Part shown: positions 1 to 64,000 of the stretch, piece by piece
How positions within the stretch are numbered: the stretch's first letter is position 1
How the letters are laid out: every line of letters begins with the position of its first letter
NCBI RefSeq assembly: GCF_005281615.1
Contig: NZ_SZZM01000001.1
Span: 62,272-126,271, forward strand
Direction of reading: 5' to 3'
DNA from: Rhodoligotrophos defluvii
GTDB lineage: Bacteria > Pseudomonadota > Alphaproteobacteria > Rhizobiales > Im1
Length of the DNA stretch: 64,000 bases
Notes under the pieces: model-generated
Database searches by the model: none
Seen by the model: only the letters and a program-made list of their open reading frames with translations
Told to the model about the DNA's origin: nothing
Translations under genes and position numbers: made by a program

Positions 1-453
1 GCGGAGGTGTTCGCCCGGGTCGATCGCGGCGAGCCCATCCTGCTCTATACCTGGAGCCCGTCCTGGATCGTCTACACCATCAAGCCGGGCGAGGACGTGG
101 TTTGGGTGCCAATTCCTTATGATGCCCTGCCGGAGGGCGTGAGCAAGCCGAAGACCCACGAAGTGAAGGACGTTGTCGGCTGTGCGGGCGGGCAGAATCC
201 CTGCCGCATGGCGGTTGGGCCCTGGAACTGGCGCACCCTCGCCAACAAGGAATTCATCGAGGCAAATCCTGCGGTGAAGAAGTTCAGCGAGCTGGCGAAA
301 TGGCCGCTGTCGACCTGGAGCGAATGGGAAGGGGCTCTCGGCAAGGGCGCCAAGACCAATGCCGACATGAAGAGGATCGCCGACGAGTGGATCAGCAAGA
401 ACCAAGCGGAGTTCGACAGCTGGATCCAGCAGGCAGTGGCAGCCGCGAAGTAA
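1..453 (+). CDS. proX: Glycine betaine/proline ABC transporter substrate-binding protein, C-terminal part (ProX-like)
   Basis: This is the last 150 codons of a gene that begins before the window; the reading frame is open from base 1. The segment resembles the second lobe of ProX/OpuAC-type periplasmic proteins that deliver glycine betaine or related quaternary amines to an ABC importer. An aromatic-rich stretch, YTWSPSWIVYTI, matches the ProX region where tryptophans box the ligand's ammonium group. A Cys pair further on (VVGCAGGQNPCRM) could form a disulfide. The C-terminal helix ends about where ProX proteins end. The permease and ATPase are not downstream, so they should lie upstream. A strong terminator follows the stop. 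The family is fairly sure; the ligand is not proven. Confidence 0.8.
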   Translation, partial: AEVFARVDRGEPILLYTWSPSWIVYTIKPGEDVVWVPIPYDALPEGVSKPKTHEVKDVVGCAGGQNPCRMAVGPWNWRTLANKEFIEANPAVKKFSELAKWPLSTWSEWEGALGKGAKTNADMKRIADEWISKNQAEFDSWIQQAVAAAK

Positions 454-474
454 GCGTTGACCGGCTTGCCCAGC

Positions 475-506
475 AAGGCGTGCGGCTTCGGCCGCGCGCC
501 TTTTTT
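475..506 (+). terminator. Rho-independent terminator after proX
   Basis: A 12-bp stem (AAGGCGTGCGGC pairing with GCCGCGCGCCTT, one G-T pair) is closed by a TTCG tetraloop and followed directly by six T residues. It lies 22 bases after the proX stop and just before the converging stop of the diguanylate cyclase gene, so it probably ends the proX transcript. Confidence 0.9.
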
Positions 507-507
507 A

Positions 508-1686
508 CTATGCGGCGGGCCCCAACGCCGCTTTGCCTGCCAGCAGGCTGCGGTTACGGCCCGAACGCTTGGCCCCGTAGAGCGCGCCATCGGCGGCGCG
601 GAGCAGACGGTCGAGCTCGATCGGCCCGTCCTCGACCGCGGCAACGCCCACGCTGATCGTGGCATTGATCGGCTGTCCCGCCACGGTATTCGCGGCAAAC
701 TGGAAGGCTTCACGCAGGCGCTCCGCCGCGGCCACCGCCTGCGTGGCTGTGGTATCGGGCAGCAGACAGACGAATTCCTCGCCGCCTATGCGGAACACCC
801 TGTCCTGGGCGCGCAGGGTTTGTTCGGCCGTTCGCGCCGCGATGGCTATCACCTTGTCGCCGATCGCGTGGCCGAACTGGTCGTTTATCGCCTTGAAGCG
901 ATCGATGTCGAAGACCAGCAGCGCGAGGGTCGCTGGGGCAGCTTTCGGCTGGGCTTGCCATTCGGCCAACTGCTCGTCGAAGCCGCGGCGGTTGCGGACC
1001 CCTGTCAAGGGATCAATCAGTGCCATACGGTAGTTTTGCTGGGAAACGCGCTCCCGCGACAGGGCAATCATCAACGCGGCCGCGAGCAGGGCCTGGGCGA
1101 TCACGCTGAGATTATAGGTGACCACTGACCACACCTCGGTTTGGGCAGCACCCAGCGGCGCCGGCAGCATCGGTGCGAGCGCAAGGCGGGTGACCGTCAG
1201 GCCGCAGAACAGCGCAAACAGCCAGAACAGCATGTTTGCGGAAGGCAGCCGCTCCTCGCGGTTGCGCCAGAATTCCCAGGCGATCAGACCGTTGAACGCG
1301 GCAACGATGGCCAGCCGGACATAGGTGCTCACCACCGGCAGGTCGAAAGGCTCGAACACGGCGGCGGAGAGCACGAGCCAGATCAGCGTTGGCCAGACGC
1401 TGTGGATGAGGATCGGCGGCCGTTCGCAAAGCACCCGAGCGGCCTGCCAGGCGGCGCCATAGGCAAGCAGGATGAACCATGCGCCGAGCCGCAGATTCCA
1501 CAAGCCGGGAAAGATGGGCGGATTGACCAGGAATGCGGCACCGACCACCCCGAGCAGGAAGGGGAGGCTGAACCAGAGGAACTTCCTGGAGCTGCGTTCC
1601 CTCCACCAGAAGCCAAGCAGCAGTATCCCGATCAGCCCGAGCAGGGCTGCGGTGTAGGCGATCAATGTCGATACGTCGATGCTCAC
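508..1686 (-). CDS. 7-TM membrane diguanylate cyclase (GGDEF domain)
   Basis: Predicted to make cyclic di-GMP from two GTP at the inner membrane. Seven hydrophobic segments fill roughly the first 230 residues. A C-terminal GGDEF domain follows, opening with DPLTGVRNRRGF, with the active site GGEEF and an RxxD inhibitory site (RAQD) five residues before it, so product inhibition is expected. There is no EAL domain. The start chosen is GTG at 1686 (VSIDVSTLIAY), which has GAGGG six bases upstream and leads directly into the first membrane helix. The open frame runs up to 1923, but that extension is low-complexity and basic. The sensed signal is unknown. It converges on proX and is divergent from the receptor gene. 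Confidence 0.9.
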   Translation of the reverse strand: MSIDVSTLIAYTAALLGLIGILLLGFWWRERSSRKFLWFSLPFLLGVVGAAFLVNPPIFPGLWNLRLGAWFILLAYGAAWQAARVLCERPPILIHSVWPTLIWLVLSAAVFEPFDLPVVSTYVRLAIVAAFNGLIAWEFWRNREERLPSANMLFWLFALFCGLTVTRLALAPMLPAPLGAAQTEVWSVVTYNLSVIAQALLAAALMIALSRERVSQQNYRMALIDPLTGVRNRRGFDEQLAEWQAQPKAAPATLALLVFDIDRFKAINDQFGHAIGDKVIAIAARTAEQTLRAQDRVFRIGGEEFVCLLPDTTATQAVAAAERLREAFQFAANTVAGQPINATISVGVAAVEDGPIELDRLLRAADGALYGAKRSGRNRSLLAGKAALGPAA

Positions 1687-2056
1687 AGGAACCCTCGCAC
1701 CAACTCCCGGGCGCAGACAGACGCTGCCGCCAAGCGCATGTCCCATTCGCTGCGCTTGGTTAGCAGAGAAAAGACCTTCTTCTAAGACTGTTTTCCCATC
1801 TATGCTAATCAACGCTACAAAGCGGCGCTTTTTTTCATAAGCCCGAGCCCCGTTGTTCCGATATTGAACCCGCCATCCGCAGCGCGGAATTCCCCCTCCC
1901 CCGGTGCCTGCTATCGCTTGCATTGACAGGATTTAGACGTAGGTTGCCGCCGGCGCTGCACGATCGTGTGGCTTGCCGAATTGCGAGCTAGCCAGGATCC
2001 CACACAGCACGGACCCCGCGAGCGAGACCAGTTTCACCTAGGAAACGGGGGGTCCG

Positions 2057-4303
2057 ATGGATTTCATTCACCGTCGGTTCCAGGCCATTCTGGCCGGAAC
2101 CGCAGCTCTTACCTTGCTCAGCGCAACCGCCTTTGCCCAATCGACGACACCTGTCCATCAGGCGCAGACGGAGGAGAACGGGAACGGCACGGTCGTGAGT
2201 GGCGACGGGACGGTGCTCGATCCGATCCTGGTCACGGCCGGCAGGCCGGGCGCCATGGGCGACACCGTGCTCACGACCACCATTCCGCGCGAGGAGCTCA
2301 CATTCCGGCAGATCGATAACGTGAACGAAATCGGCAAGCTTGCGCCGAACGTCGACTTCAACCAGAGCAACGGCAGCTTCAATATCCGCGGCCTCGATCA
2401 GGGCCGTGTCCTCACGACCATCGACGGGATCCGCCTGCCCTATCTCAGGGATGGCGCCCGCTCGAGCGCGACAGGGGCCAACTATGCCGGCGGCGTCAAT
2501 CTGATCGATACGGACATGCTCTCCGCCATCGACATCGTGAAGGGCGCCGATTCCAGCGTGTTCGGCTCTGGTGCGCTCGGTGGGGTCGTGGCTTTTCGCA
2601 CGCTTGAACCCGAAGATCTGATCGCGCCCGGCAAGGTCTGGGGCGGGCTCACCAAGCTGTCCTTCGACAGCCGCGATGACAGCTTCCATGCGGGCCAGGC
2701 GCTCGCCAGCCGCATCAACAACACCTACGCGCTGGTCCAAGGCAGCTACCGCTTCGGCGAGGAACTGAAGAACCAGGGCAAGGTGGGCGGCACGGGCCCG
2801 ACCCGGACGAAGCCCAATCCAGAGGACTACGAGCTCGGCGCGTTCCTCGGCAAGATCAATCACCATGTGGCAGGTGGTCATGTCTTCGGGCTCACCGGCG
2901 AGATTTTCCGGCGGGATTCGGACGCGAAACTGCTGACCAGCGAGACCGCAGCCTATGACAACTACCGGGCATCGGACGTCGACAGCCGCGATCGCGCATC
3001 GCTGTCCTACACATTCAATGCGGAGCGGCAAAGCCAGTGGGCGGATGCCGCTTACGTGGTGGCCTATTGGCAGCGGCAGGATCTCAACACGATCACCTCG
3101 GCAACGCGCCTGACCCCACCGGCGGGTCCCTACAAGCGCGGCAGCCATCTCGAAAGCGAGATCTATGGCGTGAACGGGAATGTGGTGAAGACCCTCTTCT
3201 TCCAGGGCCAGCCCCATGAGTTTACGGTGGGCGGCGAGCTGTTCGGCAGCACCTACGAGCAGTTCGCTCACGGCAAGGACAATTGCAACCCGTCGATCCC
3301 CACTTGCGCGTTCCTGCACGCAAACCAAGCTGACAGTCCGAGAGTGGTTGGCGCCACGCTCGGCCTGTTCATCGAAGACAAGATCGGTTTCATGGCCGGG
3401 CGGATGCGGTTGATCCCCGGTATTCGCTTCGACTGGTATGAGCAGACGCCGAAGTCCACGCCGGCCTTCGAGGACAACGCGGCCTATATGGGCCTGCCGC
3501 CGGCCAACAGCGACTCTGCCTTTTCCCCCAAGCTGCGGCTTGAGTTCGACGTCAGGCCGGCCGTGACCCTCTATGCGCAGTGGGCGCAAGGCTTCCGCGC
3601 GCCCGACCCGGTGGACCTCTACATGAATTATGGCGGGCTCGGCACCTATCTGCGCAAGGGCAACCCGGACCTCAAGCCGGAGAAGAGCAACGGTTTCGAA
3701 GTGGGTCTGCGGGCCGGCGACCGCGACCTCGGCCTCAAGATCAGCCTGTTCGACAACTACTACAAGGACTTCATCGACACCGAGACCTACCCGTCACCCC
3801 TATTCCCGGTTGGCGGTATCACCGAAGCCATCAACCGCGACCGGGTGCGCATCTACGGGGCGGAGCTGACCTTGCACGGCCGGCACGCCTCCGGCGTTCA
3901 CGGCTGGGCCATGCTCGGCTATGCCAATGGCAAGGACACCAAGAACGACATCTATCTCGACACGATTCCGCCCTTCAAGGCGGTCTTCGGCACCGGCTAT
4001 GATGCGGGCTGGTGGGGAACGGATGCCATCGTGACCATCGCCGGGCCGCGCGACAAGGTGCCGGACGACCTTTCCGAGGCAGCCCAGAAGAAGCTGAAGA
4101 CCGATCCATACGCGACCGTGGACCTCACGGCGTGGTGGAAGCCGCAAGCCGTGGATGGCCTGCTGCTGCAGGCAGGTGTGTTCAACCTGTTCGATCAAAC
4201 TTACGTGGATGCGCTAAACGTGCCGCCTGCCACGTCGCTGTCGCAAGCCTATTTCACCGAGCCTGGGCGCACCTTCAAGCTGACGGGGACGCTGCAGTTC
4301 TAA
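2057..4303 (+). CDS. TonB-dependent outer-membrane receptor, heme/hemoglobin-receptor-like
   Basis: A 748-residue outer-membrane receptor that should import a bound ligand using TonB energy. It has a signal peptide (residues 1 to about 28, ending ATAFAQS), a TonB-box-like ILVTA, a plug domain (RGLDQGRVLTTIDGIR; SVFGSGALGGVVAFRT) and a 22-strand-type barrel ending in Phe (TGTLQF). FRAP and NPDL motifs of heme receptors are present (residues about 515-545). The His normally found between them is absent here, so heme may not be the ligand. AGGAAACGGGGGG precedes the ATG at 2057. No heme-uptake genes adjoin it; the next gene is a metal exporter on the other strand. No Fur or Irr site was recognised in the 130 bases upstream. 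Confidence 0.88.
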   Translation: MDFIHRRFQAILAGTAALTLLSATAFAQSTTPVHQAQTEENGNGTVVSGDGTVLDPILVTAGRPGAMGDTVLTTTIPREELTFRQIDNVNEIGKLAPNVDFNQSNGSFNIRGLDQGRVLTTIDGIRLPYLRDGARSSATGANYAGGVNLIDTDMLSAIDIVKGADSSVFGSGALGGVVAFRTLEPEDLIAPGKVWGGLTKLSFDSRDDSFHAGQALASRINNTYALVQGSYRFGEELKNQGKVGGTGPTRTKPNPEDYELGAFLGKINHHVAGGHVFGLTGEIFRRDSDAKLLTSETAAYDNYRASDVDSRDRASLSYTFNAERQSQWADAAYVVAYWQRQDLNTITSATRLTPPAGPYKRGSHLESEIYGVNGNVVKTLFFQGQPHEFTVGGELFGSTYEQFAHGKDNCNPSIPTCAFLHANQADSPRVVGATLGLFIEDKIGFMAGRMRLIPGIRFDWYEQTPKSTPAFEDNAAYMGLPPANSDSAFSPKLRLEFDVRPAVTLYAQWAQGFRAPDPVDLYMNYGGLGTYLRKGNPDLKPEKSNGFEVGLRAGDRDLGLKISLFDNYYKDFIDTETYPSPLFPVGGITEAINRDRVRIYGAELTLHGRHASGVHGWAMLGYANGKDTKNDIYLDTIPPFKAVFGTGYDAGWWGTDAIVTIAGPRDKVPDDLSEAAQKKLKTDPYATVDLTAWWKPQAVDGLLLQAGVFNLFDQTYVDALNVPPATSLSQAYFTEPGRTFKLTGTLQF

Positions 4304-4980
4304 TCCTGCAGCTCGGTTTTCAACCGGCCGGATCCCGCGCTAGCGGGGTGCGCCCTCCCTGGTTGCTGGCGCAGCTCGCGCGTGGCCTGTCTGACGATTT
4401 GCCAGCCGCCGCTCACCCCAAGGGCGGCCATGATGGTTGCAACCGTCAGGTCGGGCCAGGCGCTGCCGGTGCCGAACACGCCGGCAGCTGCGGCCATCAC
4501 CGCGATGTTGCCGATGGCGTCGTTGCGCGAGCAGATCCACACCGACCGCATGTTCGCGTCGCCACTGCGGAAGCGGTAGAGCATGACGGCGACAGCGACA
4601 TTCGCCAGGAGCGCCAGGCCGCCGATGATGCCCATGGTCTCCGGCTTGGGCAGCGTGCCGGCATAGGCGTGCCAGGCCGTCGACAACAGGACAGCTACGC
4701 TTAAGAGCCCGAGCGACCAGCCCTTCAACAGGGCGGCCCGGGCCCGCCAGCTGAGCGCGAGACCCGCCACGCCCAGGCTGATCGCGTAATTGGCGGCGTC
4801 GCCGAAGAAGTCGATGGCGTCCGCAAGCAGCGAGGCCGAGCCGGAGGCAGCGCCAGCGACGATCTCTGTCAGAAACATGCCGGCGTTGACCGCGAGGGCG
4901 ATCCACAACGCACGCCGCCACGCGGGGCTGTTAAGCTCCGTAGCCGATGAACAGCTTTCACTCTCGCAGCAGCCGGTCAT
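4300..4980 (-). CDS. Cation diffusion facilitator family metal exporter
   Basis: A 226-residue inner-membrane protein with about six hydrophobic helices, expected to exchange a divalent metal for protons and export it. The N-terminus carries a Cys cluster (CCESESC), a probable metal-capture site. Helix 2 has D-x3-D (DFFGD). Helix 5 reads CSRND, so the His of the usual H-x3-D pair appears to be Cys. The C-terminal cytoplasmic domain found in larger CDF proteins is essentially missing. It is transcribed divergently from a MerR regulator whose operator lies in its promoter, and its 3' end overlaps the receptor stop by four bases. Zn, Cd, Co or Pb are the likely substrates. Confidence 0.87.
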   Translation of the reverse strand: MTGCCESESCSSATELNSPAWRRALWIALAVNAGMFLTEIVAGAASGSASLLADAIDFFGDAANYAISLGVAGLALSWRARAALLKGWSLGLLSVAVLLSTAWHAYAGTLPKPETMGIIGGLALLANVAVAVMLYRFRSGDANMRSVWICSRNDAIGNIAVMAAAAGVFGTGSAWPDLTVATIMAALGVSGGWQIVRQATRELRQQPGRAHPASAGSGRLKTELQD

Positions 4981-5012
4981 TTGGCAACCTCGTCAATCCA
5001 AGTCACCTCCCC

Positions 5013-5043
5013 TATATGGACCCTGTAGTCACTAGAGGGTCAA
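5013..5043 (-). promoter_or_regulatory. MerR-type promoter/operator of the CDF exporter
   Basis: On the minus strand TTGACC (-35, 5038-5043) and CATATA (-10, 5013-5018) are separated by exactly 19 bases, the long spacer typical of MerR-activated promoters. The spacer contains the dyad GACCCT...AGGGTC (5019-5041). The exporter ATG lies 33 bases beyond the -10. The regulator's own ATG is only three bases from the -35 on the other side, so binding should also affect the regulator's translation or transcription. Confidence 0.85.
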
Positions 5044-5045
5044 GG

Positions 5046-5459
5046 ATGACGGGACTGGCAATCGGGCAGCTGGCAAAAGCGGCAGACACGAAGGTCGAGA
5101 CCATTCGCTATTACGAGCAAATCGGGTTATTGCCGGCACCCGCGCGCACGGAGAGCAATTACCGGTCTTACAGCGAGAGCGACGTGGCACGGCTGAGCTT
5201 CATTCGTCGTGCTCGCGGACTTGGGTTCTCGCTCGAGCAAGTCCGGGAGCTGCTGGCGCTTGCCAAGGACTCCGACCGCTCGTGCGAGGCGATAGACGCT
5301 CTTGCCCGCGGGCATCTTGCGGCGGTCGAACGCAAGATTGCCGACCTTCAGGCGCTGCGCGGTGAGCTGGCGGAACTCATCGCCTCCTGCAGCCGCGGCA
5401 CGGTTGCTCACTGCCGCATTATAGAGGTGCTCGGGCCGGATCGACGTTCAGCCGACTGA
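5046..5459 (+). CDS. MerR family metal-responsive regulator (CadR/ZntR/PbrR type)
   Basis: A 137-residue regulator with the MerR winged helix-turn-helix (IGQLAKAADTKVETIRYYEQIGLL) followed by a long dimerisation helix. Metal-site cysteines fit the divalent-metal branch: one at the start of the long helix (DRSCEAIDAL) and two in the C-terminal loop (ASCSRGTVAHCRII). This pattern matches CadR, PbrR and ZntR rather than monovalent-metal CueR, which uses C-x7-C with a Ser in place of the first Cys. ATG at 5046 has AGGGTCAAGG before it; the longer upstream frame would run through the operator. It is divergent from, and should activate, the CDF exporter on Zn, Cd, Co or Pb exposure. Confidence 0.88.
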   Translation: MTGLAIGQLAKAADTKVETIRYYEQIGLLPAPARTESNYRSYSESDVARLSFIRRARGLGFSLEQVRELLALAKDSDRSCEAIDALARGHLAAVERKIADLQALRGELAELIASCSRGTVAHCRIIEVLGPDRRSAD

Positions 5460-5508
5460 GACCCGGGCGGACCTACGATTCTGGCGGCACGCATGCTTCG
5501 GCCGAAGT

Positions 5509-5667
5509 CTAGCGCTTACCGCGATGGGGATCCTGGCCGGCCGCCTGGCTGCTCTTCTTCGGCCGCTCGGCTTCCTTGGCCCGCTCGCCGCCGCGATTGC
5601 CGCCGTGTCGGCCGCTTGAGGTATCCTGCTCGCGTGGTGCGCTTTTGCCTTTGTGAACCTTCGCCAT
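5509..5667 (-). CDS. Small basic glycine-rich protein, 52 residues
   Basis: A 52-codon frame starts at an ATG preceded by GGAGGTCGCA, a strong ribosome site. The product is highly polar: it begins MAKVHKGKSAPRE, continues with Gly/Arg/His-rich sequence (SSGRHGGNRGGERAKEAE) and ends DPHRGKR. It has no membrane segment or Cys and is probably disordered and nucleic-acid-binding. It follows the topoisomerase gene on the same strand after 65 bases. I do not recognise a named family. The good ribosome site, clean stop and amino-acid composition support a real gene rather than chance. Confidence 0.6.
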   Translation of the reverse strand: MAKVHKGKSAPREQDTSSGRHGGNRGGERAKEAERPKKSSQAAGQDPHRGKR

Positions 5668-5732
5668 TGCGACCTCCATCTGCGATCACGGCAACACAAC
5701 CCGTCAGCATGCCAAACGTTCACCTTTGACGT

Positions 5733-6782
5733 TCACGTCTCCCGCTGGAGGGTGTGCCCTGCGACGATGCGTGCCAACAGCTCAAAGCTGGCTGCAGTCC
5801 CGCTGCGTTGCGGCTTCTTGCGAACCCGTGCCAACCGGCCGTCCTCAAAGGCCTCGACGATCGCCACATGCACATAGCTCTTGCGGCAGATGGCTGGCGT
5901 GTTGGCCAGATCCTCCGCGACCTCGGCGATGGCCTTGCGCGCCTGAGAGCGACGGGCGCGCGCGGAGGTCGCCGGCTCCATCTCCATCAGGCTTTCCAGC
6001 GCCTCGACCGAGGCGACCAGCGTGCGGAAGTCCTTGAGGGAGATGGACTTGCCGGAGATCCGCTTGAGATAGGCGTTCACATCCTCGGCGCGCACTACGT
6101 GCACGTCGCCGTGCGCGTCCACATACTGGAACAGGCGCCGGCCGGGTATCTCGCGCAGGCGCTCCAGCGCCCTGGCCAGCCTGGGAGAGATGACTTCCTT
6201 CTCGACGCGCTTGCCGCCCTTGCCCTTGAAGGTCAGTGCAATGCGGTCGCCAACGATCCGCGCGTTTGCCTTGAGCAGGGTGGTTGCGCCGCGGGTGCCG
6301 TGCTCGCGCGCATAGCTTTCGCTGCCCGGGCGAATGGCGGTGAGCGCGGTGAGCTCGACCACTGCGCTGGCGCAAAAGGCGAGATCCGGCCGTTTGGTGC
6401 AGAGCGCGCGCCCGACCCGCCGCCGGATCACCGGCAAGGTTTTGGCGAGGGTTACCAGGCGCCGCGCCTTGAGAACCTCGCGCACCTTGTCCCAGTCTGC
6501 GTGGTAACGGTATTGCAGGCGGCCTGCGGCGTCCTCGCCGATGGCCTGCAGATGGGCGCGCGGGTCGGCCGCATAGCGGACGTTGCGGTAGGCCGGCGGA
6601 ACGGCCAGCGACTTCAGTCGGTCGATCACTTCCAGATCGCGGATAAGGTCGCCATCTTTGTTGCGGAAGGCGTAGCCGCGGCCCCGGTTCTCGCGGGTGA
6701 TGGTGAGGGCTTCCGGCCCAACCAGAACAAGACCTGCTTCTTCAGCCAGTTTTTTTGCAAAACGTGTATGCCTGGACGGCAT
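5733..6782 (-). CDS. DNA topoisomerase IB
   Basis: A 349-residue bacterial type IB topoisomerase, which relaxes supercoils through a 3'-phosphotyrosine intermediate. The N-terminal domain includes GRGYAFRNKDGDLI and VPPAYRNVRYAADPRAHLQA. The catalytic domain shows the first catalytic Arg region (LTAIRPGSESY, usually IRVGNExY), a Lys loop (LTFKGKGGK), KDFRT and the nucleophile Tyr in RKSYVHVAIVEAF near residue 315. The usual SYxHP has Val in place of Pro here. The start is ATG at 6782 (MPSRHTRF) with GGGAG upstream; the open frame extends to 6971, but that extension is not topoisomerase-like. These enzymes are common accessory genes in Alphaproteobacteria, often near stress loci. Confidence 0.93.
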   Translation of the reverse strand: MPSRHTRFAKKLAEEAGLVLVGPEALTITRENRGRGYAFRNKDGDLIRDLEVIDRLKSLAVPPAYRNVRYAADPRAHLQAIGEDAAGRLQYRYHADWDKVREVLKARRLVTLAKTLPVIRRRVGRALCTKRPDLAFCASAVVELTALTAIRPGSESYAREHGTRGATTLLKANARIVGDRIALTFKGKGGKRVEKEVISPRLARALERLREIPGRRLFQYVDAHGDVHVVRAEDVNAYLKRISGKSISLKDFRTLVASVEALESLMEMEPATSARARRSQARKAIAEVAEDLANTPAICRKSYVHVAIVEAFEDGRLARVRKKPQRSGTAASFELLARIVAGHTLQRET

Positions 6783-6934
6783 GGGGACTCCCGGTGTGGG
6801 TTGGCTTGTCCACTCAGAGCCTGATGCTCCACCAGGGCTTGAGCTATCGCAAGCTGACCCACAACGCCGCCGGGCTGCGGCTGTTCCACGTTGCACGTTC
6901 GCTGCGGCGAAATTTTCAGCGCAGCCGGACGTAA

Positions 6935-8116
6935 CTACTCCGCCGCCTGGGCAAATCGCTCGGCATGCCACCGGCGCACGCGCGGCAGTACCTCGGATGC
7001 CAAAAGCCTCAGGTTACGCATCTCCGCTTCGTGCGGCAGGCCGGGCCAGCCGCATTTGAAGGTGATGTGCTCCATTTGAGTCTGCTCATAGAGTTCCTGG
7101 ATGCGCCCGATCACCATGTCGGGCGACCCGAAGAACAGGGCGCGGTCGCGCACGAAGTCATAGGTGATTTCCTTGCGCAGCGCCGCCTCGGTGGCCGAAT
7201 CCAGAGTCTCGCCGGGATCGAGATAGATGGCAGGCCCGCGCCAGTTGGCGAAATTGAGGCTGCTCATCAGGGGCGCTTGCGCGATCTTGCGTGCCTCTGC
7301 CTCGCTTTCCGCCACATAGGTATCGCGCACGATGGCGGTCTTGGCACCCAAGGGCAGGTCGACCCCGTGGTATTCGCGGTAGGCTTCCTTGTAGAGGCCC
7401 AAGCGATATTTGAGGGTGGCGACGGAAGGCCGCCACATGATGATGCCCATGTTCTGCTTGGCCGCATAGCGGATCGAGCGGGGCGATTCGCTCACCACCT
7501 GCCAGAGTGGCGGCATGGGCTTCTGCTTCGGTCCAGGGATGAGGGTGAGTTTGGCGAGCTCGCCGGTGACGGGGTCCGTATAGGCGGGATCGTCCACCGA
7601 GTGGGCGCGGTCGGCTTTGAATCCGGGCGTGGGGAATTGATAGATTTCGCCCTTGTAGGAGAACAGCTTGTTGCCCAGCGCCGTCACCACCACGTCGACG
7701 CCTTCCTCGAACACCTTGAAATTCTGTTCCTGGTTGTTCGGGTCGGCGATCGGATTGAGGTTCGTGGTTTCCAGTCCATAGTTGCCGCGCCCGAAACCGA
7801 TCTCCAGCCGCCCGCCCGACAGCTGGTCGAGCATGGCCAGATCCTCCGCGAGGCGGATCGGGTGCCACAGGGTGATGATCGCCGCGCTCAGGCCGATGCG
7901 GATGCGTTTTGTGCGCGCCGCGATGTCGGCCGCCACCATCAGCGGGTTCGGCACCATCTCGCGACCCCAGATGCTGAAGTGATGTTCGGGCAGCCAGAAG
8001 GTGTCGAAGCCCGCTTCTTCCGCGAAGACCGCCACCTCACGCAGCTCGTCCAGCAGTTCGTCATACGGTCTGGACTTGGTGATATCGTGGATATTCTGCG
8101 AAATGCCGAACTTCAT
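6935..8116 (-). CDS. LLM-class flavin-dependent monooxygenase (luciferase-like)
   Basis: A 393-residue TIM-barrel enzyme of the bacterial luciferase-like family, which uses reduced FMN (or F420 in other groups) and oxygen to attack a small substrate. Family landmarks are WLPEHHFS near residue 43, LSAAIITLWHPIRLAEDLAMLDQLSGGRLEIGFGRG and a C-terminal QTQMEHITFKCGWPGLP. It is not a close match to SsuD. The start is ATG at 8116 with AGGAG about nine bases before; the open frame reaches 8176 across the operator. It sits at the edge of a GntR-controlled catabolic locus and has its own operator copy at 8157-8177. Neither the substrate nor the partner flavin reductase is evident. Confidence 0.85.
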   Translation of the reverse strand: MKFGISQNIHDITKSRPYDELLDELREVAVFAEEAGFDTFWLPEHHFSIWGREMVPNPLMVAADIAARTKRIRIGLSAAIITLWHPIRLAEDLAMLDQLSGGRLEIGFGRGNYGLETTNLNPIADPNNQEQNFKVFEEGVDVVVTALGNKLFSYKGEIYQFPTPGFKADRAHSVDDPAYTDPVTGELAKLTLIPGPKQKPMPPLWQVVSESPRSIRYAAKQNMGIIMWRPSVATLKYRLGLYKEAYREYHGVDLPLGAKTAIVRDTYVAESEAEARKIAQAPLMSSLNFANWRGPAIYLDPGETLDSATEAALRKEITYDFVRDRALFFGSPDMVIGRIQELYEQTQMEHITFKCGWPGLPHEAEMRNLRLLASEVLPRVRRWHAERFAQAAE

Positions 8117-8156
8117 GAGCTGTTGCTCCTTGGCTTGGGGCGGCGTTCCGAACCGA

Positions 8157-8177
8157 TTTGGTATACCGTATGACAAA
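8157..8177. promoter_or_regulatory. Putative GntR operator, copy 1 (LLM monooxygenase promoter)
   Basis: The site starts TTTGGTATACCGTATGAC and ends AAA. It is an imperfect palindrome of the form TTTGnnATAC-n-GTATnnCAAA. Its first 17 bases are identical to the site at 12042. It lies 41 bases upstream of the monooxygenase ATG. The four related sites all sit in front of or inside units of the same locus, which encodes a GntR/FCD regulator. Confidence 0.65.
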
Positions 8178-8277
8178 AATGGCTTGGAGACAAGTGCTCC
8201 AACGTCCCGCCCCGCCTCGAAACGAGAGATAGCAGGACAGCCGTGACGGGTATTAGGTAGCCCGGCTCTTTCGTCTG

Positions 8278-9180
8278 TCAGCCGAGCCAGCTGCCGAGCA
8301 AGCGGTTAAAGTCGTCTGACGCTTCGTGCATCACCCAGTGGCCTGCATGCGGGAAGATGTGCATTTCGGAATGGCGGATCAGCGCGGCGAGCTTCAGGCC
8401 ACGGGCTACCGGCACCGTGGCATCCGCGCCGCCCCAGACGAGCAGCGCGGGGGTGCCCAGGCGGCCGAGATGGGGCAGAATGTGCTGCTCCTGTACGGAC
8501 GTATAATCACCGTAGCTCGGCCGCTGCTTCGCGAGATTGAGGAAGCAGGCGAGATTGCCCGAACTCTTGGCCAAGCGGAAATTCTCGCGCAGCAGCGCCT
8601 CGAAAGGCGGGTCGGCGCGGTAGCGTAGGTGGCCCTCGCTGCGCACAAAGGTCTCTTCGTCGACGCTGCGGCCGACATAGTCATAGGCCTCGGCCGAGGC
8701 CTCCTGCCAGGCCCTATCCTCATCGCCGCCAAGGCGCGGCGATGTGCCGCCGCTGGTGACAACCACCAGACGGGAGATGCGGCCGGGATTGTCGAGGGCG
8801 AGCTTCGTTGCGATGAACCCGCCTTCGGAATGACCTACAAGCGCGACATCCTGAAGGTCGAGCGCATCGAGCACCGCTTGCGCATGGTGCGCACGGGCCA
8901 GCCGGTCGAGATAGCGGCGGTCGGCCGGGATCTCGCTGCGGCCGAAGCAGGGCTGGTCATGGGCGATGACCCTGTGTGTCTGGGCAAGCACCGGGAACAG
9001 ACGAAACCAGGTGAGCCATGCATCCACGGCGATGCTGGCGCCGTGCAGCAGCAGCACCGGGGCGCCCTGCCCTGCTTCCATCACGAAGGTGTCGTAGCCA
9101 CCGGCGCGAATGGTGCGGCACGTGGCCGGAAGCGGCGGAGGCGCGACCGATGAGTTCGTTGCAACGCTCTTTGGCACCAT
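8278..9180 (-). CDS. Alpha/beta hydrolase (C-C bond or ester hydrolase type)
   Basis: A 300-residue hydrolase with the alpha/beta fold. The oxyanion-hole strand is VLLLHGAS, the nucleophile elbow GHSEGG (Ser near residue 147), the acid probably the Asp in GGADATVP, and the base the His in AGHWVMHE near the C-terminus. It resembles the meta-cleavage product hydrolase/haloalkane-dehalogenase-like branch in length and layout, but no specific substrate can be read. There is no signal peptide, so it acts in the cytoplasm. The ATG at 9180 has GGAG six bases upstream. It is encoded upstream of the LLM monooxygenase on the same strand, 161 bases away, and could process the monooxygenase product. Confidence 0.85.
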   Translation of the reverse strand: MVPKSVATNSSVAPPPLPATCRTIRAGGYDTFVMEAGQGAPVLLLHGASIAVDAWLTWFRLFPVLAQTHRVIAHDQPCFGRSEIPADRRYLDRLARAHHAQAVLDALDLQDVALVGHSEGGFIATKLALDNPGRISRLVVVTSGGTSPRLGGDEDRAWQEASAEAYDYVGRSVDEETFVRSEGHLRYRADPPFEALLRENFRLAKSSGNLACFLNLAKQRPSYGDYTSVQEQHILPHLGRLGTPALLVWGGADATVPVARGLKLAALIRHSEMHIFPHAGHWVMHEASDDFNRLLGSWLG

Positions 9181-9241
9181 TCTGCTCCGGACTCCCCAAC
9201 AGCTCTTGCGTTACCTCGGTCGCGGCGAGGTTCCCTCTTTG

Positions 9242-9332
9242 CCCCTGGATCGCCGGGTCAAGCCCGGCGATGACGTAAATTGCTGAAGGTTCAATAAAAT
9301 TCGTCATGCCCCGGCTTGACCGGGGCATCCAG
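9242..9332. repeat. Two REP-like palindromes in inverted orientation
   Basis: Copy one (9242-9275) reads CCTGGATCGCCGGGTC then AAGCCCGGCGATGACG. Copy two (9302-9332) reads CGTCATGCCCCGGC then TTGACCGGGGCATCCAG, the same element on the other strand with a variant stem. Each can fold into a hairpin with about 10 bp. Together they fill the gap between the hydrolase promoter and the aldo/keto reductase stop. The same family recurs at 17.7, 22.4, 27.2, 35.6 and 62.9 kb. Confidence 0.85.
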
Positions 9333-9362
9333 TGCCGCACACGGGTCGGCTAGATCTTAATT

Positions 9363-10343
9363 CTAGTGCCCGCTCAGATGAATGGCGCGCGGTTGATAGG
9401 CATTCTCGATGGCCTTCACATCTTCCGGCGTCAGCTCGATGTCCAGGGCCGCGACGGCCTGATCCACATGCTCAATGGCGGTGGCGCCGAAGATCGGCGC
9501 GGTGATGCCGGGCCGGCTCGCGGTCCAGGCGAGCGCCGCTTGCGAGGGCGTGATCCCGTGTCGGGCTGCCACGGACTTCACCGCCTCCAACACCGCGAAA
9601 TCACCCTCGCGATGGTAGAGCTTCATGGTGTAATCATCGCTGCGGGTGCGCGCGGACTGCGCCGGCGCCTCGCGACGGTCCGCCGAGAGGAAGCCCCGGG
9701 CCATGGGGCTGAACGGGATCAGGCCGATGCCGTTCGCCCGGCACAGCGGCAGCAGCTCGCGCTCGGCCTCGCGGTGGCAGGGGTTGTATTCGCACTGCAT
9801 GGAGACGAATTGCGGCAGGTGCTTGGCCCGGGCGATGTAGAGGCACGAGCAGAAGCTCCAGGCGGGCATGGTGGTGGCGCCGACATAGAGCACCTTGCCG
9901 CTGCGCACCAGGTCGGCAAAGGCATCCACCAGCTCGTCGAGATCGGTGTTCGGATCCCAGATATGGGTCTGGAACAGGTCGATATAGTCGGTCTTGAGCC
10001 GCTTCAGTGACGCGTCCGCCGCCTCGAAGAGATGCTTGCGGGAATAGCCGCGGCCATTGGCGTGGGGCTGCATCGGGTTGCCGGCCTTGGTCGCCACCAC
10101 GATGCTGTCGCGCGGCACCTGAGCGACCAGCAAGTCGGCCAGGATGCGCTCGCTCTCGCCGAGAGAGTAGAAGTCGCAGGTGTCGAAAAGATTGATGCCG
10201 AGATCGAGCGCGCGCGCGATGATCGGCCGGGCGGCATCCCGGCCCAGCACCCATTCGCGCCAGCTCTTCGCGCCGAAGCCCATGGCGCCGAGCCCCAGAC
10301 GCGATACTTTGAGGTTGGCTCGGCCGAGCCTTACATAATCCAT
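9363..10343 (-). CDS. Aldo/keto reductase
   Basis: A 326-residue NAD(P)H-dependent aldo/keto reductase with a TIM barrel. The catalytic tetrad is visible: Asp and Tyr in FDTCDFYSLGESE, Lys in VATKAGNP and His in FQTHIWD. The C-terminal cofactor region (APIFGATAIEHVDQAVAALD) is intact. The start is ATG at 10343 (MDYVRLGRANLKVSRLGLG), the classical family N-terminus, with AGGATCAGG before it. It follows the GntR regulator by 10 bases, so the two are co-transcribed and autoregulated. In this locus it would reduce an aldehyde or ketone intermediate; the substrate is unknown. Confidence 0.9.
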   Translation of the reverse strand: MDYVRLGRANLKVSRLGLGAMGFGAKSWREWVLGRDAARPIIARALDLGINLFDTCDFYSLGESERILADLLVAQVPRDSIVVATKAGNPMQPHANGRGYSRKHLFEAADASLKRLKTDYIDLFQTHIWDPNTDLDELVDAFADLVRSGKVLYVGATTMPAWSFCSCLYIARAKHLPQFVSMQCEYNPCHREAERELLPLCRANGIGLIPFSPMARGFLSADRREAPAQSARTRSDDYTMKLYHREGDFAVLEAVKSVAARHGITPSQAALAWTASRPGITAPIFGATAIEHVDQAVAALDIELTPEDVKAIENAYQPRAIHLSGH

Positions 10344-10353
10344 CCTGATCCTG

Positions 10354-11055
10354 CTAAGCAGTGCTGCTCTTCTTGAGATCCGCCAGCACCTGCTGGGCGA
10401 AGGCGGCGGAACGCTCGACATAGGCCGTCTGGCGCGCTGCCGCGGTGTCTGCGTCGCGCTCCTTCAGGGCCGCGTAGATGTCGCGCAGAGCCTGGAGGGT
10501 GACGCGCTCGCGCTCCTCGCTCGCCGCGCGGGCGGTGATGAAGCGGAGATAGGTGATCCGCGCACCCAGGGTGTTCAAAAGCTGGCGCGCAACCTCGTTG
10601 CCGGCGCCTTCGGCCAAATGGTCGGAGAAGGCAGCAAGTCCCTGTACATAGGCGAGCACCGCCTTGCCGCTGATGGCTTTCTCGATGCGGCCGAGGATCT
10701 GCTCGAGCGCGGCGATCTGCTTTTCACTCGCCCGGGCCACGAAATAGCGGGTCATGGCGGGCTCCAGCACGGCGCGGACTTCATAGATCTGACGCGCCTC
10801 GTCGGGCCCGACCTCCGCCACGAACATGCCGCGATTGGCGACCCGCGTGACCAGCCCTTCGGATTCGAGATGGCGCAACGCCTCGCGGATACTGGTGCGG
10901 CTGACGCCGGTCTCCTCGCACAGCCGCCGCTCCACCAGCTTCTGCCCGGGCTTGAAATGCAAGTTGAGGATTGCGTCACGCAGGACTTGCGTCGTGCGGT
11001 CCCGCAGGCTCACATTGTCCACAACGACACGAATGGAGCTCTTGCCGCCTACCAT
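10354..11055 (-). CDS. GntR family transcriptional regulator, FCD subfamily (regulator 1)
   Basis: A 233-residue regulator with an N-terminal winged helix (TTQVLRDAILNLHFKPGQKL; CEETGVSRTSIREALRHLE) and a C-terminal all-helical FCD ligand-binding domain. FCD regulators bind carboxylate-like metabolites, often with a metal ion, and usually repress catabolic genes until the ligand appears. It is the first gene of a unit with the aldo/keto reductase and is divergent from an alpha/beta hydrolase. The palindrome at 11116 lies in the shared promoter region, and related sites precede the monooxygenase and the oligopeptide-type importer. It is therefore the likely local repressor. Confidence 0.92.
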   Translation of the reverse strand: MVGGKSSIRVVVDNVSLRDRTTQVLRDAILNLHFKPGQKLVERRLCEETGVSRTSIREALRHLESEGLVTRVANRGMFVAEVGPDEARQIYEVRAVLEPAMTRYFVARASEKQIAALEQILGRIEKAISGKAVLAYVQGLAAFSDHLAEGAGNEVARQLLNTLGARITYLRFITARAASEERERVTLQALRDIYAALKERDADTAAARQTAYVERSAAFAQQVLADLKKSSTA

Positions 11056-11115
11056 CTCGCCCCCGATCAGCGGCGATGCTACAGCTCATGAAGAGCATTG
11101 CGTCGCCGGGATCGG

Positions 11116-11136
11116 TTTGGTATGCCATAATACAGA
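11116..11136. promoter_or_regulatory. Putative GntR operator, copy 2 (gntR/hydrolase divergent promoter)
   Basis: It begins TTTGGTATGCCATAATACA and matches copy 1 at about 16 of 21 positions. It lies between the GntR gene (start 11055) and the divergent hydrolase (start 11194). CATAAT within it could be the hydrolase -10, which would place a repressor directly on the promoter. Autoregulation of GntR is expected from this position. Confidence 0.6.
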
Positions 11137-11193
11137 AATCCAGTCAAGTCGTTGTTCCAGGCTGCATTTTGCGGCCAGTGAGGAGTGTCTGCC

Positions 11194-11991
11194 TTGAACC
11201 TCAATGAGTTGCCCGCCACCAGCACCGCACGTCCTCTGCTGAATTACGTGGCCGAGGGAGCGAGATATCCGGTGGTGCTGGTGCATGGGGTGGGCTCGCG
11301 CCTGGAGAGCTGGGACAGGGTGGCCGAGCGACTGGCCCCGCATTATCGGGTGCTCCGCGTGGATCTACGCGGCCACGGCCGGTCGAGCCTGATCCGGGAG
11401 ACTTATTCGCTCGAGAAATTCTCGGAAGACATCATCGCGGTCATGGATGCGGAGGGCATCGCGAAGGCGCACCTGGTCGGCTTCTCGCTCGGCGGGCTGA
11501 TCGGCCAGTGCCTGGCGCTCAACTGGCCGGAGCGGTTCAACAAGGTGGCCCTGCTGTCGGCCGTGGCCGCGCGCACCGAGGAGGAGCGGGCCAAGGTGGT
11601 ATCGCGCCTCGCCATCATCGAGAAGGAGGGCATCATCGGGGTGACGGGCGCGGCGCGCGAGCGGTGGTTCACCGACGCCTTTGTCGCCGCGCATCCGGAA
11701 GAGATCGACAAGCGCATTGCCGAGCTGATCGCCAATGACAAGGCCTCGTACATGGAGGCCTATCGCGTGTTCGGGCAGAGCGAGCTCGGCCACCGGCTGC
11801 ACGAGATACCGCACGAGACGCTGGTGCTGACGGGCGAGCACGACCCCGGCTCCAATACCCGCATGGCGCGGTTCATGCACGAGCAGATCAAGAATTCGCA
11901 GCTGGTGATCCTGCCCGGCCTGCGGCACAGCATTCTGGTGGAGGCCTCGGACCTCATCGCGGATCACCTGCTGGACTTTCTGGGCCGCTGA
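11194..11991 (+). CDS. Alpha/beta hydrolase, 3-oxoadipate enol-lactonase-like
   Basis: A 265-residue cytoplasmic alpha/beta hydrolase. It shows VVLVHGVGSRLESW (oxyanion loop), VDLRGHGRS, the nucleophile Ser in GFSLGG, the acid in TGEHDPGS and the His in GLRHSIL. Overall layout resembles 3-oxoadipate enol-lactonase and RutD-like hydrolases. AGGAG at 11181-11185 favours the TTG at 11194, eight bases away; a GTG at 11185 overlaps that ribosome site and would add three residues. It is divergent from GntR regulator 1 and followed by the ABC binding protein after 144 bases, so it is part of the GntR-controlled locus. The natural substrate cannot be deduced. Confidence 0.85.
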   Translation: MNLNELPATSTARPLLNYVAEGARYPVVLVHGVGSRLESWDRVAERLAPHYRVLRVDLRGHGRSSLIRETYSLEKFSEDIIAVMDAEGIAKAHLVGFSLGGLIGQCLALNWPERFNKVALLSAVAARTEEERAKVVSRLAIIEKEGIIGVTGAARERWFTDAFVAAHPEEIDKRIAELIANDKASYMEAYRVFGQSELGHRLHEIPHETLVLTGEHDPGSNTRMARFMHEQIKNSQLVILPGLRHSILVEASDLIADHLLDFLGR

Positions 11992-12041
11992 GCCTGGATG
12001 AAGGCGGAGGCGGCGGTTGTGCTCGTGTTTATGCGCTTGTT

Positions 12042-12062
12042 TTTGGTATACCGTATGATAGC
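12042..12062. promoter_or_regulatory. Putative GntR operator, copy 3 (oligopeptide-type ABC importer)
   Basis: It begins TTTGGTATACCGTATGATA and is identical to copy 1 over its first 17 bases. It lies 73 bases upstream of the binding-protein ATG. Such long identity between two unrelated promoters in the same locus is strong evidence for a common regulator. Confidence 0.68.
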
Positions 12063-12135
12063 ATCACTGCCGTCCGGATTGGCTTTGCGGTGAGGGATGG
12101 CCGCAGCCGGGCCGCAAATGGAGGGAGATTGACAG

Positions 12136-13677
12136 ATGCTGAAGGCGTTCGGCGCCAGGATCGCGCCGTTACTCACGCTCTTGCTTGCCCTGGCATGGGC
12201 CGGGACCTCGGCGGTCGCCCAGAACGCGGAAACACCCGTGCGCGGCGGCACGCTCAATGTGGGCTTCAATGATGACGCCAAGACCATGGACCCGATCTAT
12301 TCGGTGCAATGGTCGGAGCGCCAGATCCTGTTTCTGATCTACAACACGCTGTTCCGCATCGCCCCGGACTTCTCGCTCGAGCCCGAGCTGGTGAAGAGCT
12401 GGGAGATGGAGAATGACGGCAAGCGGGTGGTGCTCCACCTGCAGGAGGGCGTGAAGTTCCACGACGGCACCGATTTCGACGCGGAAGCGGTGAAGTGGAA
12501 CCTGGAGCGCCGCAAGGACGAGAAGGCGAACTCGCCGCAGCGCAACCAGCTGACGGTCATCCAGACCATCGACGTGGTGGACAAGAACACGGTCGCGCTG
12601 AACCTGGAGAAGCCGTTCCCGCCGCTGCTCTCCGCCCTGGCGGATCGGGCCGGCTTCATGGTCTCGCCGACGGCCTATGAGAAGAATCCGGAAGAGTTCG
12701 GCAACAATCCTGTCGGCACCGGCGCCTTCATCTTCAAGGAATGGGTGCGCGGCAGCCACGTAAAGCTCGACCGCAACGAGAACTACTGGGAAGAGGGCCT
12801 GCCTTATCTCGACCACGTGGTGTTCAACGACATCTCGAACGCGGTGATCGGCATTCAGCGGCTGATGACCGGCGAGATCGACTTCGTGGCCCAGCTCTCG
12901 CCGCAGGATGTCCGTCTCATCCAGAACAATCCGGACATCAAGCTCGACCCGATCAAGGTTGGCCAGTGGTATTCGCTGCAGTGGCACTGGAACGAGCCCC
13001 CGTTCGACAATCCCAAGCTGCGCAAGGCGATTGCCCATGCGCTCGACCGCAACAAGATCAACGAGATCCTGTGGGCCGGCACCGGCACCGTCTCGAACGG
13101 CCCGACGCCGCCCGGCCTATGGTGGTCGCCGCCGGCCACCGACGGCTATGTCTATGACGTCGAGAAGGCCAAGGCGCTGCTGGCCGAATCCGGCGTGCCG
13201 GCGGGCACGGAGCTCGTGCTCTCCGCGCCGACGGACAACCTGCTGCGGCAGCTCGACCAGCTGGTGAAGGAACAGGTGGAGGCGATCGGGCTCAAGGTGA
13301 CGCTCGACCCGGTGGCGCAGAGCGAGTGGTATGCCCGGGTCGTTGACAAGAAGATCAACTTCACCCCAATGCGCTGGACCCAGCGCGCCGACCCGGACGG
13401 GCTGCTCTATATCCTGTTCCACAGCAAGGGTTACGCGAACACCACCGGCTACAGCAACCCGGAGGTGGACCGACTGCTGGACGAGGCACGGGCGATCGAC
13501 GACACGGCCAAGCGCAAGGCGCTTTATGACCAGGTGCACCAGCACCTGCTGGAGGACCTGCCTTACGTGCCGGTGGCCTTCGCGGCCGAGTTCGTGGCCA
13601 TGAATAAAGACGTTCATGGATTCCAGTGGATTCCAGACCTGATTCCACGATTCCGGGCCATGTGGAAAGCGGAGTAG
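12136..13677 (+). CDS. ABC transporter substrate-binding protein, oligopeptide/nickel family (SBP_bac_5)
   Basis: A 513-residue periplasmic binding protein of the DppA/OppA cluster. It has a signal peptide (residues 1 to about 31, cleaved near SAVAQN), then GGTLNVGFNDDAKTMDP, the family signature KSWEMENDGKRVVLHLQEGVKFHDG and the second-lobe RKAIAHALDRNKI. Members bind peptides, opines, nickel chelates, glutathione or plant-derived compounds, so the family alone does not fix the ligand. Two permeases and two ATPases follow. GGAGGG lies 13 bases before the ATG. A GntR operator copy lies upstream and a strong hairpin follows the stop, which may hold binding-protein mRNA above that of the permeases. 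Confidence 0.92.
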   Translation: MLKAFGARIAPLLTLLLALAWAGTSAVAQNAETPVRGGTLNVGFNDDAKTMDPIYSVQWSERQILFLIYNTLFRIAPDFSLEPELVKSWEMENDGKRVVLHLQEGVKFHDGTDFDAEAVKWNLERRKDEKANSPQRNQLTVIQTIDVVDKNTVALNLEKPFPPLLSALADRAGFMVSPTAYEKNPEEFGNNPVGTGAFIFKEWVRGSHVKLDRNENYWEEGLPYLDHVVFNDISNAVIGIQRLMTGEIDFVAQLSPQDVRLIQNNPDIKLDPIKVGQWYSLQWHWNEPPFDNPKLRKAIAHALDRNKINEILWAGTGTVSNGPTPPGLWWSPPATDGYVYDVEKAKALLAESGVPAGTELVLSAPTDNLLRQLDQLVKEQVEAIGLKVTLDPVAQSEWYARVVDKKINFTPMRWTQRADPDGLLYILFHSKGYANTTGYSNPEVDRLLDEARAIDDTAKRKALYDQVHQHLLEDLPYVPVAFAAEFVAMNKDVHGFQWIPDLIPRFRAMWKAE

Positions 13678-13693
13678 AGTAGATTCCAGCATG

Positions 13694-13735
13694 GATTTGC
13701 ACGGTCTGTATACCGTCATACAGGCCGTGCAAATC
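13694..13735. promoter_or_regulatory. Long perfect-arm hairpin containing a GntR-like operator core
   Basis: Two 18-base arms (13694-13711 and 13718-13735, starting GATTTGCACGG and ending CCGTGCAAATC) differ from perfect pairing at one G-T position and enclose the loop ACCGTC. It lies 17 bases after the binding-protein stop. There is no T run after it, so it is more like an mRNA-stabilising stem-loop or an operator than a terminator. Its centre, TATACCGT, is the core of the GntR sites at 8157 and 12042. Confidence 0.7.
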
Positions 13736-13765
13736 TCGGGTTGAGCAGCCTAGGAGTTTGCGCGC

Positions 13766-13903
13766 ATGAAGCGCTGTCAGACGTTCATCGATGGTGGATG
13801 GTGCGGGACCCGCAACGACGCGACCGTCTCGTCGGCCGAACCGGTGGCTGGCGATGAGCGCGCACGGTCTTGCCAGGTTGCCCACCCGTTCGTAATGCGA
13901 TGA
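13766..13903 (+). pseudogene. Aldehyde dehydrogenase N-terminal remnant
   Basis: A 45-codon frame begins with ATG after a TAGGAG ribosome site. Its first 30 residues (MKRCQTFIDGGWCGTRNDA, then TVSSAEPVAGDE) read like the N-terminus of an NAD-dependent aldehyde dehydrogenase, where FIDGxW and a PATGE-like segment are typical. The similarity then stops and the frame ends at TGA, about 440 residues short of a full enzyme. Nothing resembling the rest of the enzyme follows before the permease. I read it as the leftover 5' end of a deleted gene. It could instead be a chance short peptide. Confidence 0.45.
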
Positions 13904-13943
13904 CATTCGTGCAGGTCACGAGGCCGCACCGGCGAGGTGCGCG

Positions 13944-14882
13944 ATGATCACCCATATTGCACGGCGCCTGCTGTTGATGGTGCCGAACGTTGTTCTGCTG
14001 ACCTTCATCCTGTTTGCGGCGGTGACGAACTTCCTCGGTAGCCCGGCAGCCATCATGCTGGGCCAGGAGGCATCGCCCGAGGCCATCGCCGCACTGAATG
14101 CGCAATACGGATTCGACCGGCCGGTGCTGGTGCAATATCTCGACTGGATGGGCAACGCGCTGCAAGGCGATTTCGGCCGCTCCTATGCCAACCGCACATC
14201 GGTTGCCGATGCGGTGCTGCCGGCCATTCCGGTGACCCTGGAGCTGGCCTTCTGGGCCATCGCGCTCGCGGTGGTCGCGGCCGCGCTCATCAACTCCATT
14301 CCGGTGCTGCGCAAAACCATCGGCACACTCGTTTCGGGCCTCAGCATCGTCGGCATCACCGTGCCCAATTTCATGATCGGCATCAGCCTGATCTATCTGC
14401 TTTCGGTGCAGATGCGCTGGCTGCCGACGACAGGCTGGGTGCCGTGGTCGCAAGGGGTGGTGCCGCACCTGACCCATTTGATCATGCCGGTGCTCACGCT
14501 TTCGGCCTTCTATTTCGGCTCGTTCACCCTGGTCTATCGAGCGGAGTACCGGGCAGTCTACCGGCAGCTGTTCATCAAGGTGGCGCGCGCCAAAGGCCTG
14601 AGCGAGACGCGCGTGTCCTTCGCCCATGCCCTGCCCAACTCGATCCTGCCGGTCATCACCTATGTGGGCCTGTCGCTCGGGCAATTGGTGGGCGGCGCGG
14701 TGGTGACCGAAACGGTGTTCTCAATGCCGGGCGTCGGCCGCCTGTTCGTCAATTCGATCGGCACCCATGACTTCCCGGTCATGCTGGCGATTGGCATGCT
14801 GATCATCGTCGGCGTCATGCTCATGAACCTGATCGCGGACATCGTGTATACGATGGTCAATCCGCAGATCCGCCTGGGCTAG
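13944..14882 (+). CDS. ABC transporter permease, DppB/OppB type
   Basis: A 312-residue inner-membrane permease with six helices. The N-terminal signature is ITHIARRLLLMVPNVVLLTFILF and the cytoplasmic EAA loop is YRQLFIKVARAKGLSETRVSFAHALPNSILP. The usual DppB hallmark FDRPVLVQYLDWM is present. It pairs with the next permease to form the channel for the oligopeptide-type importer. The C-terminus, DIVYTMVNPQIRLG, is complete. It lies nine bases upstream of the second permease gene. The 266-base gap separating it from the binding-protein gene holds a hairpin and an aldehyde dehydrogenase remnant. Confidence 0.93.
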   Translation: MITHIARRLLLMVPNVVLLTFILFAAVTNFLGSPAAIMLGQEASPEAIAALNAQYGFDRPVLVQYLDWMGNALQGDFGRSYANRTSVADAVLPAIPVTLELAFWAIALAVVAAALINSIPVLRKTIGTLVSGLSIVGITVPNFMIGISLIYLLSVQMRWLPTTGWVPWSQGVVPHLTHLIMPVLTLSAFYFGSFTLVYRAEYRAVYRQLFIKVARAKGLSETRVSFAHALPNSILPVITYVGLSLGQLVGGAVVTETVFSMPGVGRLFVNSIGTHDFPVMLAIGMLIIVGVMLMNLIADIVYTMVNPQIRLG

Positions 14883-14891
14883 GAGCACCTG

Positions 14892-15665
14892 ATGCTGGCA
14901 AGGCGCATCCTCGGCATCACCATCATCGCCATCGTGGCGCTGTGCGGGATTTTCGCGCCGTATCTCGCCCCTTACGACCCCTACCAGTCGAGCATGGATT
15001 TCCTGCAGGGCCCCTCGCCCGACCATTGGCTCGGCACCGACAATCTCGGCCGGGACGTGCTGTCGCGGCTGATCTATGGCGCGCGCATCTCGCTGGTGGT
15101 GGGCGCCGGCGCGGCCATCGTCGCCACGCTGCTCGGCGTGCCGATCGGGCTGATCGCCGGCTATGGCGGCGGCAGGATCGACCTGGTGCTGGTTCAGATG
15201 ATCGATCTCTTCATCGCCCTGCCCGGCCTGGTGCTGGCGCTCTTGATCACCGCAATGGTTGGGGCGACCGTCACCAACCTCGCCCTGGTGCTGGGCTTCG
15301 TCATGTGGCCCACCGTGGCCCGCCTGGTGCGCGGCCAGGCCCTGCAGATCCGCGAGGCTACCTATGTCGAAGCGGCCCGCGCGGTCGGCGGCAGCGCCAC
15401 GTGGATCGTCAGCCGCCATATCTGGCCGAACATCATCCGCGTCGTCGGGGCGCAGTTCGCGATCACCGTGTCCTTCGCCATATTCACGTCAGCCAGCCTG
15501 AGCTTCCTGGGTCTGGGCGTGCCGCCGCCGGCAGCGGACTGGGGCAGCATGGTGCGCGAGGGCTTCCCGTTCCTGGCCCTGTTTCCGGCGATGAGCCTGG
15601 CCCCTGGCGCAGCGGTGGGCGTGACCGTGCTTGGCTTCTACCTCATAGGATCGAGCGTTGACTGA
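14892..15665 (+). CDS. ABC transporter permease, DppC/OppC type
   Basis: A 257-residue permease partner with the DppC N-terminal motif APYDPYQSSMDFLQGPS then HWLGTDNLGRDVLSRLIYGAR, and the EAA loop YVEAARAVGGSATWIVSRHIWPN. It is on the short side because the family's C-terminal tail (usually a DxLDPR-like ending) is replaced by GSSVD; the last membrane helix is retained. Its stop overlaps the start of the next gene by eight bases, indicating translational coupling. It forms the membrane channel with the preceding permease. Confidence 0.92.
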   Translation: MLARRILGITIIAIVALCGIFAPYLAPYDPYQSSMDFLQGPSPDHWLGTDNLGRDVLSRLIYGARISLVVGAGAAIVATLLGVPIGLIAGYGGGRIDLVLVQMIDLFIALPGLVLALLITAMVGATVTNLALVLGFVMWPTVARLVRGQALQIREATYVEAARAVGGSATWIVSRHIWPNIIRVVGAQFAITVSFAIFTSASLSFLGLGVPPPAADWGSMVREGFPFLALFPAMSLAPGAAVGVTVLGFYLIGSSVD

Positions 15666-16572
15666 ACGGCGCAGCATATCGGGCGAATCCACCAGCCAGC
15701 CGCCGCTGATTTCGGTGCACGATCTTTCCGTGTCGTTCCGCATCGCCAAGGGCCGGGTCGATGCGGTGCGCCAGGTCTCGTTCTCGATAGCACCGGGCGA
15801 GATCGTGGCGCTGGTGGGCGAATCCGGCTCCGGCAAGTCCACCATCGGCCAGGCGCTTATGGGACTCTTGCGCTATGACGACAAGGCGGAGGTTGCAGGC
15901 TCGGCGCTGTTCCGCAGCCGGGAAGATGGCGAGGTCGACCTCGTGAAGATCTCTGATCGGGCCATGCGCCGCCTGCGCGGCAACGAGCTTGCCATGATCT
16001 TCCAGGAGCCGATGTCGTCACTCAACCCACTGTTCACGGTGGGCGGCCAGATCACGGAGCAGATCCGGGCGCATCGCGATGTCTCCAGGCGCGAGGCGAG
16101 GACGCAGGCCCTGGCGCTGCTGGAGCAGCTCGGTTTTCCCAATCCCGCCAAGACGCTCACCAGCTATCCGCACCAGCTGTCCGGCGGCATGCGGCAGCGG
16201 GCGATGATCGGCATGGCCTTATCCTGCGACCCTGCCCTGCTGATCGCGGACGAGCCGACCACGGCACTGGACGTGACCATCCAGGCGCAGATCATCGATC
16301 TGTTGAAGCGGCTGCAGGCGCGCACGCAGATGGCGATTCTGTTCATCACCCACGACCTCGGGCTGGTGGCCGAAATCGCCAACCGCGCGCTGGTCATGCA
16401 TAACGGCCAGGTGGTGGAGCAAGGCTCGGTGCTGGACATCTTCAAGCAGCCGAAGATGCCCTATACGCGCAGCCTGCTGGCGGCGGTGCCGCGGCTCGGT
16501 GCCTCCCGGTGCAAGGCCGCCGTCGACGAGGCCGGCACGGAACCGGCCCCCATTCCCGCGCAGGCCCGATGA
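15658..16572 (+). CDS. ABC transporter ATP-binding protein, DppD/OppD type
   Basis: A 304-residue ATPase with Walker [10 protein letters not shown], the Q-loop region [19 protein letters not shown], signature LSGGMRQR, Walker [13 protein letters not shown] and switch His in FITHDLG. It energises the oligopeptide-type importer together with the next gene. The C-terminal Cys-rich segment usual in OppD/DppD is missing; the protein ends in a short Ala/Pro tail. The start is the TTG at 15658, with AGGA eight bases upstream, and it overlaps the permease stop. It overlaps the next ATPase by an ATGA junction. Confidence 0.92.
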
Positions 16573-17549
16573 TGCAACAAGCCCCGCTGCTCGAAGTGCG
16601 CAACCTGCGCAAATGGTTCGACATCCGAAAAGGCATCATCCCGCGGCCGGTGGGCCATGTGCGCGCGGTGGACGATGTGTCCTTCACTTTGCGCAGCCAC
16701 GAGGTGCTCGGCATTGGCGGTGAATCCGGCTCGGGCAAGACCACGCTTGGGCGCGCCGTACTCAGGCTGGTGGAGCCGACCGATGGGCAGATCCTGTTCA
16801 ACGGCGAGAACATCGTCGATTACGACCGCAGGCAGTTGCACGCGTTCAGGCGCCACGCGCAGCTGATCTTCCAGGACCCCTACGCTGCGCTCAACCCGCG
16901 CATGACCATCGAGCAGATCCTGGCGGAGCCGCAGATCGTGCAGGGCACCGGGCGCAGCCGGGCCGAGCGGCGCCAGCGTTCCGCCGAGCTGCTGGAGATG
17001 GTGGCGCTGCCTGCGGATTATTTGCAGCGCATGCCGCACGAGCTTTCCGGCGGGCAGCGGCAGCGCATCGTCATCGCGCGGGCGCTGGCGGTCAATCCGC
17101 AGTTCGTCGTCGCGGACGAGCCGGTCTCGGCGCTGGACGTGTCGATCCAGGCGCAGATCATCGCCCTGCTGAAGGACCTGCGGAAACGGCTCGGTCTCTC
17201 GATCCTGTTCATCTCCCACGACCTTGCGGTGATGGAGGATCTGTCCGACCGCATCGCCATCGTCTATCTCGGCCGGCTGATGGAGATCGGCCCGGCGGAG
17301 GTGATCTGCTCGAGGCCGCACCATCCCTATACGAGGGCCCTGCTGTCCGCTGTTCCGAACCCGGATCCGGAGGCGCGGCGCGAGCGCATCATCCTCAAAG
17401 GCGACCTGCCGGACCCGGCAAACCCGCCGTCCGGTTGCGTGTTCCGCACCCGCTGCCCCTACGCGATTCCCGCATGCGCGCAGGCCGTGCCGCCGATGCG
17501 CGAGAAGGGGCCGGACCACTTCAGCGCTTGCATCCGCGACGACATCTGA
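16569..17549 (+). CDS. ABC transporter ATP-binding protein, DppF/OppF type
   Basis: A 326-residue ATPase, second nucleotide-binding subunit of the importer. Walker A is GESGSGKTT, followed by [20 protein letters not shown], signature LSGGQRQR, Walker [13 protein letters not shown] and FISHDLAVM. The C-terminal oligopeptide domain is intact with its Cys pattern ([15 protein letters not shown]). The start is ATG at 16569 overlapping the previous stop; a longer frame from 16509 would lie inside the preceding gene. This completes a five-gene importer set (binding protein, two permeases, two ATPases). Confidence 0.93.
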
Positions 17550-17577
17550 ACGAAATCCCATCTCCGGCATTTCTGGA

Positions 17578-17606
17578 TTGACATGCCGAACGAATTCGTT
17601 CTTTAT
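17578..17606 (+). promoter_or_regulatory. Consensus-like promoter with a 14-bp perfect palindrome in the spacer
   Basis: TTGACA (17578-17583) and CTTTAT (17601-17606) are separated by 17 bases. The spacer holds GAACGAATTCGTTC (17588-17601), a perfect 14-bp palindrome that touches the -10. This suits a repressor-controlled promoter. The next gene downstream is the sulfonate-type binding protein, beyond a REP array, giving a leader of almost 400 bases. The repressor is unknown. Confidence 0.5.
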
Positions 17607-17651
17607 TTCGAACGATCGCGTTAGCAGTCTGCCGCGTCCGTGCTCTCTGTT

Positions 17652-17933
17652 CCATCTTGCCCCGGCTTGACCGGGGCATCCAGGGCCAGGCGGAAGGGCT
17701 TTCCTTTGGCGCCCCTGGATCACCGGCTCAAGGCCGGTGATGACGAAGGTAGGGGCGGTTGATCGGGGCATTCAGGGCCAGGCGGAAGGGCTTTCCTTTG
17801 GCGCCCCTGGATCACCGGCTCAAGGCCGGTGATGACGAAGGTAGGGGCGGTTGATCGGGGCATCAGGGCCAGGTGGAAGGAGCTTCCTCTGGCGCCCCTG
17901 GATCACCGGCTCAAGGCCGGTGATGACGAAGGC
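17652..17933. repeat. REP-like palindrome array, about 91 bp unit repeated three times
   Basis: The region between the importer and the sulfonate-type binding protein holds a first palindrome (17652-17683, CCCCGGCTTGACCGGGGCATC). Then three head-to-tail units start near 17671, 17761 and 17853. Each unit contains GGGCCAGG(C/T)GGAAGG and the palindrome CCCTGGATCACCGGCTC / AAGGCCGGTGATGACGAA. Units one and two are nearly identical; unit three is slightly diverged. No gene is visible. If transcribed, the leader would contain several stable hairpins. Confidence 0.88.
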
Positions 17934-17992
17934 AGAGATCATTCACAGTCCGATTCAGGGCGGTGACGGCTTAGAAATAACGGGAGGGTTGA

Positions 17993-18967
17993 ATGGTTAA
18001 GCTGACAAGACGGCTGTTCTTTGCGGCCCTGGGGCTTGGGGCCCTTGCCGCCGTGCCGGCCAATGCAGCCGAGCTGGACGAGCTGCGGGTTGACTGGGCG
18101 ACCTACAACCCGGTCAGCATCGTCATCAAGGACCAAGGCCTGCTCGAGAAAGAGTTCGAGAAGGATGGCACCACCGTTCGCTGGGTGCAGTCGGCCGGAT
18201 CGAACAAGGCGCTGGAGTTCCTCAATGCCGGCTCGATCGACTTCGGCTCAACCGCCGGGGCTGCGGCTCTCATCGGCAAGATCAACGGCAACCCGATCAG
18301 GTCGATCTACGTCTATTCCCGGCCCGAATGGACGGCGCTGGTCACCGCCAAGGACAGCGACATCCAGAAGGTTGCGGATCTCAAGGGCAAGTCGGTGGCG
18401 GTGACCCGCGGCACCGACCCGCATATCTTCCTGGTGCGGGCGCTGGCGGATAACGGCGTGAAGCTGGACGACGTGCGCTTCGTGCTTCTGCAGCATGCGG
18501 ATGGTCGGGCGGCGCTCTCGCGCGGCGACGTCGACGCCTGGGCCGGGCTCGACCCGATGATGGCGTCTGCCGAGCTGGAGGAAGGCGCGCGGCTGTTCTA
18601 TCGCAAGCCGGAAGCTAACACTTGGGGCATTCTCAACGTGCGCGAGGAATTTGCCGCGGAGCATCCGGAAGCGGTGGCGCGGGTCCTGAAGGTTTACGAG
18701 CAGGCGCGCAAATGGGCGCTGAGCCATCCGGACGAACTTGCGCAGCTGCTGGCAAAGGAGGCGCGCATCCCGCTGGAGGTGGCGCAGAAGCAACTGAAGG
18801 AGCGCACCGAACTTACCCATAACAAGATCGGTAGAGATCAGCGGGAGTCTATCCTTGCGGCGGGCCTCGCCTTGCAGCAGGCGGGGGTGATCCCGGCGGA
18901 TGCGAATGTGGAGGCAGCGGTGGATGGTCTGCTCGACGACCGGTTCACCCGCGATCTGACGAACTAA
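17993..18967 (+). CDS. ABC transporter substrate-binding protein, aliphatic sulfonate/taurine type (SsuA-like)
   Basis: A 324-residue periplasmic binding protein with a signal peptide (residues 1 to about 25, ending PANAAE). The SsuA/TauA-type core starts LRVDWATYNPVSIVIKDQG and continues with ALEFLNAGSIDFGSTAGAAAL, VADLKGKSVAVTRGTDPHIF and ALSRGDVDAWAGLDPMMASAE. Such proteins bind sulfonates, taurine, nitrate, aromatic acids or pyrimidine precursors, so the ligand is open. GGGAGG lies eight bases before the ATG. Its permease and ATPase follow. It is preceded by the REP array and the palindrome-containing promoter at 17578. Confidence 0.9.
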   Translation: MVKLTRRLFFAALGLGALAAVPANAAELDELRVDWATYNPVSIVIKDQGLLEKEFEKDGTTVRWVQSAGSNKALEFLNAGSIDFGSTAGAAALIGKINGNPIRSIYVYSRPEWTALVTAKDSDIQKVADLKGKSVAVTRGTDPHIFLVRALADNGVKLDDVRFVLLQHADGRAALSRGDVDAWAGLDPMMASAELEEGARLFYRKPEANTWGILNVREEFAAEHPEAVARVLKVYEQARKWALSHPDELAQLLAKEARIPLEVAQKQLKERTELTHNKIGRDQRESILAAGLALQQAGVIPADANVEAAVDGLLDDRFTRDLTN

Positions 18968-18988
18968 GTTAGACTAAGTTAGGATGGC

Positions 18989-19843
18989 ATGTCCCTGACC
19001 GAAGCCCGCGAGATCGGAACGGAAGCGGTCGCGGCCGAGGCGGACGAGGGCGCGCGCAGGGCCGCCGCCCCGGCCGGCTGGCGCTGGCGCCATGTGGCGC
19101 TCGGGCTCGCGCTGCCCGTGCTCATCGCGGTTGCCTGGGAATTGGCGGTGGCGTTCGGGCTGGTGCAGGGCCGGCTGATGCCGCCGCCAAGCCGGATCTT
19201 TGCAACCCTCTATGATCTTGCGGCCCAAGGCGAGCTGTGGCGACACATCCTCGTCACCCTTGGGCGCGTGGCGGCCGGCTTCGGCCTGGGGGTGGCGGCC
19301 GGAACGCTCCTTGGCGCGCTGGCCGGCTATTCGGCCGCTGCCCGGCAGTTCCTTGATCCGACATTGCAAGGTTTGCGCGCGGTGCCCTCGATCGCGTGGG
19401 TGCCGCTGTTCATCCTGTGGTTCGGCATTTTCGAGGAAAGCAAGATCGCCCTCATCGCGGTGGGTGTGTTCTTCCCGGTCTATCTCGGGGTCATGGGCGC
19501 GATCGCCTCGGTCGACCGGAAGATCGTGGAGGTGGGCCGCGTGTTCCGCCTGACCCCCGCTGCCATGGTCCGGCGCATCCTGCTGCCGGCCATATTGCCG
19601 AGCTATGTGATCGCCCTGCGCTCAGGGCTGGGGCTCGGCTGGATGTTCGTGGTGGCGGCCGAACTGATGGGTGCGTCGGAGGGCCTGGGCTACCTGCTCT
19701 ATGACGGCCAGCAGCTCGGCAAGCCCGACCAGATCATCGCCGCCATCCTCACCTTCGCGGTGATCGGCAAGCTGACCGACAGCCTGATCGTGCTGGCGAC
19801 CCGGCCGCTGCTCGCCTGGCAAGACGCGTTTGCAGCGCGGTGA
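18989..19843 (+). CDS. ABC transporter permease, SsuC/TauC type
   Basis: A 284-residue inner-membrane permease with about six helices. Signatures are LMPPPSRIFATLYDL near the N-terminus, the VPSIAWVPLFILWFGIFEESK segment typical of sulfonate, taurine and nitrate permeases, the EAA-like loop EVGRVFRLTPAAMVRRILLPAILPS and GLGLGWMFVVAAELMGASEGLGYLL. The start ATG at 18989 is followed by a 30-residue polar Glu/Ala-rich tail before the first helix. It lies 21 bases after the binding protein and seven bases before the ATPase. Confidence 0.92.
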   Translation: MSLTEAREIGTEAVAAEADEGARRAAAPAGWRWRHVALGLALPVLIAVAWELAVAFGLVQGRLMPPPSRIFATLYDLAAQGELWRHILVTLGRVAAGFGLGVAAGTLLGALAGYSAAARQFLDPTLQGLRAVPSIAWVPLFILWFGIFEESKIALIAVGVFFPVYLGVMGAIASVDRKIVEVGRVFRLTPAAMVRRILLPAILPSYVIALRSGLGLGWMFVVAAELMGASEGLGYLLYDGQQLGKPDQIIAAILTFAVIGKLTDSLIVLATRPLLAWQDAFAAR

Positions 19844-19850
19844 GGCGGCC

Positions 19851-20711
19851 ATGCTGACCATCGACACGCTCTCCAAGATCTATCCCAACGGCGCCCATGC
19901 GCTAGGTGGCGTGAGCCTGTCGGTGGATGCGGGAGAGATCGTGGCGGTCATCGGCGGGTCCGGCTGCGGCAAGTCGACCCTGCTGCGGCTGATCGCCGGG
20001 CTCGACAAGCCGAGCGGGGGAACGGTCGAGGTGGATGGCAGCGTCATCGAAAAGCCGCATCCGGCGGTGGGCATGGTGTTCCAGGAGCCGCGCCTGCTGC
20101 CCTGGCTGACGATCGCCAGGAATATCGGTTTCGGGCTGACGGACCTGCCCGCTGCGGAGCGGGATGAGCGGGTGAACCGGGCGCTGGCCCGCATCGGCCT
20201 CGCCGGCTATGGCGCGCATTGGCCGCGGGAGCTCTCCGGCGGACAGGCGCAGCGGGTGGCGATCGCCCGCGCCCTCGTCGCGCAGCCCAAGGTGCTGCTG
20301 CTGGACGAGCCGTTCTCGGCGCTGGATGCCTTCACACGGCTCAGCCTGCAGGATGCCTTGCTGGCGCTGTGGGCGGCGCAGAGGCCGACGCTGCTGATGG
20401 TCACCCATGACGTGCAGGAGGCGGTGGCGCTGGCCGATCGCATCGTGGTGATGCAGCCGCATCCGGGCCGGATCTTCACCGACATCCCGGTTGACCTGCC
20501 CCGCCCGCGCGACCGCTTGAGCGATGAGTTCTTCCGGCGCGAGCGCATGGTGCTGAAGGCGCTGGACGGCTCGCTCGCCGTTGACAGCGCGCGCAAGGGC
20601 GGATGCAGGAGACGATCAAACCCATGCCGCCGCCATGTGGTGGTGATTAGAGCAAGACGAGGACCGACCCGATGGATGCTGCCGCTCTTCGCGCCCTGCA
20701 GGCGCCACTGA
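19851..20711 (+). CDS. ABC transporter ATP-binding protein, SsuB/TauB type
   Basis: A 286-residue ATPase that powers the sulfonate-type importer. Walker A is GGSGCGKST, Q-loop VFQEPRLLPW (the SsuB/TauB/NrtD hallmark), signature LSGGQAQR, Walker B LLLDEPFSALD and switch MVTHDVQEA. The start is ATG at 19851, seven bases after the permease stop. The conserved domain ends near residue 245. The last 40 residues are basic and Cys/Arg-rich (GGCRRRSNPCRRH), unlike the family, and the frame overlaps the OsmC gene by 40 bases, so the C-terminus may have been altered by a recent frameshift or deletion. Confidence 0.9.
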   Translation: MLTIDTLSKIYPNGAHALGGVSLSVDAGEIVAVIGGSGCGKSTLLRLIAGLDKPSGGTVEVDGSVIEKPHPAVGMVFQEPRLLPWLTIARNIGFGLTDLPAAERDERVNRALARIGLAGYGAHWPRELSGGQAQRVAIARALVAQPKVLLLDEPFSALDAFTRLSLQDALLALWAAQRPTLLMVTHDVQEAVALADRIVVMQPHPGRIFTDIPVDLPRPRDRLSDEFFRRERMVLKALDGSLAVDSARKGGCRRRSNPCRRHVVVIRARRGPTRWMLPLFAPCRRH

Positions 20712-21184
20712 AGTCTCGCTACAAGGACGCGCCTGACGCCGCCCGCATCACCCTGAAGGCGCGCGGCGCGCTCGATGACCAGGCGATTGCGTGCAAGGTG
20801 GAAACCGGGCGCGCCCTGGCGGTTGCGGGCCTGCATCCGGCCACCGGCGGCTCGGGGCTCGAGCTGTGCTCGGGCGACATGCTGCTGGAGGCGCTGGTGG
20901 CCTGCGCCGGGGTGACGCTCAAGGCGGTGGCGACCGCCCTCGACATTCCGCTGCGCTCGGGCCGGGTGCTGGCGGAGGGCGACCTCGATTTCCGCGGCAC
21001 TCTCGGGGTGGACAAGGAGGCGCGGGTCGGCTTCGAGGAGATCCGGCTCACCTTCGAGATCGACACCGACGCACCGCAGGAGAAGATCGACAGCCTGCTC
21101 AAGCTGACGGAGCGTTATTGCGTGGTGCTGCAGACGATCGCCAACAAGCCGCAGCTCAACGTGAACATCAAGGCTCTGGCCTAA
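20672..21184 (+). CDS. OsmC family protein
   Basis: A 170-residue OsmC-fold protein. The two redox cysteines expected of the family are present: one in LVACAGVTLKAVA and one in TERYCVVLQTI. OsmC/Ohr proteins reduce organic peroxides or act on thiol adducts; this one is the OsmC rather than the Ohr type by its ACAGVT motif. The ATG at 20672 lies inside the end of the ATPase gene, with GAGGA nine bases upstream. Its place as last gene of a sulfonate-type import operon suggests handling of a sulfur- or peroxide-related by-product. That is inference. Confidence 0.88.
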   Translation: MDAAALRALQAPLKSRYKDAPDAARITLKARGALDDQAIACKVETGRALAVAGLHPATGGSGLELCSGDMLLEALVACAGVTLKAVATALDIPLRSGRVLAEGDLDFRGTLGVDKEARVGFEEIRLTFEIDTDAPQEKIDSLLKLTERYCVVLQTIANKPQLNVNIKALA

Positions 21185-21202
21185 GTCACTCAATACTGAC
21201 TC

Positions 21203-21241
21203 AAAAAGAAAAGCGCGCGGCCGCTGCTGACTCGCGCGCTT
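21203..21241 (-). terminator. Rho-independent terminator after ridA
   Basis: On the minus strand a 9-bp stem (AAGCGCGCG / CGCGCGCTT, 13-base loop) is followed by TTCTTTTTG. It lies 22 bases past the RidA stop. The AAAAAGAAAA on the plus strand makes it a weaker bidirectional terminator for the converging OsmC operon. Confidence 0.75.
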
Positions 21242-21262
21242 GCTGCTTGCAGGCCCGAGAGA

Positions 21263-21613
21263 TCAGGCCATGGCCACCACGGCGATTTCCACCGTATATT
21301 GCGGCGCGGCGAGCTTGGATTCGACCGTGGCGCGGGCCGGGGTGTTGTTGGGGTCGACCCAGGCGTCCCACACCGCATTCATCTCCGCGAAGGTGCTGAT
21401 GTCCGACAGCCAAATATTGGCCGAGACGAGCTTCGACTTGTCGGTACCGGCTTCCGCCAGCAGCGTGTCGATGCGCGACAGGATCTCCTTCGTCTGTTCG
21501 GTAACGGACTTGCCCCCGCTATCCAGAGCCACCTGACCGGCCAAATAGACCATGCCGCCGGCGACCACCGCCTGGGTCATGCGCGGGCCGGGCTTAATGC
21601 GACGAATGCTCAT
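21263..21613 (-). CDS. RidA family protein (reactive imine/enamine deaminase superfamily)
   Basis: A 116-residue RidA/YjgF/YER057c/UK114-family protein. It contains MVYLAGQVALDSGGKSVTEQTKEIL, SANIWLSDISTFAEMNAVW and ARATVESKLAAPQYTVEIAVVA. True RidA deaminases use an Arg in the RATV segment and a terminal Glu-containing motif (VEIEAIA); here the end reads VEIAVVAMA, so activity on 2-aminoacrylate is uncertain. The start is ATG at 21613 with GAGGAGGGAACG upstream. It is divergent from GntR regulator 2, with a TGTATACA palindrome between them, so it is probably its target. RidA-like proteins often accompany amine or pyrimidine breakdown pathways. Confidence 0.88.
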   Translation of the reverse strand: MSIRRIKPGPRMTQAVVAGGMVYLAGQVALDSGGKSVTEQTKEILSRIDTLLAEAGTDKSKLVSANIWLSDISTFAEMNAVWDAWVDPNNTPARATVESKLAAPQYTVEIAVVAMA

Positions 21614-21676
21614 CGTTCCCTCCTCGAAACACTCTCTCGGATAACAGGCTGGCTTCCTAACATATGGATTGATCAC

Positions 21677-21684
21677 TGTATACA
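21677..21684. promoter_or_regulatory. Palindrome TGTATACA in the ridA/GntR 2 intergenic region
   Basis: An 8-bp perfect palindrome sits in the 118-base divergent region between the RidA gene and GntR regulator 2. FCD-type GntR operators often contain such a GTATAC core. It shares only that core with the sites near regulator 1, so a distinct specificity is likely. Confidence 0.4.
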
Positions 21685-21731
21685 CCGGCTGCTAAATCCT
21701 CCACGAGAGTTGAGACTTTTCGGAGGGACCA

Positions 21732-22421
21732 GTGAACGCTCCCGCGGGCAAGCCTATGGCTACGGACGTGGTGCAGCAGGTGTATGCGGCCGTGCAGTCG
21801 ATGCTGGCCCGTTTCGACATCAAGCCGTCGGAGCGGGTGAACGAGGTGGAGCTGGCCAACCGCCTGGGCGTGAGCCGGACGCCGGTGCGCGAGGCGCTGA
21901 ACCGGCTTTCCACGGAGGGGTTCGTCACCTTCGTGCCCAATCGCGGCTTTTATGCGCGCAGCCTGGAGCTCAAGAACTTCATCGACCTATACGAGCTGCG
22001 GGCAGGCGTCGAGGGGGTGGCGGCGGCCGCCGCATGCACCGTGGCGGAGGATGCCGCGATCAAGGCGCTGGCCGACGACTGGAACCGCACGCTGGATCAG
22101 GTCGAGCGGATGAGCGGCAGCGCGCTGGCCGAGGCGGACGAGCGCTTCCACGAGAGCCTGGTGGCGCTGGCCGGCAACGAGGAAATGAACAAAGTGATCC
22201 GCAACATCAACCTGCGGATCCGCTTCGTCCGGCAATGCGCGATCGAGCAGCCCGAGCAACGCCAGGCCACAGTCTCGGAGCACGCGGGCATCGTGGAGGC
22301 CTTGCTGCGGCGCGACCGCGCGCAGGCGCGCGACCTGGTGGAGAAACATGTCTCGATCACTGCCGAGAAGGCGCTGGACTTCGTGACCCGCAGCCTCGCG
22401 CTGATCTACCTGAAGCCGTAG
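21732..22421 (+). CDS. GntR family transcriptional regulator, FCD subfamily (regulator 2)
   Basis: A 229-residue regulator with a GntR winged helix (VVQQVYAAVQSMLARFDIKP; LANRLGVSRTPVREALNRLS) and an FCD domain, including the HESLVALAGNEEMNKVI segment and SEHAGIVEALLRRDRAQA, where His and Asp residues line the metal/ligand pocket. The GTG start at 21732 has GGAGGG five bases upstream. Its divergent partner is the RidA gene. It is clearly different in sequence from regulator 1, so the locus has at least two ligand-responsive repressors. Its stop faces a REP cluster and the second RidA-like gene. Confidence 0.92.
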   Translation: MNAPAGKPMATDVVQQVYAAVQSMLARFDIKPSERVNEVELANRLGVSRTPVREALNRLSTEGFVTFVPNRGFYARSLELKNFIDLYELRAGVEGVAAAAACTVAEDAAIKALADDWNRTLDQVERMSGSALAEADERFHESLVALAGNEEMNKVIRNINLRIRFVRQCAIEQPEQRQATVSEHAGIVEALLRRDRAQARDLVEKHVSITAEKALDFVTRSLALIYLKP

Positions 22422-22427
22422 CGGCAT

Positions 22428-22593
22428 GGGCGTTCCGCTTGGCCCCTGGATCACCGGGTCAAGCCCGGTGATGACGATTTTCTTTGTTGATCAACAACTT
22501 ACGTCATGCCGGCCTTGAGCCGCCATCCAGGGCCACGCGGCGCGGGCGTTCCGCTTGGCCCCTGGATTGCCGCGTCAAGCGCGGCAATGACGA
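22428..22593. repeat. Three REP-like palindromes within a partial tandem duplication
   Basis: Palindromes are at 22443-22477 (CCCTGGATCACCGGGTC / AAGCCCGGTGATGACGA), 22502-22532 (reverse orientation) and 22560-22593 (CCTGGATTGCCGCGTC / AAGCGCGGCAATGACGA). The first and third are both preceded by GGGCGTTCCGCTTGGCC, giving a duplicated unit with a 116-base offset. The stems differ by compensating changes (ATCACCGG/CCGGTGAT versus ATTGCCGC/GCGGCAAT), so pairing is conserved. They fill the convergent gap between GntR 2 and the RidA-like gene. Confidence 0.85.
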
Positions 22594-22621
22594 ACATGGG
22601 AGGTGCCTTGGCCAGGCTACA

Positions 22622-23077
22622 TCAGTCGATGCCGAACCAGCCCTCCACCTCCATGACCAGGTTCGCGGGGATGCTGGAACAGCCGACCACGTAGCGGCTG
22701 TGGCGCATGTCGCTGCCGAGCACCTTGAGCAGCAGGTCGGAGGCGGCATTCATGACATAGCTGTGCTGGGTGAAGCTCGGCGCGGCATTGATGAAGCCGC
22801 CGAGCCTATAGCAGCATTTGACCCGGCCGAGGTCGCCGCCGCAGGCCTCGCGCAGCTGCATGAGGAGATTGGCGCAGCACAGGCGCGCCGCCTCGCGCAC
22901 GGTCTCCACATCGACGTCCTCGCCAGCCCGGCCGACATAGCGCAGGTCCTCGCCCCACAGCGGCCCCTGCACGATCGAGACCACGCCGTTATGGGCGATG
23001 AAGCCGGCATAGTTGCCGATGCTGGGGGCGAGTGGCGGTGGCTCGAAGCCAAGGGTCTCAGCGGAGATGACACGCAT
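22622..23077 (-). CDS. RidA-like (YjgF superfamily) protein, divergent member
   Basis: A 151-residue protein with the RidA/YjgF chorismate-mutase-like fold pattern: VVSIVQGPLWGEDLRYVGRAGEDVDVETVREAARLCCANLLMQL, then CCYRLGGFINAAPSFTQHSYVMNAASDLLLKVLG and HSRYVVGCSSIPANLVMEVEGWF. It belongs to the longer RidA-like branch (about 150 residues), whose function is mostly unassigned. The start chosen is ATG at 23077 with AGGA about 11 bases upstream; a GTG at 23086 is possible. It lies 33 bases downstream of the symporter-kinase gene on the same strand and may be co-transcribed with it. Confidence 0.82.
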   Translation of the reverse strand: MRVISAETLGFEPPPLAPSIGNYAGFIAHNGVVSIVQGPLWGEDLRYVGRAGEDVDVETVREAARLCCANLLMQLREACGGDLGRVKCCYRLGGFINAAPSFTQHSYVMNAASDLLLKVLGSDMRHSRYVVGCSSIPANLVMEVEGWFGID

Positions 23078-23110
23078 GACGGGCACGATCCTGATTTCGG
23101 GACGTCCAGA

Positions 23111-26100
23111 CTATTCCGCTGCTTCCCGCCTGATCAAGGCGCGGGTGAGCAGGGCGCGCAGGGCGGCAGGCTTCAGCGGCTTCTTCAGATAGCCGACCCC
23201 CATTTCCGCGGCCTTGGCCTGGAGCGAGCGCGACCGGTCGGCCGTGATCAGCACCGCGGGGAGCGGCTCGGGATAGCGGCGGCGCAGCTCGTCGATGAGG
23301 TCGAGGCCGGTGTCCTGCTGCAGGTGATAGTCCGCGAGCACGACGTCGAAGGGCGCGCTGTCCACCACTCTGTCCAGCGCCTCCGCCGCCGTTGTGGCCG
23401 TGACCACGCGGCAGCCCCAACCGGACAGCAGCGTGGTCATGCCATCAAGGATCGACCTTTCGTTGTCGATGCAGAGAATGTTGAGGCCGCGCAGCTGCCC
23501 CTCCCGGTCATGGGCCGCCGGCGCCGGCTGGGCCGCGATTGCATCCTGGCCGGCGGGCGCATTGCCGGTGGCCGGCAGCTCGATCGAGAAGACAGAGCCT
23601 TTGCCGAGGCTGGAGCGGGCCGCCAGCTTGTGGCCGAGCACATGGACAATCCGCTCCACGATCGACAAACCGAGGCCGAGGCCGGGCACCTCCCCGGCCG
23701 TATCGTCGAGCCTCTGAAACTCGCGGAAGATGAGCTCGATTTTGTCCTCGGGGATGCCGGGACCGCTGTCATGCACCTCAATGCTCGCCGTGCCCAAATG
23801 CCTGCGGCAGCCGACCACCAGCTTGCCCCTGCGGGTGTATTTGATGGCGTTGGAGACGAGGTTCTGCAGCGCACGGCGCAGCAGGCGGCGATCGGAGCGC
23901 ACCGTGAGGCTCGTCGGGACGAAGGTGAGCTTCAGGCCCTTCTCCGCGGCCATGGGGCCAAGCTCGACCGCCAGCGCCTTGAACACCGCATCCAGCTTGA
24001 ACTCGGTGACTTCCGGCCTGAGAGCGCCGGCATCGAGCCGCGAGATGTCAAGCAAGGCGGAGAGGATTTCCTCGACCGCCTCGAGAGAGGCATCGATGTT
24101 GCGGACCAGCTGCTGGTCCTGCGTGCCATGGGAGCGTTCGACCAAGCTCGACGTGTAGAGCCGTGCAGCGTTGAGCGGCTGGAGAATGTCGTGGCTTGCC
24201 GCCGCTATGAACCGGGTCTTGCCGAGATTGGCCGCCTCGGCCTCCGCCTTGGCCCGCACCAGCTCGCGGTTGAGAGCGACAAGCTCGGCCGTGCGCTCCT
24301 GCACCCGCCGTTCCAGGCTCTCGTTCGCCTTGAGCAACGCCTCGGCGGCGCGCACCCGCTCGGTGATATCCGCGAAGGTCACCACGATCCCGCCATCGGG
24401 CATGACGTTCGAACGGGTCTCGATCACCGCGCCGGACTTCATCCGCTCCTGATAGGACGCACGGCGCATGACGATGCTGTCGATGCGGCGCGCCACCACC
24501 TTTTCGGGCTCCTCCTCGCCGATCTCGGCATTGCGGACGATGGTGGTGACCACCTCGTGGATGGGGATGCCGACGCGGCCCACCTCCTCGGGCAGTTGCA
24601 TCAGCGCGCGGAACTGCCGGTTCCAGCAGATCAGGCTCAGGTCGCGGTCGAACACGGCGATGCCCTGGCGCACATGGTCGATGGCAGACTGCAGCAGGTC
24701 GCGATTATACTGGATCGCGGCCGAGGCATCGTCCAGCAGGCGCATGGCGCCGCGGGTATTGGCGCTGTAGCGTTCGAGCATCAAGGCCAGCACAAGGCGC
24801 GATGAGGAGGCCCCGACCGCGCTCGCCAGCAGATGTTCGGCGAAGCGCAGAAGGCGGATGTCCGCCTCGGCACTGTCGTCCAGGGTGATGCCGCGGCTTG
24901 TGGCGAATTCCGCGAAGGAGCGCTGGGTGCGCTCGGCGCCGAGATACCGGGCGACGGTGGCGCGCAGATCGCGCACGGTGACCGCAGTGCGCCACAGCCT
25001 GAAGCTCTGGGTGGGGACCGGCAAGTCGGTGGCGACGAAGACATTGGCCTGCACTCTTTCGATGGGCTGCGGCATCCCCATGAGCGAGACCGCCACATAG
25101 CTCGCGATATTGACCAGGAGGCTCCAGAACACGCCGTGGGTGAGCGGCTCGAGCTCTAGGTTGAACAGGAATTCCGGCCGCAGCAGCGCAATGCCGAACG
25201 GGCCTTCCATAAGGAGATCAGGAGAGAACCAGCCGGCATCGATCAGCGCCGGCAGGAGCAGCGTGTAGCACCACATGGCCGTGCCGGCGAGCACGCCGGC
25301 CATGGCGCCGCGGGCGGTGGCCCTGCGCCAGATGAGGCCGCCGAAGAAGGCGGGACCGAACTGAGCGATGGCGGCAAAGGACAGGAGGCCGATATCGGCA
25401 AGGGCGAAGGCATTGCCGATCAAGCGGTGGAACACGTAGCCCAGCGCGATGATCACCACGATGGCGCAGCGCCGGCACATGAGCAGGAACTGGCCCATGT
25501 CCTTGGTGCCACCGGCCCGGTAGGCCTTGTGCCGGAGCAGGAGCGGCACGGCGATGTTGTTGCTGACCATGATCGACAAGGCGAGCGACGCGACGATCAC
25601 CATGGCGGTGGCGGCGGACAGCCCGCCGATGAAGGCGATCAGCGTGAAGACCGGCGCGCCGGCCGCAACCGGCAGAGCGAGCACGAACATATCCCCGTTG
25701 GCGCCGCTGCCAAAGGTGAGCAGACCAGCGATCGCGATCGGCACCACGAAGATGTTGATGGCGATGAGGTAGAGCGGGAACAGCCAGGCGGCGCGCTTGA
25801 CGTCGGCCAGGTTCGTGTTCTCCACCACCGTCACGTGGAACTGCCGCGGCAGCAGGATGATGGCCATGCTGGACAAGAGCGTGGCGGTGATCCAGCGGCC
25901 GCCTTCGAAGCCACGAGTCAGCAGCTGCTCGATCTCGGGGCGCTGGGCCACCGCATCCATCATGGCGCCGATGCCCCCCATCATGCCGAAGACGACGAAA
26001 ATTCCGACGGCGAGGAAGGTGAGCAGCTTCACCACCGATTCCAGCGCGATGGCGGCGATAACGCCGTCCTGGTGCTCGGTCGCATCGATATGGCGGGTGC

Positions 26101-26641
26101 CGAACAGCATGGTGAAGGCGGCCATGGCGATGGCCACCACCAGCGCGAGGTCGCCCAGCACCGGCATGCCCAGCACGCTCGTCTGCTGGGTGCCGGCAAT
26201 GGTGAGCAGAGTGATGAGCGAGTTGGCGGCCGCCTTCAGCTGCAGCGAGATGTAGGGCACGATGCCCAGCACGGCGATGGCCGACACCGCTGCGCCGAGC
26301 GCCTGGTTCTTGCCATAGCGGGCAGCGATGAAATCGGCAATGGAGGTGATGTTCTGGCGCTTGGCGAGGTCAACGATGTGACGGATGATCGGCCAGCCCA
26401 GGGCGAACATGATGATGGGGCCGATATAGATCGGCAGGAACTCGAAGCCCTTCTTGGCCGACAGGCCGACGCTGCCATAAAAGGTCCAGGAGGTGCAGTA
26501 GACGCCGAGGCTCAAGGCATAGACCAGCGGCCGTGGCTTGCCGCGGCGCTGCTTGCGCATGCGGTCGTAATAGCTTGCCACGGCAAAGAGCGCGCCGAGA
26601 TAGGCGACCGCAATGGCAAGAATGGCCCAGCTGTTGAACAT
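23111..26641 (-). CDS. Hybrid sensor histidine kinase with N-terminal SSS symporter domain (CrbS-like)
   Basis: A 1176-residue inner-membrane protein. Residues 1 to about 510 form a 12-13 helix sodium/solute symporter (SLC5) domain ([28 protein letters not shown]). A PAS-like domain follows near 660-780 ([18 protein letters not shown]), then a coiled coil, HisKA with the phospho-acceptor in [15 protein letters not shown] (about 817), HATPase_c ([29 protein letters not shown]) and a C-terminal receiver with Asp in [14 protein letters not shown] (about 1103). CrbS-type proteins sense small acids such as acetate and signal to a LuxR-type CrbR, which is not in this window. The downstream RidA-like gene is 33 bases away. 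Confidence 0.93.
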
Positions 26642-26774
26642 ATGTCCGGCGCCTTTGCGCTTCGCGGCGATGAGATCATTTTATGTCTTGCCGAATCAAC
26701 ACACTTCTTCAAGTGCTTCTGAAATACGGTCGAGCACTCGTTCTGAACGGCTGTCTTCTCGCGAGGAGTGTGCG

Positions 26775-27209
26775 ATGGGTATTCTTCAGGAATTCAAGGA
26801 ATTCGCGGTCAAGGGAAATGTCGTCGACATGGCGGTCGGCATCATCATCGGCGCTTCTTTCACCACGATCGTGAAGTCGCTGGTCGATGACATCTTCATG
26901 CCGATCGTGGGTGCGCTGACGGGTGGCATCGACTTCTCCAATATCTTCATCCAGCTCACTGGCGATACCCCTTATCCGACGCTGGCGGCAGCAAAGCAGG
27001 CGGGGGTCGCGACGGTGAACATCGGGTCGTTCATCAACGCCTGTATCGCGTTCCTGATCGTCGCCTGGATCCTGTTCATGGTGGTCAAGGCCATGAACCG
27101 GCTGACCCGCAAGGCGGAAGCGGGCGCGGCCGACGTGCCGCCGCCGCGGCAGGAGGTGCTACTGGAGGAGATCCGCGACGCGCTGGTCAAGCAGAGCCGG
27201 GGGGCGTAG
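26775..27209 (+). CDS. mscL: Large-conductance mechanosensitive channel MscL
   Basis: A 144-residue channel protein that opens under membrane tension to release solutes after osmotic downshock. The N-terminal amphipathic helix and TM1 match MscL closely ([36 protein letters not shown]), followed by a periplasmic loop, TM2 ([25 protein letters not shown]) and the cytoplasmic bundle ([13 protein letters not shown]). The start is ATG at 26775, with GCGAGGAG just before it; an upstream in-frame extension to 26613 would overlap the kinase promoter. It is divergent from the symporter-kinase gene. Confidence 0.97.
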
Positions 27210-27230
27210 TCCGCACCGTGCGGCCCTGGA

Positions 27231-27511
27231 TGGGCCGGTCAAGCCGTGCCATGACGAAGTTCTTTAATTTCAGTGGTTTACGTCATCACCGGGCCTGACC
27301 TGGTGATTCAGGCGGCGAGGAAAGCCCGCGCCGTGTCACCCGCCGCCGACAAAGCCGACGATCTTGCGCATGGCCCGGTCAAGCCGGGTCATGACGAAGT
27401 TCTTTAATTTCAGTGGTTTACGTCATCACCGGGCCTGACCTGGTGATTCAGGGCGGCGAGGAAAGCCCGCGCCGTGTCACCCGCCGCCGACAAAGCCGAC
27501 GATCTTGCGCA
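27231..27511. repeat. Tandem 140-bp duplication carrying REP-like elements and the trpS 3' end
   Basis: Copy one (27231-27370) and copy two (27371-27511) abut exactly and differ at only a few positions, including a one-base indel at GATTCAGG(G)CGGCG. Each contains a REP-like pair (CCCGGTCAAGCCGGGTCATGACGAA and CGTCATCACCGGGCC...) and then the end of trpS. Copy one thus holds a silent duplicate of the last 11 codons and stop of trpS (minus strand, encoding [11 protein letters not shown]). The region lies between mscL and trpS and contains no other gene. Confidence 0.92.
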
Positions 27512-28517
27512 CGTCGGCCATGATCGGCGCGGCCAGGGCGCGGGCACGATCGGCGCCATCGGCCAGGATGCCATCGATATGGCCGGGGTCGGCCACCAGC
27601 CGCTTCATCTCGCCGGTGATGGGCGAGAGCTTCTCGACAGCAAGGTCGATGAGCGCCTGTTTGAAGATCGAGAACTGCGCCCCGCCATACTGGTTCAGCA
27701 CCGCCGGCACGTCGGCTCCTGCCAGGGCGGCGTAGATGCCGACGAGATTGGCCGCTTCCGGGCGGGTTTCCAGGCCCTTGGCCTCGGTGGGCAGTGGCTC
27801 GGGGTCGGTCTTGGCCTTGCGGATCTTCCTGGCGATGGTGTCGGCATCATCGGTGAGATTGATGCGCGACAAGTCCGACGGGTCGGACTTGGACATCTTC
27901 TTCGTGCCGTCGCGCAGGCTCATCACCCGGGTGGCGGGCCCTGAGATCAGCGGCTCGGTCAGCGGAAAGAAGCCGTCGGGATAGCCGAGCGCGGCAATCT
28001 CCTCGGCGAAGTCGTTGTTGAACTTCTGGGCGATGTCGCGGGTGAGCTCCAGATGCTGCTTCTGGTCCTCGCCCACCGGCACGTGGGTCGCACGGTAGGC
28101 GAGGATGTCCGCCGCCATCAGGTTGGGGTAGGCATAGAGACCCACCGACGCGTTCTCGCGGTCCTTGCCCGCCTTCTCCTTGAACTGGGTCATGCGGTTG
28201 AGCCAGCCGAGCCGCGCCACGCAATTGAAGATCCAGGCAAGCTCCGCGTGCGCCGCCACCTGGCTCTGGTTGAATACGATGTGCCGCTTGGGATCTATGC
28301 CGGCCGCGATGAAGGCCGCAGCCACTTCCCGTGTGCTCTGCCTGAGCTCGCGCGGCTCCTGCCAGACGGTAATCGCGTGCATGTCGACCACGCAGTAGAG
28401 GCACTCGTAGCTGTCCTGCAGCGTGACGAAGCGCGAGATGGCGCCGAGATAGTTGCCGAGATGCAGATTGCCCGTGGGCTGGACGCCCGAGAAGACACGG
28501 GGAGCAGGCTTGGTCAT
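27477..28517 (-). CDS. trpS: Tryptophanyl-tRNA synthetase
   Basis: A 346-residue class I synthetase that charges tRNA-Trp. The HIGH-type motif is [15 protein letters not shown] near the N-terminus and the KMSKS loop is [10 protein letters not shown]. The Trp-pocket segment [13 protein letters not shown] and [17 protein letters not shown] are conserved. Length is normal for a proteobacterial enzyme. ATG at 28517 has AGGAG seven bases upstream. It ends a glnD-murJ-trpS run. The final 11 codons lie within a tandem duplication, which does not disrupt the reading frame. Confidence 0.97.
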
Positions 28518-28574
28518 CAATCAACTCCTGATAGCCCGCGCTATATCGCGCAAATGGCCGATCCTGCCAACCGG

Positions 28575-30176
28575 TTAGATGGTCTGATCGCTGGGCGCGG
28601 TCGGTGCCGTGGCGGGCTTGCGCCGGAGCATTGCCTTGAGCTCGGACAGGCGGAAGGCGCCCGTCGCCTGGCCCGCGGCGAAGAACAGCAGCGCGCCGCC
28701 CAGGACCAGTGCCACGAAGCAGGCGAGTTGCAGCAGGAAGGGCCGGCCTGCTGCAAAGACCGACGCCAGGGGCCAGATCAGGACGGCGAGAATGCCGGCC
28801 CCCATGACGAGGCTGGCCAGCATGATGCGCCAGAGGCGCGCCTTGAGGCGCGGATCGGCCTGATACTGGCCGCGGCGCAGCAGGATGACCAGCAAGAGCA
28901 GGGTGTTGGTCCAGGCGGCGAGCGAAGTGGCGAGCGCGATGCCCAAGTGGCCGATGAAGGAGAACATGGCCAGGCTGCCGACAACGTTCACCGCAACGGA
29001 GGCGCCGGCGCAGAGCATGGGCGTCTTGGTGTCCTCGTTCGCGAAGAAGGTGGGCGTGAACACCTTGATCAGCACGTAGGCGGGCAGCCCGAGGCCGAAC
29101 AGAGCCAGGGCCTCGGAGACCTCGATCGTGTCGTGGGGCGTGAAGTTGCCGTATTCGAACAGCATGTGCACGATGGGCACGGGCATCGCGACCAGCGCGA
29201 CAGTCGCCGGCAGGGTGAGCAGCATGGACAACTCCACAGCCCGGTTCTGGGTATAGCGCATGCCCGTGTGGTCGCCGGCGCGCAGCCGGCGAGACAGATC
29301 CGGCAGCAGCACGATGCCCATGGCCACCCCGATCAGCCCCAGCGGCAGCTGATAGATGCGATCGGCATAGTAGAGCCAGGCAGGCCCATGAGGGATCAGG
29401 GACGCGATCATGGTGCCGATCACCAGGTTGATCTGGGTGATGCCGGCGGAGATGGTGCCCGGCACGCCCAAGCGCACCAGCCGGCGCACCCCAGGGGTGA
29501 GCCGCGGCAGCCGTGGCCTGAGCTTCATGCCGGCGCGCTCGCACACGACCAGCAGCATGACGAGCTGCATGAGGCCGGAGATCATGATGGCGAACATCAG
29601 CAGCTCGGCGGTGCGCGGCTCGGCCCCCCAGCCGAGGAAAGCTGCGCCGGCGAGGGTGATGATCTGCATGACATTGAGGATGATGGGCGCGGCGGCGGGG
29701 AAAGAGAACTTGCCCAAGCTGTTCAGCACGCCGGAGAAGAACGCCACCAGCGACATGAACATGAGATAGGGAAAGCCGATACGGGAGAGGGTGACCGCCA
29801 GGTCGAACTGCTCGTCGTTTTCTGCAAAGCCCGGCGCGATCACCAGCATGACCAGGGGCATGGCGATCTCAGCGAGGATGACGAAGGCGGTGAGCGCAGT
29901 AAGCAGCACGCTCATCACCTCCTCGCCGAAGCGGCGGGCGCCCGCTTCCCCCTCCCCCTCCAGCCGCTTGGCGAAGAGCGGCACGAAGGCGGCATTGAAG
30001 GCGCCCTCGGCAAAGAGGCTGCGGAACATGTTGGGCAGGCGGACGGCCACGACGAAGGCACCGGCCACCAGCCCGGTGCCGAGCATGCCGGCCGACAGCG
30101 CGTCGCGGACGTAGCCGAGAACGCGGCTCGCCATCGTGTAGCCGCTGACGGTCATGGCCGAGCGCAGCAAACTCAT
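28575..30176 (-). CDS. murJ: Lipid II flippase MurJ (MviN)
   Basis: A 533-residue inner-membrane protein with about 14 helices of the MATE-like MurJ family, flipping the peptidoglycan precursor lipid II. Family hallmarks are SRVLGYVRDALSAGMLGTG (Arg and Asp of the cavity), VRLPNMFRSLFAEGAFNAAFVPLF, GFPYLMFMSLVAFFSGVLNS and ADRIYQLPLGLIGVAMGIVLLPDLSRR. The start is ATG at 30176 with GAGGGACC upstream; 15 further in-frame residues extend into the glnD end. It is 13 bases after glnD and probably translated from the same message. Essential in most bacteria. Confidence 0.97.
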   Translation of the reverse strand: MSLLRSAMTVSGYTMASRVLGYVRDALSAGMLGTGLVAGAFVVAVRLPNMFRSLFAEGAFNAAFVPLFAKRLEGEGEAGARRFGEEVMSVLLTALTAFVILAEIAMPLVMLVIAPGFAENDEQFDLAVTLSRIGFPYLMFMSLVAFFSGVLNSLGKFSFPAAAPIILNVMQIITLAGAAFLGWGAEPRTAELLMFAIMISGLMQLVMLLVVCERAGMKLRPRLPRLTPGVRRLVRLGVPGTISAGITQINLVIGTMIASLIPHGPAWLYYADRIYQLPLGLIGVAMGIVLLPDLSRRLRAGDHTGMRYTQNRAVELSMLLTLPATVALVAMPVPIVHMLFEYGNFTPHDTIEVSEALALFGLGLPAYVLIKVFTPTFFANEDTKTPMLCAGASVAVNVVGSLAMFSFIGHLGIALATSLAAWTNTLLLLVILLRRGQYQADPRLKARLWRIMLASLVMGAGILAVLIWPLASVFAAGRPFLLQLACFVALVLGGALLFFAAGQATGAFRLSELKAMLRRKPATAPTAPSDQTI

Positions 30177-30189
30177 CGCGAAAGGTCCC

Positions 30190-33003
30190 TCACGCCGCCC
30201 CTTGCGCCACTTCCCCGGCAATCACGGCGAGCAGGTGCTCCTTGATCTGCCGATGACGGGTGGCATTGGTGATCTTCGCCCCCGTGAGGTCGGTGACATA
30301 GAACACGTCCACCGCCCGCTCGCCGAAGGTGGCGATCTGCGCCGAGCTGATGTTGAGATTGAGCCGGAACAGCGCCTCGGTCAGGTCGTAGAGGAAGCCC
30401 AGCCGGTCGCGGCCATTGACCTCGATGACGGTGAAGCGGTTGGAGGAATCGTTGTCGATGATAACCTGGGGCTCGACCGTGAAGGCGCTCAGCCGGCTGC
30501 CCGGCTTGGTGTTGCGGGCGATCATCTCGGCCAGCCTGACCTTTCCGGTGAGCGCCCGCCGGATCATCTCGCACACCCGCTCGGCCCGGCGCCGCTCGTC
30601 CTCCTCCTGCTCGAACTCCCGCGGGATGAGCAGGGTGTCGAGCGCCATGCCGTCGGCCGTGGTGAAGATCTGCGCGCTGGTGATGCTGGCCCCAGCGACG
30701 GCGCAAGCTCCGGTGAGCAGCGCCAGCAGCCGGGGATGGTCCGGCGCGAACACGGTGAGCTCGGTGATGGCGGTGAAGGCGTCGGTCTCCACATGGGTGG
30801 CGATCGCCTCACCGGCCGCTTCGGCGGCCCTGATCATGCGGGCATGCTGGAGGTGGTGGGCGAGATCGACATTGAGCCAGTAGGGGTCATAGTGCCGGGC
30901 GACATAGGCCTCGCGCGCAGCATCGTCCCATTCGGGCGTGGCCTCGCGGAAGGCGTTATGGGCCTCCGCCAGCCGCTCCTGGCGGCTGATGGACGTGTGG
31001 CCGCCGGTCAGCAAGGGCTCGGTCTCGAAATACAGGGTACGCAAGAGCTGCCCTTTCCAGCCGGTCCATACGCCGGGGCCGACGGCGCGGATATCGGCGA
31101 CGGTCAGGATCAACAGCAGCTTAAGCCGCTCCGGGCTCTGTACGATCGCGGCGAAGTCGAGAATGGTCTTGAAGTCGTTCAAGTCGCGCATCTGGGCGAA
31201 ATCGCTCATGACCAGATGGTTGCGCACCAGCCAGGCGACCGTCTCGGTCTCGGCTGCCGTGAGCCCCAGGCGCGGGCACAGCTCCATGGCGATGCGCTCG
31301 CCAGCGACGGAATGGGATTCCCGCCGTCCTTTGGCGATGTCGTGCAGGAACACCGCGACATAGAGCACCCGGCGGTTGCTGATCGTGTTGATGAGACCGT
31401 GCGCGACCGGATGCTCGCCGCCAAGGGCGCCGTGCTCCAGCTCGGAGAGCACGCCGACCGCCCGGATGAGATGCTCGTCCACAGTGTAGTGGTGATACAT
31501 GTTGAACTGCATCTGCGCGACGATGCGCCCGAATTCCGGGATGAAGCGGCCCAGCACGCCGGCCTCGTTGAGGGATCGCAGCACCGCCTCCGGATGCAGC
31601 GGCGAACACAGCATCTCCAGGAACAGCGCGTTGGCTTGCGGATCGTGACGCAGCCGGTCATCGATCAGGCGCAAGGAGCGCCGCACCAGCTTGAGCGCGT
31701 TGGGATGGATGAGCAGATCATGGGCTTCCGCCAACTGGAACAGCCGCAGGAGATTGATCGGCCGCCGCTGGAAAACGTGATCGTCGACCACGTTCACCCG
31801 CCCCACATCGAGCTTGAAATCAGGGTCGTCCAGCACCTCCGGCTTGGCCACGCCCAGCTTCTGCAGCATGGCGCTCATAGTGGGGATCTTCTTGATCTGC
31901 TGGGCTTCCAGCACGGCGCAGAAGATGCGGGTGAGGTCGCCCACATCCTTGGCGACCAGGAAATAATGCTTCATGAAGCGCTCAACACGCTTCTGGCGGC
32001 CGTGGGAGCGATAGCCCAGCCGCTCGGCCAGCTCGGCCTGCAGATCGAAGGTGAGCCGATCGCCCGGCCGTCCCGTCATGAAATGGAGGTGGCAGCGAAC
32101 GGCCCACAGGAAATCCTCGCAGACGCGGAAGCGCCGCGCCTCGGCGCGGGTGAACATGCCCGCCGCTACCAAGGCCTCGGGCGAGCCGGTGCCGTAGAGG
32201 AACTTGGCGATCCAGAACAGGCTGTGCAGGTCACGCAAGCCCCCCTTGCCGTTCTTGACATCAGGCTCCACCAGATAGCGCGACGAGCCGGCGTGGGTGT
32301 GGCGCTCGTCGCGCTCAGCGAGCTTGGCGGCGATGAAAGAGGCGGCATTGCCCGCGACCACCTCCTTGCGGAAGCGCCTCTCCAGCAAGGCGAACAAGTC
32401 CCCATCGCCCCAGATATAGCGCGCTTCGAGAATGGAGGTGAGGATGGTGCTGTCGCTGCGGGAGAGCCGGATGCACTCATCAATGCTGCGGGTGGCATGG
32501 CCCACCTTGAGGCCCAAGTCCCACAGCACGTAGAGCATGTACTCAATCATGCTCTCGCACCAGGCGGTCTGCTTGTAGGGCAGCACGAACAGGAGATCGA
32601 TGTCGGACTTGGGGCCGAGGGTGCCGCGGCCGTAGCCGCCGACCGCCACCACCGCGATGCGCTCGGCGGCGGAGGGGTTGCGCGCCCGGTAGATGTGCAC
32701 GGCCGTAAAGTCGTAGAGCGCGCGGATCACCTCGTCCTGGACATAGGCCAGATTAATGGCGCAGGCGGTGCCATGCCCATCCTCGATCAGCCGGCGCTCC
32801 GCTTCCGCCCGACCCGCCCGCAAGGCCTGCTTCAGGGTTGCGAGGAGGGCTTGGCGCATGGCCGCGTCATCGCCCTCGTGCCGCCGGAACAGCTCCGTGA
32901 GCGACTGGCGCAGGGCGACGCCGTCGATGAGCGCCGCGGGGTTGGCGACCGGAAGCAGCGTTTCTGTTGGCTCCGGCAGCGCCGGGCGTGGCGGCTTGTT
33001 CAT
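30190..33003 (-). CDS. glnD: Bifunctional [protein-PII] uridylyltransferase / uridylyl-removing enzyme
   Basis: A 937-residue nitrogen-status sensor that uridylylates PII proteins when glutamine is low and removes UMP when it is high. Domains in order are the nucleotidyltransferase (GGYGRGTLGPKSDIDLLF near 120), a helical linker, the HD hydrolase (AVFLHDIAKGRRESHS near 550, DEHLIRAVG before it) and two C-terminal ACT domains for glutamine sensing (VFAPDHPRLLALLTGACAVAG; VIEVNGRDRLGFLYDLTEAL). Length fits alphaproteobacterial GlnD. No strong ribosome site precedes the ATG at 33003. It heads the glnD-murJ-trpS run and is divergent from the copper ATPase. Confidence 0.96.
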   Translation of the reverse strand: MNKPPRPALPEPTETLLPVANPAALIDGVALRQSLTELFRRHEGDDAAMRQALLATLKQALRAGRAEAERRLIEDGHGTACAINLAYVQDEVIRALYDFTAVHIYRARNPSAAERIAVVAVGGYGRGTLGPKSDIDLLFVLPYKQTAWCESMIEYMLYVLWDLGLKVGHATRSIDECIRLSRSDSTILTSILEARYIWGDGDLFALLERRFRKEVVAGNAASFIAAKLAERDERHTHAGSSRYLVEPDVKNGKGGLRDLHSLFWIAKFLYGTGSPEALVAAGMFTRAEARRFRVCEDFLWAVRCHLHFMTGRPGDRLTFDLQAELAERLGYRSHGRQKRVERFMKHYFLVAKDVGDLTRIFCAVLEAQQIKKIPTMSAMLQKLGVAKPEVLDDPDFKLDVGRVNVVDDHVFQRRPINLLRLFQLAEAHDLLIHPNALKLVRRSLRLIDDRLRHDPQANALFLEMLCSPLHPEAVLRSLNEAGVLGRFIPEFGRIVAQMQFNMYHHYTVDEHLIRAVGVLSELEHGALGGEHPVAHGLINTISNRRVLYVAVFLHDIAKGRRESHSVAGERIAMELCPRLGLTAAETETVAWLVRNHLVMSDFAQMRDLNDFKTILDFAAIVQSPERLKLLLILTVADIRAVGPGVWTGWKGQLLRTLYFETEPLLTGGHTSISRQERLAEAHNAFREATPEWDDAAREAYVARHYDPYWLNVDLAHHLQHARMIRAAEAAGEAIATHVETDAFTAITELTVFAPDHPRLLALLTGACAVAGASITSAQIFTTADGMALDTLLIPREFEQEEDERRRAERVCEMIRRALTGKVRLAEMIARNTKPGSRLSAFTVEPQVIIDNDSSNRFTVIEVNGRDRLGFLYDLTEALFRLNLNISSAQIATFGERAVDVFYVTDLTGAKITNATRHRQIKEHLLAVIAGEVAQGAA

Positions 33004-33102
33004 GACAGGGACTTTTAGCTGAGGATGCCTGGCAGTGCACGCGGCTTCGGCACGGGGCCGGCAAGCAATCGTGCCGCAGGGTTGCGTCCATGCTAAGTGT
33101 GC

Positions 33103-33133
33103 TTGACCTTCCAGTGACTGGAAGGCCTAAATC
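33103..33133 (+). promoter_or_regulatory. CueR-type promoter of the copper ATPase
   Basis: TTGACC (33103-33108) and TAAATC (33128-33133) are separated by 19 bases. The spacer region holds the dyad CCTTCCAGTGACTGGAAGG (33107-33125), close to known CueR operators. This predicts activation by a MerR-family Cu(I)/Ag(I) sensor. No cueR gene is beside it. The MerR at 5046 has a different operator sequence, so the regulator is probably elsewhere in the genome. Confidence 0.82.
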
Positions 33134-33168
33134 GAGCGCCGGTCCCATTTCGCGCGCAGGAGCCCCCT

Positions 33169-35580
33169 ATGAGTGACCCGCATCATGGTGCCGGATGCTG
33201 CAGCGGCAAGCCCGCTCCGGTTGCCGATATCCACGTCGCCCACAAGCACGAGCATGGTGCAGCGGAGACGAGCGAAGCACAGCTCGCCCGAGATCCGGTG
33301 TGCGGCATGTCGGTCGACCCGGCAACGGCCCGCCACGTGCATGCATACGAGGGGCAGACCTATTATTTCTGCTCGGCCGGCTGCAAGGCCAAGTTCGCGG
33401 CCGATCCACAGGCCTATCTGGGTGAGCGGCCGGCGCCTGAACCGATGCCGGAGGGGACGATCTACACCTGCCCCATGCATCCGGAGATCGAGCAGGTGGG
33501 TCCCGGCAACTGCCCCATCTGCGGCATGGCGCTCGAGCCCAAGAGCGTGACGGTCGACAGCGGCCCCAATCCCGAGCTGGTCGACTTCACCCGCAAGTTC
33601 TGGGTGAGCCTGCCTTTTGCCATCGCGCTGCTCCTGGTCGAGATGGGCAGCCATCTCGGCCTGCCGATCCAGGACTGGCTGAGCGCAACCCGGTTCGGCC
33701 CGAGCTTGCCCAATGTGCTGCAGCTTCTGCTGGCCACGCCGGTGGTGCTGTGGGGCGGCAGCAGCTTCTTCGTGCGCTGCTGGAATTCGATCAGGACGCG
33801 CAATCTCAACATGTGGACGCTGATCGGCATCGGCGTCGGCGCGGCCTATGCCTATAGCGTGGTGGCGACGCTTGCCCCTGGCATTTTCCCGCAGGGTTTC
33901 CGCGACCACCACGGCAATGTGGCGGTCTATTTCGAAGCGGCGGCTGTGATCACCGTGCTGGTGCTGCTGGGCCAAATCCTGGAGCTCAAGGCGCGCGAAC
34001 GGACGTCCGGCGCGATCCGGGCGTTGCTCGACCTTGCGCCGCCGGTCGCCCGGCGGGTGCGGCCGGACGGCAGCGACGAGGAGGTGCCGGTGGCGGCCCT
34101 TCATCCGGGCGACCGCATCCGGGTGCGGCCGGGCGACAAGATCGCGGTGGACGGCGCGGTGGTCGAAGGCGCATCCAGCGTGAACGAATCGATGCTCACC
34201 GGCGAGGCCATGCCGGTGGAGAAGGCCCCCGGCGACCCGGTGACCGCGGGCACGCTCAACGGCTCGGGCTCCTTCATCATGGAAGCCAAGCGAGTCGGCG
34301 CCGACACCGTGCTCGCCCGTATCATCGAGATGGTGGCGGAGGCGCAGCGATCGCGGGCGCCGATCCAACGGCTGGCCGACGTGTTCGCCGGCTGGTTCGT
34401 GCCGGCGGTGCTGGCGGTGGCGGTGATTGCCTTCATCGCCTGGGCGCTGGTCGGGCCCGAGCCGCGGCTCACCTATGCGCTGGTGGTGGCGGTGTCGGTG
34501 CTCATCATCGCCTGCCCCTGTGCGCTCGGGCTGGCAACGCCCATGGCGATCATGGTTGGCACCGGGCGCGGTGCCCAGCTCGGCGTGCTGGTCAAGAATG
34601 CGGAGGCGCTCGAGCGGCTCGCCAGCGTCGATACCTTGGTGCTGGACAAGACCGGCACCCTCACCGAGGGCAAGCCAAAGCTCACCGATGTTATGGCGGT
34701 GGGCGCGGGCGAAGACGAGGTGCTGCGGCTTGCGGCCTCGCTGGAAGCGGGCAGCGAGCACCCGCTGGCGGAAGCGATCCGCGAGGGTGCGGCGGCGCGC
34801 GGCCTCAAGCCCGCCGCGGTGGACGGCTTTGCTGCGGTGAGCGGCAAGGGCGTGAAGGGCCGCATCGATGGTGCGGATGTGAGCCTCGGCAACGAGCCGT
34901 TCATGCGGGATCTCGGGGTGGATGTCGCGGCGGCCGCCGACCGGGTGGCCGCGCTCAGGGCCGAGGGCAAGACCGTGGTGCTGCTGGCGCGCGACCGCAC
35001 CCTGCTTGGGGCTCTCGCGGTCGCGGATGCGGTGAAGCCGACCACGCCCGAGGCGATTGCCGCGCTGCGCGGCCAGGGCCTGCGCATCATCATGGCAACC
35101 GGCGACAACGAGGCGACGGCCCATGCGGTCGGCCGCAGCCTGGGCATCGACGAGGTGCGCGCCGGCGTGCTGCCGGAGGACAAGGTGGACGTGATCAAGC
35201 AGCTGCAGGCGGGAGGCGCCAAGGTGGCCATGGCCGGCGATGGGGTGAACGACGCGCCGGCCTTGAGCGCGGCAGATGTGGGCATCGCCATGGGCACGGG
35301 GTCCGACGTTGCGCTGGAGAGCGCCGGCGTCACCCTGGTCAAGGGTGACCTCAACGGCATCGTTCGCGCGCGCAAGCTGTCAGCCGCCGTCATGCGCGGC
35401 ATCAAGCAGAACCTGTTCTTCGCCGCGATCTACAACGTGCTCGGCGTGCCGATTGCGGCGGGCGTGCTCTATCCCGTGTTCGGCCTGCTCTTGTCACCGA
35501 TCGTAGCGGCGGCGGCGATGAGCCTGTCGTCGGTGTCGGTCATCGCCAACTCGCTCAGGCTGCGGCAGATGCGATTCTGA
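33169..35580 (+). CDS. copA: Copper-translocating P1B-type ATPase with YHS and HMBD domains
   Basis: An 803-residue Cu(I)/Ag(I) exporter. The N-terminus has a Cys/His-rich tail (HHGAGCCSG), a YHS domain ([14 protein letters not shown]...YYFCSAGC) and a heavy-metal-binding domain ([21 protein letters not shown]) instead of the classical CxxC MBD. The core has TGEAMPVEK, the transport motif CPC in [11 protein letters not shown] (about 447), DKTGTLTEG (phosphorylated Asp about 493), SEHPLAEA and [15 protein letters not shown] lies six bases before ATG 33169. A CueR-type promoter drives it. It sits alone between glnD and maeB, transcribed against both. Confidence 0.94.
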
Positions 35581-35611
35581 CGCGTCGTGTGGCTCAGGAT
35601 ACCGCAACTTG

Positions 35612-35928
35612 CGTCATCACCTGCCTTGCGCCGGTAATCCAGCAAGCGGAAAGCGCCTGCCGGAAGGCCCCTGGATGCCGGCTCAAGGCCGGCATGACGA
35701 TGCGGTTCGTCAGCCCCCTACGTCATCACCGGGCTTGACCCGGTGATCCAGGGCAGCAAGGGGAAAGCACCTGTCGTGTAGCCCCTGGATGCCGGCTCAA
35801 GGCCGGCATGACGATGCGGTTCGTCAGCCCCCTACGTCATCACCGGGCTTGACCCGGTGATCCAGAGCGAAGCAGGAAAGCGCCTGTCGTGTGGCTCTGG
35901 ATGCCCCGGTCGGGGCCGGGGCATGACG
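35612..35928. repeat. REP-like palindrome array, six elements in a roughly 113-bp tandem unit
   Basis: The 377-base gap between the copper ATPase and maeB stops is filled by alternating palindromes at about 35612-35642, 35669-35700, 35720-35751, 35782-35814, 35834-35865 and 35896-35928. Units from 35669 and 35782 repeat in tandem (offset 113), including the linker TGCGGTTCGTCAGCCCC. Stems vary (GATGCCGGC/GCCGGCATG, ATCACCGGG/CCCGGTGAT, ATGCCCCGG/CCGGGGCAT) but stay paired. No gene is present. The hairpins could serve as transcript ends for the two converging genes. Confidence 0.9.
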
Positions 35929-35957
35929 GCTTGCCACGAGTTACGTCGGCACCCTAT

Positions 35958-38240
35958 TCAGCCGTTCACGTCGTAGGCGGCAATGGCCGCCATGTTGACG
36001 AGATCATTGGCCGTGGCATTGAGGGGTGCGATCTGCACCGAGCGCTCGAGCCCCACCAGCATGGGCCCCACCACCATGACCCCGCCGAGCTGCTGCAGCA
36101 GCTTGGTGGCGATGCTGGCGCAGTCGCCCGCCGGCATCACCAGCACATTGGCCGGGCCGGTGAGGCGGCAGAACGGATAGAGCGCCATGGCCTCGCGGCT
36201 GAGCGCCACGTCGGCCTGCATCTCCCCGTCATATTCGAAGTCGACGCCGCGGGCATCGAGAATGCAGACGGCCTCGTGGCATCCGCGCGCCCGATCGGTC
36301 TGCAGATGGCCGAAGGTCGACTGGCTGAGGAAGGCCACCCGCGGCTCATAGCCGAAGCGGCGCGCCACCCCTGCCGCCTCCTCGGCGATGTCGGCAAGCT
36401 CCTCGGCGCTGGGGTTCTCCTGTCCGGTGGTATCGGCGACGAACACGGTGCGGCCGCGACACAGGGCCATGGACACCCCGATCAGCCGCCGGTTGGGACT
36501 GACGTCGATGGCGTGCTGCACGTCATCCAGCGCGACGCCATAGTGGCGGGTGATGCCGGTGACCATGGCATCGGCGTCGCCCAAGGCGATCATGCAGGCG
36601 GCGAACACGTTGCGGTCGTTGTTCACCAGGCGCTGGCAATCGCGCATGAGCAGGCCGCGCCGCTGCATGCGGCGATAGATATACTGGGCATATTCCGCAT
36701 TGCGGTCGGAAAGGCGGGCATTGAGCACGCTGACATTCTCGTTGAGCTCTATCCCCAGCGACTTCACCGACTGCTCGATCAGGTTCTCGCGGCCGACCAG
36801 GATCGCATGCCCCAGGCCCGCATTGGCGAAGCCGTTGGCGGCGCGGATCATGCGCTCCTCCTCGCCCTCCGCGAAGACCACGCGCTTGCCGCTCTGCCGC
36901 ACCTGCTCGAAGATGCCCTGAAGCGATCCGGCGATCGGATCGAGCCGTGCCGACAGCTCCGCCGCATAGGCGGCAAGGTCGACGATATGCTTGCCGGCAA
37001 CGCCTGACTCCATGGCGGCGCGCGCCACGGCCGGCGGCACCGTGGAGATGAGGCGCGGGTCGAACGGCGCCGGAATGAGGTAGTTGGGCCCGTATTTGGG
37101 CCGCTGGCCGTGATAGGCGGCGGCGACCTCGTCCGGCACGTCCTCGCGGGCCAGTCGGGCCAGGGCCTCGGCTGCGGCGATCTTCATTTCCTCGTTGATG
37201 GTGCGGGCGCGCACGTCCAGCGCTCCACGGAAGATGTAAGGAAATCCCAGCACGTTGTTGATCTGGTTGGGATAATCGGAGCGCCCAGTGGCCATGATGG
37301 CATCGTCGCGCACCTCGGCCACCTCCTCCGGCGTGATCTCCGGGTCCGGGTTGGCCATGGCGAAGATGATCGGGCGCCGGGCCATGCTCGCCACCATCTT
37401 CTTGGTGAGCGCGCCCTGGACGGAAAGCCCGAAGAAGACGTCCGCGCCGACGATGGCCTCCTCCAGCGTGCGGGCGTCGGTCTCGACCGCATGGGCGGAT
37501 TTCCACTGGTTCATGCCGTCGGTGCGCCCCTTGTAGATCACGCCCTTGGAGTCGCACAGGATGATGTGCTCGCCGGGGAGCCCCATGGCCTTGATCAGCT
37601 CGGCGCAGGCGATGGCCGCGGAGCCGGCGCCGTTGATGACCAGCTTCACCGTCTTGATATCGCGCTCGGTGAGGTGAAGCGCATTGATCAGGCCGGCGGC
37701 GGCGATGATGGCGGTGCCGTGCTGGTCGTCATGGAAGACGGGGATGTTCATCAGCTCGCGCAGGCGCTGCTCGATGACGAAGCAGTCCGGCGCCTTGATA
37801 TCCTCAAGATTGATGCCGCCGAAGGCGGGGCCGAGATAGCGCACGCAGTTGATGAAGGCGTCGACATCCTTGGTGTCGACCTCGAGATCGATGGCGTCCA
37901 CATCGGCAAAGCGCTTGAACAGCACCGCCTTGCCCTCCATGACCGGCTTCGAGGCCAGAGCACCGAGGTCGCCCAGCCCGAGAATGGCGGTGCCGTTGCT
38001 GATGACGGCCACCATGTTGCCCTTGGTGGTGTAGTCATAGGCGGTTTCCGGCTGTTCGGCGATGCGCCGTACGGGGAATGCGACGCCGGGGGAATAGGCA
38101 AGGCTCAAGTCGCGCTGGGTGGCCATCGGCTTGGTCGCGTTGACCTCGAGCTTGCCCGGCTTGCCGCGCTGATGGAAAATGAGCGCCTCGGTTTCCGAAA
38201 CCCTGGGCTGCCGCCCGCCCGTGCCGTGTTCCCCTGCCAT
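35958..38240 (-). CDS. maeB: NADP-dependent malic enzyme with phosphotransacetylase-like domain
   Basis: A 760-residue enzyme that oxidatively decarboxylates malate to pyruvate and makes NADPH. The malic enzyme domain occupies about residues 15-430 ([56 protein letters not shown]). The C-terminal half is a phosphotransacetylase-like domain ([44 protein letters not shown]), regulatory rather than catalytic in characterised MaeB/Tme proteins, where acetyl-CoA binds. ATG 38240 opens [20 protein letters not shown]. It is divergent from mutS, an arrangement also known for tme/mutS in rhizobia. Confidence 0.96.
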
Positions 38241-38445
38241 ATTCTTCGTGCCCCAATCTCATTCCACTTATGGAAGCGGCGAACCTAACCTCCCCATGGG
38301 CGCGCCTCAAGCGTTTGCTGAGTGAAATCGCGAGGGGGCCTTGCCCCATACCCGTAGCTGGCCCGTTATGCACAGCCAAGCCGGGCGAGCGTGCAGACAA
38401 GGGCCTGTCCAGTTGATATTTTCGCGGCCCATGAGGACCGCCGCC

Positions 38446-41217
38446 ATGGACGCATATCCGGTCGCACCCGAAGCCGCACTCATCGAGGACGACGAGCGCC
38501 TCGCCATGGCTGCCGACGCCAAGGCGGTCACGCCGATGATGGCCCAGTATCTGGCCATCAAGCAGCAGCATCCGGACTGCCTGCTGTTCTTCCGGATGGG
38601 CGACTTCTACGAGCTGTTCTTCGAGGATGCGGGAAACGCCTCGGAAACACTGGGCATCGCCCTCACCAAGCGCGGGAAGCACCTGGGCGAGGACATCCCC
38701 ATGTGCGGGGTGCCTGTGCATGCGGCGGAGGACTATCTCGAGCGGCTGATCCGCGCAGGCTACCGGGTGGCGGTATGCGAGCAGACGGAGGATCCGGCCG
38801 AGGCGAAGAAGCGCGGCGCCAAGTCGGTCGTGCAACGCGCGGTAGTCCGCCTGGTCACCCCGGGCACCCTCACCGAGGACAGCCTGCTCGAATCGAAACG
38901 CCACAACTATCTCGCCGCGCTCACCCGGCTGCGTGCCCGCGACGAGCTGGCGCTGGCCTGGATCGACATTTCCACCGGCGACTTCGCTTGTTGCCTGGTC
39001 ACCGCCGATACCCTTGGCGCCGAGATCGCGCGGCTCGACCCCGGCGAGATCGTGGTGGCCGACAGCCTTCTGGCGGACGACACACTGGCCGGCACCTTGC
39101 GGCTGCAGAAAGCGCCGCTCACGCCGCTGCCCTCCTCGCGGTTCGACAGCACCAATGCGGAGAAGCGGTTGAAGGCCCATTTCGCGGTGGGTGCGCTCGA
39201 TGCGTTCGGCGCCTTTTCCCGGGCGGAGATCGCCGCCTGCGGGGCATTGCTCGACTATGTGATGCTGACGCAAGTGGGCCGGGCGCCGCTCATCCGCCCG
39301 CCCAGCCAGCGCCAGCAGAGCGAGGTGATGCTGATCGATGGGGCCACCCGCAGCAATCTGGAGCTCACCCGGACGACCGGCGGCGAAAGGCGCGGCAGCC
39401 TCCTCGACAGCATCGACCGCACCCTGACCAGTGCCGGCGGGAGGCTGCTTTCCGACAGGCTCGCCGCCCCGCTCACCGACCCGCGCGCCATCAACGACCG
39501 GCTGGACACGGTGGCCTTCTTCCTGGAATTCGATCGCATGCGCGCGGACATCCGGGGGCAACTCAAGGCGGCGCCGGATTTCGCGCGGGCCCTGTCGCGC
39601 CTCACGGTCGGGCGGGGCGGGCCCCGCGACCTGGCGGCCATCGGCGCCGGGCTCAGGGCGGCAGCGGAAATACGCGCGGTGCTCGAGCAGGACACGGGGC
39701 TCGTGGACAAGCCGGCCGAGCTCGCGGGAATCGTCGCGGTGCTGCGGCGCGATAACGGCACGCTGGCGGATCGGCTTGCAGGCACCCTGGCGGACGATCT
39801 GCCACTCAACCCGCGTGACGGCGGCTTCGTGCGGCCCGGCTTCGTGGCCGAGCTCGACGAGCAGCTGCGCTTGCGCGACCAGAGCCGGCAGGTGATCGCA
39901 AGCCTGCAGAACCGCTATGCCGACGAGACCGGCGTCCGCTCGCTCAAGATCCGCCACAACAACGTGCTCGGCTATTTCATCGAGGTGGGCGCCCAGCATG
40001 GGGAGAAGCTTACGGCGCCGGCCCTTGCGGGGCGTTTCATTCACCGCCAGACCCTTGCCAATGCCATGCGCTTCACCACGGTGGAGCTTGCCGATCTCGA
40101 ATCGCAGATCGCGAAGGCGGCCGAGCGGGCGCTGGCCATCGAGATGGCCATCTATGACGAGCTGGTCGCCGCCGTTACCGAACAGGCCGGACTGATCGCC
40201 GAAATCGCCGAGGCGCTCGCGGGGCTGGATGTGAGTGCCGCCCTCGCGCAGCTGGCGGAGGACGAGCGATTCGTGCGCCCGCAGGTCGATCATTCCCGCG
40301 CCTTTTCCATTCTGCAGGGCCGCCACCCGGTGGTCGAACGCGCCCTGCGGCAGGCGGGCGACGGCGCGTTCGTGCCCAATGACTGCGACCTGTCCGCCGA
40401 TGGGCAGAGCAATGCCGGCCGGCACATCTGGCTGATCACCGGCCCCAACATGGCGGGCAAGTCCACCTTCCTGCGCCAGAACGCGCTCATCGCGATCCTG
40501 GCGCAGACGGGGTCGTTCGTGCCGGCGGCGTCAGCCCATATCGGCGTGGTCGACCGGCTGTTCAGCCGTGTGGGGGCGGCGGACGACCTTGCCCGCGGCC
40601 GTTCGACCTTCATGGTGGAAATGGTTGAGACCGCCACCATTCTCAATCAGGCCGGCGAACGCTCACTGGTCATTCTGGACGAGATCGGCCGCGGCACGGC
40701 CACCTTCGACGGCCTGTCCATCGCGTGGGCTTGCGTGGAGCATCTGCACGAGGTGAACCGCTGCCGCGCCCTGTTCGCCACCCATTTCCATGAGCTCACG
40801 GCGCTCGCGGATCGCCTTGGCCGCCTGGCCAACGCGACCATGAAGGTGCGCGAATATCACGGCGAGCTGGTGTTCCTGCACGAGGTGGGCCCAGGGGCGG
40901 CCGACCGCTCCTATGGCATTCAGGTGGCCAAGCTCGCGGGATTGCCAACTGCGGTGATCGACCGGGCGACGGAAGTGCTGCGGGTGCTCGAACAAAGCGA
41001 GCAGGCATCCAGCCGCCGCGAGCTGGTGGACGACCTGCCGCTGTTTGCCGCCGCGCGGCCGGTTTCGGCCGTGCCCGCACAGCCGGCGCAGCCGGCCGGC
41101 CCGAGCGCTGTGGAGCAGGTGCTGGCGGAGGTCGCACCGGACAATCTCACGCCGCGCGAGGCGCTAGACGTGCTCTATCGGCTGAAGTCTCTGGCCACCG
41201 CGCATCCGCAGCGCTGA
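38446..41217 (+). CDS. mutS: DNA mismatch repair protein MutS
   Basis: A 923-residue mismatch-recognition ATPase. The mismatch-binding Phe-x-Glu is in [14 protein letters not shown] near the N-terminus. The clamp and lever region follows, then the ATPase with Walker [10 protein letters not shown] (about 666), Walker [12 protein letters not shown] and the signature [14 protein letters not shown], and the C-terminal dimerisation tail. The start is ATG at 38446 ([10 protein letters not shown]) because GAGGA lies eight bases before it; the open frame extends to 38341 without family resemblance. It is divergent from maeB and followed 79 bases later by a DMT transporter. Confidence 0.97.
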
Positions 41218-41296
41218 AGAGATCGCTCAAGCTCCTTCGCAAACTGCTGTATGGTCGTGCTGGACTCTCAGGCACCGCCGCGAGCGAACTCACCCG

Positions 41297-42145
41297 ATGG
41301 ACAGCCTGACCTTCGCTGCGATCATCGCCGCGTCCTTCATGCATGCGGCGTGGAACGCCATGATCAAGATCGGCCTGGACCGGTTCATGGCCATGGCGCT
41401 GATGGGCCTTTCCCTGGGTGGCCTGTCGCTGATGCTGACACCTTTCTTCCCCTTTCCCGACCGAGCGGCCTGGCCGTATATGATCGCGTCGGTGATCTTC
41501 CACATCGCTTACAACCTGTCGCTCGTGCGGGCCTATAACCTCGGCGAATATGGCCAGGTTTATCCGCTGGCGCGCGGGGCAGCGCCGCTGGCGGTCGCCG
41601 CATTCGGCGCCCTTTTCCTCGGGGAGGCGCTGTCGCCGCTGGGCTGGGGCGGGATCATCGTCCTGGTCGGCGGCGTCTGGCTGATGTCGCTCAAGGGAGG
41701 CGGCAAGAGCAGCGGCTCCATTCATGCGACCGCGGTTGGAGCTGCCCTCGTCGTGTCGACCTTCATCGCCACCTATACGGTGATCGACGGCATCGGAGGG
41801 CGGGTTTCGGGAACCCCCTCCGGCTACACGCTTTGGCTTTCGGCTCTCGAGGGCCTGATCATGCTCTTGATCGCCGCCGGCGTGCGTGGGCCTGCCGCCA
41901 TCCTGGCCTTACGCGGCGTGTGGACCGCGGGCATCATTGCAGGCGCCCTTTCGCTCGGCGCCTACTGGATCGCGATCTGGGCCATGTCGCGGGCGCCGCT
42001 CGGCACCGTGGCGGCGTTGCGCGAGACCAGCATCTTCTTCGCGCTGGCCATATCCGTGGCGGCGCTGAAGGAACCGCTGACCCCCTGGCGCGCCACCGCC
42101 GCGGCCATGATCGTGCTCGGGGCGGTGAGCCTCAGGCTTGCTTAA
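41297..42145 (+). CDS. DMT superfamily (EamA-type) membrane transporter
   Basis: A 282-residue, ten-helix drug/metabolite transporter built from two EamA repeats. The first repeat starts FAAIIAASFMHAAWNAMIKIG and includes SLVRAYNLGEYGQVYPLARG and FGALFLGEALSPLGWGGIIVLVGG. The second ends SRAPLGTVAALRETSIFFALAISVAALKEPLTPWRATAAAMIVLGAV. Such proteins usually export amino acids, nucleosides or drugs; no specificity can be assigned. A weak ribosome site precedes ATG 41297. It is on the same strand as mutS and may be read from that message. Confidence 0.9.
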   Translation: MDSLTFAAIIAASFMHAAWNAMIKIGLDRFMAMALMGLSLGGLSLMLTPFFPFPDRAAWPYMIASVIFHIAYNLSLVRAYNLGEYGQVYPLARGAAPLAVAAFGALFLGEALSPLGWGGIIVLVGGVWLMSLKGGGKSSGSIHATAVGAALVVSTFIATYTVIDGIGGRVSGTPSGYTLWLSALEGLIMLLIAAGVRGPAAILALRGVWTAGIIAGALSLGAYWIAIWAMSRAPLGTVAALRETSIFFALAISVAALKEPLTPWRATAAAMIVLGAVSLRLA

Positions 42146-42221
42146 GGCTCACCTGGCCCCGGTATTTGCGGCTTAACGGCAATAGGGTATGATTCGCGAC
42201 CTGCAACAGATGGGGCTGGCC

Positions 42222-42758
42222 ATGACCACGACAGACTTCACCGGACCGAACCGCAGATGGTTCCTGGCCCTCGGCATCGCCCTGCTGGTGATCGGGTTCC
42301 TCGCCATCCTGTTCCCGCTGGTCTTCACCCTTACCGCCCAGATCCTCGTCGGCATGGCCATGCTGGTGGGGGGCATAGCCGTGCTGGTGCATGCGTTCGG
42401 CGAACGCAGCTGGAGCGGCCTGTTGTGGGAAATCCTGGTGGGCGCGCTCTACGTGATCGCGGGCCTCTATTTCATCTTCGACCCGCTGGGCGGCATGATC
42501 GCCTTCACCATCGCGCTGGCGGCGTTCTTCATCGTGGATGGCGTGTTCCGCATCATCATGGGGGTGAAGGCGCGGCCCCATTCCGGCGCCATATGGGCCA
42601 TCATCGGCGGCGTCTTGTCCATTCTCCTCGGCATATTGATCTGGAGCGGCCTGCCCGGCTCGGCGACCTGGGCAGTCGGCACCCTGGTCGGCATCAATCT
42701 CGCCTTCGCGGGCGCCGCCTTCGTCGCCATGGGCACGTCGGCCTTTGCTCCCAAATAG
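42222..42758 (+). CDS. HdeD family (DUF308) membrane protein
   Basis: A 178-residue inner-membrane protein with six hydrophobic helices in three similar pairs, typical of HdeD/DUF308 (WFLALGIALLVIGFLAILFP; GLLWEILVGALYVIAGLYFIFDPLGG; SGAIWAIIGGVLSILLGILIWSGLPGSATWAVG). HdeD is linked to acid resistance in Escherichia coli; the role here is unknown. The start is taken as ATG at 42222 (MTTTDFTGPNRR); a start at 42189 adds 11 residues but has no ribosome site. It lies 76 bases after the DMT transporter. Confidence 0.88.
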   Translation: MTTTDFTGPNRRWFLALGIALLVIGFLAILFPLVFTLTAQILVGMAMLVGGIAVLVHAFGERSWSGLLWEILVGALYVIAGLYFIFDPLGGMIAFTIALAAFFIVDGVFRIIMGVKARPHSGAIWAIIGGVLSILLGILIWSGLPGSATWAVGTLVGINLAFAGAAFVAMGTSAFAPK

Positions 42759-42907
42759 GCATAGGCCGCGCTGAGCCTGTCACAGTCTCCTGGCAGAGTG
42801 GGAGCGGCAATCGGCCCTCCCCTCCGGGAGGCACGAAACTTACGACTTGTCGTTTAGAATAGGCCGTCCGGGAACGGCTGCTGTTTTCCATGGCCAGGAC
42901 CTATCTC

Positions 42908-44260
42908 ATGAACGTATCTTTCTTCCGCGAGCTGCTGGACAGCATTGTCGATCGCAGCCGCGCTCTCACAGCGCTCACCCTTGGCAACGGCGCCAATGAC
43001 GATGCCGTCGAGCTGGCGCGGCAGCTGTTGTCGCGCCGGGGCGAGTCATCGGGCGCCATTCTGGCCCAGCAAATCCTCAACGCTTACAGGCGGCTCGATC
43101 AGGCCGGCAAGCTCGCCTTCTTCAACATGCTGAGCACCGACTTCATGCCCGACACCAACGCGGTGCTCCAGGCGGCGGAGCGCTTCTCGAAATCGCCGTC
43201 GTCGAGCACGCTCAGAGCGCTGAGCACCGCGCTCGATTCTCCGCGCCAGGAGTTCTTCCGCCGGCTGAACTTTGCACCCGGCGGCACGCAGGCGATCGTG
43301 CGCATGCGAGAGGACCTGCTGGACCTTCTGAAGGAGCACCCGGATCTCCGGGCGGTCGACGACGATATCGTCCACCTGTTCGGGTCCTGGTTCAACCGCG
43401 GCTTCCTGGTGCTGCGGCGCATCGACTGGTCGACCCCCGCCGATATCCTGGAGAAGATCATCCAGTACGAGGCGGTGCACGAGATCAACGGCTGGGATGA
43501 TCTGAAGCGCCGCCTCGATCCGCATGACCGGCGCTGCTACGCGTTCTTCCACCCGTCCCTGGTGGACGATCCGCTCATCTTCGTCGAGGTCGCCCTGGTG
43601 GACGACGTTCCGGGCTCGATCGACGGTCTGATCACGGCCGAGGCGGCGGCCTCGACCGAGGCACCGCGCACGGCAGTCTTCTATTCGATCTCGAACTGCC
43701 AGAAGGGCCTTGCCGGCATTTCCTTCGGGAACTTCCTGATCAAGCAGGTGGTCACCGACCTCGCCCGCGAGGTTCCCTCGCTCAGGACCTTCGTGACCCT
43801 GTCCCCGGTGCCGGGCTTCCGAGCCTGGCTGGACGGGGAGCGGCGGCGCGAGAGCTCCGAGGTGCTGAGCCCGTCCGAGATCGCCACCCTGGCCGTTCTG
43901 GACGAGGAGGGCTGGCATACGGATCCCGAGCGCCTCAAGCTGCTCAAGCCGCTCTTATGCGAGCTGGCCGCTCACTACTTCCTGCGGGAGAAGCGCGCCA
44001 ACGGCCAGCCGCTCGACCCGGTGGCGCGGTTTCACCTCGGCAACGGCGCCCGTCTCGAGCGGATCAACTGGCCCGGTGACCTTTCGCCCCGCGGCATTGC
44101 TCAAGCAGCCGGCCTGATGGTGAACTACCTCTATGACCCCAAGGACATCGAGAAGAACCACGAGGCCTATGCCGAGCACGGCAGGGTGGTCGCCTCCCCG
44201 TCCGTCGTGAAGCTTTCGAAGGTGAACCGTTCCAAGCGTCTGCCCGCCCTGGCCAGCTGA
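42908..44260 (+). CDS. Malonyl-CoA decarboxylase
   Basis: A 450-residue enzyme converting malonyl-CoA to acetyl-CoA and CO2. The N-terminal helical domain (residues 1 to about 160) is followed by a GNAT-fold catalytic domain. Conserved catalytic-region motifs are VFYSISNCQKGLAGISFGNFLIKQVV (Ser), TFVTLSPVPGFRAWL and FHLGNGARLERINWPGD (His). The start is taken at ATG 42908 because AGGA sits eight bases upstream; ATG 42890 would add six residues. In alphaproteobacteria this enzyme (MatA) often adjoins malonate uptake or malonyl-CoA synthetase genes, but none is next to it here. Confidence 0.93.
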   Translation: MNVSFFRELLDSIVDRSRALTALTLGNGANDDAVELARQLLSRRGESSGAILAQQILNAYRRLDQAGKLAFFNMLSTDFMPDTNAVLQAAERFSKSPSSSTLRALSTALDSPRQEFFRRLNFAPGGTQAIVRMREDLLDLLKEHPDLRAVDDDIVHLFGSWFNRGFLVLRRIDWSTPADILEKIIQYEAVHEINGWDDLKRRLDPHDRRCYAFFHPSLVDDPLIFVEVALVDDVPGSIDGLITAEAAASTEAPRTAVFYSISNCQKGLAGISFGNFLIKQVVTDLAREVPSLRTFVTLSPVPGFRAWLDGERRRESSEVLSPSEIATLAVLDEEGWHTDPERLKLLKPLLCELAAHYFLREKRANGQPLDPVARFHLGNGARLERINWPGDLSPRGIAQAAGLMVNYLYDPKDIEKNHEAYAEHGRVVASPSVVKLSKVNRSKRLPALAS

Positions 44261-44349
44261 CACGCGAACCGGTCTGTGCGTCGCGCGAACGCGGCTTAGA
44301 TCGACCTTGCCCGGCCCGGCCAGCATCTCTCCCAGCCGGGCACGGCGCG

Positions 44350-45564
44350 CTAACCGCCAACGAAACTGCCGGCCCGGCCAAGCGCGGGGTAGGTCTCGAA
44401 GAACTCCTTCATCCGCTCGGCTGCCTGCTGCAGCCGGCTCATGTCGGTCGCATAGGACAGCCTGAGGAAGCCGTTGCCCATATGGCCGAAACTGTCGCCG
44501 GCGATGGCGGCCACATGGGCGCGCTCGAGGAGCTTGTCGGTCAGCGCTTCGCTCGGCCAGCCGGTGCCGGTTATATCGGGGAACACATAAAAGGCACCGC
44601 CGGGTGTACGGCAATTGACCCCCGGAATATCGTTGAGCGCCCTGACCAAGGTGTCGCGGCGCTCCTGCAGGGTCCGCCGATAGGCATCCAACGCGTCGCG
44701 GGGCCCGGTAATGGCGGCCAGCCCGCCGGCCTGGGCGGCGACATTGACGCAGGAATAGGTGGTGGAGATCAGCTTGCGCACGTAAGGCACCAGGCGTGCC
44801 GGCCAGATGCCGAAGCCGAGGCGCCAACCGGTCATGGCGAAGGTCTTGCTCCAGCCATCGAGCACGATGGCGCGGTCGCGCAGCTCGGGATAGCCCAAGA
44901 TGCTGACGAACTCGCCGTTGCCGAACACGAGATGCGCGTAGATCTCATCGCTCAGCACCGCGATATGGGGATGGGCCGCCAGCCCGCGGGCCAGCGCGTC
45001 CAGCTGGGCGCGCGCCACCACGCCCCCGGTGGGATTGGCCGGGCTGTTGATGATGATCAGCCGCGTGTTCTCGGTCACGAGGCCCAGCACCTCGTCCGGC
45101 TCGAAGGCGAAGTCGTTCTCCTGACGGATCGGATAGGGAATGGCCCGCGCGCCGGACAAGCGGATCGCCTCGCGATAGGGCGGGAAACCGGGATCCGGGT
45201 ACAGGATCTCGGCCCCTGCCCCGCCGAACAGGGTGGTGGCGAGAAAGAGGGTGACCTTGCCCCCCGGCACGATCACCACCTCGTCGGGGGTGACCGGCGC
45301 GCCCAAACGGGTGGCGACGTCGGCCGCGACGGCTTCGCGCAGGCTGTCGATGCCGACGGGGGGCGTATAGCCATGCGGGCCGTCGCGCAGGGCGCGAATG
45401 GCGGCCTCAATGACATGCTCGGGCGGTGCGAGGTCCGGCTGGCCGATGCCGAGATTGATGACATCGTTGCCTGCGGCCCTGGACTCAAGCACGCGGTCCA
45501 GCACTGCGAACGCACCCTCCTCCACGATACCGGTTGCAAGGACATTGAGCGTGAGTTCGGTCAT
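44350..45564 (-). CDS. PLP-dependent class I/II aminotransferase
   Basis: A 404-residue fold-type I aminotransferase of the aspartate aminotransferase superfamily. Landmarks are NLGIGQPDLAPPEHV at the N-terminus, GYTPPVGIDSLREAVA, IINSPANPTGGV (substrate Asn), SDEIYAHLVF (PLP Asp/Tyr) and the PLP Lys in LDGWSKTFAMTGWRLG. A C-terminal LRLSYATDMSRLQQAAERM contains the carboxylate-binding Arg. The substrate is not certain. It lies 14 bases after the NAD-dependent dehydrogenase and should be co-transcribed with it; the pair could convert a hydroxy acid through a keto acid or semialdehyde to an amino acid. Confidence 0.92.
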   Translation of the reverse strand: MTELTLNVLATGIVEEGAFAVLDRVLESRAAGNDVINLGIGQPDLAPPEHVIEAAIRALRDGPHGYTPPVGIDSLREAVAADVATRLGAPVTPDEVVIVPGGKVTLFLATTLFGGAGAEILYPDPGFPPYREAIRLSGARAIPYPIRQENDFAFEPDEVLGLVTENTRLIIINSPANPTGGVVARAQLDALARGLAAHPHIAVLSDEIYAHLVFGNGEFVSILGYPELRDRAIVLDGWSKTFAMTGWRLGFGIWPARLVPYVRKLISTTYSCVNVAAQAGGLAAITGPRDALDAYRRTLQERRDTLVRALNDIPGVNCRTPGGAFYVFPDITGTGWPSEALTDKLLERAHVAAIAGDSFGHMGNGFLRLSYATDMSRLQQAAERMKEFFETYPALGRAGSFVGG

Positions 45565-45578
45565 CCGGCCCCCAATCT

Positions 45579-46445
45579 TCAGTCGTGCTGATGGAATTCC
45601 TCCGCCAGTAACTGGCTGATGAACCGCTGCGGATCGCCCGAAGCGGCCGCCCTAACATAGACGTCGTTTATTGCTTCTGCGAGAGGCGTTGTGCATTGCA
45701 TCGAACGGATAAGATCGAGCGCGTAGGTGATGTCCTTGCGGGCGTTGGCGACACTGAAGGGATAACCGTCGAAGTCGCCGGTCACCGCCTGATCCATGAT
45801 CCGGCGCAGGGCCAGCGAGTTGCCTGACCCGCAAAGCATGACGTCATAGAGCTTCTTCCAATCGATACCCGCTTCGCGGGCCAGCCGGAACGTCTCCACG
45901 ATGACCGCAACGGTGCCGAGCACCTGATAATTGCTGATCAATTTCGCGGTATTGCCGGAACCGGGCGGACCGAACCACGAGATCTCGCGGCAGAAACAGG
46001 CCAGCAGGGGCTCAGCGCGCGCGAAATCGTGCTCGGTGGCGCCCACCAGCGCGCCAAGCTGGCCGGCTTTCGATTCCTTCGGTCCGCCGGCCAGCGGCGC
46101 GTCGACGAGGGCGATGTGCTTCTCCTTGAGCTGCGCATGCAGCCTGCGGGTCGATTCCGGGTTGGCGGTGGTGGTGTCGATGATCAGCTGGCCTGCGCGC
46201 ATCTCGCGCCCCATGCTTTCGATCACCGCCTCCACCACGGCGGAGTTGGGCAGACACAGGATAATGGCTTCGCTCTCGGCGGCGAGCGCGGCCGCGTCCT
46301 TCCACTCCACGGCGCCGAGGGCGGCCAGCGCCTCGACCGGCTTGCGATTGTGGTGGCCGAGCACATTGAGCTCATGGCCATGCCGCAACAGGTTTTCGGC
46401 CATGCCTTGGCCCATCAATCCCACCCCTGCGAATCCAATCCGCAT
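45579..46445 (-). CDS. NAD(P)-dependent beta-hydroxyacid dehydrogenase (3-hydroxyisobutyrate dehydrogenase family)
   Basis: A 288-residue dehydrogenase with the N-terminal Rossmann motif GFAGVGLMGQGMAENLLRHGH, then LCLPNSAVVEAVIE and the substrate-binding segment VDAPLAGGPKESKAGQLGALVG (family DAPVSGG variant, with Leu in place of Val and Ala for Ser). The catalytic Lys region reads GSGNTAKLISNYQVLGTVAVIVETFRLA. Substrates in the family include 3-hydroxyisobutyrate, tartronate semialdehyde and other beta-hydroxy acids. ATG 46445 begins MRIGFAGVG. It is first gene of a pair with the aminotransferase and divergent from the SDR gene. Confidence 0.92.
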   Translation of the reverse strand: MRIGFAGVGLMGQGMAENLLRHGHELNVLGHHNRKPVEALAALGAVEWKDAAALAAESEAIILCLPNSAVVEAVIESMGREMRAGQLIIDTTTANPESTRRLHAQLKEKHIALVDAPLAGGPKESKAGQLGALVGATEHDFARAEPLLACFCREISWFGPPGSGNTAKLISNYQVLGTVAVIVETFRLAREAGIDWKKLYDVMLCGSGNSLALRRIMDQAVTGDFDGYPFSVANARKDITYALDLIRSMQCTTPLAEAINDVYVRAAASGDPQRFISQLLAEEFHQHD

Positions 46446-46581
46446 CTGATGCGCTCTCCCTGGCTGAACCCTGTTCTATTGAACTGATCTCGCGGGCGGC
46501 TGTCATGCGCCTTCTGCCCAGTCTTGCGCTTTTCCCCAGACGGATTATGCATTTCAGGCGGGAATCGGTCGGGAGAGGAGC

Positions 46582-47325
46582 ATGTCGGGAAGACTTGCGG
46601 GCAAGACGGCGTTCATCACGGCCGCCGGGCATGGCATCGGGCGAGCAGCTGCCTCCGCCATGGCGCGGGAAGGCGCGCGCGTGTTCGCCACCGATATCTC
46701 GAGCGATGCCCTCGCCTCCCTTGCGGCAGAGCACAGCGAGATCGAGACCTTCGTGCTCGACGTGCTGAAGGCCGAGGATGTGGAGCAGGCGCCGGCGCGG
46801 GTTGGCGCGCCCGACATCGTGTTCAATTGCGCCGGCTATGTCCACAACGGCACGATTCTCGAGACGACGGAGGAGCGCTGGGACTTCTCGTTCGATCTCA
46901 ACGTAAAGAGCCAATTCCGTGTTTTGAAAGCCTTTTTGCCGCTGATGCTGGCGAAGGGCGGAGGCTCGGTCATCAACATGGCATCGGTCGCCTCTTCGGT
47001 GAAGGGCGTGCCGAATCGCGCGGTCTACAGCGCCACGAAGGCGGCGGTGATCGGGCTGACCAAGGCGGTGGCAGCGGATTACGTAGCCGAGGGGATCCGC
47101 TGCAACGCGATCTGTCCGGGCACGGTGGACACGCCATCGCTGAACGAGCGGATGCGGGCGTCCGGCGACTACGAGGCCGCGCGCAAGGCCTTCATCGCCC
47201 GTCAGCCCATGGGCCGGCTGGCCACGGCCGACGAGATCGCGCCGTTGATCATCTATCTCGCCAGCGACGAGTCGCGGTTCGTGACAGGACAGATCCACGT
47301 CATCGACGGCGGCTGGGTGATGTGA
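46582..47325 (+). CDS. Short-chain dehydrogenase/reductase, KDF dehydrogenase/DHRS6-like
   Basis: A 247-residue Rossmann-fold oxidoreductase. Cofactor motif TAAGHGIG, NAG motif FNCAGYVHNG, catalytic Ser (MASVASSVKG) and the YxxxK in VYSATKAAVIGLTKAV are intact. The segment RCNAICPGTVDTPSLNERM with RQPMGRLATADEIAPLIIYLASDES is characteristic of the 2-keto-3-deoxy-L-fuconate dehydrogenase / type 2 hydroxybutyrate dehydrogenase branch. An acidic residue after the second strand (FATDIS) favours NAD over NADP. The ATG at 46582 has GAGAGGAG before it. It is divergent from the hydroxyacid dehydrogenase. Confidence 0.9.
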   Translation: MSGRLAGKTAFITAAGHGIGRAAASAMAREGARVFATDISSDALASLAAEHSEIETFVLDVLKAEDVEQAPARVGAPDIVFNCAGYVHNGTILETTEERWDFSFDLNVKSQFRVLKAFLPLMLAKGGGSVINMASVASSVKGVPNRAVYSATKAAVIGLTKAVAADYVAEGIRCNAICPGTVDTPSLNERMRASGDYEAARKAFIARQPMGRLATADEIAPLIIYLASDESRFVTGQIHVIDGGWVM

Positions 47326-47507
47326 CGGCTGGGCCGGCACGTTGCGCAGAGCGCTATCCCGCCACTCGGGAAAGCGCCTCATTCCAGCCGGCCCGCGCCT
47401 GGACTTGGCGGCACCCTAGAACTATTTTAAGCACAGATGTCGTTTCGGCCTCGAGAATCGCGATCTCTTATCGCGATCAAGAGCCGCTTGCCCAAGGACA
47501 GTTGCGC

Positions 47508-48065
47508 ATGTTCATCCAGACGGAAGCCACCCCGAACCCGGCCACCATGAAGTTCCTGCCCGGCCGTGCCGTGCTTGCCGGCGAGCCGCGGAACTTCCGC
47601 AACGAGGACGAGGCGCAGGTCTCGCCCCTGGCGCGCCGGCTGTTCGAGATCGACGGCGTGACCGGCGTGTTCCTGGCGGACGACTATGTCGCCGTGACAA
47701 AGGCCGATGGCGAGTGGCAGCACCTCAAGCCGGCCATTCTCGGCGTGATCATGGAGCATTACCTCTCCGGCCAGCCGGTGCTCGATGAAGGCGCATCAGC
47801 GAAGGTGCAAGGGGAGGAATTCTTCGACGATGCGGACGAGGAGATCGTCGAGACCATCAAGGAGCTGCTCGAGACCCGCGTGCAGCCCGCGGTCGCGCAA
47901 GACGGGGGCAATATCACCTTCCACGGCTATCGGGACGGCGTGGTGTTCCTGAACATGGAGGGCGCCTGCTCCGGCTGCCCGAGCTCCACCGCCACGCTGA
48001 AGCACGGAATCGAGAACCTGCTGCGGCACTTCATTCCGGAAGTGGTCGAGGTGCGGCCGGTCTGA
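47508..48065 (+). CDS. NifU-like Fe-S cluster scaffold/carrier (Nfu1 type)
   Basis: A 185-residue Nfu protein delivering iron-sulfur clusters to target enzymes. The N-terminal Nfu_N (Scaffold) domain begins FIQTEATPNPATMKFLPGR, as in mitochondrial NFU1. The C-terminal NifU-type domain contains LLETRVQPAVAQDGGNITF and the cluster-binding CxxC in GACSGCPSST. Length and two-domain layout match alphaproteobacterial Nfu. The start is ATG at 47508 after a modest ribosome site (AAGGACAG). It converges on fmt with a 13-base gap. Confidence 0.94.
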   Translation: MFIQTEATPNPATMKFLPGRAVLAGEPRNFRNEDEAQVSPLARRLFEIDGVTGVFLADDYVAVTKADGEWQHLKPAILGVIMEHYLSGQPVLDEGASAKVQGEEFFDDADEEIVETIKELLETRVQPAVAQDGGNITFHGYRDGVVFLNMEGACSGCPSSTATLKHGIENLLRHFIPEVVEVRPV

Positions 48066-48078
48066 CGGCCGCACAGCG

Positions 48079-49005
48079 TTAGCCGAGCTCGGTTCCTGCG
48101 GGGATAGGCGTGCCGCGCAGGAATTCTGCCGTTTCCATGGGCGACTTGCCTTCGCGCTGCACCAGCAGCGGCCTTATGGCACCACTGGCGCAGGCGATGG
48201 TCAACGCATCGTCCAGCACCTCGCCCGGCCGCCCCTCCCCGTCCGCCATTTGCACCCGCAGCAGCTTGAGCCGCACCGGCTTGGCCGCCGGATCGAGCAT
48301 GACCCAAGCGCCGGGATGAGGGGAGAGCCCGTGGATGTGCCGCAGCACGCGGCCAGCCGGCTGGTTCAAGTCGACATGTGCTTCCGCCTTGCCGATCTTC
48401 TCCGCGTAGGTCACCCCCTCCGGGCGCTGCGGATTGCAGGCCAGCCCGCCGCGCGACAGGGCGGCGAGCGCGCGCACCATGAGGCTCGCGCCGACCTCTG
48501 CGAGCTGGTCGTGCAGGTCGCCGGCCGTGGTTTCGGCGGTGATCGGCACGGTCTCGGTGAGACAGACGGGCCCGGTGTCGAGCCCCGCCTCCATGCGCAT
48601 GATGGAAATGCCGGTGCGTTCATCGCCGGCCATGATGGCGCGCTGGATGGGGGCGGCGCCCCGCCAGCGCGGCAGAAGCGACGCGTGGATGTTGTAGCAG
48701 CCGAGGGCGGGCGCATCGAGCACGGCACGGGGCAGGATGAGGCCATAGGCCACCACGACCGCCGCCTCGGCGCCCGATGCGGCGAAACGGGCTTGCTCGG
48801 CCGGATCCCTCAAGCTCTCGGGATGACGAACCGCGAGCCCGCTTGCCTCGGCGAAGGCGTGAACGGGGGACTTGCGCAGGCCCATGCCGCGCCCGGCCGG
48901 ACGCGGCGGCTGGGTGTACACGGCGGCGATATCGTGCCCCTGGCCGAGGATCTCGTTCAGAGCCGGCACGGAGAAGGCCGGCGTTCCCATGAAGATCAGG
49001 CGCAT
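48079..49005 (-). CDS. fmt: Methionyl-tRNA formyltransferase
   Basis: A 308-residue enzyme that formylates initiator Met-tRNA using 10-formyltetrahydrofolate. It starts [20 protein letters not shown], has the folate loop around [34 protein letters not shown] (catalytic Asn and His) and D in [10 protein letters not shown]. The C-terminal OB-type domain follows ([20 protein letters not shown]). It lies 38 bases after def, the usual def-fmt order, and probably shares its promoter. No truA follows in this window; nfu converges instead. Confidence 0.96.
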
Positions 49006-49043
49006 CGGCGGCCCCTCCCCTTCGCCATCGCCAAACGGCGGGG

Positions 49044-49562
49044 CTAACCCACTTCCTTCAGCCGCCTGGCCTTGGCAAAGCGCTTGAGCAGCCGCTCCCG
49101 CTTAAGCCGGGAGAGGTGATCGATGAACAACACGCCGTTGAGGTGATCGAGCTCGTGCTGGACGCAGGTTGCCAGCAGGCCCGAGCAATGCATCTCCTGC
49201 TGTACGCCATGACGGTCGAGGAAGCGGATCTTCACCTCCGCGGGGCGCTGCACCAGGTCCTGATATTCGGGAATGGACAGGCAGCCCTCCTCATACTCGG
49301 TCAGCGCCTCCGACGACCAGGTGATCTCAGGATTGATGAAGGTGAGCGGCTGAGGCGGCTCCTCGCCCTTGGCCACATCGGCGACGAAGATGCGCAGCGG
49401 CATGCCGATCTGGATGGCGGCGAGGCCAACCCCCGGTGCCGCATACATGGTCTCGAACATGTCGTCGACCAATGTCTGGATCTCGTCCGTGACGGCGACG
49501 ACCGGCTTCGAAACCTCCCGCAGGCGCGAGTCCGGCAATTGAATAATGGTATGAATGCTCAT
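49044..49562 (-). CDS. def: Peptide deformylase
   Basis: A 172-residue metalloprotease-like enzyme that removes the formyl group from nascent proteins. All three class I motifs are present: [19 protein letters not shown] (metal Cys) and QHELDHLNG (two metal His and the catalytic Glu). ATG 49562 is preceded by GGAGGTCATTTC, a strong ribosome site. A sigma-70-like promoter lies about 20-50 bases upstream. It is divergent from rmuC and followed by fmt. Confidence 0.97.
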
Positions 49563-49581
49563 GAAATGACCTCCAGGCCGT

Positions 49582-49610
49582 CAGATAGGCGACGGGCGCA
49601 TGCTGGTCAA
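49582..49610 (-). promoter_or_regulatory. Sigma-70-like promoter of def-fmt
   Basis: On the minus strand TTGACC (49605-49610) is followed after 16-17 bases by CTATCT/TATCTG (49582-49588). The predicted transcript starts within about 15 bases of the def ribosome site. It is a plausible housekeeping promoter seen by eye only. Confidence 0.4.
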
Positions 49611-49706
49611 TTGCAACCTGCCGTTTGCCCGGCCAGGTTCAACGGCCAGTCCAAATGTTCACGTTTTGGTCTAGACCTGAGCGCCAGATCTGGTAGGATC
49701 GCGGCC

Positions 49707-50879
49707 ATGCTGGACCTAGATCAACCCCTGCTCCTCATGGCCGGGCTGCGTGTAAGCTATATTCATGCGGCCGCGGCGTTCGGCGTGGCGGCGCTTCTGC
49801 TGCTCGCCGCCTGCCTGTTCCTGGCATGGCGGGCGGCGCGCCGTGGACGGGAGGCCGAGCAGGCTTCTCTCGCGCGGACGCAGCAGGTGGAGCAGCGGCT
49901 GGTGGAGCTTTCGGGCCAGCTGCGCTCGTTCGCCGACATCGTGGCCAGTCGCGAGAGCCATCTGGCGCGGACCCTGGACCAGCGGCTCGATCTGGTGGCG
50001 CGCCGCACCGGCGACGGCCTCGGCCAGATCCACGAGCGGCTCGCGGTCATCGACCGCGCCCAGCGCAACATCACCGAGCTCACCTCGAAGGTGGTGAGCC
50101 TGCAGGAGATCCTGTCGAACAAGCAGGCGCGCGGCGCTTTCGGCCAGGCGCGGATGGAGGCTATCATCAGGGACGGGTTGCCGATGGGGACCTTTGGTTT
50201 TCAGGCGAGCCTGTCCAACGGCACCCGGCCGGACTGCCTGGTCGACCTGCCGGAGACCGGGCGCAAGCTGGTGATCGACGCCAAATTCCCGCTGGAGGCG
50301 TTCTCCGCGCTCAAGGCGGCGCGCAGCGAGGGCGAGAGCCGGATGGCGGCGCAGCGCTTGCGGCAGGACGTGGCCAAGCACATCAAGGACATTGCCGGGA
50401 AATATCTCATTTCCGGCGAGACGCACGACACGGCGGTGATGTTCGTGCCCTCGGAAGCGATCTATGCGGACCTTTACGAGCATTTCGAGGATGTGATCCA
50501 GCAGGCGCATCGCGCCCGGGTGATCATCGCCTCGCCCAATATCCTGATGCTGGTAGTGCAGACGCTGCAAGCCGTATTCAAGGACGTGCGCATGCGCGAG
50601 CAGGCGGGGCTGATCAAGGCGGAGGTGGCGGCGATTCTGGATGATGTCGGCCGGCTGCACGACCGGGTGCTGGATCTCAAGAAGCATTTCGGCCAAGCCA
50701 ATCAGGATATCGAGAAGATCGCCATCTCGGCGGACAAGATCGCCAGGCGCGGGGTGCGGATCGAGCAGATGGAGTTGTCGCCCACCGCAGCCGGGGCTGA
50801 GGCCCCCGCCGGAAGCGCCGCAGTGACCGGGCCCTCGCGCATGGGTGCCGCCGGGGCACGGCTTGCAGCGGGGGAGTAG
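49707..50879 (+). CDS. rmuC: DNA recombination protein RmuC
   Basis: A 390-residue protein that limits recombination at inverted repeats. It has one N-terminal membrane helix (AAAAFGVAALLLLAACLFLAW), a coiled coil (residues about 50-150) and the RmuC nuclease-like domain (GTRPDCLVDLPETGRKLVIDAKFPLEAF; HDTAVMFVPSEAIYADLYE; IIASPNILMLVVQTL). The start is ATG at 49707 with AGGA nine bases before it; the same frame is open far upstream across def but is not RmuC-like. It is divergent from def-fmt, an arrangement common in rhizobia. Confidence 0.93.
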   Translation: MLDLDQPLLLMAGLRVSYIHAAAAFGVAALLLLAACLFLAWRAARRGREAEQASLARTQQVEQRLVELSGQLRSFADIVASRESHLARTLDQRLDLVARRTGDGLGQIHERLAVIDRAQRNITELTSKVVSLQEILSNKQARGAFGQARMEAIIRDGLPMGTFGFQASLSNGTRPDCLVDLPETGRKLVIDAKFPLEAFSALKAARSEGESRMAAQRLRQDVAKHIKDIAGKYLISGETHDTAVMFVPSEAIYADLYEHFEDVIQQAHRARVIIASPNILMLVVQTLQAVFKDVRMREQAGLIKAEVAAILDDVGRLHDRVLDLKKHFGQANQDIEKIAISADKIARRGVRIEQMELSPTAAGAEAPAGSAAVTGPSRMGAAGARLAAGE

Positions 50880-51100
50880 CCTTCCTCGCTAGGCGCTCTG
50901 TTCACGCGAGAACGAGGAGCGCGCGTGTTCTGGCACACGGCTTGCTCGGCGGATCAGCGAGATCGCAGTGCGGCCGCCGTCTTGACCGAGCCGGCAAATC
51001 GGCCCTGGCCAGACGGTTAAGCAAGGACATCGTGCTCTGGCCTCATTATGGTCATGCCTGAATGATTGCTCTGGCAGGCAAGACAAGGAGCTCCTGTGGA

Positions 51101-52489
51101 ATGAGCGTTAGCGATACGGCGAGAGCAGAGCAATGGGCGCGGTGGCTGAAAAGCTTGCGCGTATATCTCGAACCGCGCGTGCTGATCGTGATGTTCCTCG
51201 GCTTCTCGTCCGGGCTGCCGCTGGCTCTGTCCGGCTCGACCCTGGCGATCTGGATGGCCGACCGCGGTGTCGATCTCGGCGCGATCGGCCTGTTCTCGCT
51301 GGTCGGCCTGCCCTACACGATCAAGTTCCTGTGGGCGCCGATCGTGGACGCCTGGAAGGTGCCGGTGCTGTCGCGGCTGCTGGGGCGCCGCCGCGGCTGG
51401 CTGATCCTGTCGCAGCTCTTGCTGATCTGCACGATCCTATTCCTGGGCAGTCTCGATCCCGTGGCATCGCCCTGGTGGGTGGCTTTGGGCGCGGTGTTGC
51501 TGGCTGCGGCCTCCGCCACCCAGGACACGGTGATCGACGCGTTCCGGGTGGAAAGCCTCAGCGTGGACCAGCAGGCCGCCGGCATGGCGGTGTTCGTGCC
51601 CGCCTATCGCGTCGGCATGCTGGTTTCCTCCGCCTTCGTCATCGCCCTTGTCGGCTGGCTCGAGGCCAATGGCATCGCGGCGGGCAGCGTCTGGTTCTAC
51701 GGCTATGCGGCCATGGCCGCTCTCATGGCGGTGGGCATGGGCGCGAGCCTGCTTGCGACCGAACCCCGCGCCTCGGAACAAGCGGAGCAGGCTGCCGAAA
51801 ACGAGGCGCAGGAGGCCGCGGCCGTCGGCAATCCCGTGCTCAAGCTATGGGGCGCCGCAATCGGCGCCTTCACCGATTTCCTGTCCAAGCCCTATGTGGC
51901 GGCCATCCTGCTGTTCGTGCTGCTGTTCAAGTTCTGCGATGCCTTCGCCGGGGTGATGACGGGCCCGTTCGTCATCCGCATCGGGTTCGACAAGACGGCC
52001 TATGCGGCGATCGTAAAGGGGGTCGGGTTTTTCGCCGTGCTGCTGGGCGGCCTTGCCGGCGGCCTCATCGCGCGCACCTATCCCATGGCGGCCTGCCTGT
52101 GGATTGCCGGCATTCTGCAGATGGCCTCGAACCTCGTGTTCTCGTGGCTCGCCTGGATGAGCACCGATCTTACCGCGCTGGCGGTGGCCATCTCGGTCGA
52201 GAATTTCGCCGGTGGCATCGGGACGGTGATCTTCGTGGCCTATCTGTCGAGCCTGTGCACCAGCCCGTTGCACACGGCCACACAATATGCGCTGCTCTCG
52301 GCCTTGTCCGCGGTGGGCCGGACCGTGCTCGCCTCGACGGCCGGCTATGTGGCCGAGGTCACCGGGTGGGTCGTGTTCTTCATTCTCACTTCGGCTGCCG
52401 CGCTCCCCTCGCTTGCTCTGCTGGCCTGGCTGCAAGCCCGCGGCCATTTCAAAGGCATAGACAAGCGCTCGAGTAAGGCCCAGGTTTAG
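51101..52489 (+). CDS. MFS transporter, AmpG-like muropeptide permease
   Basis: A 462-residue, 12-14 helix transporter. The AmpG-like pattern VMFLGFSSGLPLALSGSTLAIWMADRGVDLGAIGLFSLVGLPYTIKFLWAPIVD at the N-terminus is diagnostic, with DTVIDAFRVE and GTVIFVAYLSSLC later. AmpG brings anhydromuropeptides from the periplasm back for peptidoglycan recycling and can influence beta-lactamase induction. ATG 51101 has AAGGAG ten bases upstream. The 221 bases after rmuC hold no gene. Its stop converges on the parA gene. The ligand assignment is by family only. Confidence 0.88.
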   Translation: MSVSDTARAEQWARWLKSLRVYLEPRVLIVMFLGFSSGLPLALSGSTLAIWMADRGVDLGAIGLFSLVGLPYTIKFLWAPIVDAWKVPVLSRLLGRRRGWLILSQLLLICTILFLGSLDPVASPWWVALGAVLLAAASATQDTVIDAFRVESLSVDQQAAGMAVFVPAYRVGMLVSSAFVIALVGWLEANGIAAGSVWFYGYAAMAALMAVGMGASLLATEPRASEQAEQAAENEAQEAAAVGNPVLKLWGAAIGAFTDFLSKPYVAAILLFVLLFKFCDAFAGVMTGPFVIRIGFDKTAYAAIVKGVGFFAVLLGGLAGGLIARTYPMAACLWIAGILQMASNLVFSWLAWMSTDLTALAVAISVENFAGGIGTVIFVAYLSSLCTSPLHTATQYALLSALSAVGRTVLASTAGYVAEVTGWVVFFILTSAAALPSLALLAWLQARGHFKGIDKRSSKAQV

Positions 52490-52498
52490 GGCTGGACC

Positions 52499-53134
52499 TC
52501 AGCTTACCGATTTTTCCAAGGATTCCAGCAGGGGCAGCCAGCTTTCCTGTTCGCTGGCGGCCGACTTGCTCTTGAGATCGAACACGGTCAGCCCCTGCTC
52601 GGCGAGCTTGGGATAAAGGCTCTTGTCGGAGATGCGCGCCACAATGGCGTGGCCGTGGCCCAGCAGCACCCGCTCCAGCCGCTTGGCCTGGGGGCTGGTG
52701 GGGCGGAAGCGGTTGGCCACCAGCAGGATCTGCTTCTTGCCCGACCTGATCTTCTTGAGATCCTCGATCTCATCGAGAAAGCGGATGGTCGCCCGCTCGT
52801 CATAGATGGAGGCCTGCACCGGCACCACGACGGCGTCAGCCTCGCGGATGACCTCGCGAGCGCGGCCGGCTTTGAGGGATGCCGGACAGTCGATGATCAG
52901 CCGCTGGACGGAGCGGCCGACCTTGCCGAAGCCAGCGCCGCGCCAGTCGATCACCTCGATGGGGGCGGCGCTCTCTGGGCGCAGCTCTCCGAACAGACAA
53001 GCGCTCTTCTGCTTGTCGTAATCCGCAAGCGCGGCGATCAGGCCGGATGCGGCAAAGCCCGCGGCCAGATGCGTGGCGACGGTGGTCTTGCCGCAGCCTC
53101 CCTTGGTGTTCATGACCGCAACCGAAAAGGTCAT
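52499..53134 (-). CDS. ParA/MinD-like P-loop ATPase
   Basis: A 211-residue ParA-family ATPase with the deviant Walker A KGGCGKTTVATHLA, an ALADYDKQKSA segment, Walker B-like LIIDCPASL and VVVPVQASIYD. The short length, without an N-terminal HTH, resembles cargo-positioning ParA proteins rather than chromosome ParA, and no parB follows. Its ATG overlaps the stop of the CYTH-CHAD gene (ATGA), so the two are translationally coupled. ParA-type ATPases move cargo over the nucleoid; the coupled CHAD protein suggests that polyphosphate granules could be the cargo (inference). Confidence 0.9.
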   Translation of the reverse strand: MTFSVAVMNTKGGCGKTTVATHLAAGFAASGLIAALADYDKQKSACLFGELRPESAAPIEVIDWRGAGFGKVGRSVQRLIIDCPASLKAGRAREVIREADAVVVPVQASIYDERATIRFLDEIEDLKKIRSGKKQILLVANRFRPTSPQAKRLERVLLGHGHAIVARISDKSLYPKLAEQGLTVFDLKSKSAASEQESWLPLLESLEKSVS

Positions 53135-54672
53135 TCCTCGCCCGTTCTCTTGCGCAAGGGAAAGCCGGCCTTCTCGAACTGGCGGAAGGCGCGGGCCGCC
53201 TCGACGATGAAGCTGTCCTCGGCGGAATGGCGCCAGTCGTGCAGAACCGCCAAAGCCCGCTTCAGCGGCCGGCGCCGTTGCGGGGCTGCCTCTTGGACGA
53301 GCCGCTCCAGAAACGCCTCGGCGACATGGAGGTCGTTCAGCCGGCCCAGCTCGCTCTGGATCGCCTCAACCGTCTTGCGGTAGCTGTCGGCCAGCTCGGC
53401 CGGCAGATCGAGCGTCGACAGCAAGGGCTCCGCCGCATAGCGCAGCTTCTTGGCGGCGATGCGCGCCTCGTGCCACTCGTCCAGCACGACCGATTGCCGT
53501 GCCGCCCTCCCCTTCTTGAGCAAGCGCTTGTGCAGCTTGCGCAGGCGCGGCGCCGCGAAGTCGGCGACCGGGCGGCGGGCGAGCAGCTTATCGAGCGGGG
53601 TGCCGCTCTTGAGCCAGCTGCCAGCCTCGATCCATCCGTAGAGCTCGATCACCAGCCGGGCGGTGTCGGGACTTTCCAGCTGTGCCACCACCTTCTCCTG
53701 TCCCGCACGACGGCAGCGGGCGGCCTCCTCCTCCACCAGCTCGGCCAGGCTCGGCTTCATGCCGGCCTTGACCAGTTGCGGCAGGGTATCGGCCACGAAG
53801 ACATCGGCCTCGCGCACGGCGCCGAACGTGGCGAAGAGCTGCTTGATCCCCTCGAGCAGGCGCGCCGCATCGGTCGTGTCCATCACCGGGGCGAAGGCGG
53901 AGATGGTCGACCGCAGGCGACGCAAGGCCACCCGGATCTGGTGAAGCCCATCGGGCAAGCCTGCATGGGCCGCCGGCACATTGTTGAGGAACTGGGTGAA
54001 GCCATGCCGCAGCATCAGCCGGATCGCATCCGGCAGAAGCATGCGTGGCGGCAGCGACAGCTTGCGCGCGTGGACAGCCGCCGGCGCCTCTCCCGAGACC
54101 AGGCGATAGCCGCGGGCCGCCTTGCCGCTGGCGATGAGGCTTGCCGGAACCCGGTCGAGGAAATCCAGAACGACGGCGACGAAAGCGCCGATGTTCTCGC
54201 CCTTGAGCTCAACCTCGACCTCGCAGATCGGCACCTTCTCCGCGCCATGGACGATCTCGCCCCGGTCGAAGGCGAGCTCGGCGACCTCGCCTTCTCCGGC
54301 CCGGTGGCGACGGCGCGTGAACCGGGTGGTGAAAACGGCCGAGAGCTCGCTGGCGGCGATTTCGTCACGGAGATCTTCCGGGGCGACGGCCAGCAGGTGG
54401 TCGCGCTTGAGGCGGGGCGTGCGGATGGGAATCTCGTGTTCCGCCCGGGTCAAGGCGCCGCCGTCCCCATCGGGCAGTTTCACGGTCTGCAGCAGCGCGG
54501 GGCCGTCACGTCGCAGACGCACCTGAATGCCATGCCGGCGCAGCAGAAGATCCGGCGTGTCGAAATAGGTGGACTCAACCGCAATAGGCGGGTCTTGGGC
54601 AAACAGCGCTTCCGCAGCGGCGAGCCCTTCCCCCTGGATCGCCAGCTTGATTTCGGTCTCGTCGCTCAACAA
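53131..54672 (-). CDS. CYTH and CHAD domain protein
   Basis: A 513-residue two-domain protein. The N-terminal CYTH domain (residues 1 to about 205) has the ExExK motif (ETEIKLA) and further basic and acidic residues of the triphosphate tunnel (STYFDTPDLLLRRHGIQVRLR; ICEVEVELKGEN). The C-terminal CHAD domain (about 220-505) is helical and rich in conserved His and Arg/Lys (HQIRVALRRLRSTISAF; HEARIAAKKLRYAAEPL). CYTH enzymes act on tripolyphosphate or inorganic polyphosphate. CHAD proteins bind polyphosphate granules in other bacteria. It is translated together with the downstream ParA ATPase. Confidence 0.93.
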   Translation of the reverse strand: MLSDETEIKLAIQGEGLAAAEALFAQDPPIAVESTYFDTPDLLLRRHGIQVRLRRDGPALLQTVKLPDGDGGALTRAEHEIPIRTPRLKRDHLLAVAPEDLRDEIAASELSAVFTTRFTRRRHRAGEGEVAELAFDRGEIVHGAEKVPICEVEVELKGENIGAFVAVVLDFLDRVPASLIASGKAARGYRLVSGEAPAAVHARKLSLPPRMLLPDAIRLMLRHGFTQFLNNVPAAHAGLPDGLHQIRVALRRLRSTISAFAPVMDTTDAARLLEGIKQLFATFGAVREADVFVADTLPQLVKAGMKPSLAELVEEEAARCRRAGQEKVVAQLESPDTARLVIELYGWIEAGSWLKSGTPLDKLLARRPVADFAAPRLRKLHKRLLKKGRAARQSVVLDEWHEARIAAKKLRYAAEPLLSTLDLPAELADSYRKTVEAIQSELGRLNDLHVAEAFLERLVQEAAPQRRRPLKRALAVLHDWRHSAEDSFIVEAARAFRQFEKAGFPLRKRTGEE

Positions 54673-54802
54673 TAGTCCCCGGTGCCCGAACTGGCAGACA
54701 CTCCGGCCCAGTACCTGTCGTGCGACAAACTATCAGACCGGAAGCCGTTCGCAACCGCCGATATCCTTCACATCGGAATATGACAATCGTGTAACAACAT
54801 TA

Positions 54803-57800
54803 TTACGATCGCTGGTTGCCGCCGAGTTCCGCCTCGAGCTGCTGGGTGACGTGGGCGCGCGGGCGGGTTAGCCGCGCCATCAGGTCATACAGCACCGGCG
54901 TGAGATAAAGGGTGAGCACGGAAGCGATGCCGAAGCCGCCGATGATCACCATGCCGATGGCGCTGCGGCTCTCGGCGCCGGCGCCGGTCGCGATCGCCAG
55001 GGGCACCGCGCCGAGCACGGTGGCGATCACCGTCATGAGGATCGGCCGCAACCGCACCACCGACGCTTCCAGGATCGCATCGCGCACCGATTTGCCCTCG
55101 TCGCGCAGCTGATTGGCGAATTCCACGATGAGAATGCCGTTCTTGGCCATGAGGCCGACGAGCAGCACCAGCCCGACCTGGCTGTAGATGTTGAGCGATC
55201 CTCCGGTGAACCAGATGGTGGCGAAGGCGCCGGTCACCGCCAACGGCACCGACAGCAGGATGGTCAAGGGGTGGACGAAGCTCTCGAACTGCGCCGCCAG
55301 CACCAGGTACACGATGAGGATGGCCAAGAGGAAGCTGAGATTGGCGCCGCTCGAGGTCTCGAGATACTCCTTGGACTGGCCTGCAAAACTGAGCCGCCCG
55401 GACACGGGGAGAACCTCGTTCGCCAACTCCTGGATCGCACTGATGGCCGTGCCGAGGTCATAGCCCTCGGCGAGGGACGCCGAAAGGGTGATCGAGGGCA
55501 AGCGGTCATAGCGCGCCAGGCTGGCGGAGGCGGCATGGGAGCGGAAGCTGATGAACGAGCTCAGCGGCACCAACTTGCCGGAATTGGTGCGCACGAAGGA
55601 TGCGCCCAAATCCTGCGCCGTCTGGCGGTCCTCGTCGCCGGCCTGGACGATGACCGGGTATTCGCGGCCGCGGTCGATATATCGCGTCACCTCCTGCGAG
55701 GCGAACAGAGCCTGCAGGGTCTGCGCGACGGTCTGGATGTCGATCCCGAGGTCACGGGCCCGTTCGCGGTCGATCTCGACGCGGTATTCGGGCTGGTTCT
55801 CCTCGTAATCGAGCTCGACGTTCTGCAGGCCGGGATTGGCGCGGGCGCGCTCGAGCATGTCCTGCGCCCACGCCTTCACGCTCTCGAAATCGGGCCCGCC
55901 GATCACCGCCCGCACCGGGTTGCCGGCGCCGCGCAGCCCGAGGCCGGCGAGCTGGATCGGGAAGGCGCGCACGTCGGTCACCTGCGCCAGCTGAGGGATA
56001 AGCGTGCTGACGATCTGCTGCTGGCTGCGCTGGCGCTGGTCCCAGTCGGTGAGGCGCACCACGACGAGGGCCGTGGAGGGATCGTTGCCGCGACCCACTA
56101 TGCTCGTGACGGACAGGGCTTCGCCGCTATCGACCAGCGGCTGCAAAATCGCTTCCACCTTCTTGGTGGCGGCATCGGTATAGGCGAGGTTCGCCCCCTG
56201 TGGCGCGGTGATCGCGACGATGAACAGGCCGCGATCCTCGCGTGCGGTGAGCTCTTTGGGCAGGGCCGTGTAGAGGGCGGCCGACGCAGCCGCGATGGCG
56301 AGGCTCACGCCGATGACCAGAACGGGATGACGCAGCGCCCAGCCGAGGCTCGCCCCGTAGACCCGGTTGACCCTTTTAGTGACGCGCTCGACCAGCCGCT
56401 CGAGCCGGCCCTGCTCGGTGGTGCGGGGCAGGATGATCGAGCACAGCATGGGGCAGAGCGACAGGGCCACGATCATGGACACGGCGACGGCAATGGCCAT
56501 GACCACGCCAAACTCCGCAAACAGCCGGCCCACGGTTCCCTGCAGCATGGAGATCGGCACGAACACCGCCATCAAGGTGAGCGAAGTGGCGATCACGGCG
56601 AAGGTTACTTGCTTGGCGCCGAGCACGCTGGCCACCAGGCGCGATTCGCCCTGCTCCATCCGGCGGCGGATGTTCTCCAGCACCACGATCGCGTCGTCCA
56701 CCACGATGCCGATGGCCAGCACCAGGGCGAACAGGGTCAAGATGTTGATGGAATAGCCGAGCAGGGCAATGCCCCAGCAGGCACCGAGCAGCGAGATCGG
56801 AATGGTGACAGTGGGCACGAGCGTGCCGCGGAGCGAGGCAAGGAAGCCGTAGATGACCAGCACGACCAGCGCGACAGCGATCACCAGGGCCTTGACGACC
56901 TCGTGGATGGCCGACTGGATGAACACCGCGTCATCGCTGCCGACGGTGATCTGCATGCCCTCAGGCAGTTGCGGCTGCAGGGCGGCGATCTCGGCGCGAA
57001 TGGCCTTCGAAATCCGCACGGTATTGGCCTGGGACTGGCGCAATACACCCAGGGTGACCGCGCCCTTGGCGCCGCTACGCACGATGGTGTCGTCGTTCTC
57101 GACCCCACGCTCGACCCGGGCGATGTCGCCAACCCGGATGGGATAGCCGTTGCTGGTTTTTATGGTGATGGCGGCGAAGGCCTCCGGCGTGTCGAGCCGG
57201 GTATCGGTGCGCACCTGGAACCGGCGCTTGGCCGACACCACCTCGCCCGCCGGCAGTTCCACGTTGTTCGCCCGGAGGGCCGCGGTCACATCGCTCACGG
57301 TCACGTCGCGCGCCGCCATGGCGCGGCGATCGAGCCACACGCGGATGGCGTAGACGCGCTCGCCCATGATGTCGACTTCCGCCACCCCGTCCACGGTGGC
57401 GAGACGATCGGTAATGAACCGGTCCGCGTAGTCGGTTAGAGCGGCGGTATCCATGGTATCGCTGGTGAGGCTCAGCCGCATCACCGGGCTCGCATCGCTG
57501 TCGCTCTTGGTGATGCGCGGTTCCTCGGCGTCTTCGGGCAGCTCGTTGACCACCCGCGCCACCGCTGCGCGCACGTCGTTGGCGGCCTCGTCGATATTGC
57601 GCGAGGTCTCGAACTCGATCACTGTGCGCGCCCTGCCGAGGCCCGAGGAGGAGGCGATGCTCCTCACCCCAGCGATGCCAGCGACCGCGCCCTCGATGAT
57701 GGTGGTGATCTGCGTGTCGGTCACTTCCGGCGCGGCGCCCGTATACGCCGTCGTGACCGTCACCACAGGCATTTCGACATCCGGCAGCTCTCGCACCGGA

Positions 57801-57895
57801 AGGCTGTTCAGGGCGGCCAAGCCGAACAGCACGATCATCAGGCTGATGACGACCGCGAAAACCGGCCGGCGGATGAACAGGTCCGAGACGTTCAT
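54803..57895 (-). CDS. RND family efflux pump, inner-membrane permease (HAE1 type)
   Basis: A 1030-residue, 12-helix proton-driven pump. Proton-relay residues are visible: the Asp pair in helix 4 (GIVVDDAIVVLENIRRR) and the Lys in helix 10 (LMAKNGILIVEFANQLR). Large periplasmic porter loops flank them. The N-terminus (DLFIRRPVFAVVISLMIVLFGLAALNSLPVRELPDVEMPVV) is typical. Its ATG overlaps the stop of the adaptor gene (ATGA). It is the last gene of a four-gene operon; no TolC-like channel follows, so an outer-membrane partner must come from elsewhere. The drug or compound range cannot be told. Confidence 0.95.
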   Translation of the reverse strand: MNVSDLFIRRPVFAVVISLMIVLFGLAALNSLPVRELPDVEMPVVTVTTAYTGAAPEVTDTQITTIIEGAVAGIAGVRSIASSSGLGRARTVIEFETSRNIDEAANDVRAAVARVVNELPEDAEEPRITKSDSDASPVMRLSLTSDTMDTAALTDYADRFITDRLATVDGVAEVDIMGERVYAIRVWLDRRAMAARDVTVSDVTAALRANNVELPAGEVVSAKRRFQVRTDTRLDTPEAFAAITIKTSNGYPIRVGDIARVERGVENDDTIVRSGAKGAVTLGVLRQSQANTVRISKAIRAEIAALQPQLPEGMQITVGSDDAVFIQSAIHEVVKALVIAVALVVLVIYGFLASLRGTLVPTVTIPISLLGACWGIALLGYSINILTLFALVLAIGIVVDDAIVVLENIRRRMEQGESRLVASVLGAKQVTFAVIATSLTLMAVFVPISMLQGTVGRLFAEFGVVMAIAVAVSMIVALSLCPMLCSIILPRTTEQGRLERLVERVTKRVNRVYGASLGWALRHPVLVIGVSLAIAAASAALYTALPKELTAREDRGLFIVAITAPQGANLAYTDAATKKVEAILQPLVDSGEALSVTSIVGRGNDPSTALVVVRLTDWDQRQRSQQQIVSTLIPQLAQVTDVRAFPIQLAGLGLRGAGNPVRAVIGGPDFESVKAWAQDMLERARANPGLQNVELDYEENQPEYRVEIDRERARDLGIDIQTVAQTLQALFASQEVTRYIDRGREYPVIVQAGDEDRQTAQDLGASFVRTNSGKLVPLSSFISFRSHAASASLARYDRLPSITLSASLAEGYDLGTAISAIQELANEVLPVSGRLSFAGQSKEYLETSSGANLSFLLAILIVYLVLAAQFESFVHPLTILLSVPLAVTGAFATIWFTGGSLNIYSQVGLVLLVGLMAKNGILIVEFANQLRDEGKSVRDAILEASVVRLRPILMTVIATVLGAVPLAIATGAGAESRSAIGMVIIGGFGIASVLTLYLTPVLYDLMARLTRPRAHVTQQLEAELGGNQRS

Positions 57896-59091
57896 GAGCC
57901 CGTTCCCTCGGCGTGCGCGGTGCTGTTCCCGGCAAGCACCTTGACGGCGACGCCATCGCCCAAGCTCTGAAGCCCGCTGCTGATCACCTGCTCGCCCTGG
58001 CTCAAGCCGTCAACCACCTCGACCATGCCGTCGGCGGTGTGGGCGCCGATCGCGACCGGTCGGCGCTGCGCCTTGCCGTCGGCCAGGACATACACGAAGG
58101 TCTCGCTGCCGGCGGTGATCACCGCCTCTTCCGGTATGGCCGAGGCCACGCGCTGGTCGAGCGCGATGGTGATGTTCACGAACATGCCCGGCTTGAGCGC
58201 GAGGTCTGGATTGGGAATGGCGGCGCGAACGGTAAAGGCGCGAGATCCCGGATCAATGCGCGTGTCTATGGCGGAAATGCTGCCTTCGAACGTGCGGCCG
58301 GGGAACGCGGCGGAGGTCGCCTCGACCGGCAGGCCGGTGGCGATTTGGCTCAGCAGCCGCTCCGGCAGGGCAAATTCGAGCTCGACCGTGCTCAGATCAT
58401 CCAAAGTGGTGAGAACGGTCGAGGTGTCGACCCATGCGCCGATGTCGGTGCGGCTCAGCCCGACCACGCCGGCGAAGGGCGCTATGATCTGCTGGCGCGC
58501 GAGATCCCGTTCAGCCCGATCCATGGCCGCCTTGGCCTTTGCATGGGCGGTCTGCGCCTGTTCCAGGGCTGCCCGCGTTGCCACCTTCGACTGCACCAGC
58601 TTTTTCTGGCGTTCCAACGCCTCGCTCGCTTCAGCAAGCGCGGCCTTGGCCTCTTCGAGCGCGATGCGCTGGTCGCGGTCATCCAGCCTGACCAGGACAT
58701 CACCGGCTTTCACCCTTTGCCCCGGCCCGAACAGGATCTCCTCGACGCGGCCTGCCGCCTCGGGCACGATGGTCACGGACTGGTTGGCCCTCAGGGAGCC
58801 GACCGCCTCGGCCTTGCTCAAGAAGGTCGCCGTGCCGACCTCCTTGGTGCTGACCGGCACCTCGCGGGGGCCGCGTGCACCCCGTGGCCCGGCGCCACCT
58901 GAATTCGCACGAGGCGCACCCGTGCTGGGCGAAGGTGAAGCAGACGCCACGCCGAGGATTTCCTTGCTCGAGGCTGCCGCGGCGCGCAGCATGGCGCCCC
59001 AATCCCTGTCTTGCGACGTGCTGCCGGCGCCGACCGCAACCCCGGCGCACAGGCTCAAGACTGCGATGAGAACTCCGGTTCGGGCTTTCAT
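57892..59091 (-). CDS. RND efflux periplasmic adaptor (membrane fusion protein)
   Basis: A 399-residue HlyD/AcrA-like adaptor. After an N-terminal hydrophobic anchor or signal (GVLIAVLSLCAGVAVGAG) comes a Gly/Ala/Pro-rich linker, a lipoyl-type domain (EAAGRVEEILFGPGQRVKAGDVLVRLDD), an alpha-hairpin coiled coil, the second lipoyl half (QQIIAPFAGVVGLSRTDIGAWV) and beta-barrel domains. ATG 59091 is chosen, with GAGGAG about 10 bases upstream; a TTG at 59100 is possible. The kinase gene ends 20 bases upstream. It bridges the pump to an outer-membrane channel. Confidence 0.93.
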   Translation of the reverse strand: MKARTGVLIAVLSLCAGVAVGAGSTSQDRDWGAMLRAAAASSKEILGVASASPSPSTGAPRANSGGAGPRGARGPREVPVSTKEVGTATFLSKAEAVGSLRANQSVTIVPEAAGRVEEILFGPGQRVKAGDVLVRLDDRDQRIALEEAKAALAEASEALERQKKLVQSKVATRAALEQAQTAHAKAKAAMDRAERDLARQQIIAPFAGVVGLSRTDIGAWVDTSTVLTTLDDLSTVELEFALPERLLSQIATGLPVEATSAAFPGRTFEGSISAIDTRIDPGSRAFTVRAAIPNPDLALKPGMFVNITIALDQRVASAIPEEAVITAGSETFVYVLADGKAQRRPVAIGAHTADGMVEVVDGLSQGEQVISSGLQSLGDGVAVKVLAGNSTAHAEGTGS

Positions 59092-59111
59092 AAGGCTCAA
59101 GCTCCTCAGGG

Positions 59112-60512
59112 TTATTCCGGCGCCCGCAAGGGCAGCCTGACCAGTGCGCGCAAACCGCGTTCGGCGCGGTTCTGCAGGGCAATGGTGCCGCCATGGGCGA
59201 GCACCACCGAGCGTGCAATCGCCAGGCCAAGGCCGGCGCCACCAGTCTCGCGGCTGCGCGAAGTCTCCAGGCGGACGAAAGGGGCAAAGACGTGGGTCAG
59301 CTTGTCTTCGGGAATGCCGGGGCCGTCGTCATCGACAATGACCCTGATCTCGTCGTCGGGCGTTTCGACCTTGACCCGTGCGGCGCCGCCATAGCGGACC
59401 GCGTTGTCGATGAGGTTGGCGAAGGCCCGCTTCATGCTGGCAGGACGGCAGCGATAGGGGAGCGGCCCCCTCTCCTCCAGACTCACCGCATGGCCGAGGT
59501 CGACCATGTCGTCGGTGACGCTTTCGATCAGGGCCGCAAGATCCACCGTCCGGCTGGGTTCGTCCGTCGCCTCGTCGCGGGCGAAGGACAGCGTCGCCTC
59601 GGTCATCTTCTTCATGTCGTCCAGATTGGCGATCATGGTGCGCCGGGTCTCCTCATCATCGATGAGCTCGGCCCGTACCCTGAGCGCGGTAATCGGCGTC
59701 CTCAGGTCGTGGCTGATGGCCGCAAGCATGCGCGTCCTATCTTCTACGAAGCGGGTGAGGCGGGCGCCCATCTCGTTGAAGGCTGAAGTAAGGCGGCGAA
59801 TCTCGTCGGGCCCGGACACCTCGAGTTCGGGCAGCGTTTCGCCCCGGCCGAGGCGGTCGGCCGCCGTCGCGAGGCTGCGCAAGGGCTTGGTGATGCTGCG
59901 CACCATCAGCACCACCACCGCGAGGATGGCGATGCCCATCAGCGCGGCCGAGGCGAGCGGCAGCAGGGCCCAGGAGCTGGACGGGCGGCGCAGGGGCAGC
60001 TCGACATTGAGCCAGCGGCCGTCGCGCAAAGGCACGTCGATGGCCATCACCGCGTCATCGTCGCCTTCGTCGGCGCCCCAGCCGAACAGCGCGCCGGTGG
60101 CCTGGTCAACCCAACGCAGGATGGCGGGCCGCTGTCCGTCGCCGTTATAGCGCGACCGCAGCCGCACGTCGGCCGCGGCCTGCGGATTGAGATAGGCGCC
60201 AAGCCGCTTCGCCAGCTCCACGTCGCCAGCGCTGGCTGGAGCACCCTCGATGCTCGGCGCAGGCCGCACCCGGTAGACCTGCCAGCGGGAGCTCACGGCA
60301 GACGTGATGCTGTCCGCATTGGCCGGCGTGTCCTCGATGACCTTGGCGACGGAGGCGACACGACTGAAGAATTCCTCGCGCCAGGCTTCGCGCAGGGCCT
60401 GGTTGCGCTCGCCGAAAAACATGGCGACGGTGACGACCTGCGACAGGATCAGGGCCGCGAGCAGCAGGAAGACAAGCTGACCGGCGATCGTGCGGGGGAA
60501 CCAGCGCGTCAC
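59112..60512 (-). CDS. Sensor histidine kinase of the RND operon
   Basis: A 466-residue inner-membrane kinase with helix 1 (GQLVFLLLAALILSQVVTVAMFF), a periplasmic sensor of about 130 residues, helix 2 (ALLPLASAALMGIAILAVVVLMV), HAMP (SITKPLRSLATAADRLG), HisKA with His in LAAISHDLRTPITALRVRAE and HATPase_c ([35 protein letters not shown]). The GTG at 60512 overlaps the response regulator stop (GTGA) and has GGAGGAG upstream. EnvZ/CpxA-like in layout. It should phosphorylate the upstream-encoded regulator to control the pump. Confidence 0.93.
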   Translation of the reverse strand: MTRWFPRTIAGQLVFLLLAALILSQVVTVAMFFGERNQALREAWREEFFSRVASVAKVIEDTPANADSITSAVSSRWQVYRVRPAPSIEGAPASAGDVELAKRLGAYLNPQAAADVRLRSRYNGDGQRPAILRWVDQATGALFGWGADEGDDDAVMAIDVPLRDGRWLNVELPLRRPSSSWALLPLASAALMGIAILAVVVLMVRSITKPLRSLATAADRLGRGETLPELEVSGPDEIRRLTSAFNEMGARLTRFVEDRTRMLAAISHDLRTPITALRVRAELIDDEETRRTMIANLDDMKKMTEATLSFARDEATDEPSRTVDLAALIESVTDDMVDLGHAVSLEERGPLPYRCRPASMKRAFANLIDNAVRYGGAARVKVETPDDEIRVIVDDDGPGIPEDKLTHVFAPFVRLETSRSRETGGAGLGLAIARSVVLAHGGTIALQNRAERGLRALVRLPLRAPE

Positions 60513-61231
60513 GCAAGCTCCTCCACATCGACGGCCAGCACGTATCCGCCGCCCCACACGGTCTTGATGATGATTGGGTTCTTCGGATCGGCTTCGATCT
60601 TGCGCCGGAGCCGGCTCACCTGATTGTCGATGCTGCGGTCGAAGACCTGGGCGGCGCGGCCGGCGGTGAGGTCGAGCAGCTGGTCGCGGGAGAGGACGAT
60701 ATGCGGCCGCTGCAGGAACGTCTGCAGCAACCGGAACTCTGCGGTGCTCAGCGGGATGGCAACCCCGTCCGGGCCTGAGATCTCCTGCCGGGCGGCATCG
60801 AAGATCCAGCGATCGAAGCGGATGCGGCCCGGCTTGATGCGGTCACGCTGCCGGCTGCCGGCATTCGCCCGCCGTAGCACCGCGCGGATGCGGGCCAAGA
60901 GCTCGCGCGGATTGAACGGCTTGGTCACATAGTCATCGGCACCGATCTCGAGCCCGACGACCCGGTCGGTGTCCTCAGCCATGGCGGTGAGCATGATCAC
61001 CGGAATGTCGCTGGTCTCGCGCAAATGGCGGCAGAGACTCAAGCCGTCCTCGCCCGGCATCATCACATCGAGCACCACCAAGTCGACGGCGCCGTGCTTC
61101 AGCGCTGCCCGCATCTCCGCGCCGCCGTCGGCCGCGGTCACCCGCATGCCGTTGCGCATGAGGTACTTGCTCACCGCATCCCTGATGTCGCGATGATCGT
61201 CGACGACGAGGATATGTGGCGTCTGTTCCAT
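60509..61231 (-). CDS. OmpR-family response regulator of the RND operon
   Basis: A 240-residue regulator with an N-terminal receiver (HILVVDDHRDIRDAV, phospho-Asp in VDLVVLDVMMPGEDG, switch Thr/Ala in MLTAMAEDTD, Lys in DYVTKPFNPRELLAR) and a C-terminal winged helix (LSTAEFRLLQTFLQRPHIVLSRDQLL; DRSIDNQVSRLRRKIE). The start is ATG at 61231 with AGGA five bases upstream. It is first in the operon and is preceded by a dyad (61307-61333) over a TACAAT -10, so autoregulation is likely. Confidence 0.95.
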   Translation of the reverse strand: MEQTPHILVVDDHRDIRDAVSKYLMRNGMRVTAADGGAEMRAALKHGAVDLVVLDVMMPGEDGLSLCRHLRETSDIPVIMLTAMAEDTDRVVGLEIGADDYVTKPFNPRELLARIRAVLRRANAGSRQRDRIKPGRIRFDRWIFDAARQEISGPDGVAIPLSTAEFRLLQTFLQRPHIVLSRDQLLDLTAGRAAQVFDRSIDNQVSRLRRKIEADPKNPIIIKTVWGGGYVLAVDVEELA

Positions 61232-61295
61232 ATGAGTCCTGGTCACTGCCTCGGTCCTCTATATGTCGCGGCCCGTCCGGTTGGGCTCGCCCAAA

Positions 61296-61333
61296 ATTGT
61301 ATCGAACTGTGTCAGCTCCAGGGGCTGACACAG
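61296..61333 (-). promoter_or_regulatory. Promoter and inverted repeat upstream of the two-component/RND operon
   Basis: The arms CTGTGTCAG (61307-61315) and CTGACACAG (61325-61333) are a perfect 9-bp inverted repeat with a 9-base gap. On the minus strand TACAAT (61296-61301) follows, and the repeat sits where a -35 would be, with no good -35 sequence. That geometry suits an activator such as the operon's own OmpR-type regulator. The divergent EF-hand gene could share the site. Confidence 0.5.
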
Positions 61334-61425
61334 GTCGTGACAATAAGGCATGCCGGCTGGCGTAGTTTTGCGACAAATGCCTGCGAAAAAGCGCTCATTC
61401 AATACATGGGACAGGAGGATTGAGG

Positions 61426-62112
61426 ATGATCCGTCGCTCCAAGATGCTGCTCACCTGCACTGCCTTGTTCGGGATTGCGGTTGGCGGTCTGGCCGTGATC
61501 GGGCTCTCGGCCGGCGCGCAGGCCCAGGATGACGGCGGCCGCCGTCGCGGGGCCGACATTGCCGAGCAATGCAGCCTGCGCTGCGGTCCGATGATGCGGG
61601 ACAAGGACCGGGGCCGGTGGCGGGATAGGGACGAGCGAGGATTCCGCCACGGCTTCCACGGCCATCGGTTCGGCCCGAGGCATGGCGGTTTCGTGGCGCG
61701 CCTGTTCGAACGGTACGATGTGAATGACACCGGCCGCATCAATGTCCAGGAGATGCTGACCATCCGGGGCGACGATCTGAAGAAATTCGACAGCAATGGC
61801 GACGGACAGCTCGATCTCACGGAGTACCAGGCACTGTGGCTCGACCGCATGCGCGAGCGGATGGTGCGCTCGTTCCAGCGCTATGACCGCGACGGCGACG
61901 CCAAGGTGACGGTCGAGGAATACAACCGGCCGATCGAGCGGCTGGCCAAGAAGCTCGATCGCAACAAGGACGGGGTGATCGAGCGGGTCGACCGCCGCGG
62001 GCCGCGTTGGGGCCGGAGCGACGACACGCGGGTGCGCAACCAGGACCAGGAGCGCCGCAACAACGACACGCCGCCGGCCGATGACGACGCCAATGGTTCG
62101 ACTGCGGACTGA
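61426..62112 (+). CDS. Exported EF-hand calcium-binding protein
   Basis: A 228-residue protein with a signal peptide (residues 1 to about 33, ending SAGAQAQD), a charged Arg/His-rich stretch and four EF-hand-like loops: DVNDTGRINVQE, DSNGDGQLDLTE, DRDGDAKVTVEE and DRNKDGVIERVD. The second and third match the canonical DxDxDG pattern well. It probably binds calcium in the periplasm. The tail is Asp/Asn/Arg-rich. ATG 61426 has GGAGG seven bases upstream. It is divergent from the two-component/RND operon, which suggests common control, not yet shown. Confidence 0.88.
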   Translation: MIRRSKMLLTCTALFGIAVGGLAVIGLSAGAQAQDDGGRRRGADIAEQCSLRCGPMMRDKDRGRWRDRDERGFRHGFHGHRFGPRHGGFVARLFERYDVNDTGRINVQEMLTIRGDDLKKFDSNGDGQLDLTEYQALWLDRMRERMVRSFQRYDRDGDAKVTVEEYNRPIERLAKKLDRNKDGVIERVDRRGPRWGRSDDTRVRNQDQERRNNDTPPADDDANGSTAD

Positions 62113-62196
62113 TTGATACCGACCCGGCGGGCAGATCAGCTTTCGTTCATGTGCGACGAAGCATGATCGCCCGCAAAAACCAACGGGACAATTGCC

Positions 62197-62847
62197 ATGG
62201 CTTCACTGACGAAATCGACAGCGATCGCAACCCTCTTGGCGCTCGCGCTCGGCGCGGCCGGCGGTACTGCAGAAGCGGCTATGGTCGGCAGCGCGGCGCG
62301 TTCGGCGCCCATCGCCGCATCGGCCCAGGCCGGTTTCGACGGCGCCCGGGTCGAGCTCATCGGCGGCCGCCACTGGCGTGGCGGTCGCGGCTGGGGACGC
62401 CCATGGCGGCACAGGCATCACGACGGCGCTGCCGTGGCCCTAGGCGCGGCCGGCGCGATCATAGGACTTTCGGCCTTGGCGGCAGCCAATGCTCAGGCCT
62501 ACGCCTATGCGCCGCCGCCGGTCTATTATGCGCCGCCGGACTATGTCTATGAGGATCCCTATTGGGACGAGCCCTATGATGACGAGGTGGTGATCTACGA
62601 GACGCCAGGGGTGGGCACGCTCGATGCTTATGCACCGCCGCCGCCGCCGGCTGTCGCGAGCCGTCCCTCGCCGCGGCGCATCGCGCCGGCCTCCGCGCCG
62701 GCACAGCGCAGCGTGGCACGCGCGGACACCACGCCCGAGCCGTGGAGCAGCGCCTGGTACAAGTATTGCGCCAGCAAGTATCGGAGCTTCAATCCCGAGA
62801 CAGGCTATTTCACGGCCCATTCCGGCGAGCAGAAGTTCTGCCGCTGA
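62197..62847 (+). CDS. BA14K family exported protein
   Basis: A 216-residue secreted or membrane-anchored protein. A signal peptide (residues 1 to about 27, ending GTAEAAM) precedes a Gly/Arg/His-rich segment, a hydrophobic helix (AVALGAAGAIIGLSALAAANAQA) and a Tyr/Pro-rich region (YAYAPPPVYYAPPDYVYEDP). The C-terminal BA14K-type repeat reads WYKYCASKYRSFNPETGYFTAHSGEQKFC, with the two conserved Cys. BA14K proteins were first noticed as immunoreactive proteins in Brucella and are largely restricted to Hyphomicrobiales. The biochemical role is unknown. Confidence 0.9.
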   Translation: MASLTKSTAIATLLALALGAAGGTAEAAMVGSAARSAPIAASAQAGFDGARVELIGGRHWRGGRGWGRPWRHRHHDGAAVALGAAGAIIGLSALAAANAQAYAYAPPPVYYAPPDYVYEDPYWDEPYDDEVVIYETPGVGTLDAYAPPPPPAVASRPSPRRIAPASAPAQRSVARADTTPEPWSSAWYKYCASKYRSFNPETGYFTAHSGEQKFCR

Positions 62848-62867
62848 AGCCGCACCGAGTCGTCTTT

Positions 62868-62903
62868 GGCCCGGATGGCCCGGCCGGCGCCGGGCCATGA
62901 CGA
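62868..62903. repeat. REP-like palindrome, single copy
   Basis: GGCCCGGATGGCCCGGCC and GGCGCCGGGCCATGACGA form a hairpin of the same type as the other elements in the window, with a diverged stem. It lies between the BA14K gene and the converging dodecin gene and may act as a transcript end. Confidence 0.65.
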
Positions 62904-62950
62904 TTTGCTGAGTTATTCACCCTTTGTTGCCGGGCTTGCCCTTCACGGGC

Positions 62951-63169
62951 TCAGCTGAGCGAGGCCTCGATGGCGAAGCCCAATTTCAGGGTGACCTGAT
63001 AATGGGCAATCCGGCCATTATCCATATGCCCGCGCGTTTCGATCACCTCGAACCAGCGCAGATGGCGCACACTCTCGCCTGCCTGGGCGATGGCGTTCTG
63101 TATGGCCGCTTCGATCGAGTCCGGGGCGGAGCCGACGAGTTCAATGACTTTGTAGACATGGTTGGTCAT
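62951..63169 (-). CDS. Dodecin (flavin-binding protein)
   Basis: A 72-residue dodecin, which assembles into a hollow dodecamer and stores FMN or riboflavin. The sequence [30 protein letters not shown] is typical, followed by the flavin-stacking Trp in [29 protein letters not shown]. The start is ATG at 63169 with AAGGGA upstream; the frame is open to 63283, but only this start gives the family N-terminus. It lies 46 bases downstream of the CAP-domain lipoprotein on the same strand. Confidence 0.95.
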
Positions 63170-63215
63170 GGGTAATCCCTTCGAGGCCGGAAATGGCAGA
63201 GCCTCGCGGCTCTGG

Positions 63216-63809
63216 TCACCAGCTGCGAAACGCCGCCATGCCGTCTTGCGTTGCGCGCCTTTTCCACAAGATCTGGACCGCATAGAGGTGATTGCCGGCT
63301 TGAATGACCCCGGTGCTCACCTCTTCATAGTCGGGGCTAAGCATGTTGCGGCGGTGGCCGCGGCTGTCGACCCACTGCCGGAACAGCCGCCTGGCCTTGG
63401 TCGCATCGACCGGTCCGGGCAGCCGGTCGCGCGCGGTGTTCTCGCCCACGCTGGCCGTCTCGCCGAGGAAGGCGTCGGCACGCTGGCTGAACCGGTAGCC
63501 GCTGGCGGATTCATGCCCGACGAAGTCGCCCTTGAACATCTCCAGCGCCTGGGCGCGGGCAGCGACAACGGCATCGCCGCTGGCGGCGAGCGGCGCGCGA
63601 CCTTCGGCTTTGCGGTAGGCATTCAGCTCGGCGGCGAGAACCGACTCGAGATCGGGGCGCAGCTTCACCCCCTGCGGCAGGCTGGCCAGCATGGCCTCCG
63701 CATAGCCGCGATAGCCGCCGGCGATGCCGATGGTGGTGCAAGCGCTGGTAGCAAGGCTCACGGTGAATGCAAGCAGCAGCACGGCTGCACGGGGCAGGCG
63801 GGCGCTCAT
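63216..63809 (-). CDS. CAP (SCP-like) domain lipoprotein
   Basis: A 197-residue protein with a lipoprotein signal ([14 protein letters not shown], lipobox Cys about residue 24) and a CAP domain. CAP hallmarks are the first His in [11 protein letters not shown], the Glu of ENTARD and the second His and Glu in [21 protein letters not shown], followed by [10 protein letters not shown]. These residues can bind a divalent metal; bacterial CAP proteins are secreted and of mostly unknown function. It lies seven bases after the enoyl-CoA hydratase stop, so it may be read from the same message. Confidence 0.92.
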
Positions 63810-63816
63810 CGGCTGG

Positions 63817-64000
63817 TCAACGCCCCTTCCATTGCGGCTTGCGCTTCTCGGCGAAGGCGCGGGCGCCCTCCATCATGTCCTCGCTTTCATAGAGCGTCTT
63901 CACGGTTGGCAGCTTCTTGCCGTTGAGCAGATCGAAGACCTCCTGCACGGGCAAGTGTGCGGTCTCGCGAACGGTCTCCTTGATCGCGGCGAAGACCAGC
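63817..64000 (-). CDS. Enoyl-CoA hydratase/isomerase (crotonase) family protein, C-terminal part
   Basis: The gene runs off the window end; 60 residues and the stop are visible. They read LVFAAIKETVRETAHLPVQE, a segment ending KTLYESEDMMEGARAFAEKR, and the tail KPQWKGR. The EDMMEGARAFAEKRKPxWKGR tail is diagnostic of crotonase-fold enoyl-CoA hydratases, including carnitinyl-CoA dehydratase-like members. The crotonase fold's catalytic residues lie outside the window, so the exact reaction is open. Confidence 0.85.
   Translation of the reverse strand, partial: LVFAAIKETVRETAHLPVQEVFDLLNGKKLPTVKTLYESEDMMEGARAFAEKRKPQWKGR

What the first reader, a model, noticed from the sequence alone, without database searches (positions are those of the whole stretch)
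52499..54672. ParA ATPase translationally coupled to a CYTH-CHAD protein: possible polyphosphate granule positioning system
The CYTH-CHAD gene stop and the ParA start overlap as ATGA. CHAD domains are known to bind polyphosphate granules and CYTH folds act on tri/polyphosphate. Orphan ParA ATPases without ParB position cargos such as carboxysomes and chemoreceptor clusters. Together they suggest that the CHAD protein is the cargo adaptor and ParA spaces or segregates polyphosphate granules. I know of no described system of this exact form.
Basis: partly seen in the sequence, partly recalled or inferred. Interest (0 to 1): 0.72.

Follow-up and report, generated by a model that had tools for sequence, protein, structure and literature searches.

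The report
ParA paired with polyphosphate-binding protein
A ParA-type ATPase gene is joined to a gene for a polyphosphate-binding protein, and the pair recurs in many Alphaproteobacteria, which suggests, without yet showing it, that these bacteria use a ParA system to space or share out their phosphate storage granules.

Summary
A 513-aa CYTH-CHAD gene (53131-54672, minus) overlaps by ATGA a 211-aa ParA gene (52499-53134, minus). The pair recurs: 4 of 4 genomes of the family, 6 of 8 order-level genomes with a close ParA, 10 of 18 class-level ones, 19 of the 80 best named loci, all Alphaproteobacteria. Flanking genes mostly differ. Where flanks are informative they point to polyphosphate: CHAD-ParA-PPK2-PPK1 in one MAG, PPK1-Na/Pi cotransporter-CHAD-ParA in another, ppk1-ppx-rnd-ParA (no CHAD) in two Stappiaceae. 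One genome of another class has ParA-CHAD in reverse order. Two papers place parA with ppk and CYTH-CHAD in Acidithiobacillus; I saw no granule-positioning proposal in the passages read.

Against: outside Alphaproteobacteria 23 of 26 genomes with a close ParA have no CHAD nearby, and CHAD is not enriched among them. The CYTH-CHAD protein lacks the basic disordered N-terminus usual for ParA partners. Nothing here shows binding, gradients or granule movement.

Best reading: the two proteins act together on polyphosphate (likely), most plausibly as a ParA-type positioning system for polyP granules with CHAD as cargo adaptor (0.55). The kind (ParA/MinD cargo positioning) is known; the cargo and adaptor would be new.

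The parts
52499..53134 (-). ParA-type ATPase gene, 211 aa, ATG start inside the CHAD stop
53081..53110 (-). deviant Walker A NTKGGCGKTT of ParA (residues 9-18)
   Evidence: K11 to T18 invariant in 18 linked ParAs; D38, D40 and D82 also invariant; the name of the motif is recalled
53131..54672 (-). CYTH-CHAD gene, 513 aa, TTG start
54163..54660 (-). CYTH domain (residues 5-170)
   Evidence: Pfam PF01928, 6.2e-19
53305..54015 (-). CHAD domain (residues 220-456)
   Evidence: Pfam PF05235, 5.2e-45; H244, R247, R251, H401, R404, K408, R411 invariant in 25 linked homologues
53131..53134 (-). ATGA overlap of the CHAD stop and the ParA start
   Evidence: the same 4-base overlap in 11 of 33 other linked loci
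53134..53166 (-). C-terminal end of CYTH-CHAD (GFPLRKRTGEE), a weak candidate for ParA contact
   Evidence: read; the tail comparison did not include the window's own clade

Best explanation
The two genes form a polyphosphate module. Proposed mechanism: the CHAD domain holds the protein on a polyP granule; ATP-bound ParA dimers sit on the nucleoid; granule-bound CYTH-CHAD binds these dimers and stimulates ATP hydrolysis, clearing ParA around the granule, so the granule follows the remaining ParA. Granules are thereby spaced along the nucleoid and shared between daughter cells, as McdA and McdB do for carboxysomes. The CYTH domain may also trim polyP or report its presence. Shown here: the genes, their conserved pairing, intact motifs, and polyP-metabolism neighbours in some genomes. 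Known from papers: CHAD domains bind polyP and CHAD proteins localise to granules. Inferred: ParA-CHAD contact, ATPase stimulation, nucleoid binding, granule movement.
For: Pair conserved in Alphaproteobacteria: family 4 of 4, order 6 of 8 genomes with close ParA, class 10 of 18, named loci 19 of 80. Flanks vary: 64 flanking genes in 46 clusters. PolyP genes beside the pair in L044 (PPK2, PPK1) and L073 (PPK1, Na/Pi cotransporter), and ppk1-ppx-rnd-ParA in L052 and L082. Reverse order ParA-CHAD in L136, a genome of another class. parA with ppk and CYTH-CHAD in Acidithiobacillus (PMC10892726; PMC6416229). Unlinked alphaproteobacterial genomes still carry CHAD: 7 of 8 class-level, 16 of 17 named, against 120 of 367 (the sets overlap and relatedness is not corrected). 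ATPase motifs invariant. The own genome has ppk1-ppx and ParB_N matches only elsewhere. CHAD binds polyP (PMC6537752 passages); ParA/MinD genes often lie near cargo loci (PMC10241942 passages).
Against: No interaction, localisation or movement shown. The CYTH domain begins almost at the N-terminus, so the basic disordered N-terminal stretch described for ParA/MinD partners (PMC10241942 passages) is missing. Outside Alphaproteobacteria, 23 of 26 genomes with ParA at E<1e-38 have no CHAD nearby, and CHAD is not enriched (14 of 32 vs 194 of 398). Adjacency is lost or gained several times (8 label changes). In most linked loci the flanks say nothing about polyP. Related unlinked ParAs lie beside phasin genes in two loci, which would suit another cargo. 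Other bacteria organise polyP granules without a known ParA (AlgP, PMC9239181 and PMC13052382 passages).
Confidence: 0.55

Rival explanations
1. ParA and CYTH-CHAD work together on polyP, but ParA is a regulator or static tether, not a positioner: an ATP-switched factor for CYTH-CHAD activity or granule initiation (as BcsQ, a ParA relative, is tied to cellulose synthesis; its role is recalled), or a nucleoid anchor.
For: The same conserved pairing. BcsQ is the second NCBIfam match of this ParA, far below its cut-off (41 vs 157.85 bits). Nucleoid tethering without a ParA is proposed for polyP by AlgP (PMC9239181, PMC13052382 passages).
Against: ParA/MinD ATPases beside cargo-binding proteins have mostly proved to be positioners in the studies seen (PMC10241942 passages).
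Confidence: 0.22
2. ParA and CYTH-CHAD form a positioning system for a cargo other than polyP granules, or for several storage bodies; CHAD only senses polyP.
For: Phasin_2 gene directly 5' of a related unlinked ParA in L059 and near it in L066.
Against: Phasin found near only 2 of the ParA loci searched with these two queries; linked loci show PPK genes instead in L044 and L073.
Confidence: 0.1
3. CYTH-CHAD is a class IV adenylate cyclase tuned by polyP (the Acidithiobacillus reading) and ParA is a neighbour with an unrelated task.
For: Proposed for the Acidithiobacillus homologue (PMC6416229 passages).
Against: Conserved pairing with ParA in both gene orders; the CYTH part matches an inorganic triphosphatase among solved structures.
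Confidence: 0.06
4. Chance or hitch-hiking: the genes share an operon without sharing a function.
For: Adjacency is absent in several related ParA clades.
Against: Recurrence with changing flanks, polyP neighbours, reverse order in another class, published Acidithiobacillus cluster.
Confidence: 0.05

Closest known systems
McdA/McdB carboxysome positioning
   Same: A ParA-type ATPase encoded beside a protein that binds the cargo; nucleoid-based spacing is the model proposed here (PMC13052382, PMC10241942 passages)
   Different: No carboxysome gene was seen in the flanks and the partner is CYTH-CHAD; the cargo would be polyP. No dedicated McdB search was run
Single-domain plasmid ParAs (ParF, 4dzz; 5u1g)
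   Same: Length and best solved-structure relatives of the profile, E about 1e-19 over nearly the whole length
   Different: No ParB_N match near; paired with CYTH-CHAD in a genome contig of 1.9 Mb
AlgP of Pseudomonas aeruginosa (polyP granule spacing)
   Same: Would solve the same task
   Different: A histone H1-like DNA-binding protein, not a ParA with an adaptor (PMC9239181 passages)
ppk-parA-CYTH/CHAD cluster of Acidithiobacillus
   Same: parA, CYTH-CHAD and ppk together (PMC6416229; PMC10892726 section 3.3)
   Different: Read there as cAMP or copper related; whether its ParA belongs to the same subfamily was not tested
CHAD proteins (phosins), YgiF
   Same: CYTH and CHAD domains over the Pfam cut-offs; YgiF-like 5a60 and CHAD 6qv5 among PDB matches (that 5a60 is YgiF is from PMC6537752's naming of 5A61)
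   Different: Paired with ParA

Membership tests
ParA/MinD ATPases | Deviant Walker A with signature lysine (KGGxxKT), Walker A' and B aspartates (names recalled) | tested here: met
   KGGCGKTT, D38, D40, D82 invariant in 18 linked ParAs; Pfam AAA_31 and CbiA over cut-off
ParA/MinD ATPases | ATP-dependent dimer and binding to nucleoid or membrane | not testable with these tools
   The structure job never finished; no binding assay
ParA cargo-positioning systems | Partner with a charged, disordered N-terminal stretch that contacts the ATPase | tested here: not met
   CYTH starts at residue 5; linked homologues show no shared N-terminal extension (25 of 34 linked proteins)
ParA cargo-positioning systems | ATPase encoded beside a cargo-binding protein, pairing conserved | tested here: met
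   for Alphaproteobacteria
NCBI ParA family partition ATPase NF041546 | Score over the curated cut-off | tested here: not met
   129.3 vs 180 bits
ParABS chromosome or plasmid partition | parB beside parA | tested here: not met
   Five ParB_N matches in the genome, the nearest over 300 kb away on the contig
McdAB | McdB partner and carboxysome genes beside the ParA | tested here: inconclusive
   Window neighbours are RND, two-component and MFS genes and CYTH-CHAD; no dedicated McdB search
CHAD (PF05235) | Domain score over the cut-off; conserved His and basic residues | tested here: met
   154.6 vs 25.6 bits; invariant residues
CHAD (PF05235) | Binds polyP, localises to granules | not testable with these tools
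   Known for other CHAD proteins (PMC6537752 passages)

The most novel reading that the evidence does not exclude
A subfamily of single-domain ParAs is a storage-granule positioner: in Alphaproteobacteria it places polyphosphate granules through a CYTH-CHAD adaptor, and related ParAs beside phasin genes do the same for PHB granules, with SixA-like phosphatases as a recurrent third member. It would be an ATP-driven positioning system for storage granules, of which I know none.
Probability: 0.2. Interest if true: 0.85.

Novelty: new variant of a known kind. Interest (0 to 1): 0.62.

Why it matters
A 2025 review says that the spacing component of polyP granules is uncertain and asks whether it costs energy (PMC13052382 passages). 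This gene pair names a candidate ATPase and a candidate adaptor, shows that they recur together across many Alphaproteobacteria, and points to cultured Azospirillum strains that carry the pair for a direct test. If right, ParA positioning extends to phosphate storage bodies, and the inheritance of phosphate reserves becomes a tractable question.

Tried and rejected
Chance adjacency: rejected by the survey. One clade of linked ParAs: rejected; the label needs 8 changes, 7 forced by well supported branches. A general ParA-CHAD partnership across Proteobacteria: not supported. An N-terminal contact peptide: looked for, not found. The terminal FW motif of CYTH-CHAD as a linked-only feature: rejected, unlinked proteins have it. 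Tail length after it differs (median 7 in 26 linked, 3 in 22 unlinked, p 0.002), but rows are related, and 8 of 34 linked proteins, the window's among them, and 2 of 24 unlinked ones were left out, most for want of the motif. Some 'unlinked' labels are unsure: in L058 and L071 the ParA lies within 0.5 kb of a contig end, and the genome of L071 has a CHAD 63 bases from another contig's end. A third partner common to all loci: none, though SixA-like genes recur. Gene calls in flanks come from a home-made ORF and GC-position rule and include some shadow ORFs.

Prior art: in an open-licence PMC library only; preprints and most subscription papers are not held, so 'not proposed in print' is limited to these. 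Tumlirsch and Jendrossek 2017 was not held and not read. Seen as passages: PMC9239181, PMC13052382, PMC10241942, PMC6537752, PMC6328274, PMC6416229, PMC6414705; PMC10892726 as passages plus its section 3.3.

Full report
What is there. On the minus strand a 513-aa ORF (53131-54672) carries an N-terminal CYTH and a C-terminal CHAD domain, and a 211-aa ORF (52499-53134) is a ParA-type ATPase. They overlap by ATGA. Upstream on the same strand lie an RND pump, a membrane-fusion protein and a kinase and regulator pair (the last two named from their sequence); downstream and convergent lies an MFS gene.

The ParA. KGGCGKTT, D38, D40 and D82 are invariant in 18 linked homologues (18 of the 34 linked ParAs were aligned). 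Its nearest solved relatives by profile are the single-domain ParAs 5u1g and 4dzz (ParF), E about 1e-19. It falls below the cut-off of NCBI's partition ATPase family (129.3 vs 180 bits). The genome has five ParB_N matches, none near this locus; the strongest lies beside another ParA-type ATPase. So this ParA is probably not the chromosome's own.

The CHAD protein. H244, R247, R251, H401, R404, K408 and R411 are invariant in 25 of the 34 linked homologues that were aligned. PDB relatives are CHAD domains and an inorganic triphosphatase. CHAD domains bind polyP through conserved basic residues (PMC6537752 passages). The genome has one PPK1 match, beside an exopolyphosphatase gene, 0.89 Mb away, so the cell can probably make polyP.

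Conservation of the pair. Family: 4 of 4 genomes including the own one. Order: of 150 genomes, 8 have ParA at E<1e-35; in 6 it directly follows CYTH-CHAD; G073 has no CYTH-CHAD match and G116 has it on another contig. Class: of 385 genomes, 18 have ParA at E<1e-50; 10 linked, 8 not. For the tree, 33 of 104 loci are linked; two duplicates were dropped and the window added, giving 103 rows, 34 linked. The label needs 8 changes and 0 of 500 shuffles do as well. The levels overlap and many rows are close kin.

The pair is the conserved unit. The 64 genes flanking the linked pairs form 46 clusters; the largest, of 7, is shared by Azospirillum and three unnamed loci that group near it in the tree. 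Both genes look constrained.

Link to polyphosphate. L044: CHAD-ParA-PPK2-PPK1; L073: PPK1-Na/Pi cotransporter-CHAD-ParA. In Labrenzia and Roseibium (L052, L082) a related ParA follows ppk1-ppx-rnd, with no CHAD beside it. L136, of the window's phylum but another class: SixA-ParA-CYTH-CHAD, ParA first. Two papers place parA with ppk and CYTH-CHAD in Acidithiobacillus (PMC10892726; PMC6416229). SixA-like genes lie next to ParA in eight loci (L105, L127, L136, L140, L143, L148, L149, L150) and next to CHAD in L137 and L047 (in L127 on the far side of the pair); His_Phos_1 was confirmed for the two tested, L136 and L143.

Co-occurrence. Where ParA is not adjacent, Alphaproteobacteria still carry CHAD: 7 of 8 class-level genomes (p 0.003) and 16 of 17 named ones (p 4e-7), against 120 of 367 class genomes without this ParA. 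The sets overlap (L065 is G394, L076 is G484), and relatedness is not corrected. Outside Alphaproteobacteria there is no enrichment: 14 of 32 vs 194 of 398, p 0.7. I sorted the 49 genomes by record title, and L076 by its match to G484.

Results against. In 398 genomes of the phylum, 28 have ParA at E<1e-38; two are Alphaproteobacteria (the own genome, linked, and G255, not). Of the other 26, one is adjacent to CHAD (G839), two have CHAD on the same strand 3.6 and 7.2 kb away (G760, G738), and 23 have none nearby: 16 by reading the neighbourhood, 7 because CHAD is on another contig or unmatched. The CHAD place list was capped, so the genomes whose CHAD place was missing were read directly. The protein lacks the N-terminal basic disordered stretch described for ParA partners (PMC10241942 passages).

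Mechanism. The most economical model is the scheme known from McdAB: ParA-ATP on the nucleoid, CYTH-CHAD on the granule, local release of ParA, spacing by following the remaining ParA. Only genes, motifs and associations are shown; contact, hydrolysis and motion are inferred. In the review that I saw in passages, AlgP is the only polyP organiser tabulated, its ATP need is 'unknown', and in Caulobacter polyP placement depends on chromosome segregation by unidentified proteins (PMC13052382).

Novelty. Adjacency of parA, ppk and CYTH-CHAD was in print for Acidithiobacillus. A granule-positioning reading, or the alphaproteobacterial conservation, was not found in the searches. I rate it a new variant of a known kind if confirmed: ParA cargo positioning with a new cargo and a new type of adaptor.

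Noticed in passing
L059:4541-5047 (+), L066:8529-8966 (-): Phasin_2 genes beside related, CHAD-unlinked ParAs: directly 5' of ParA in L059, about 1.9 kb away in L066. Possible ParA link to PHB granules.
   Followed up: partly
L105, L127, L136, L140, L143, L148, L149, L150: A SixA-like histidine phosphatase gene lies next to ParA.
   Followed up: partly
L052, L082; L034, L035, L080: A related ParA sits beside an RNase D-like gene; in L052 and L082 the order is ppk1-ppx-rnd-ParA.
   Followed up: partly
window 54803-61246 (-): RND pump, membrane-fusion protein, sensor kinase and regulator directly upstream of CYTH-CHAD on the same strand; RND genes are also named in the Acidithiobacillus figure legend.
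   Followed up: no
own genome C1:440219 and 459753, C3:146513 and 164292, C1:1470913 and 1488591: ParB_N matches and other ParA relatives 17-20 kb apart in three places; perhaps integrated elements.
   Followed up: no
L070, L080: Contigs titled Streptomyces cinereus and Oceanobacillus carry ParAs that group with proteobacterial ones; perhaps contaminated assemblies.
   Followed up: no
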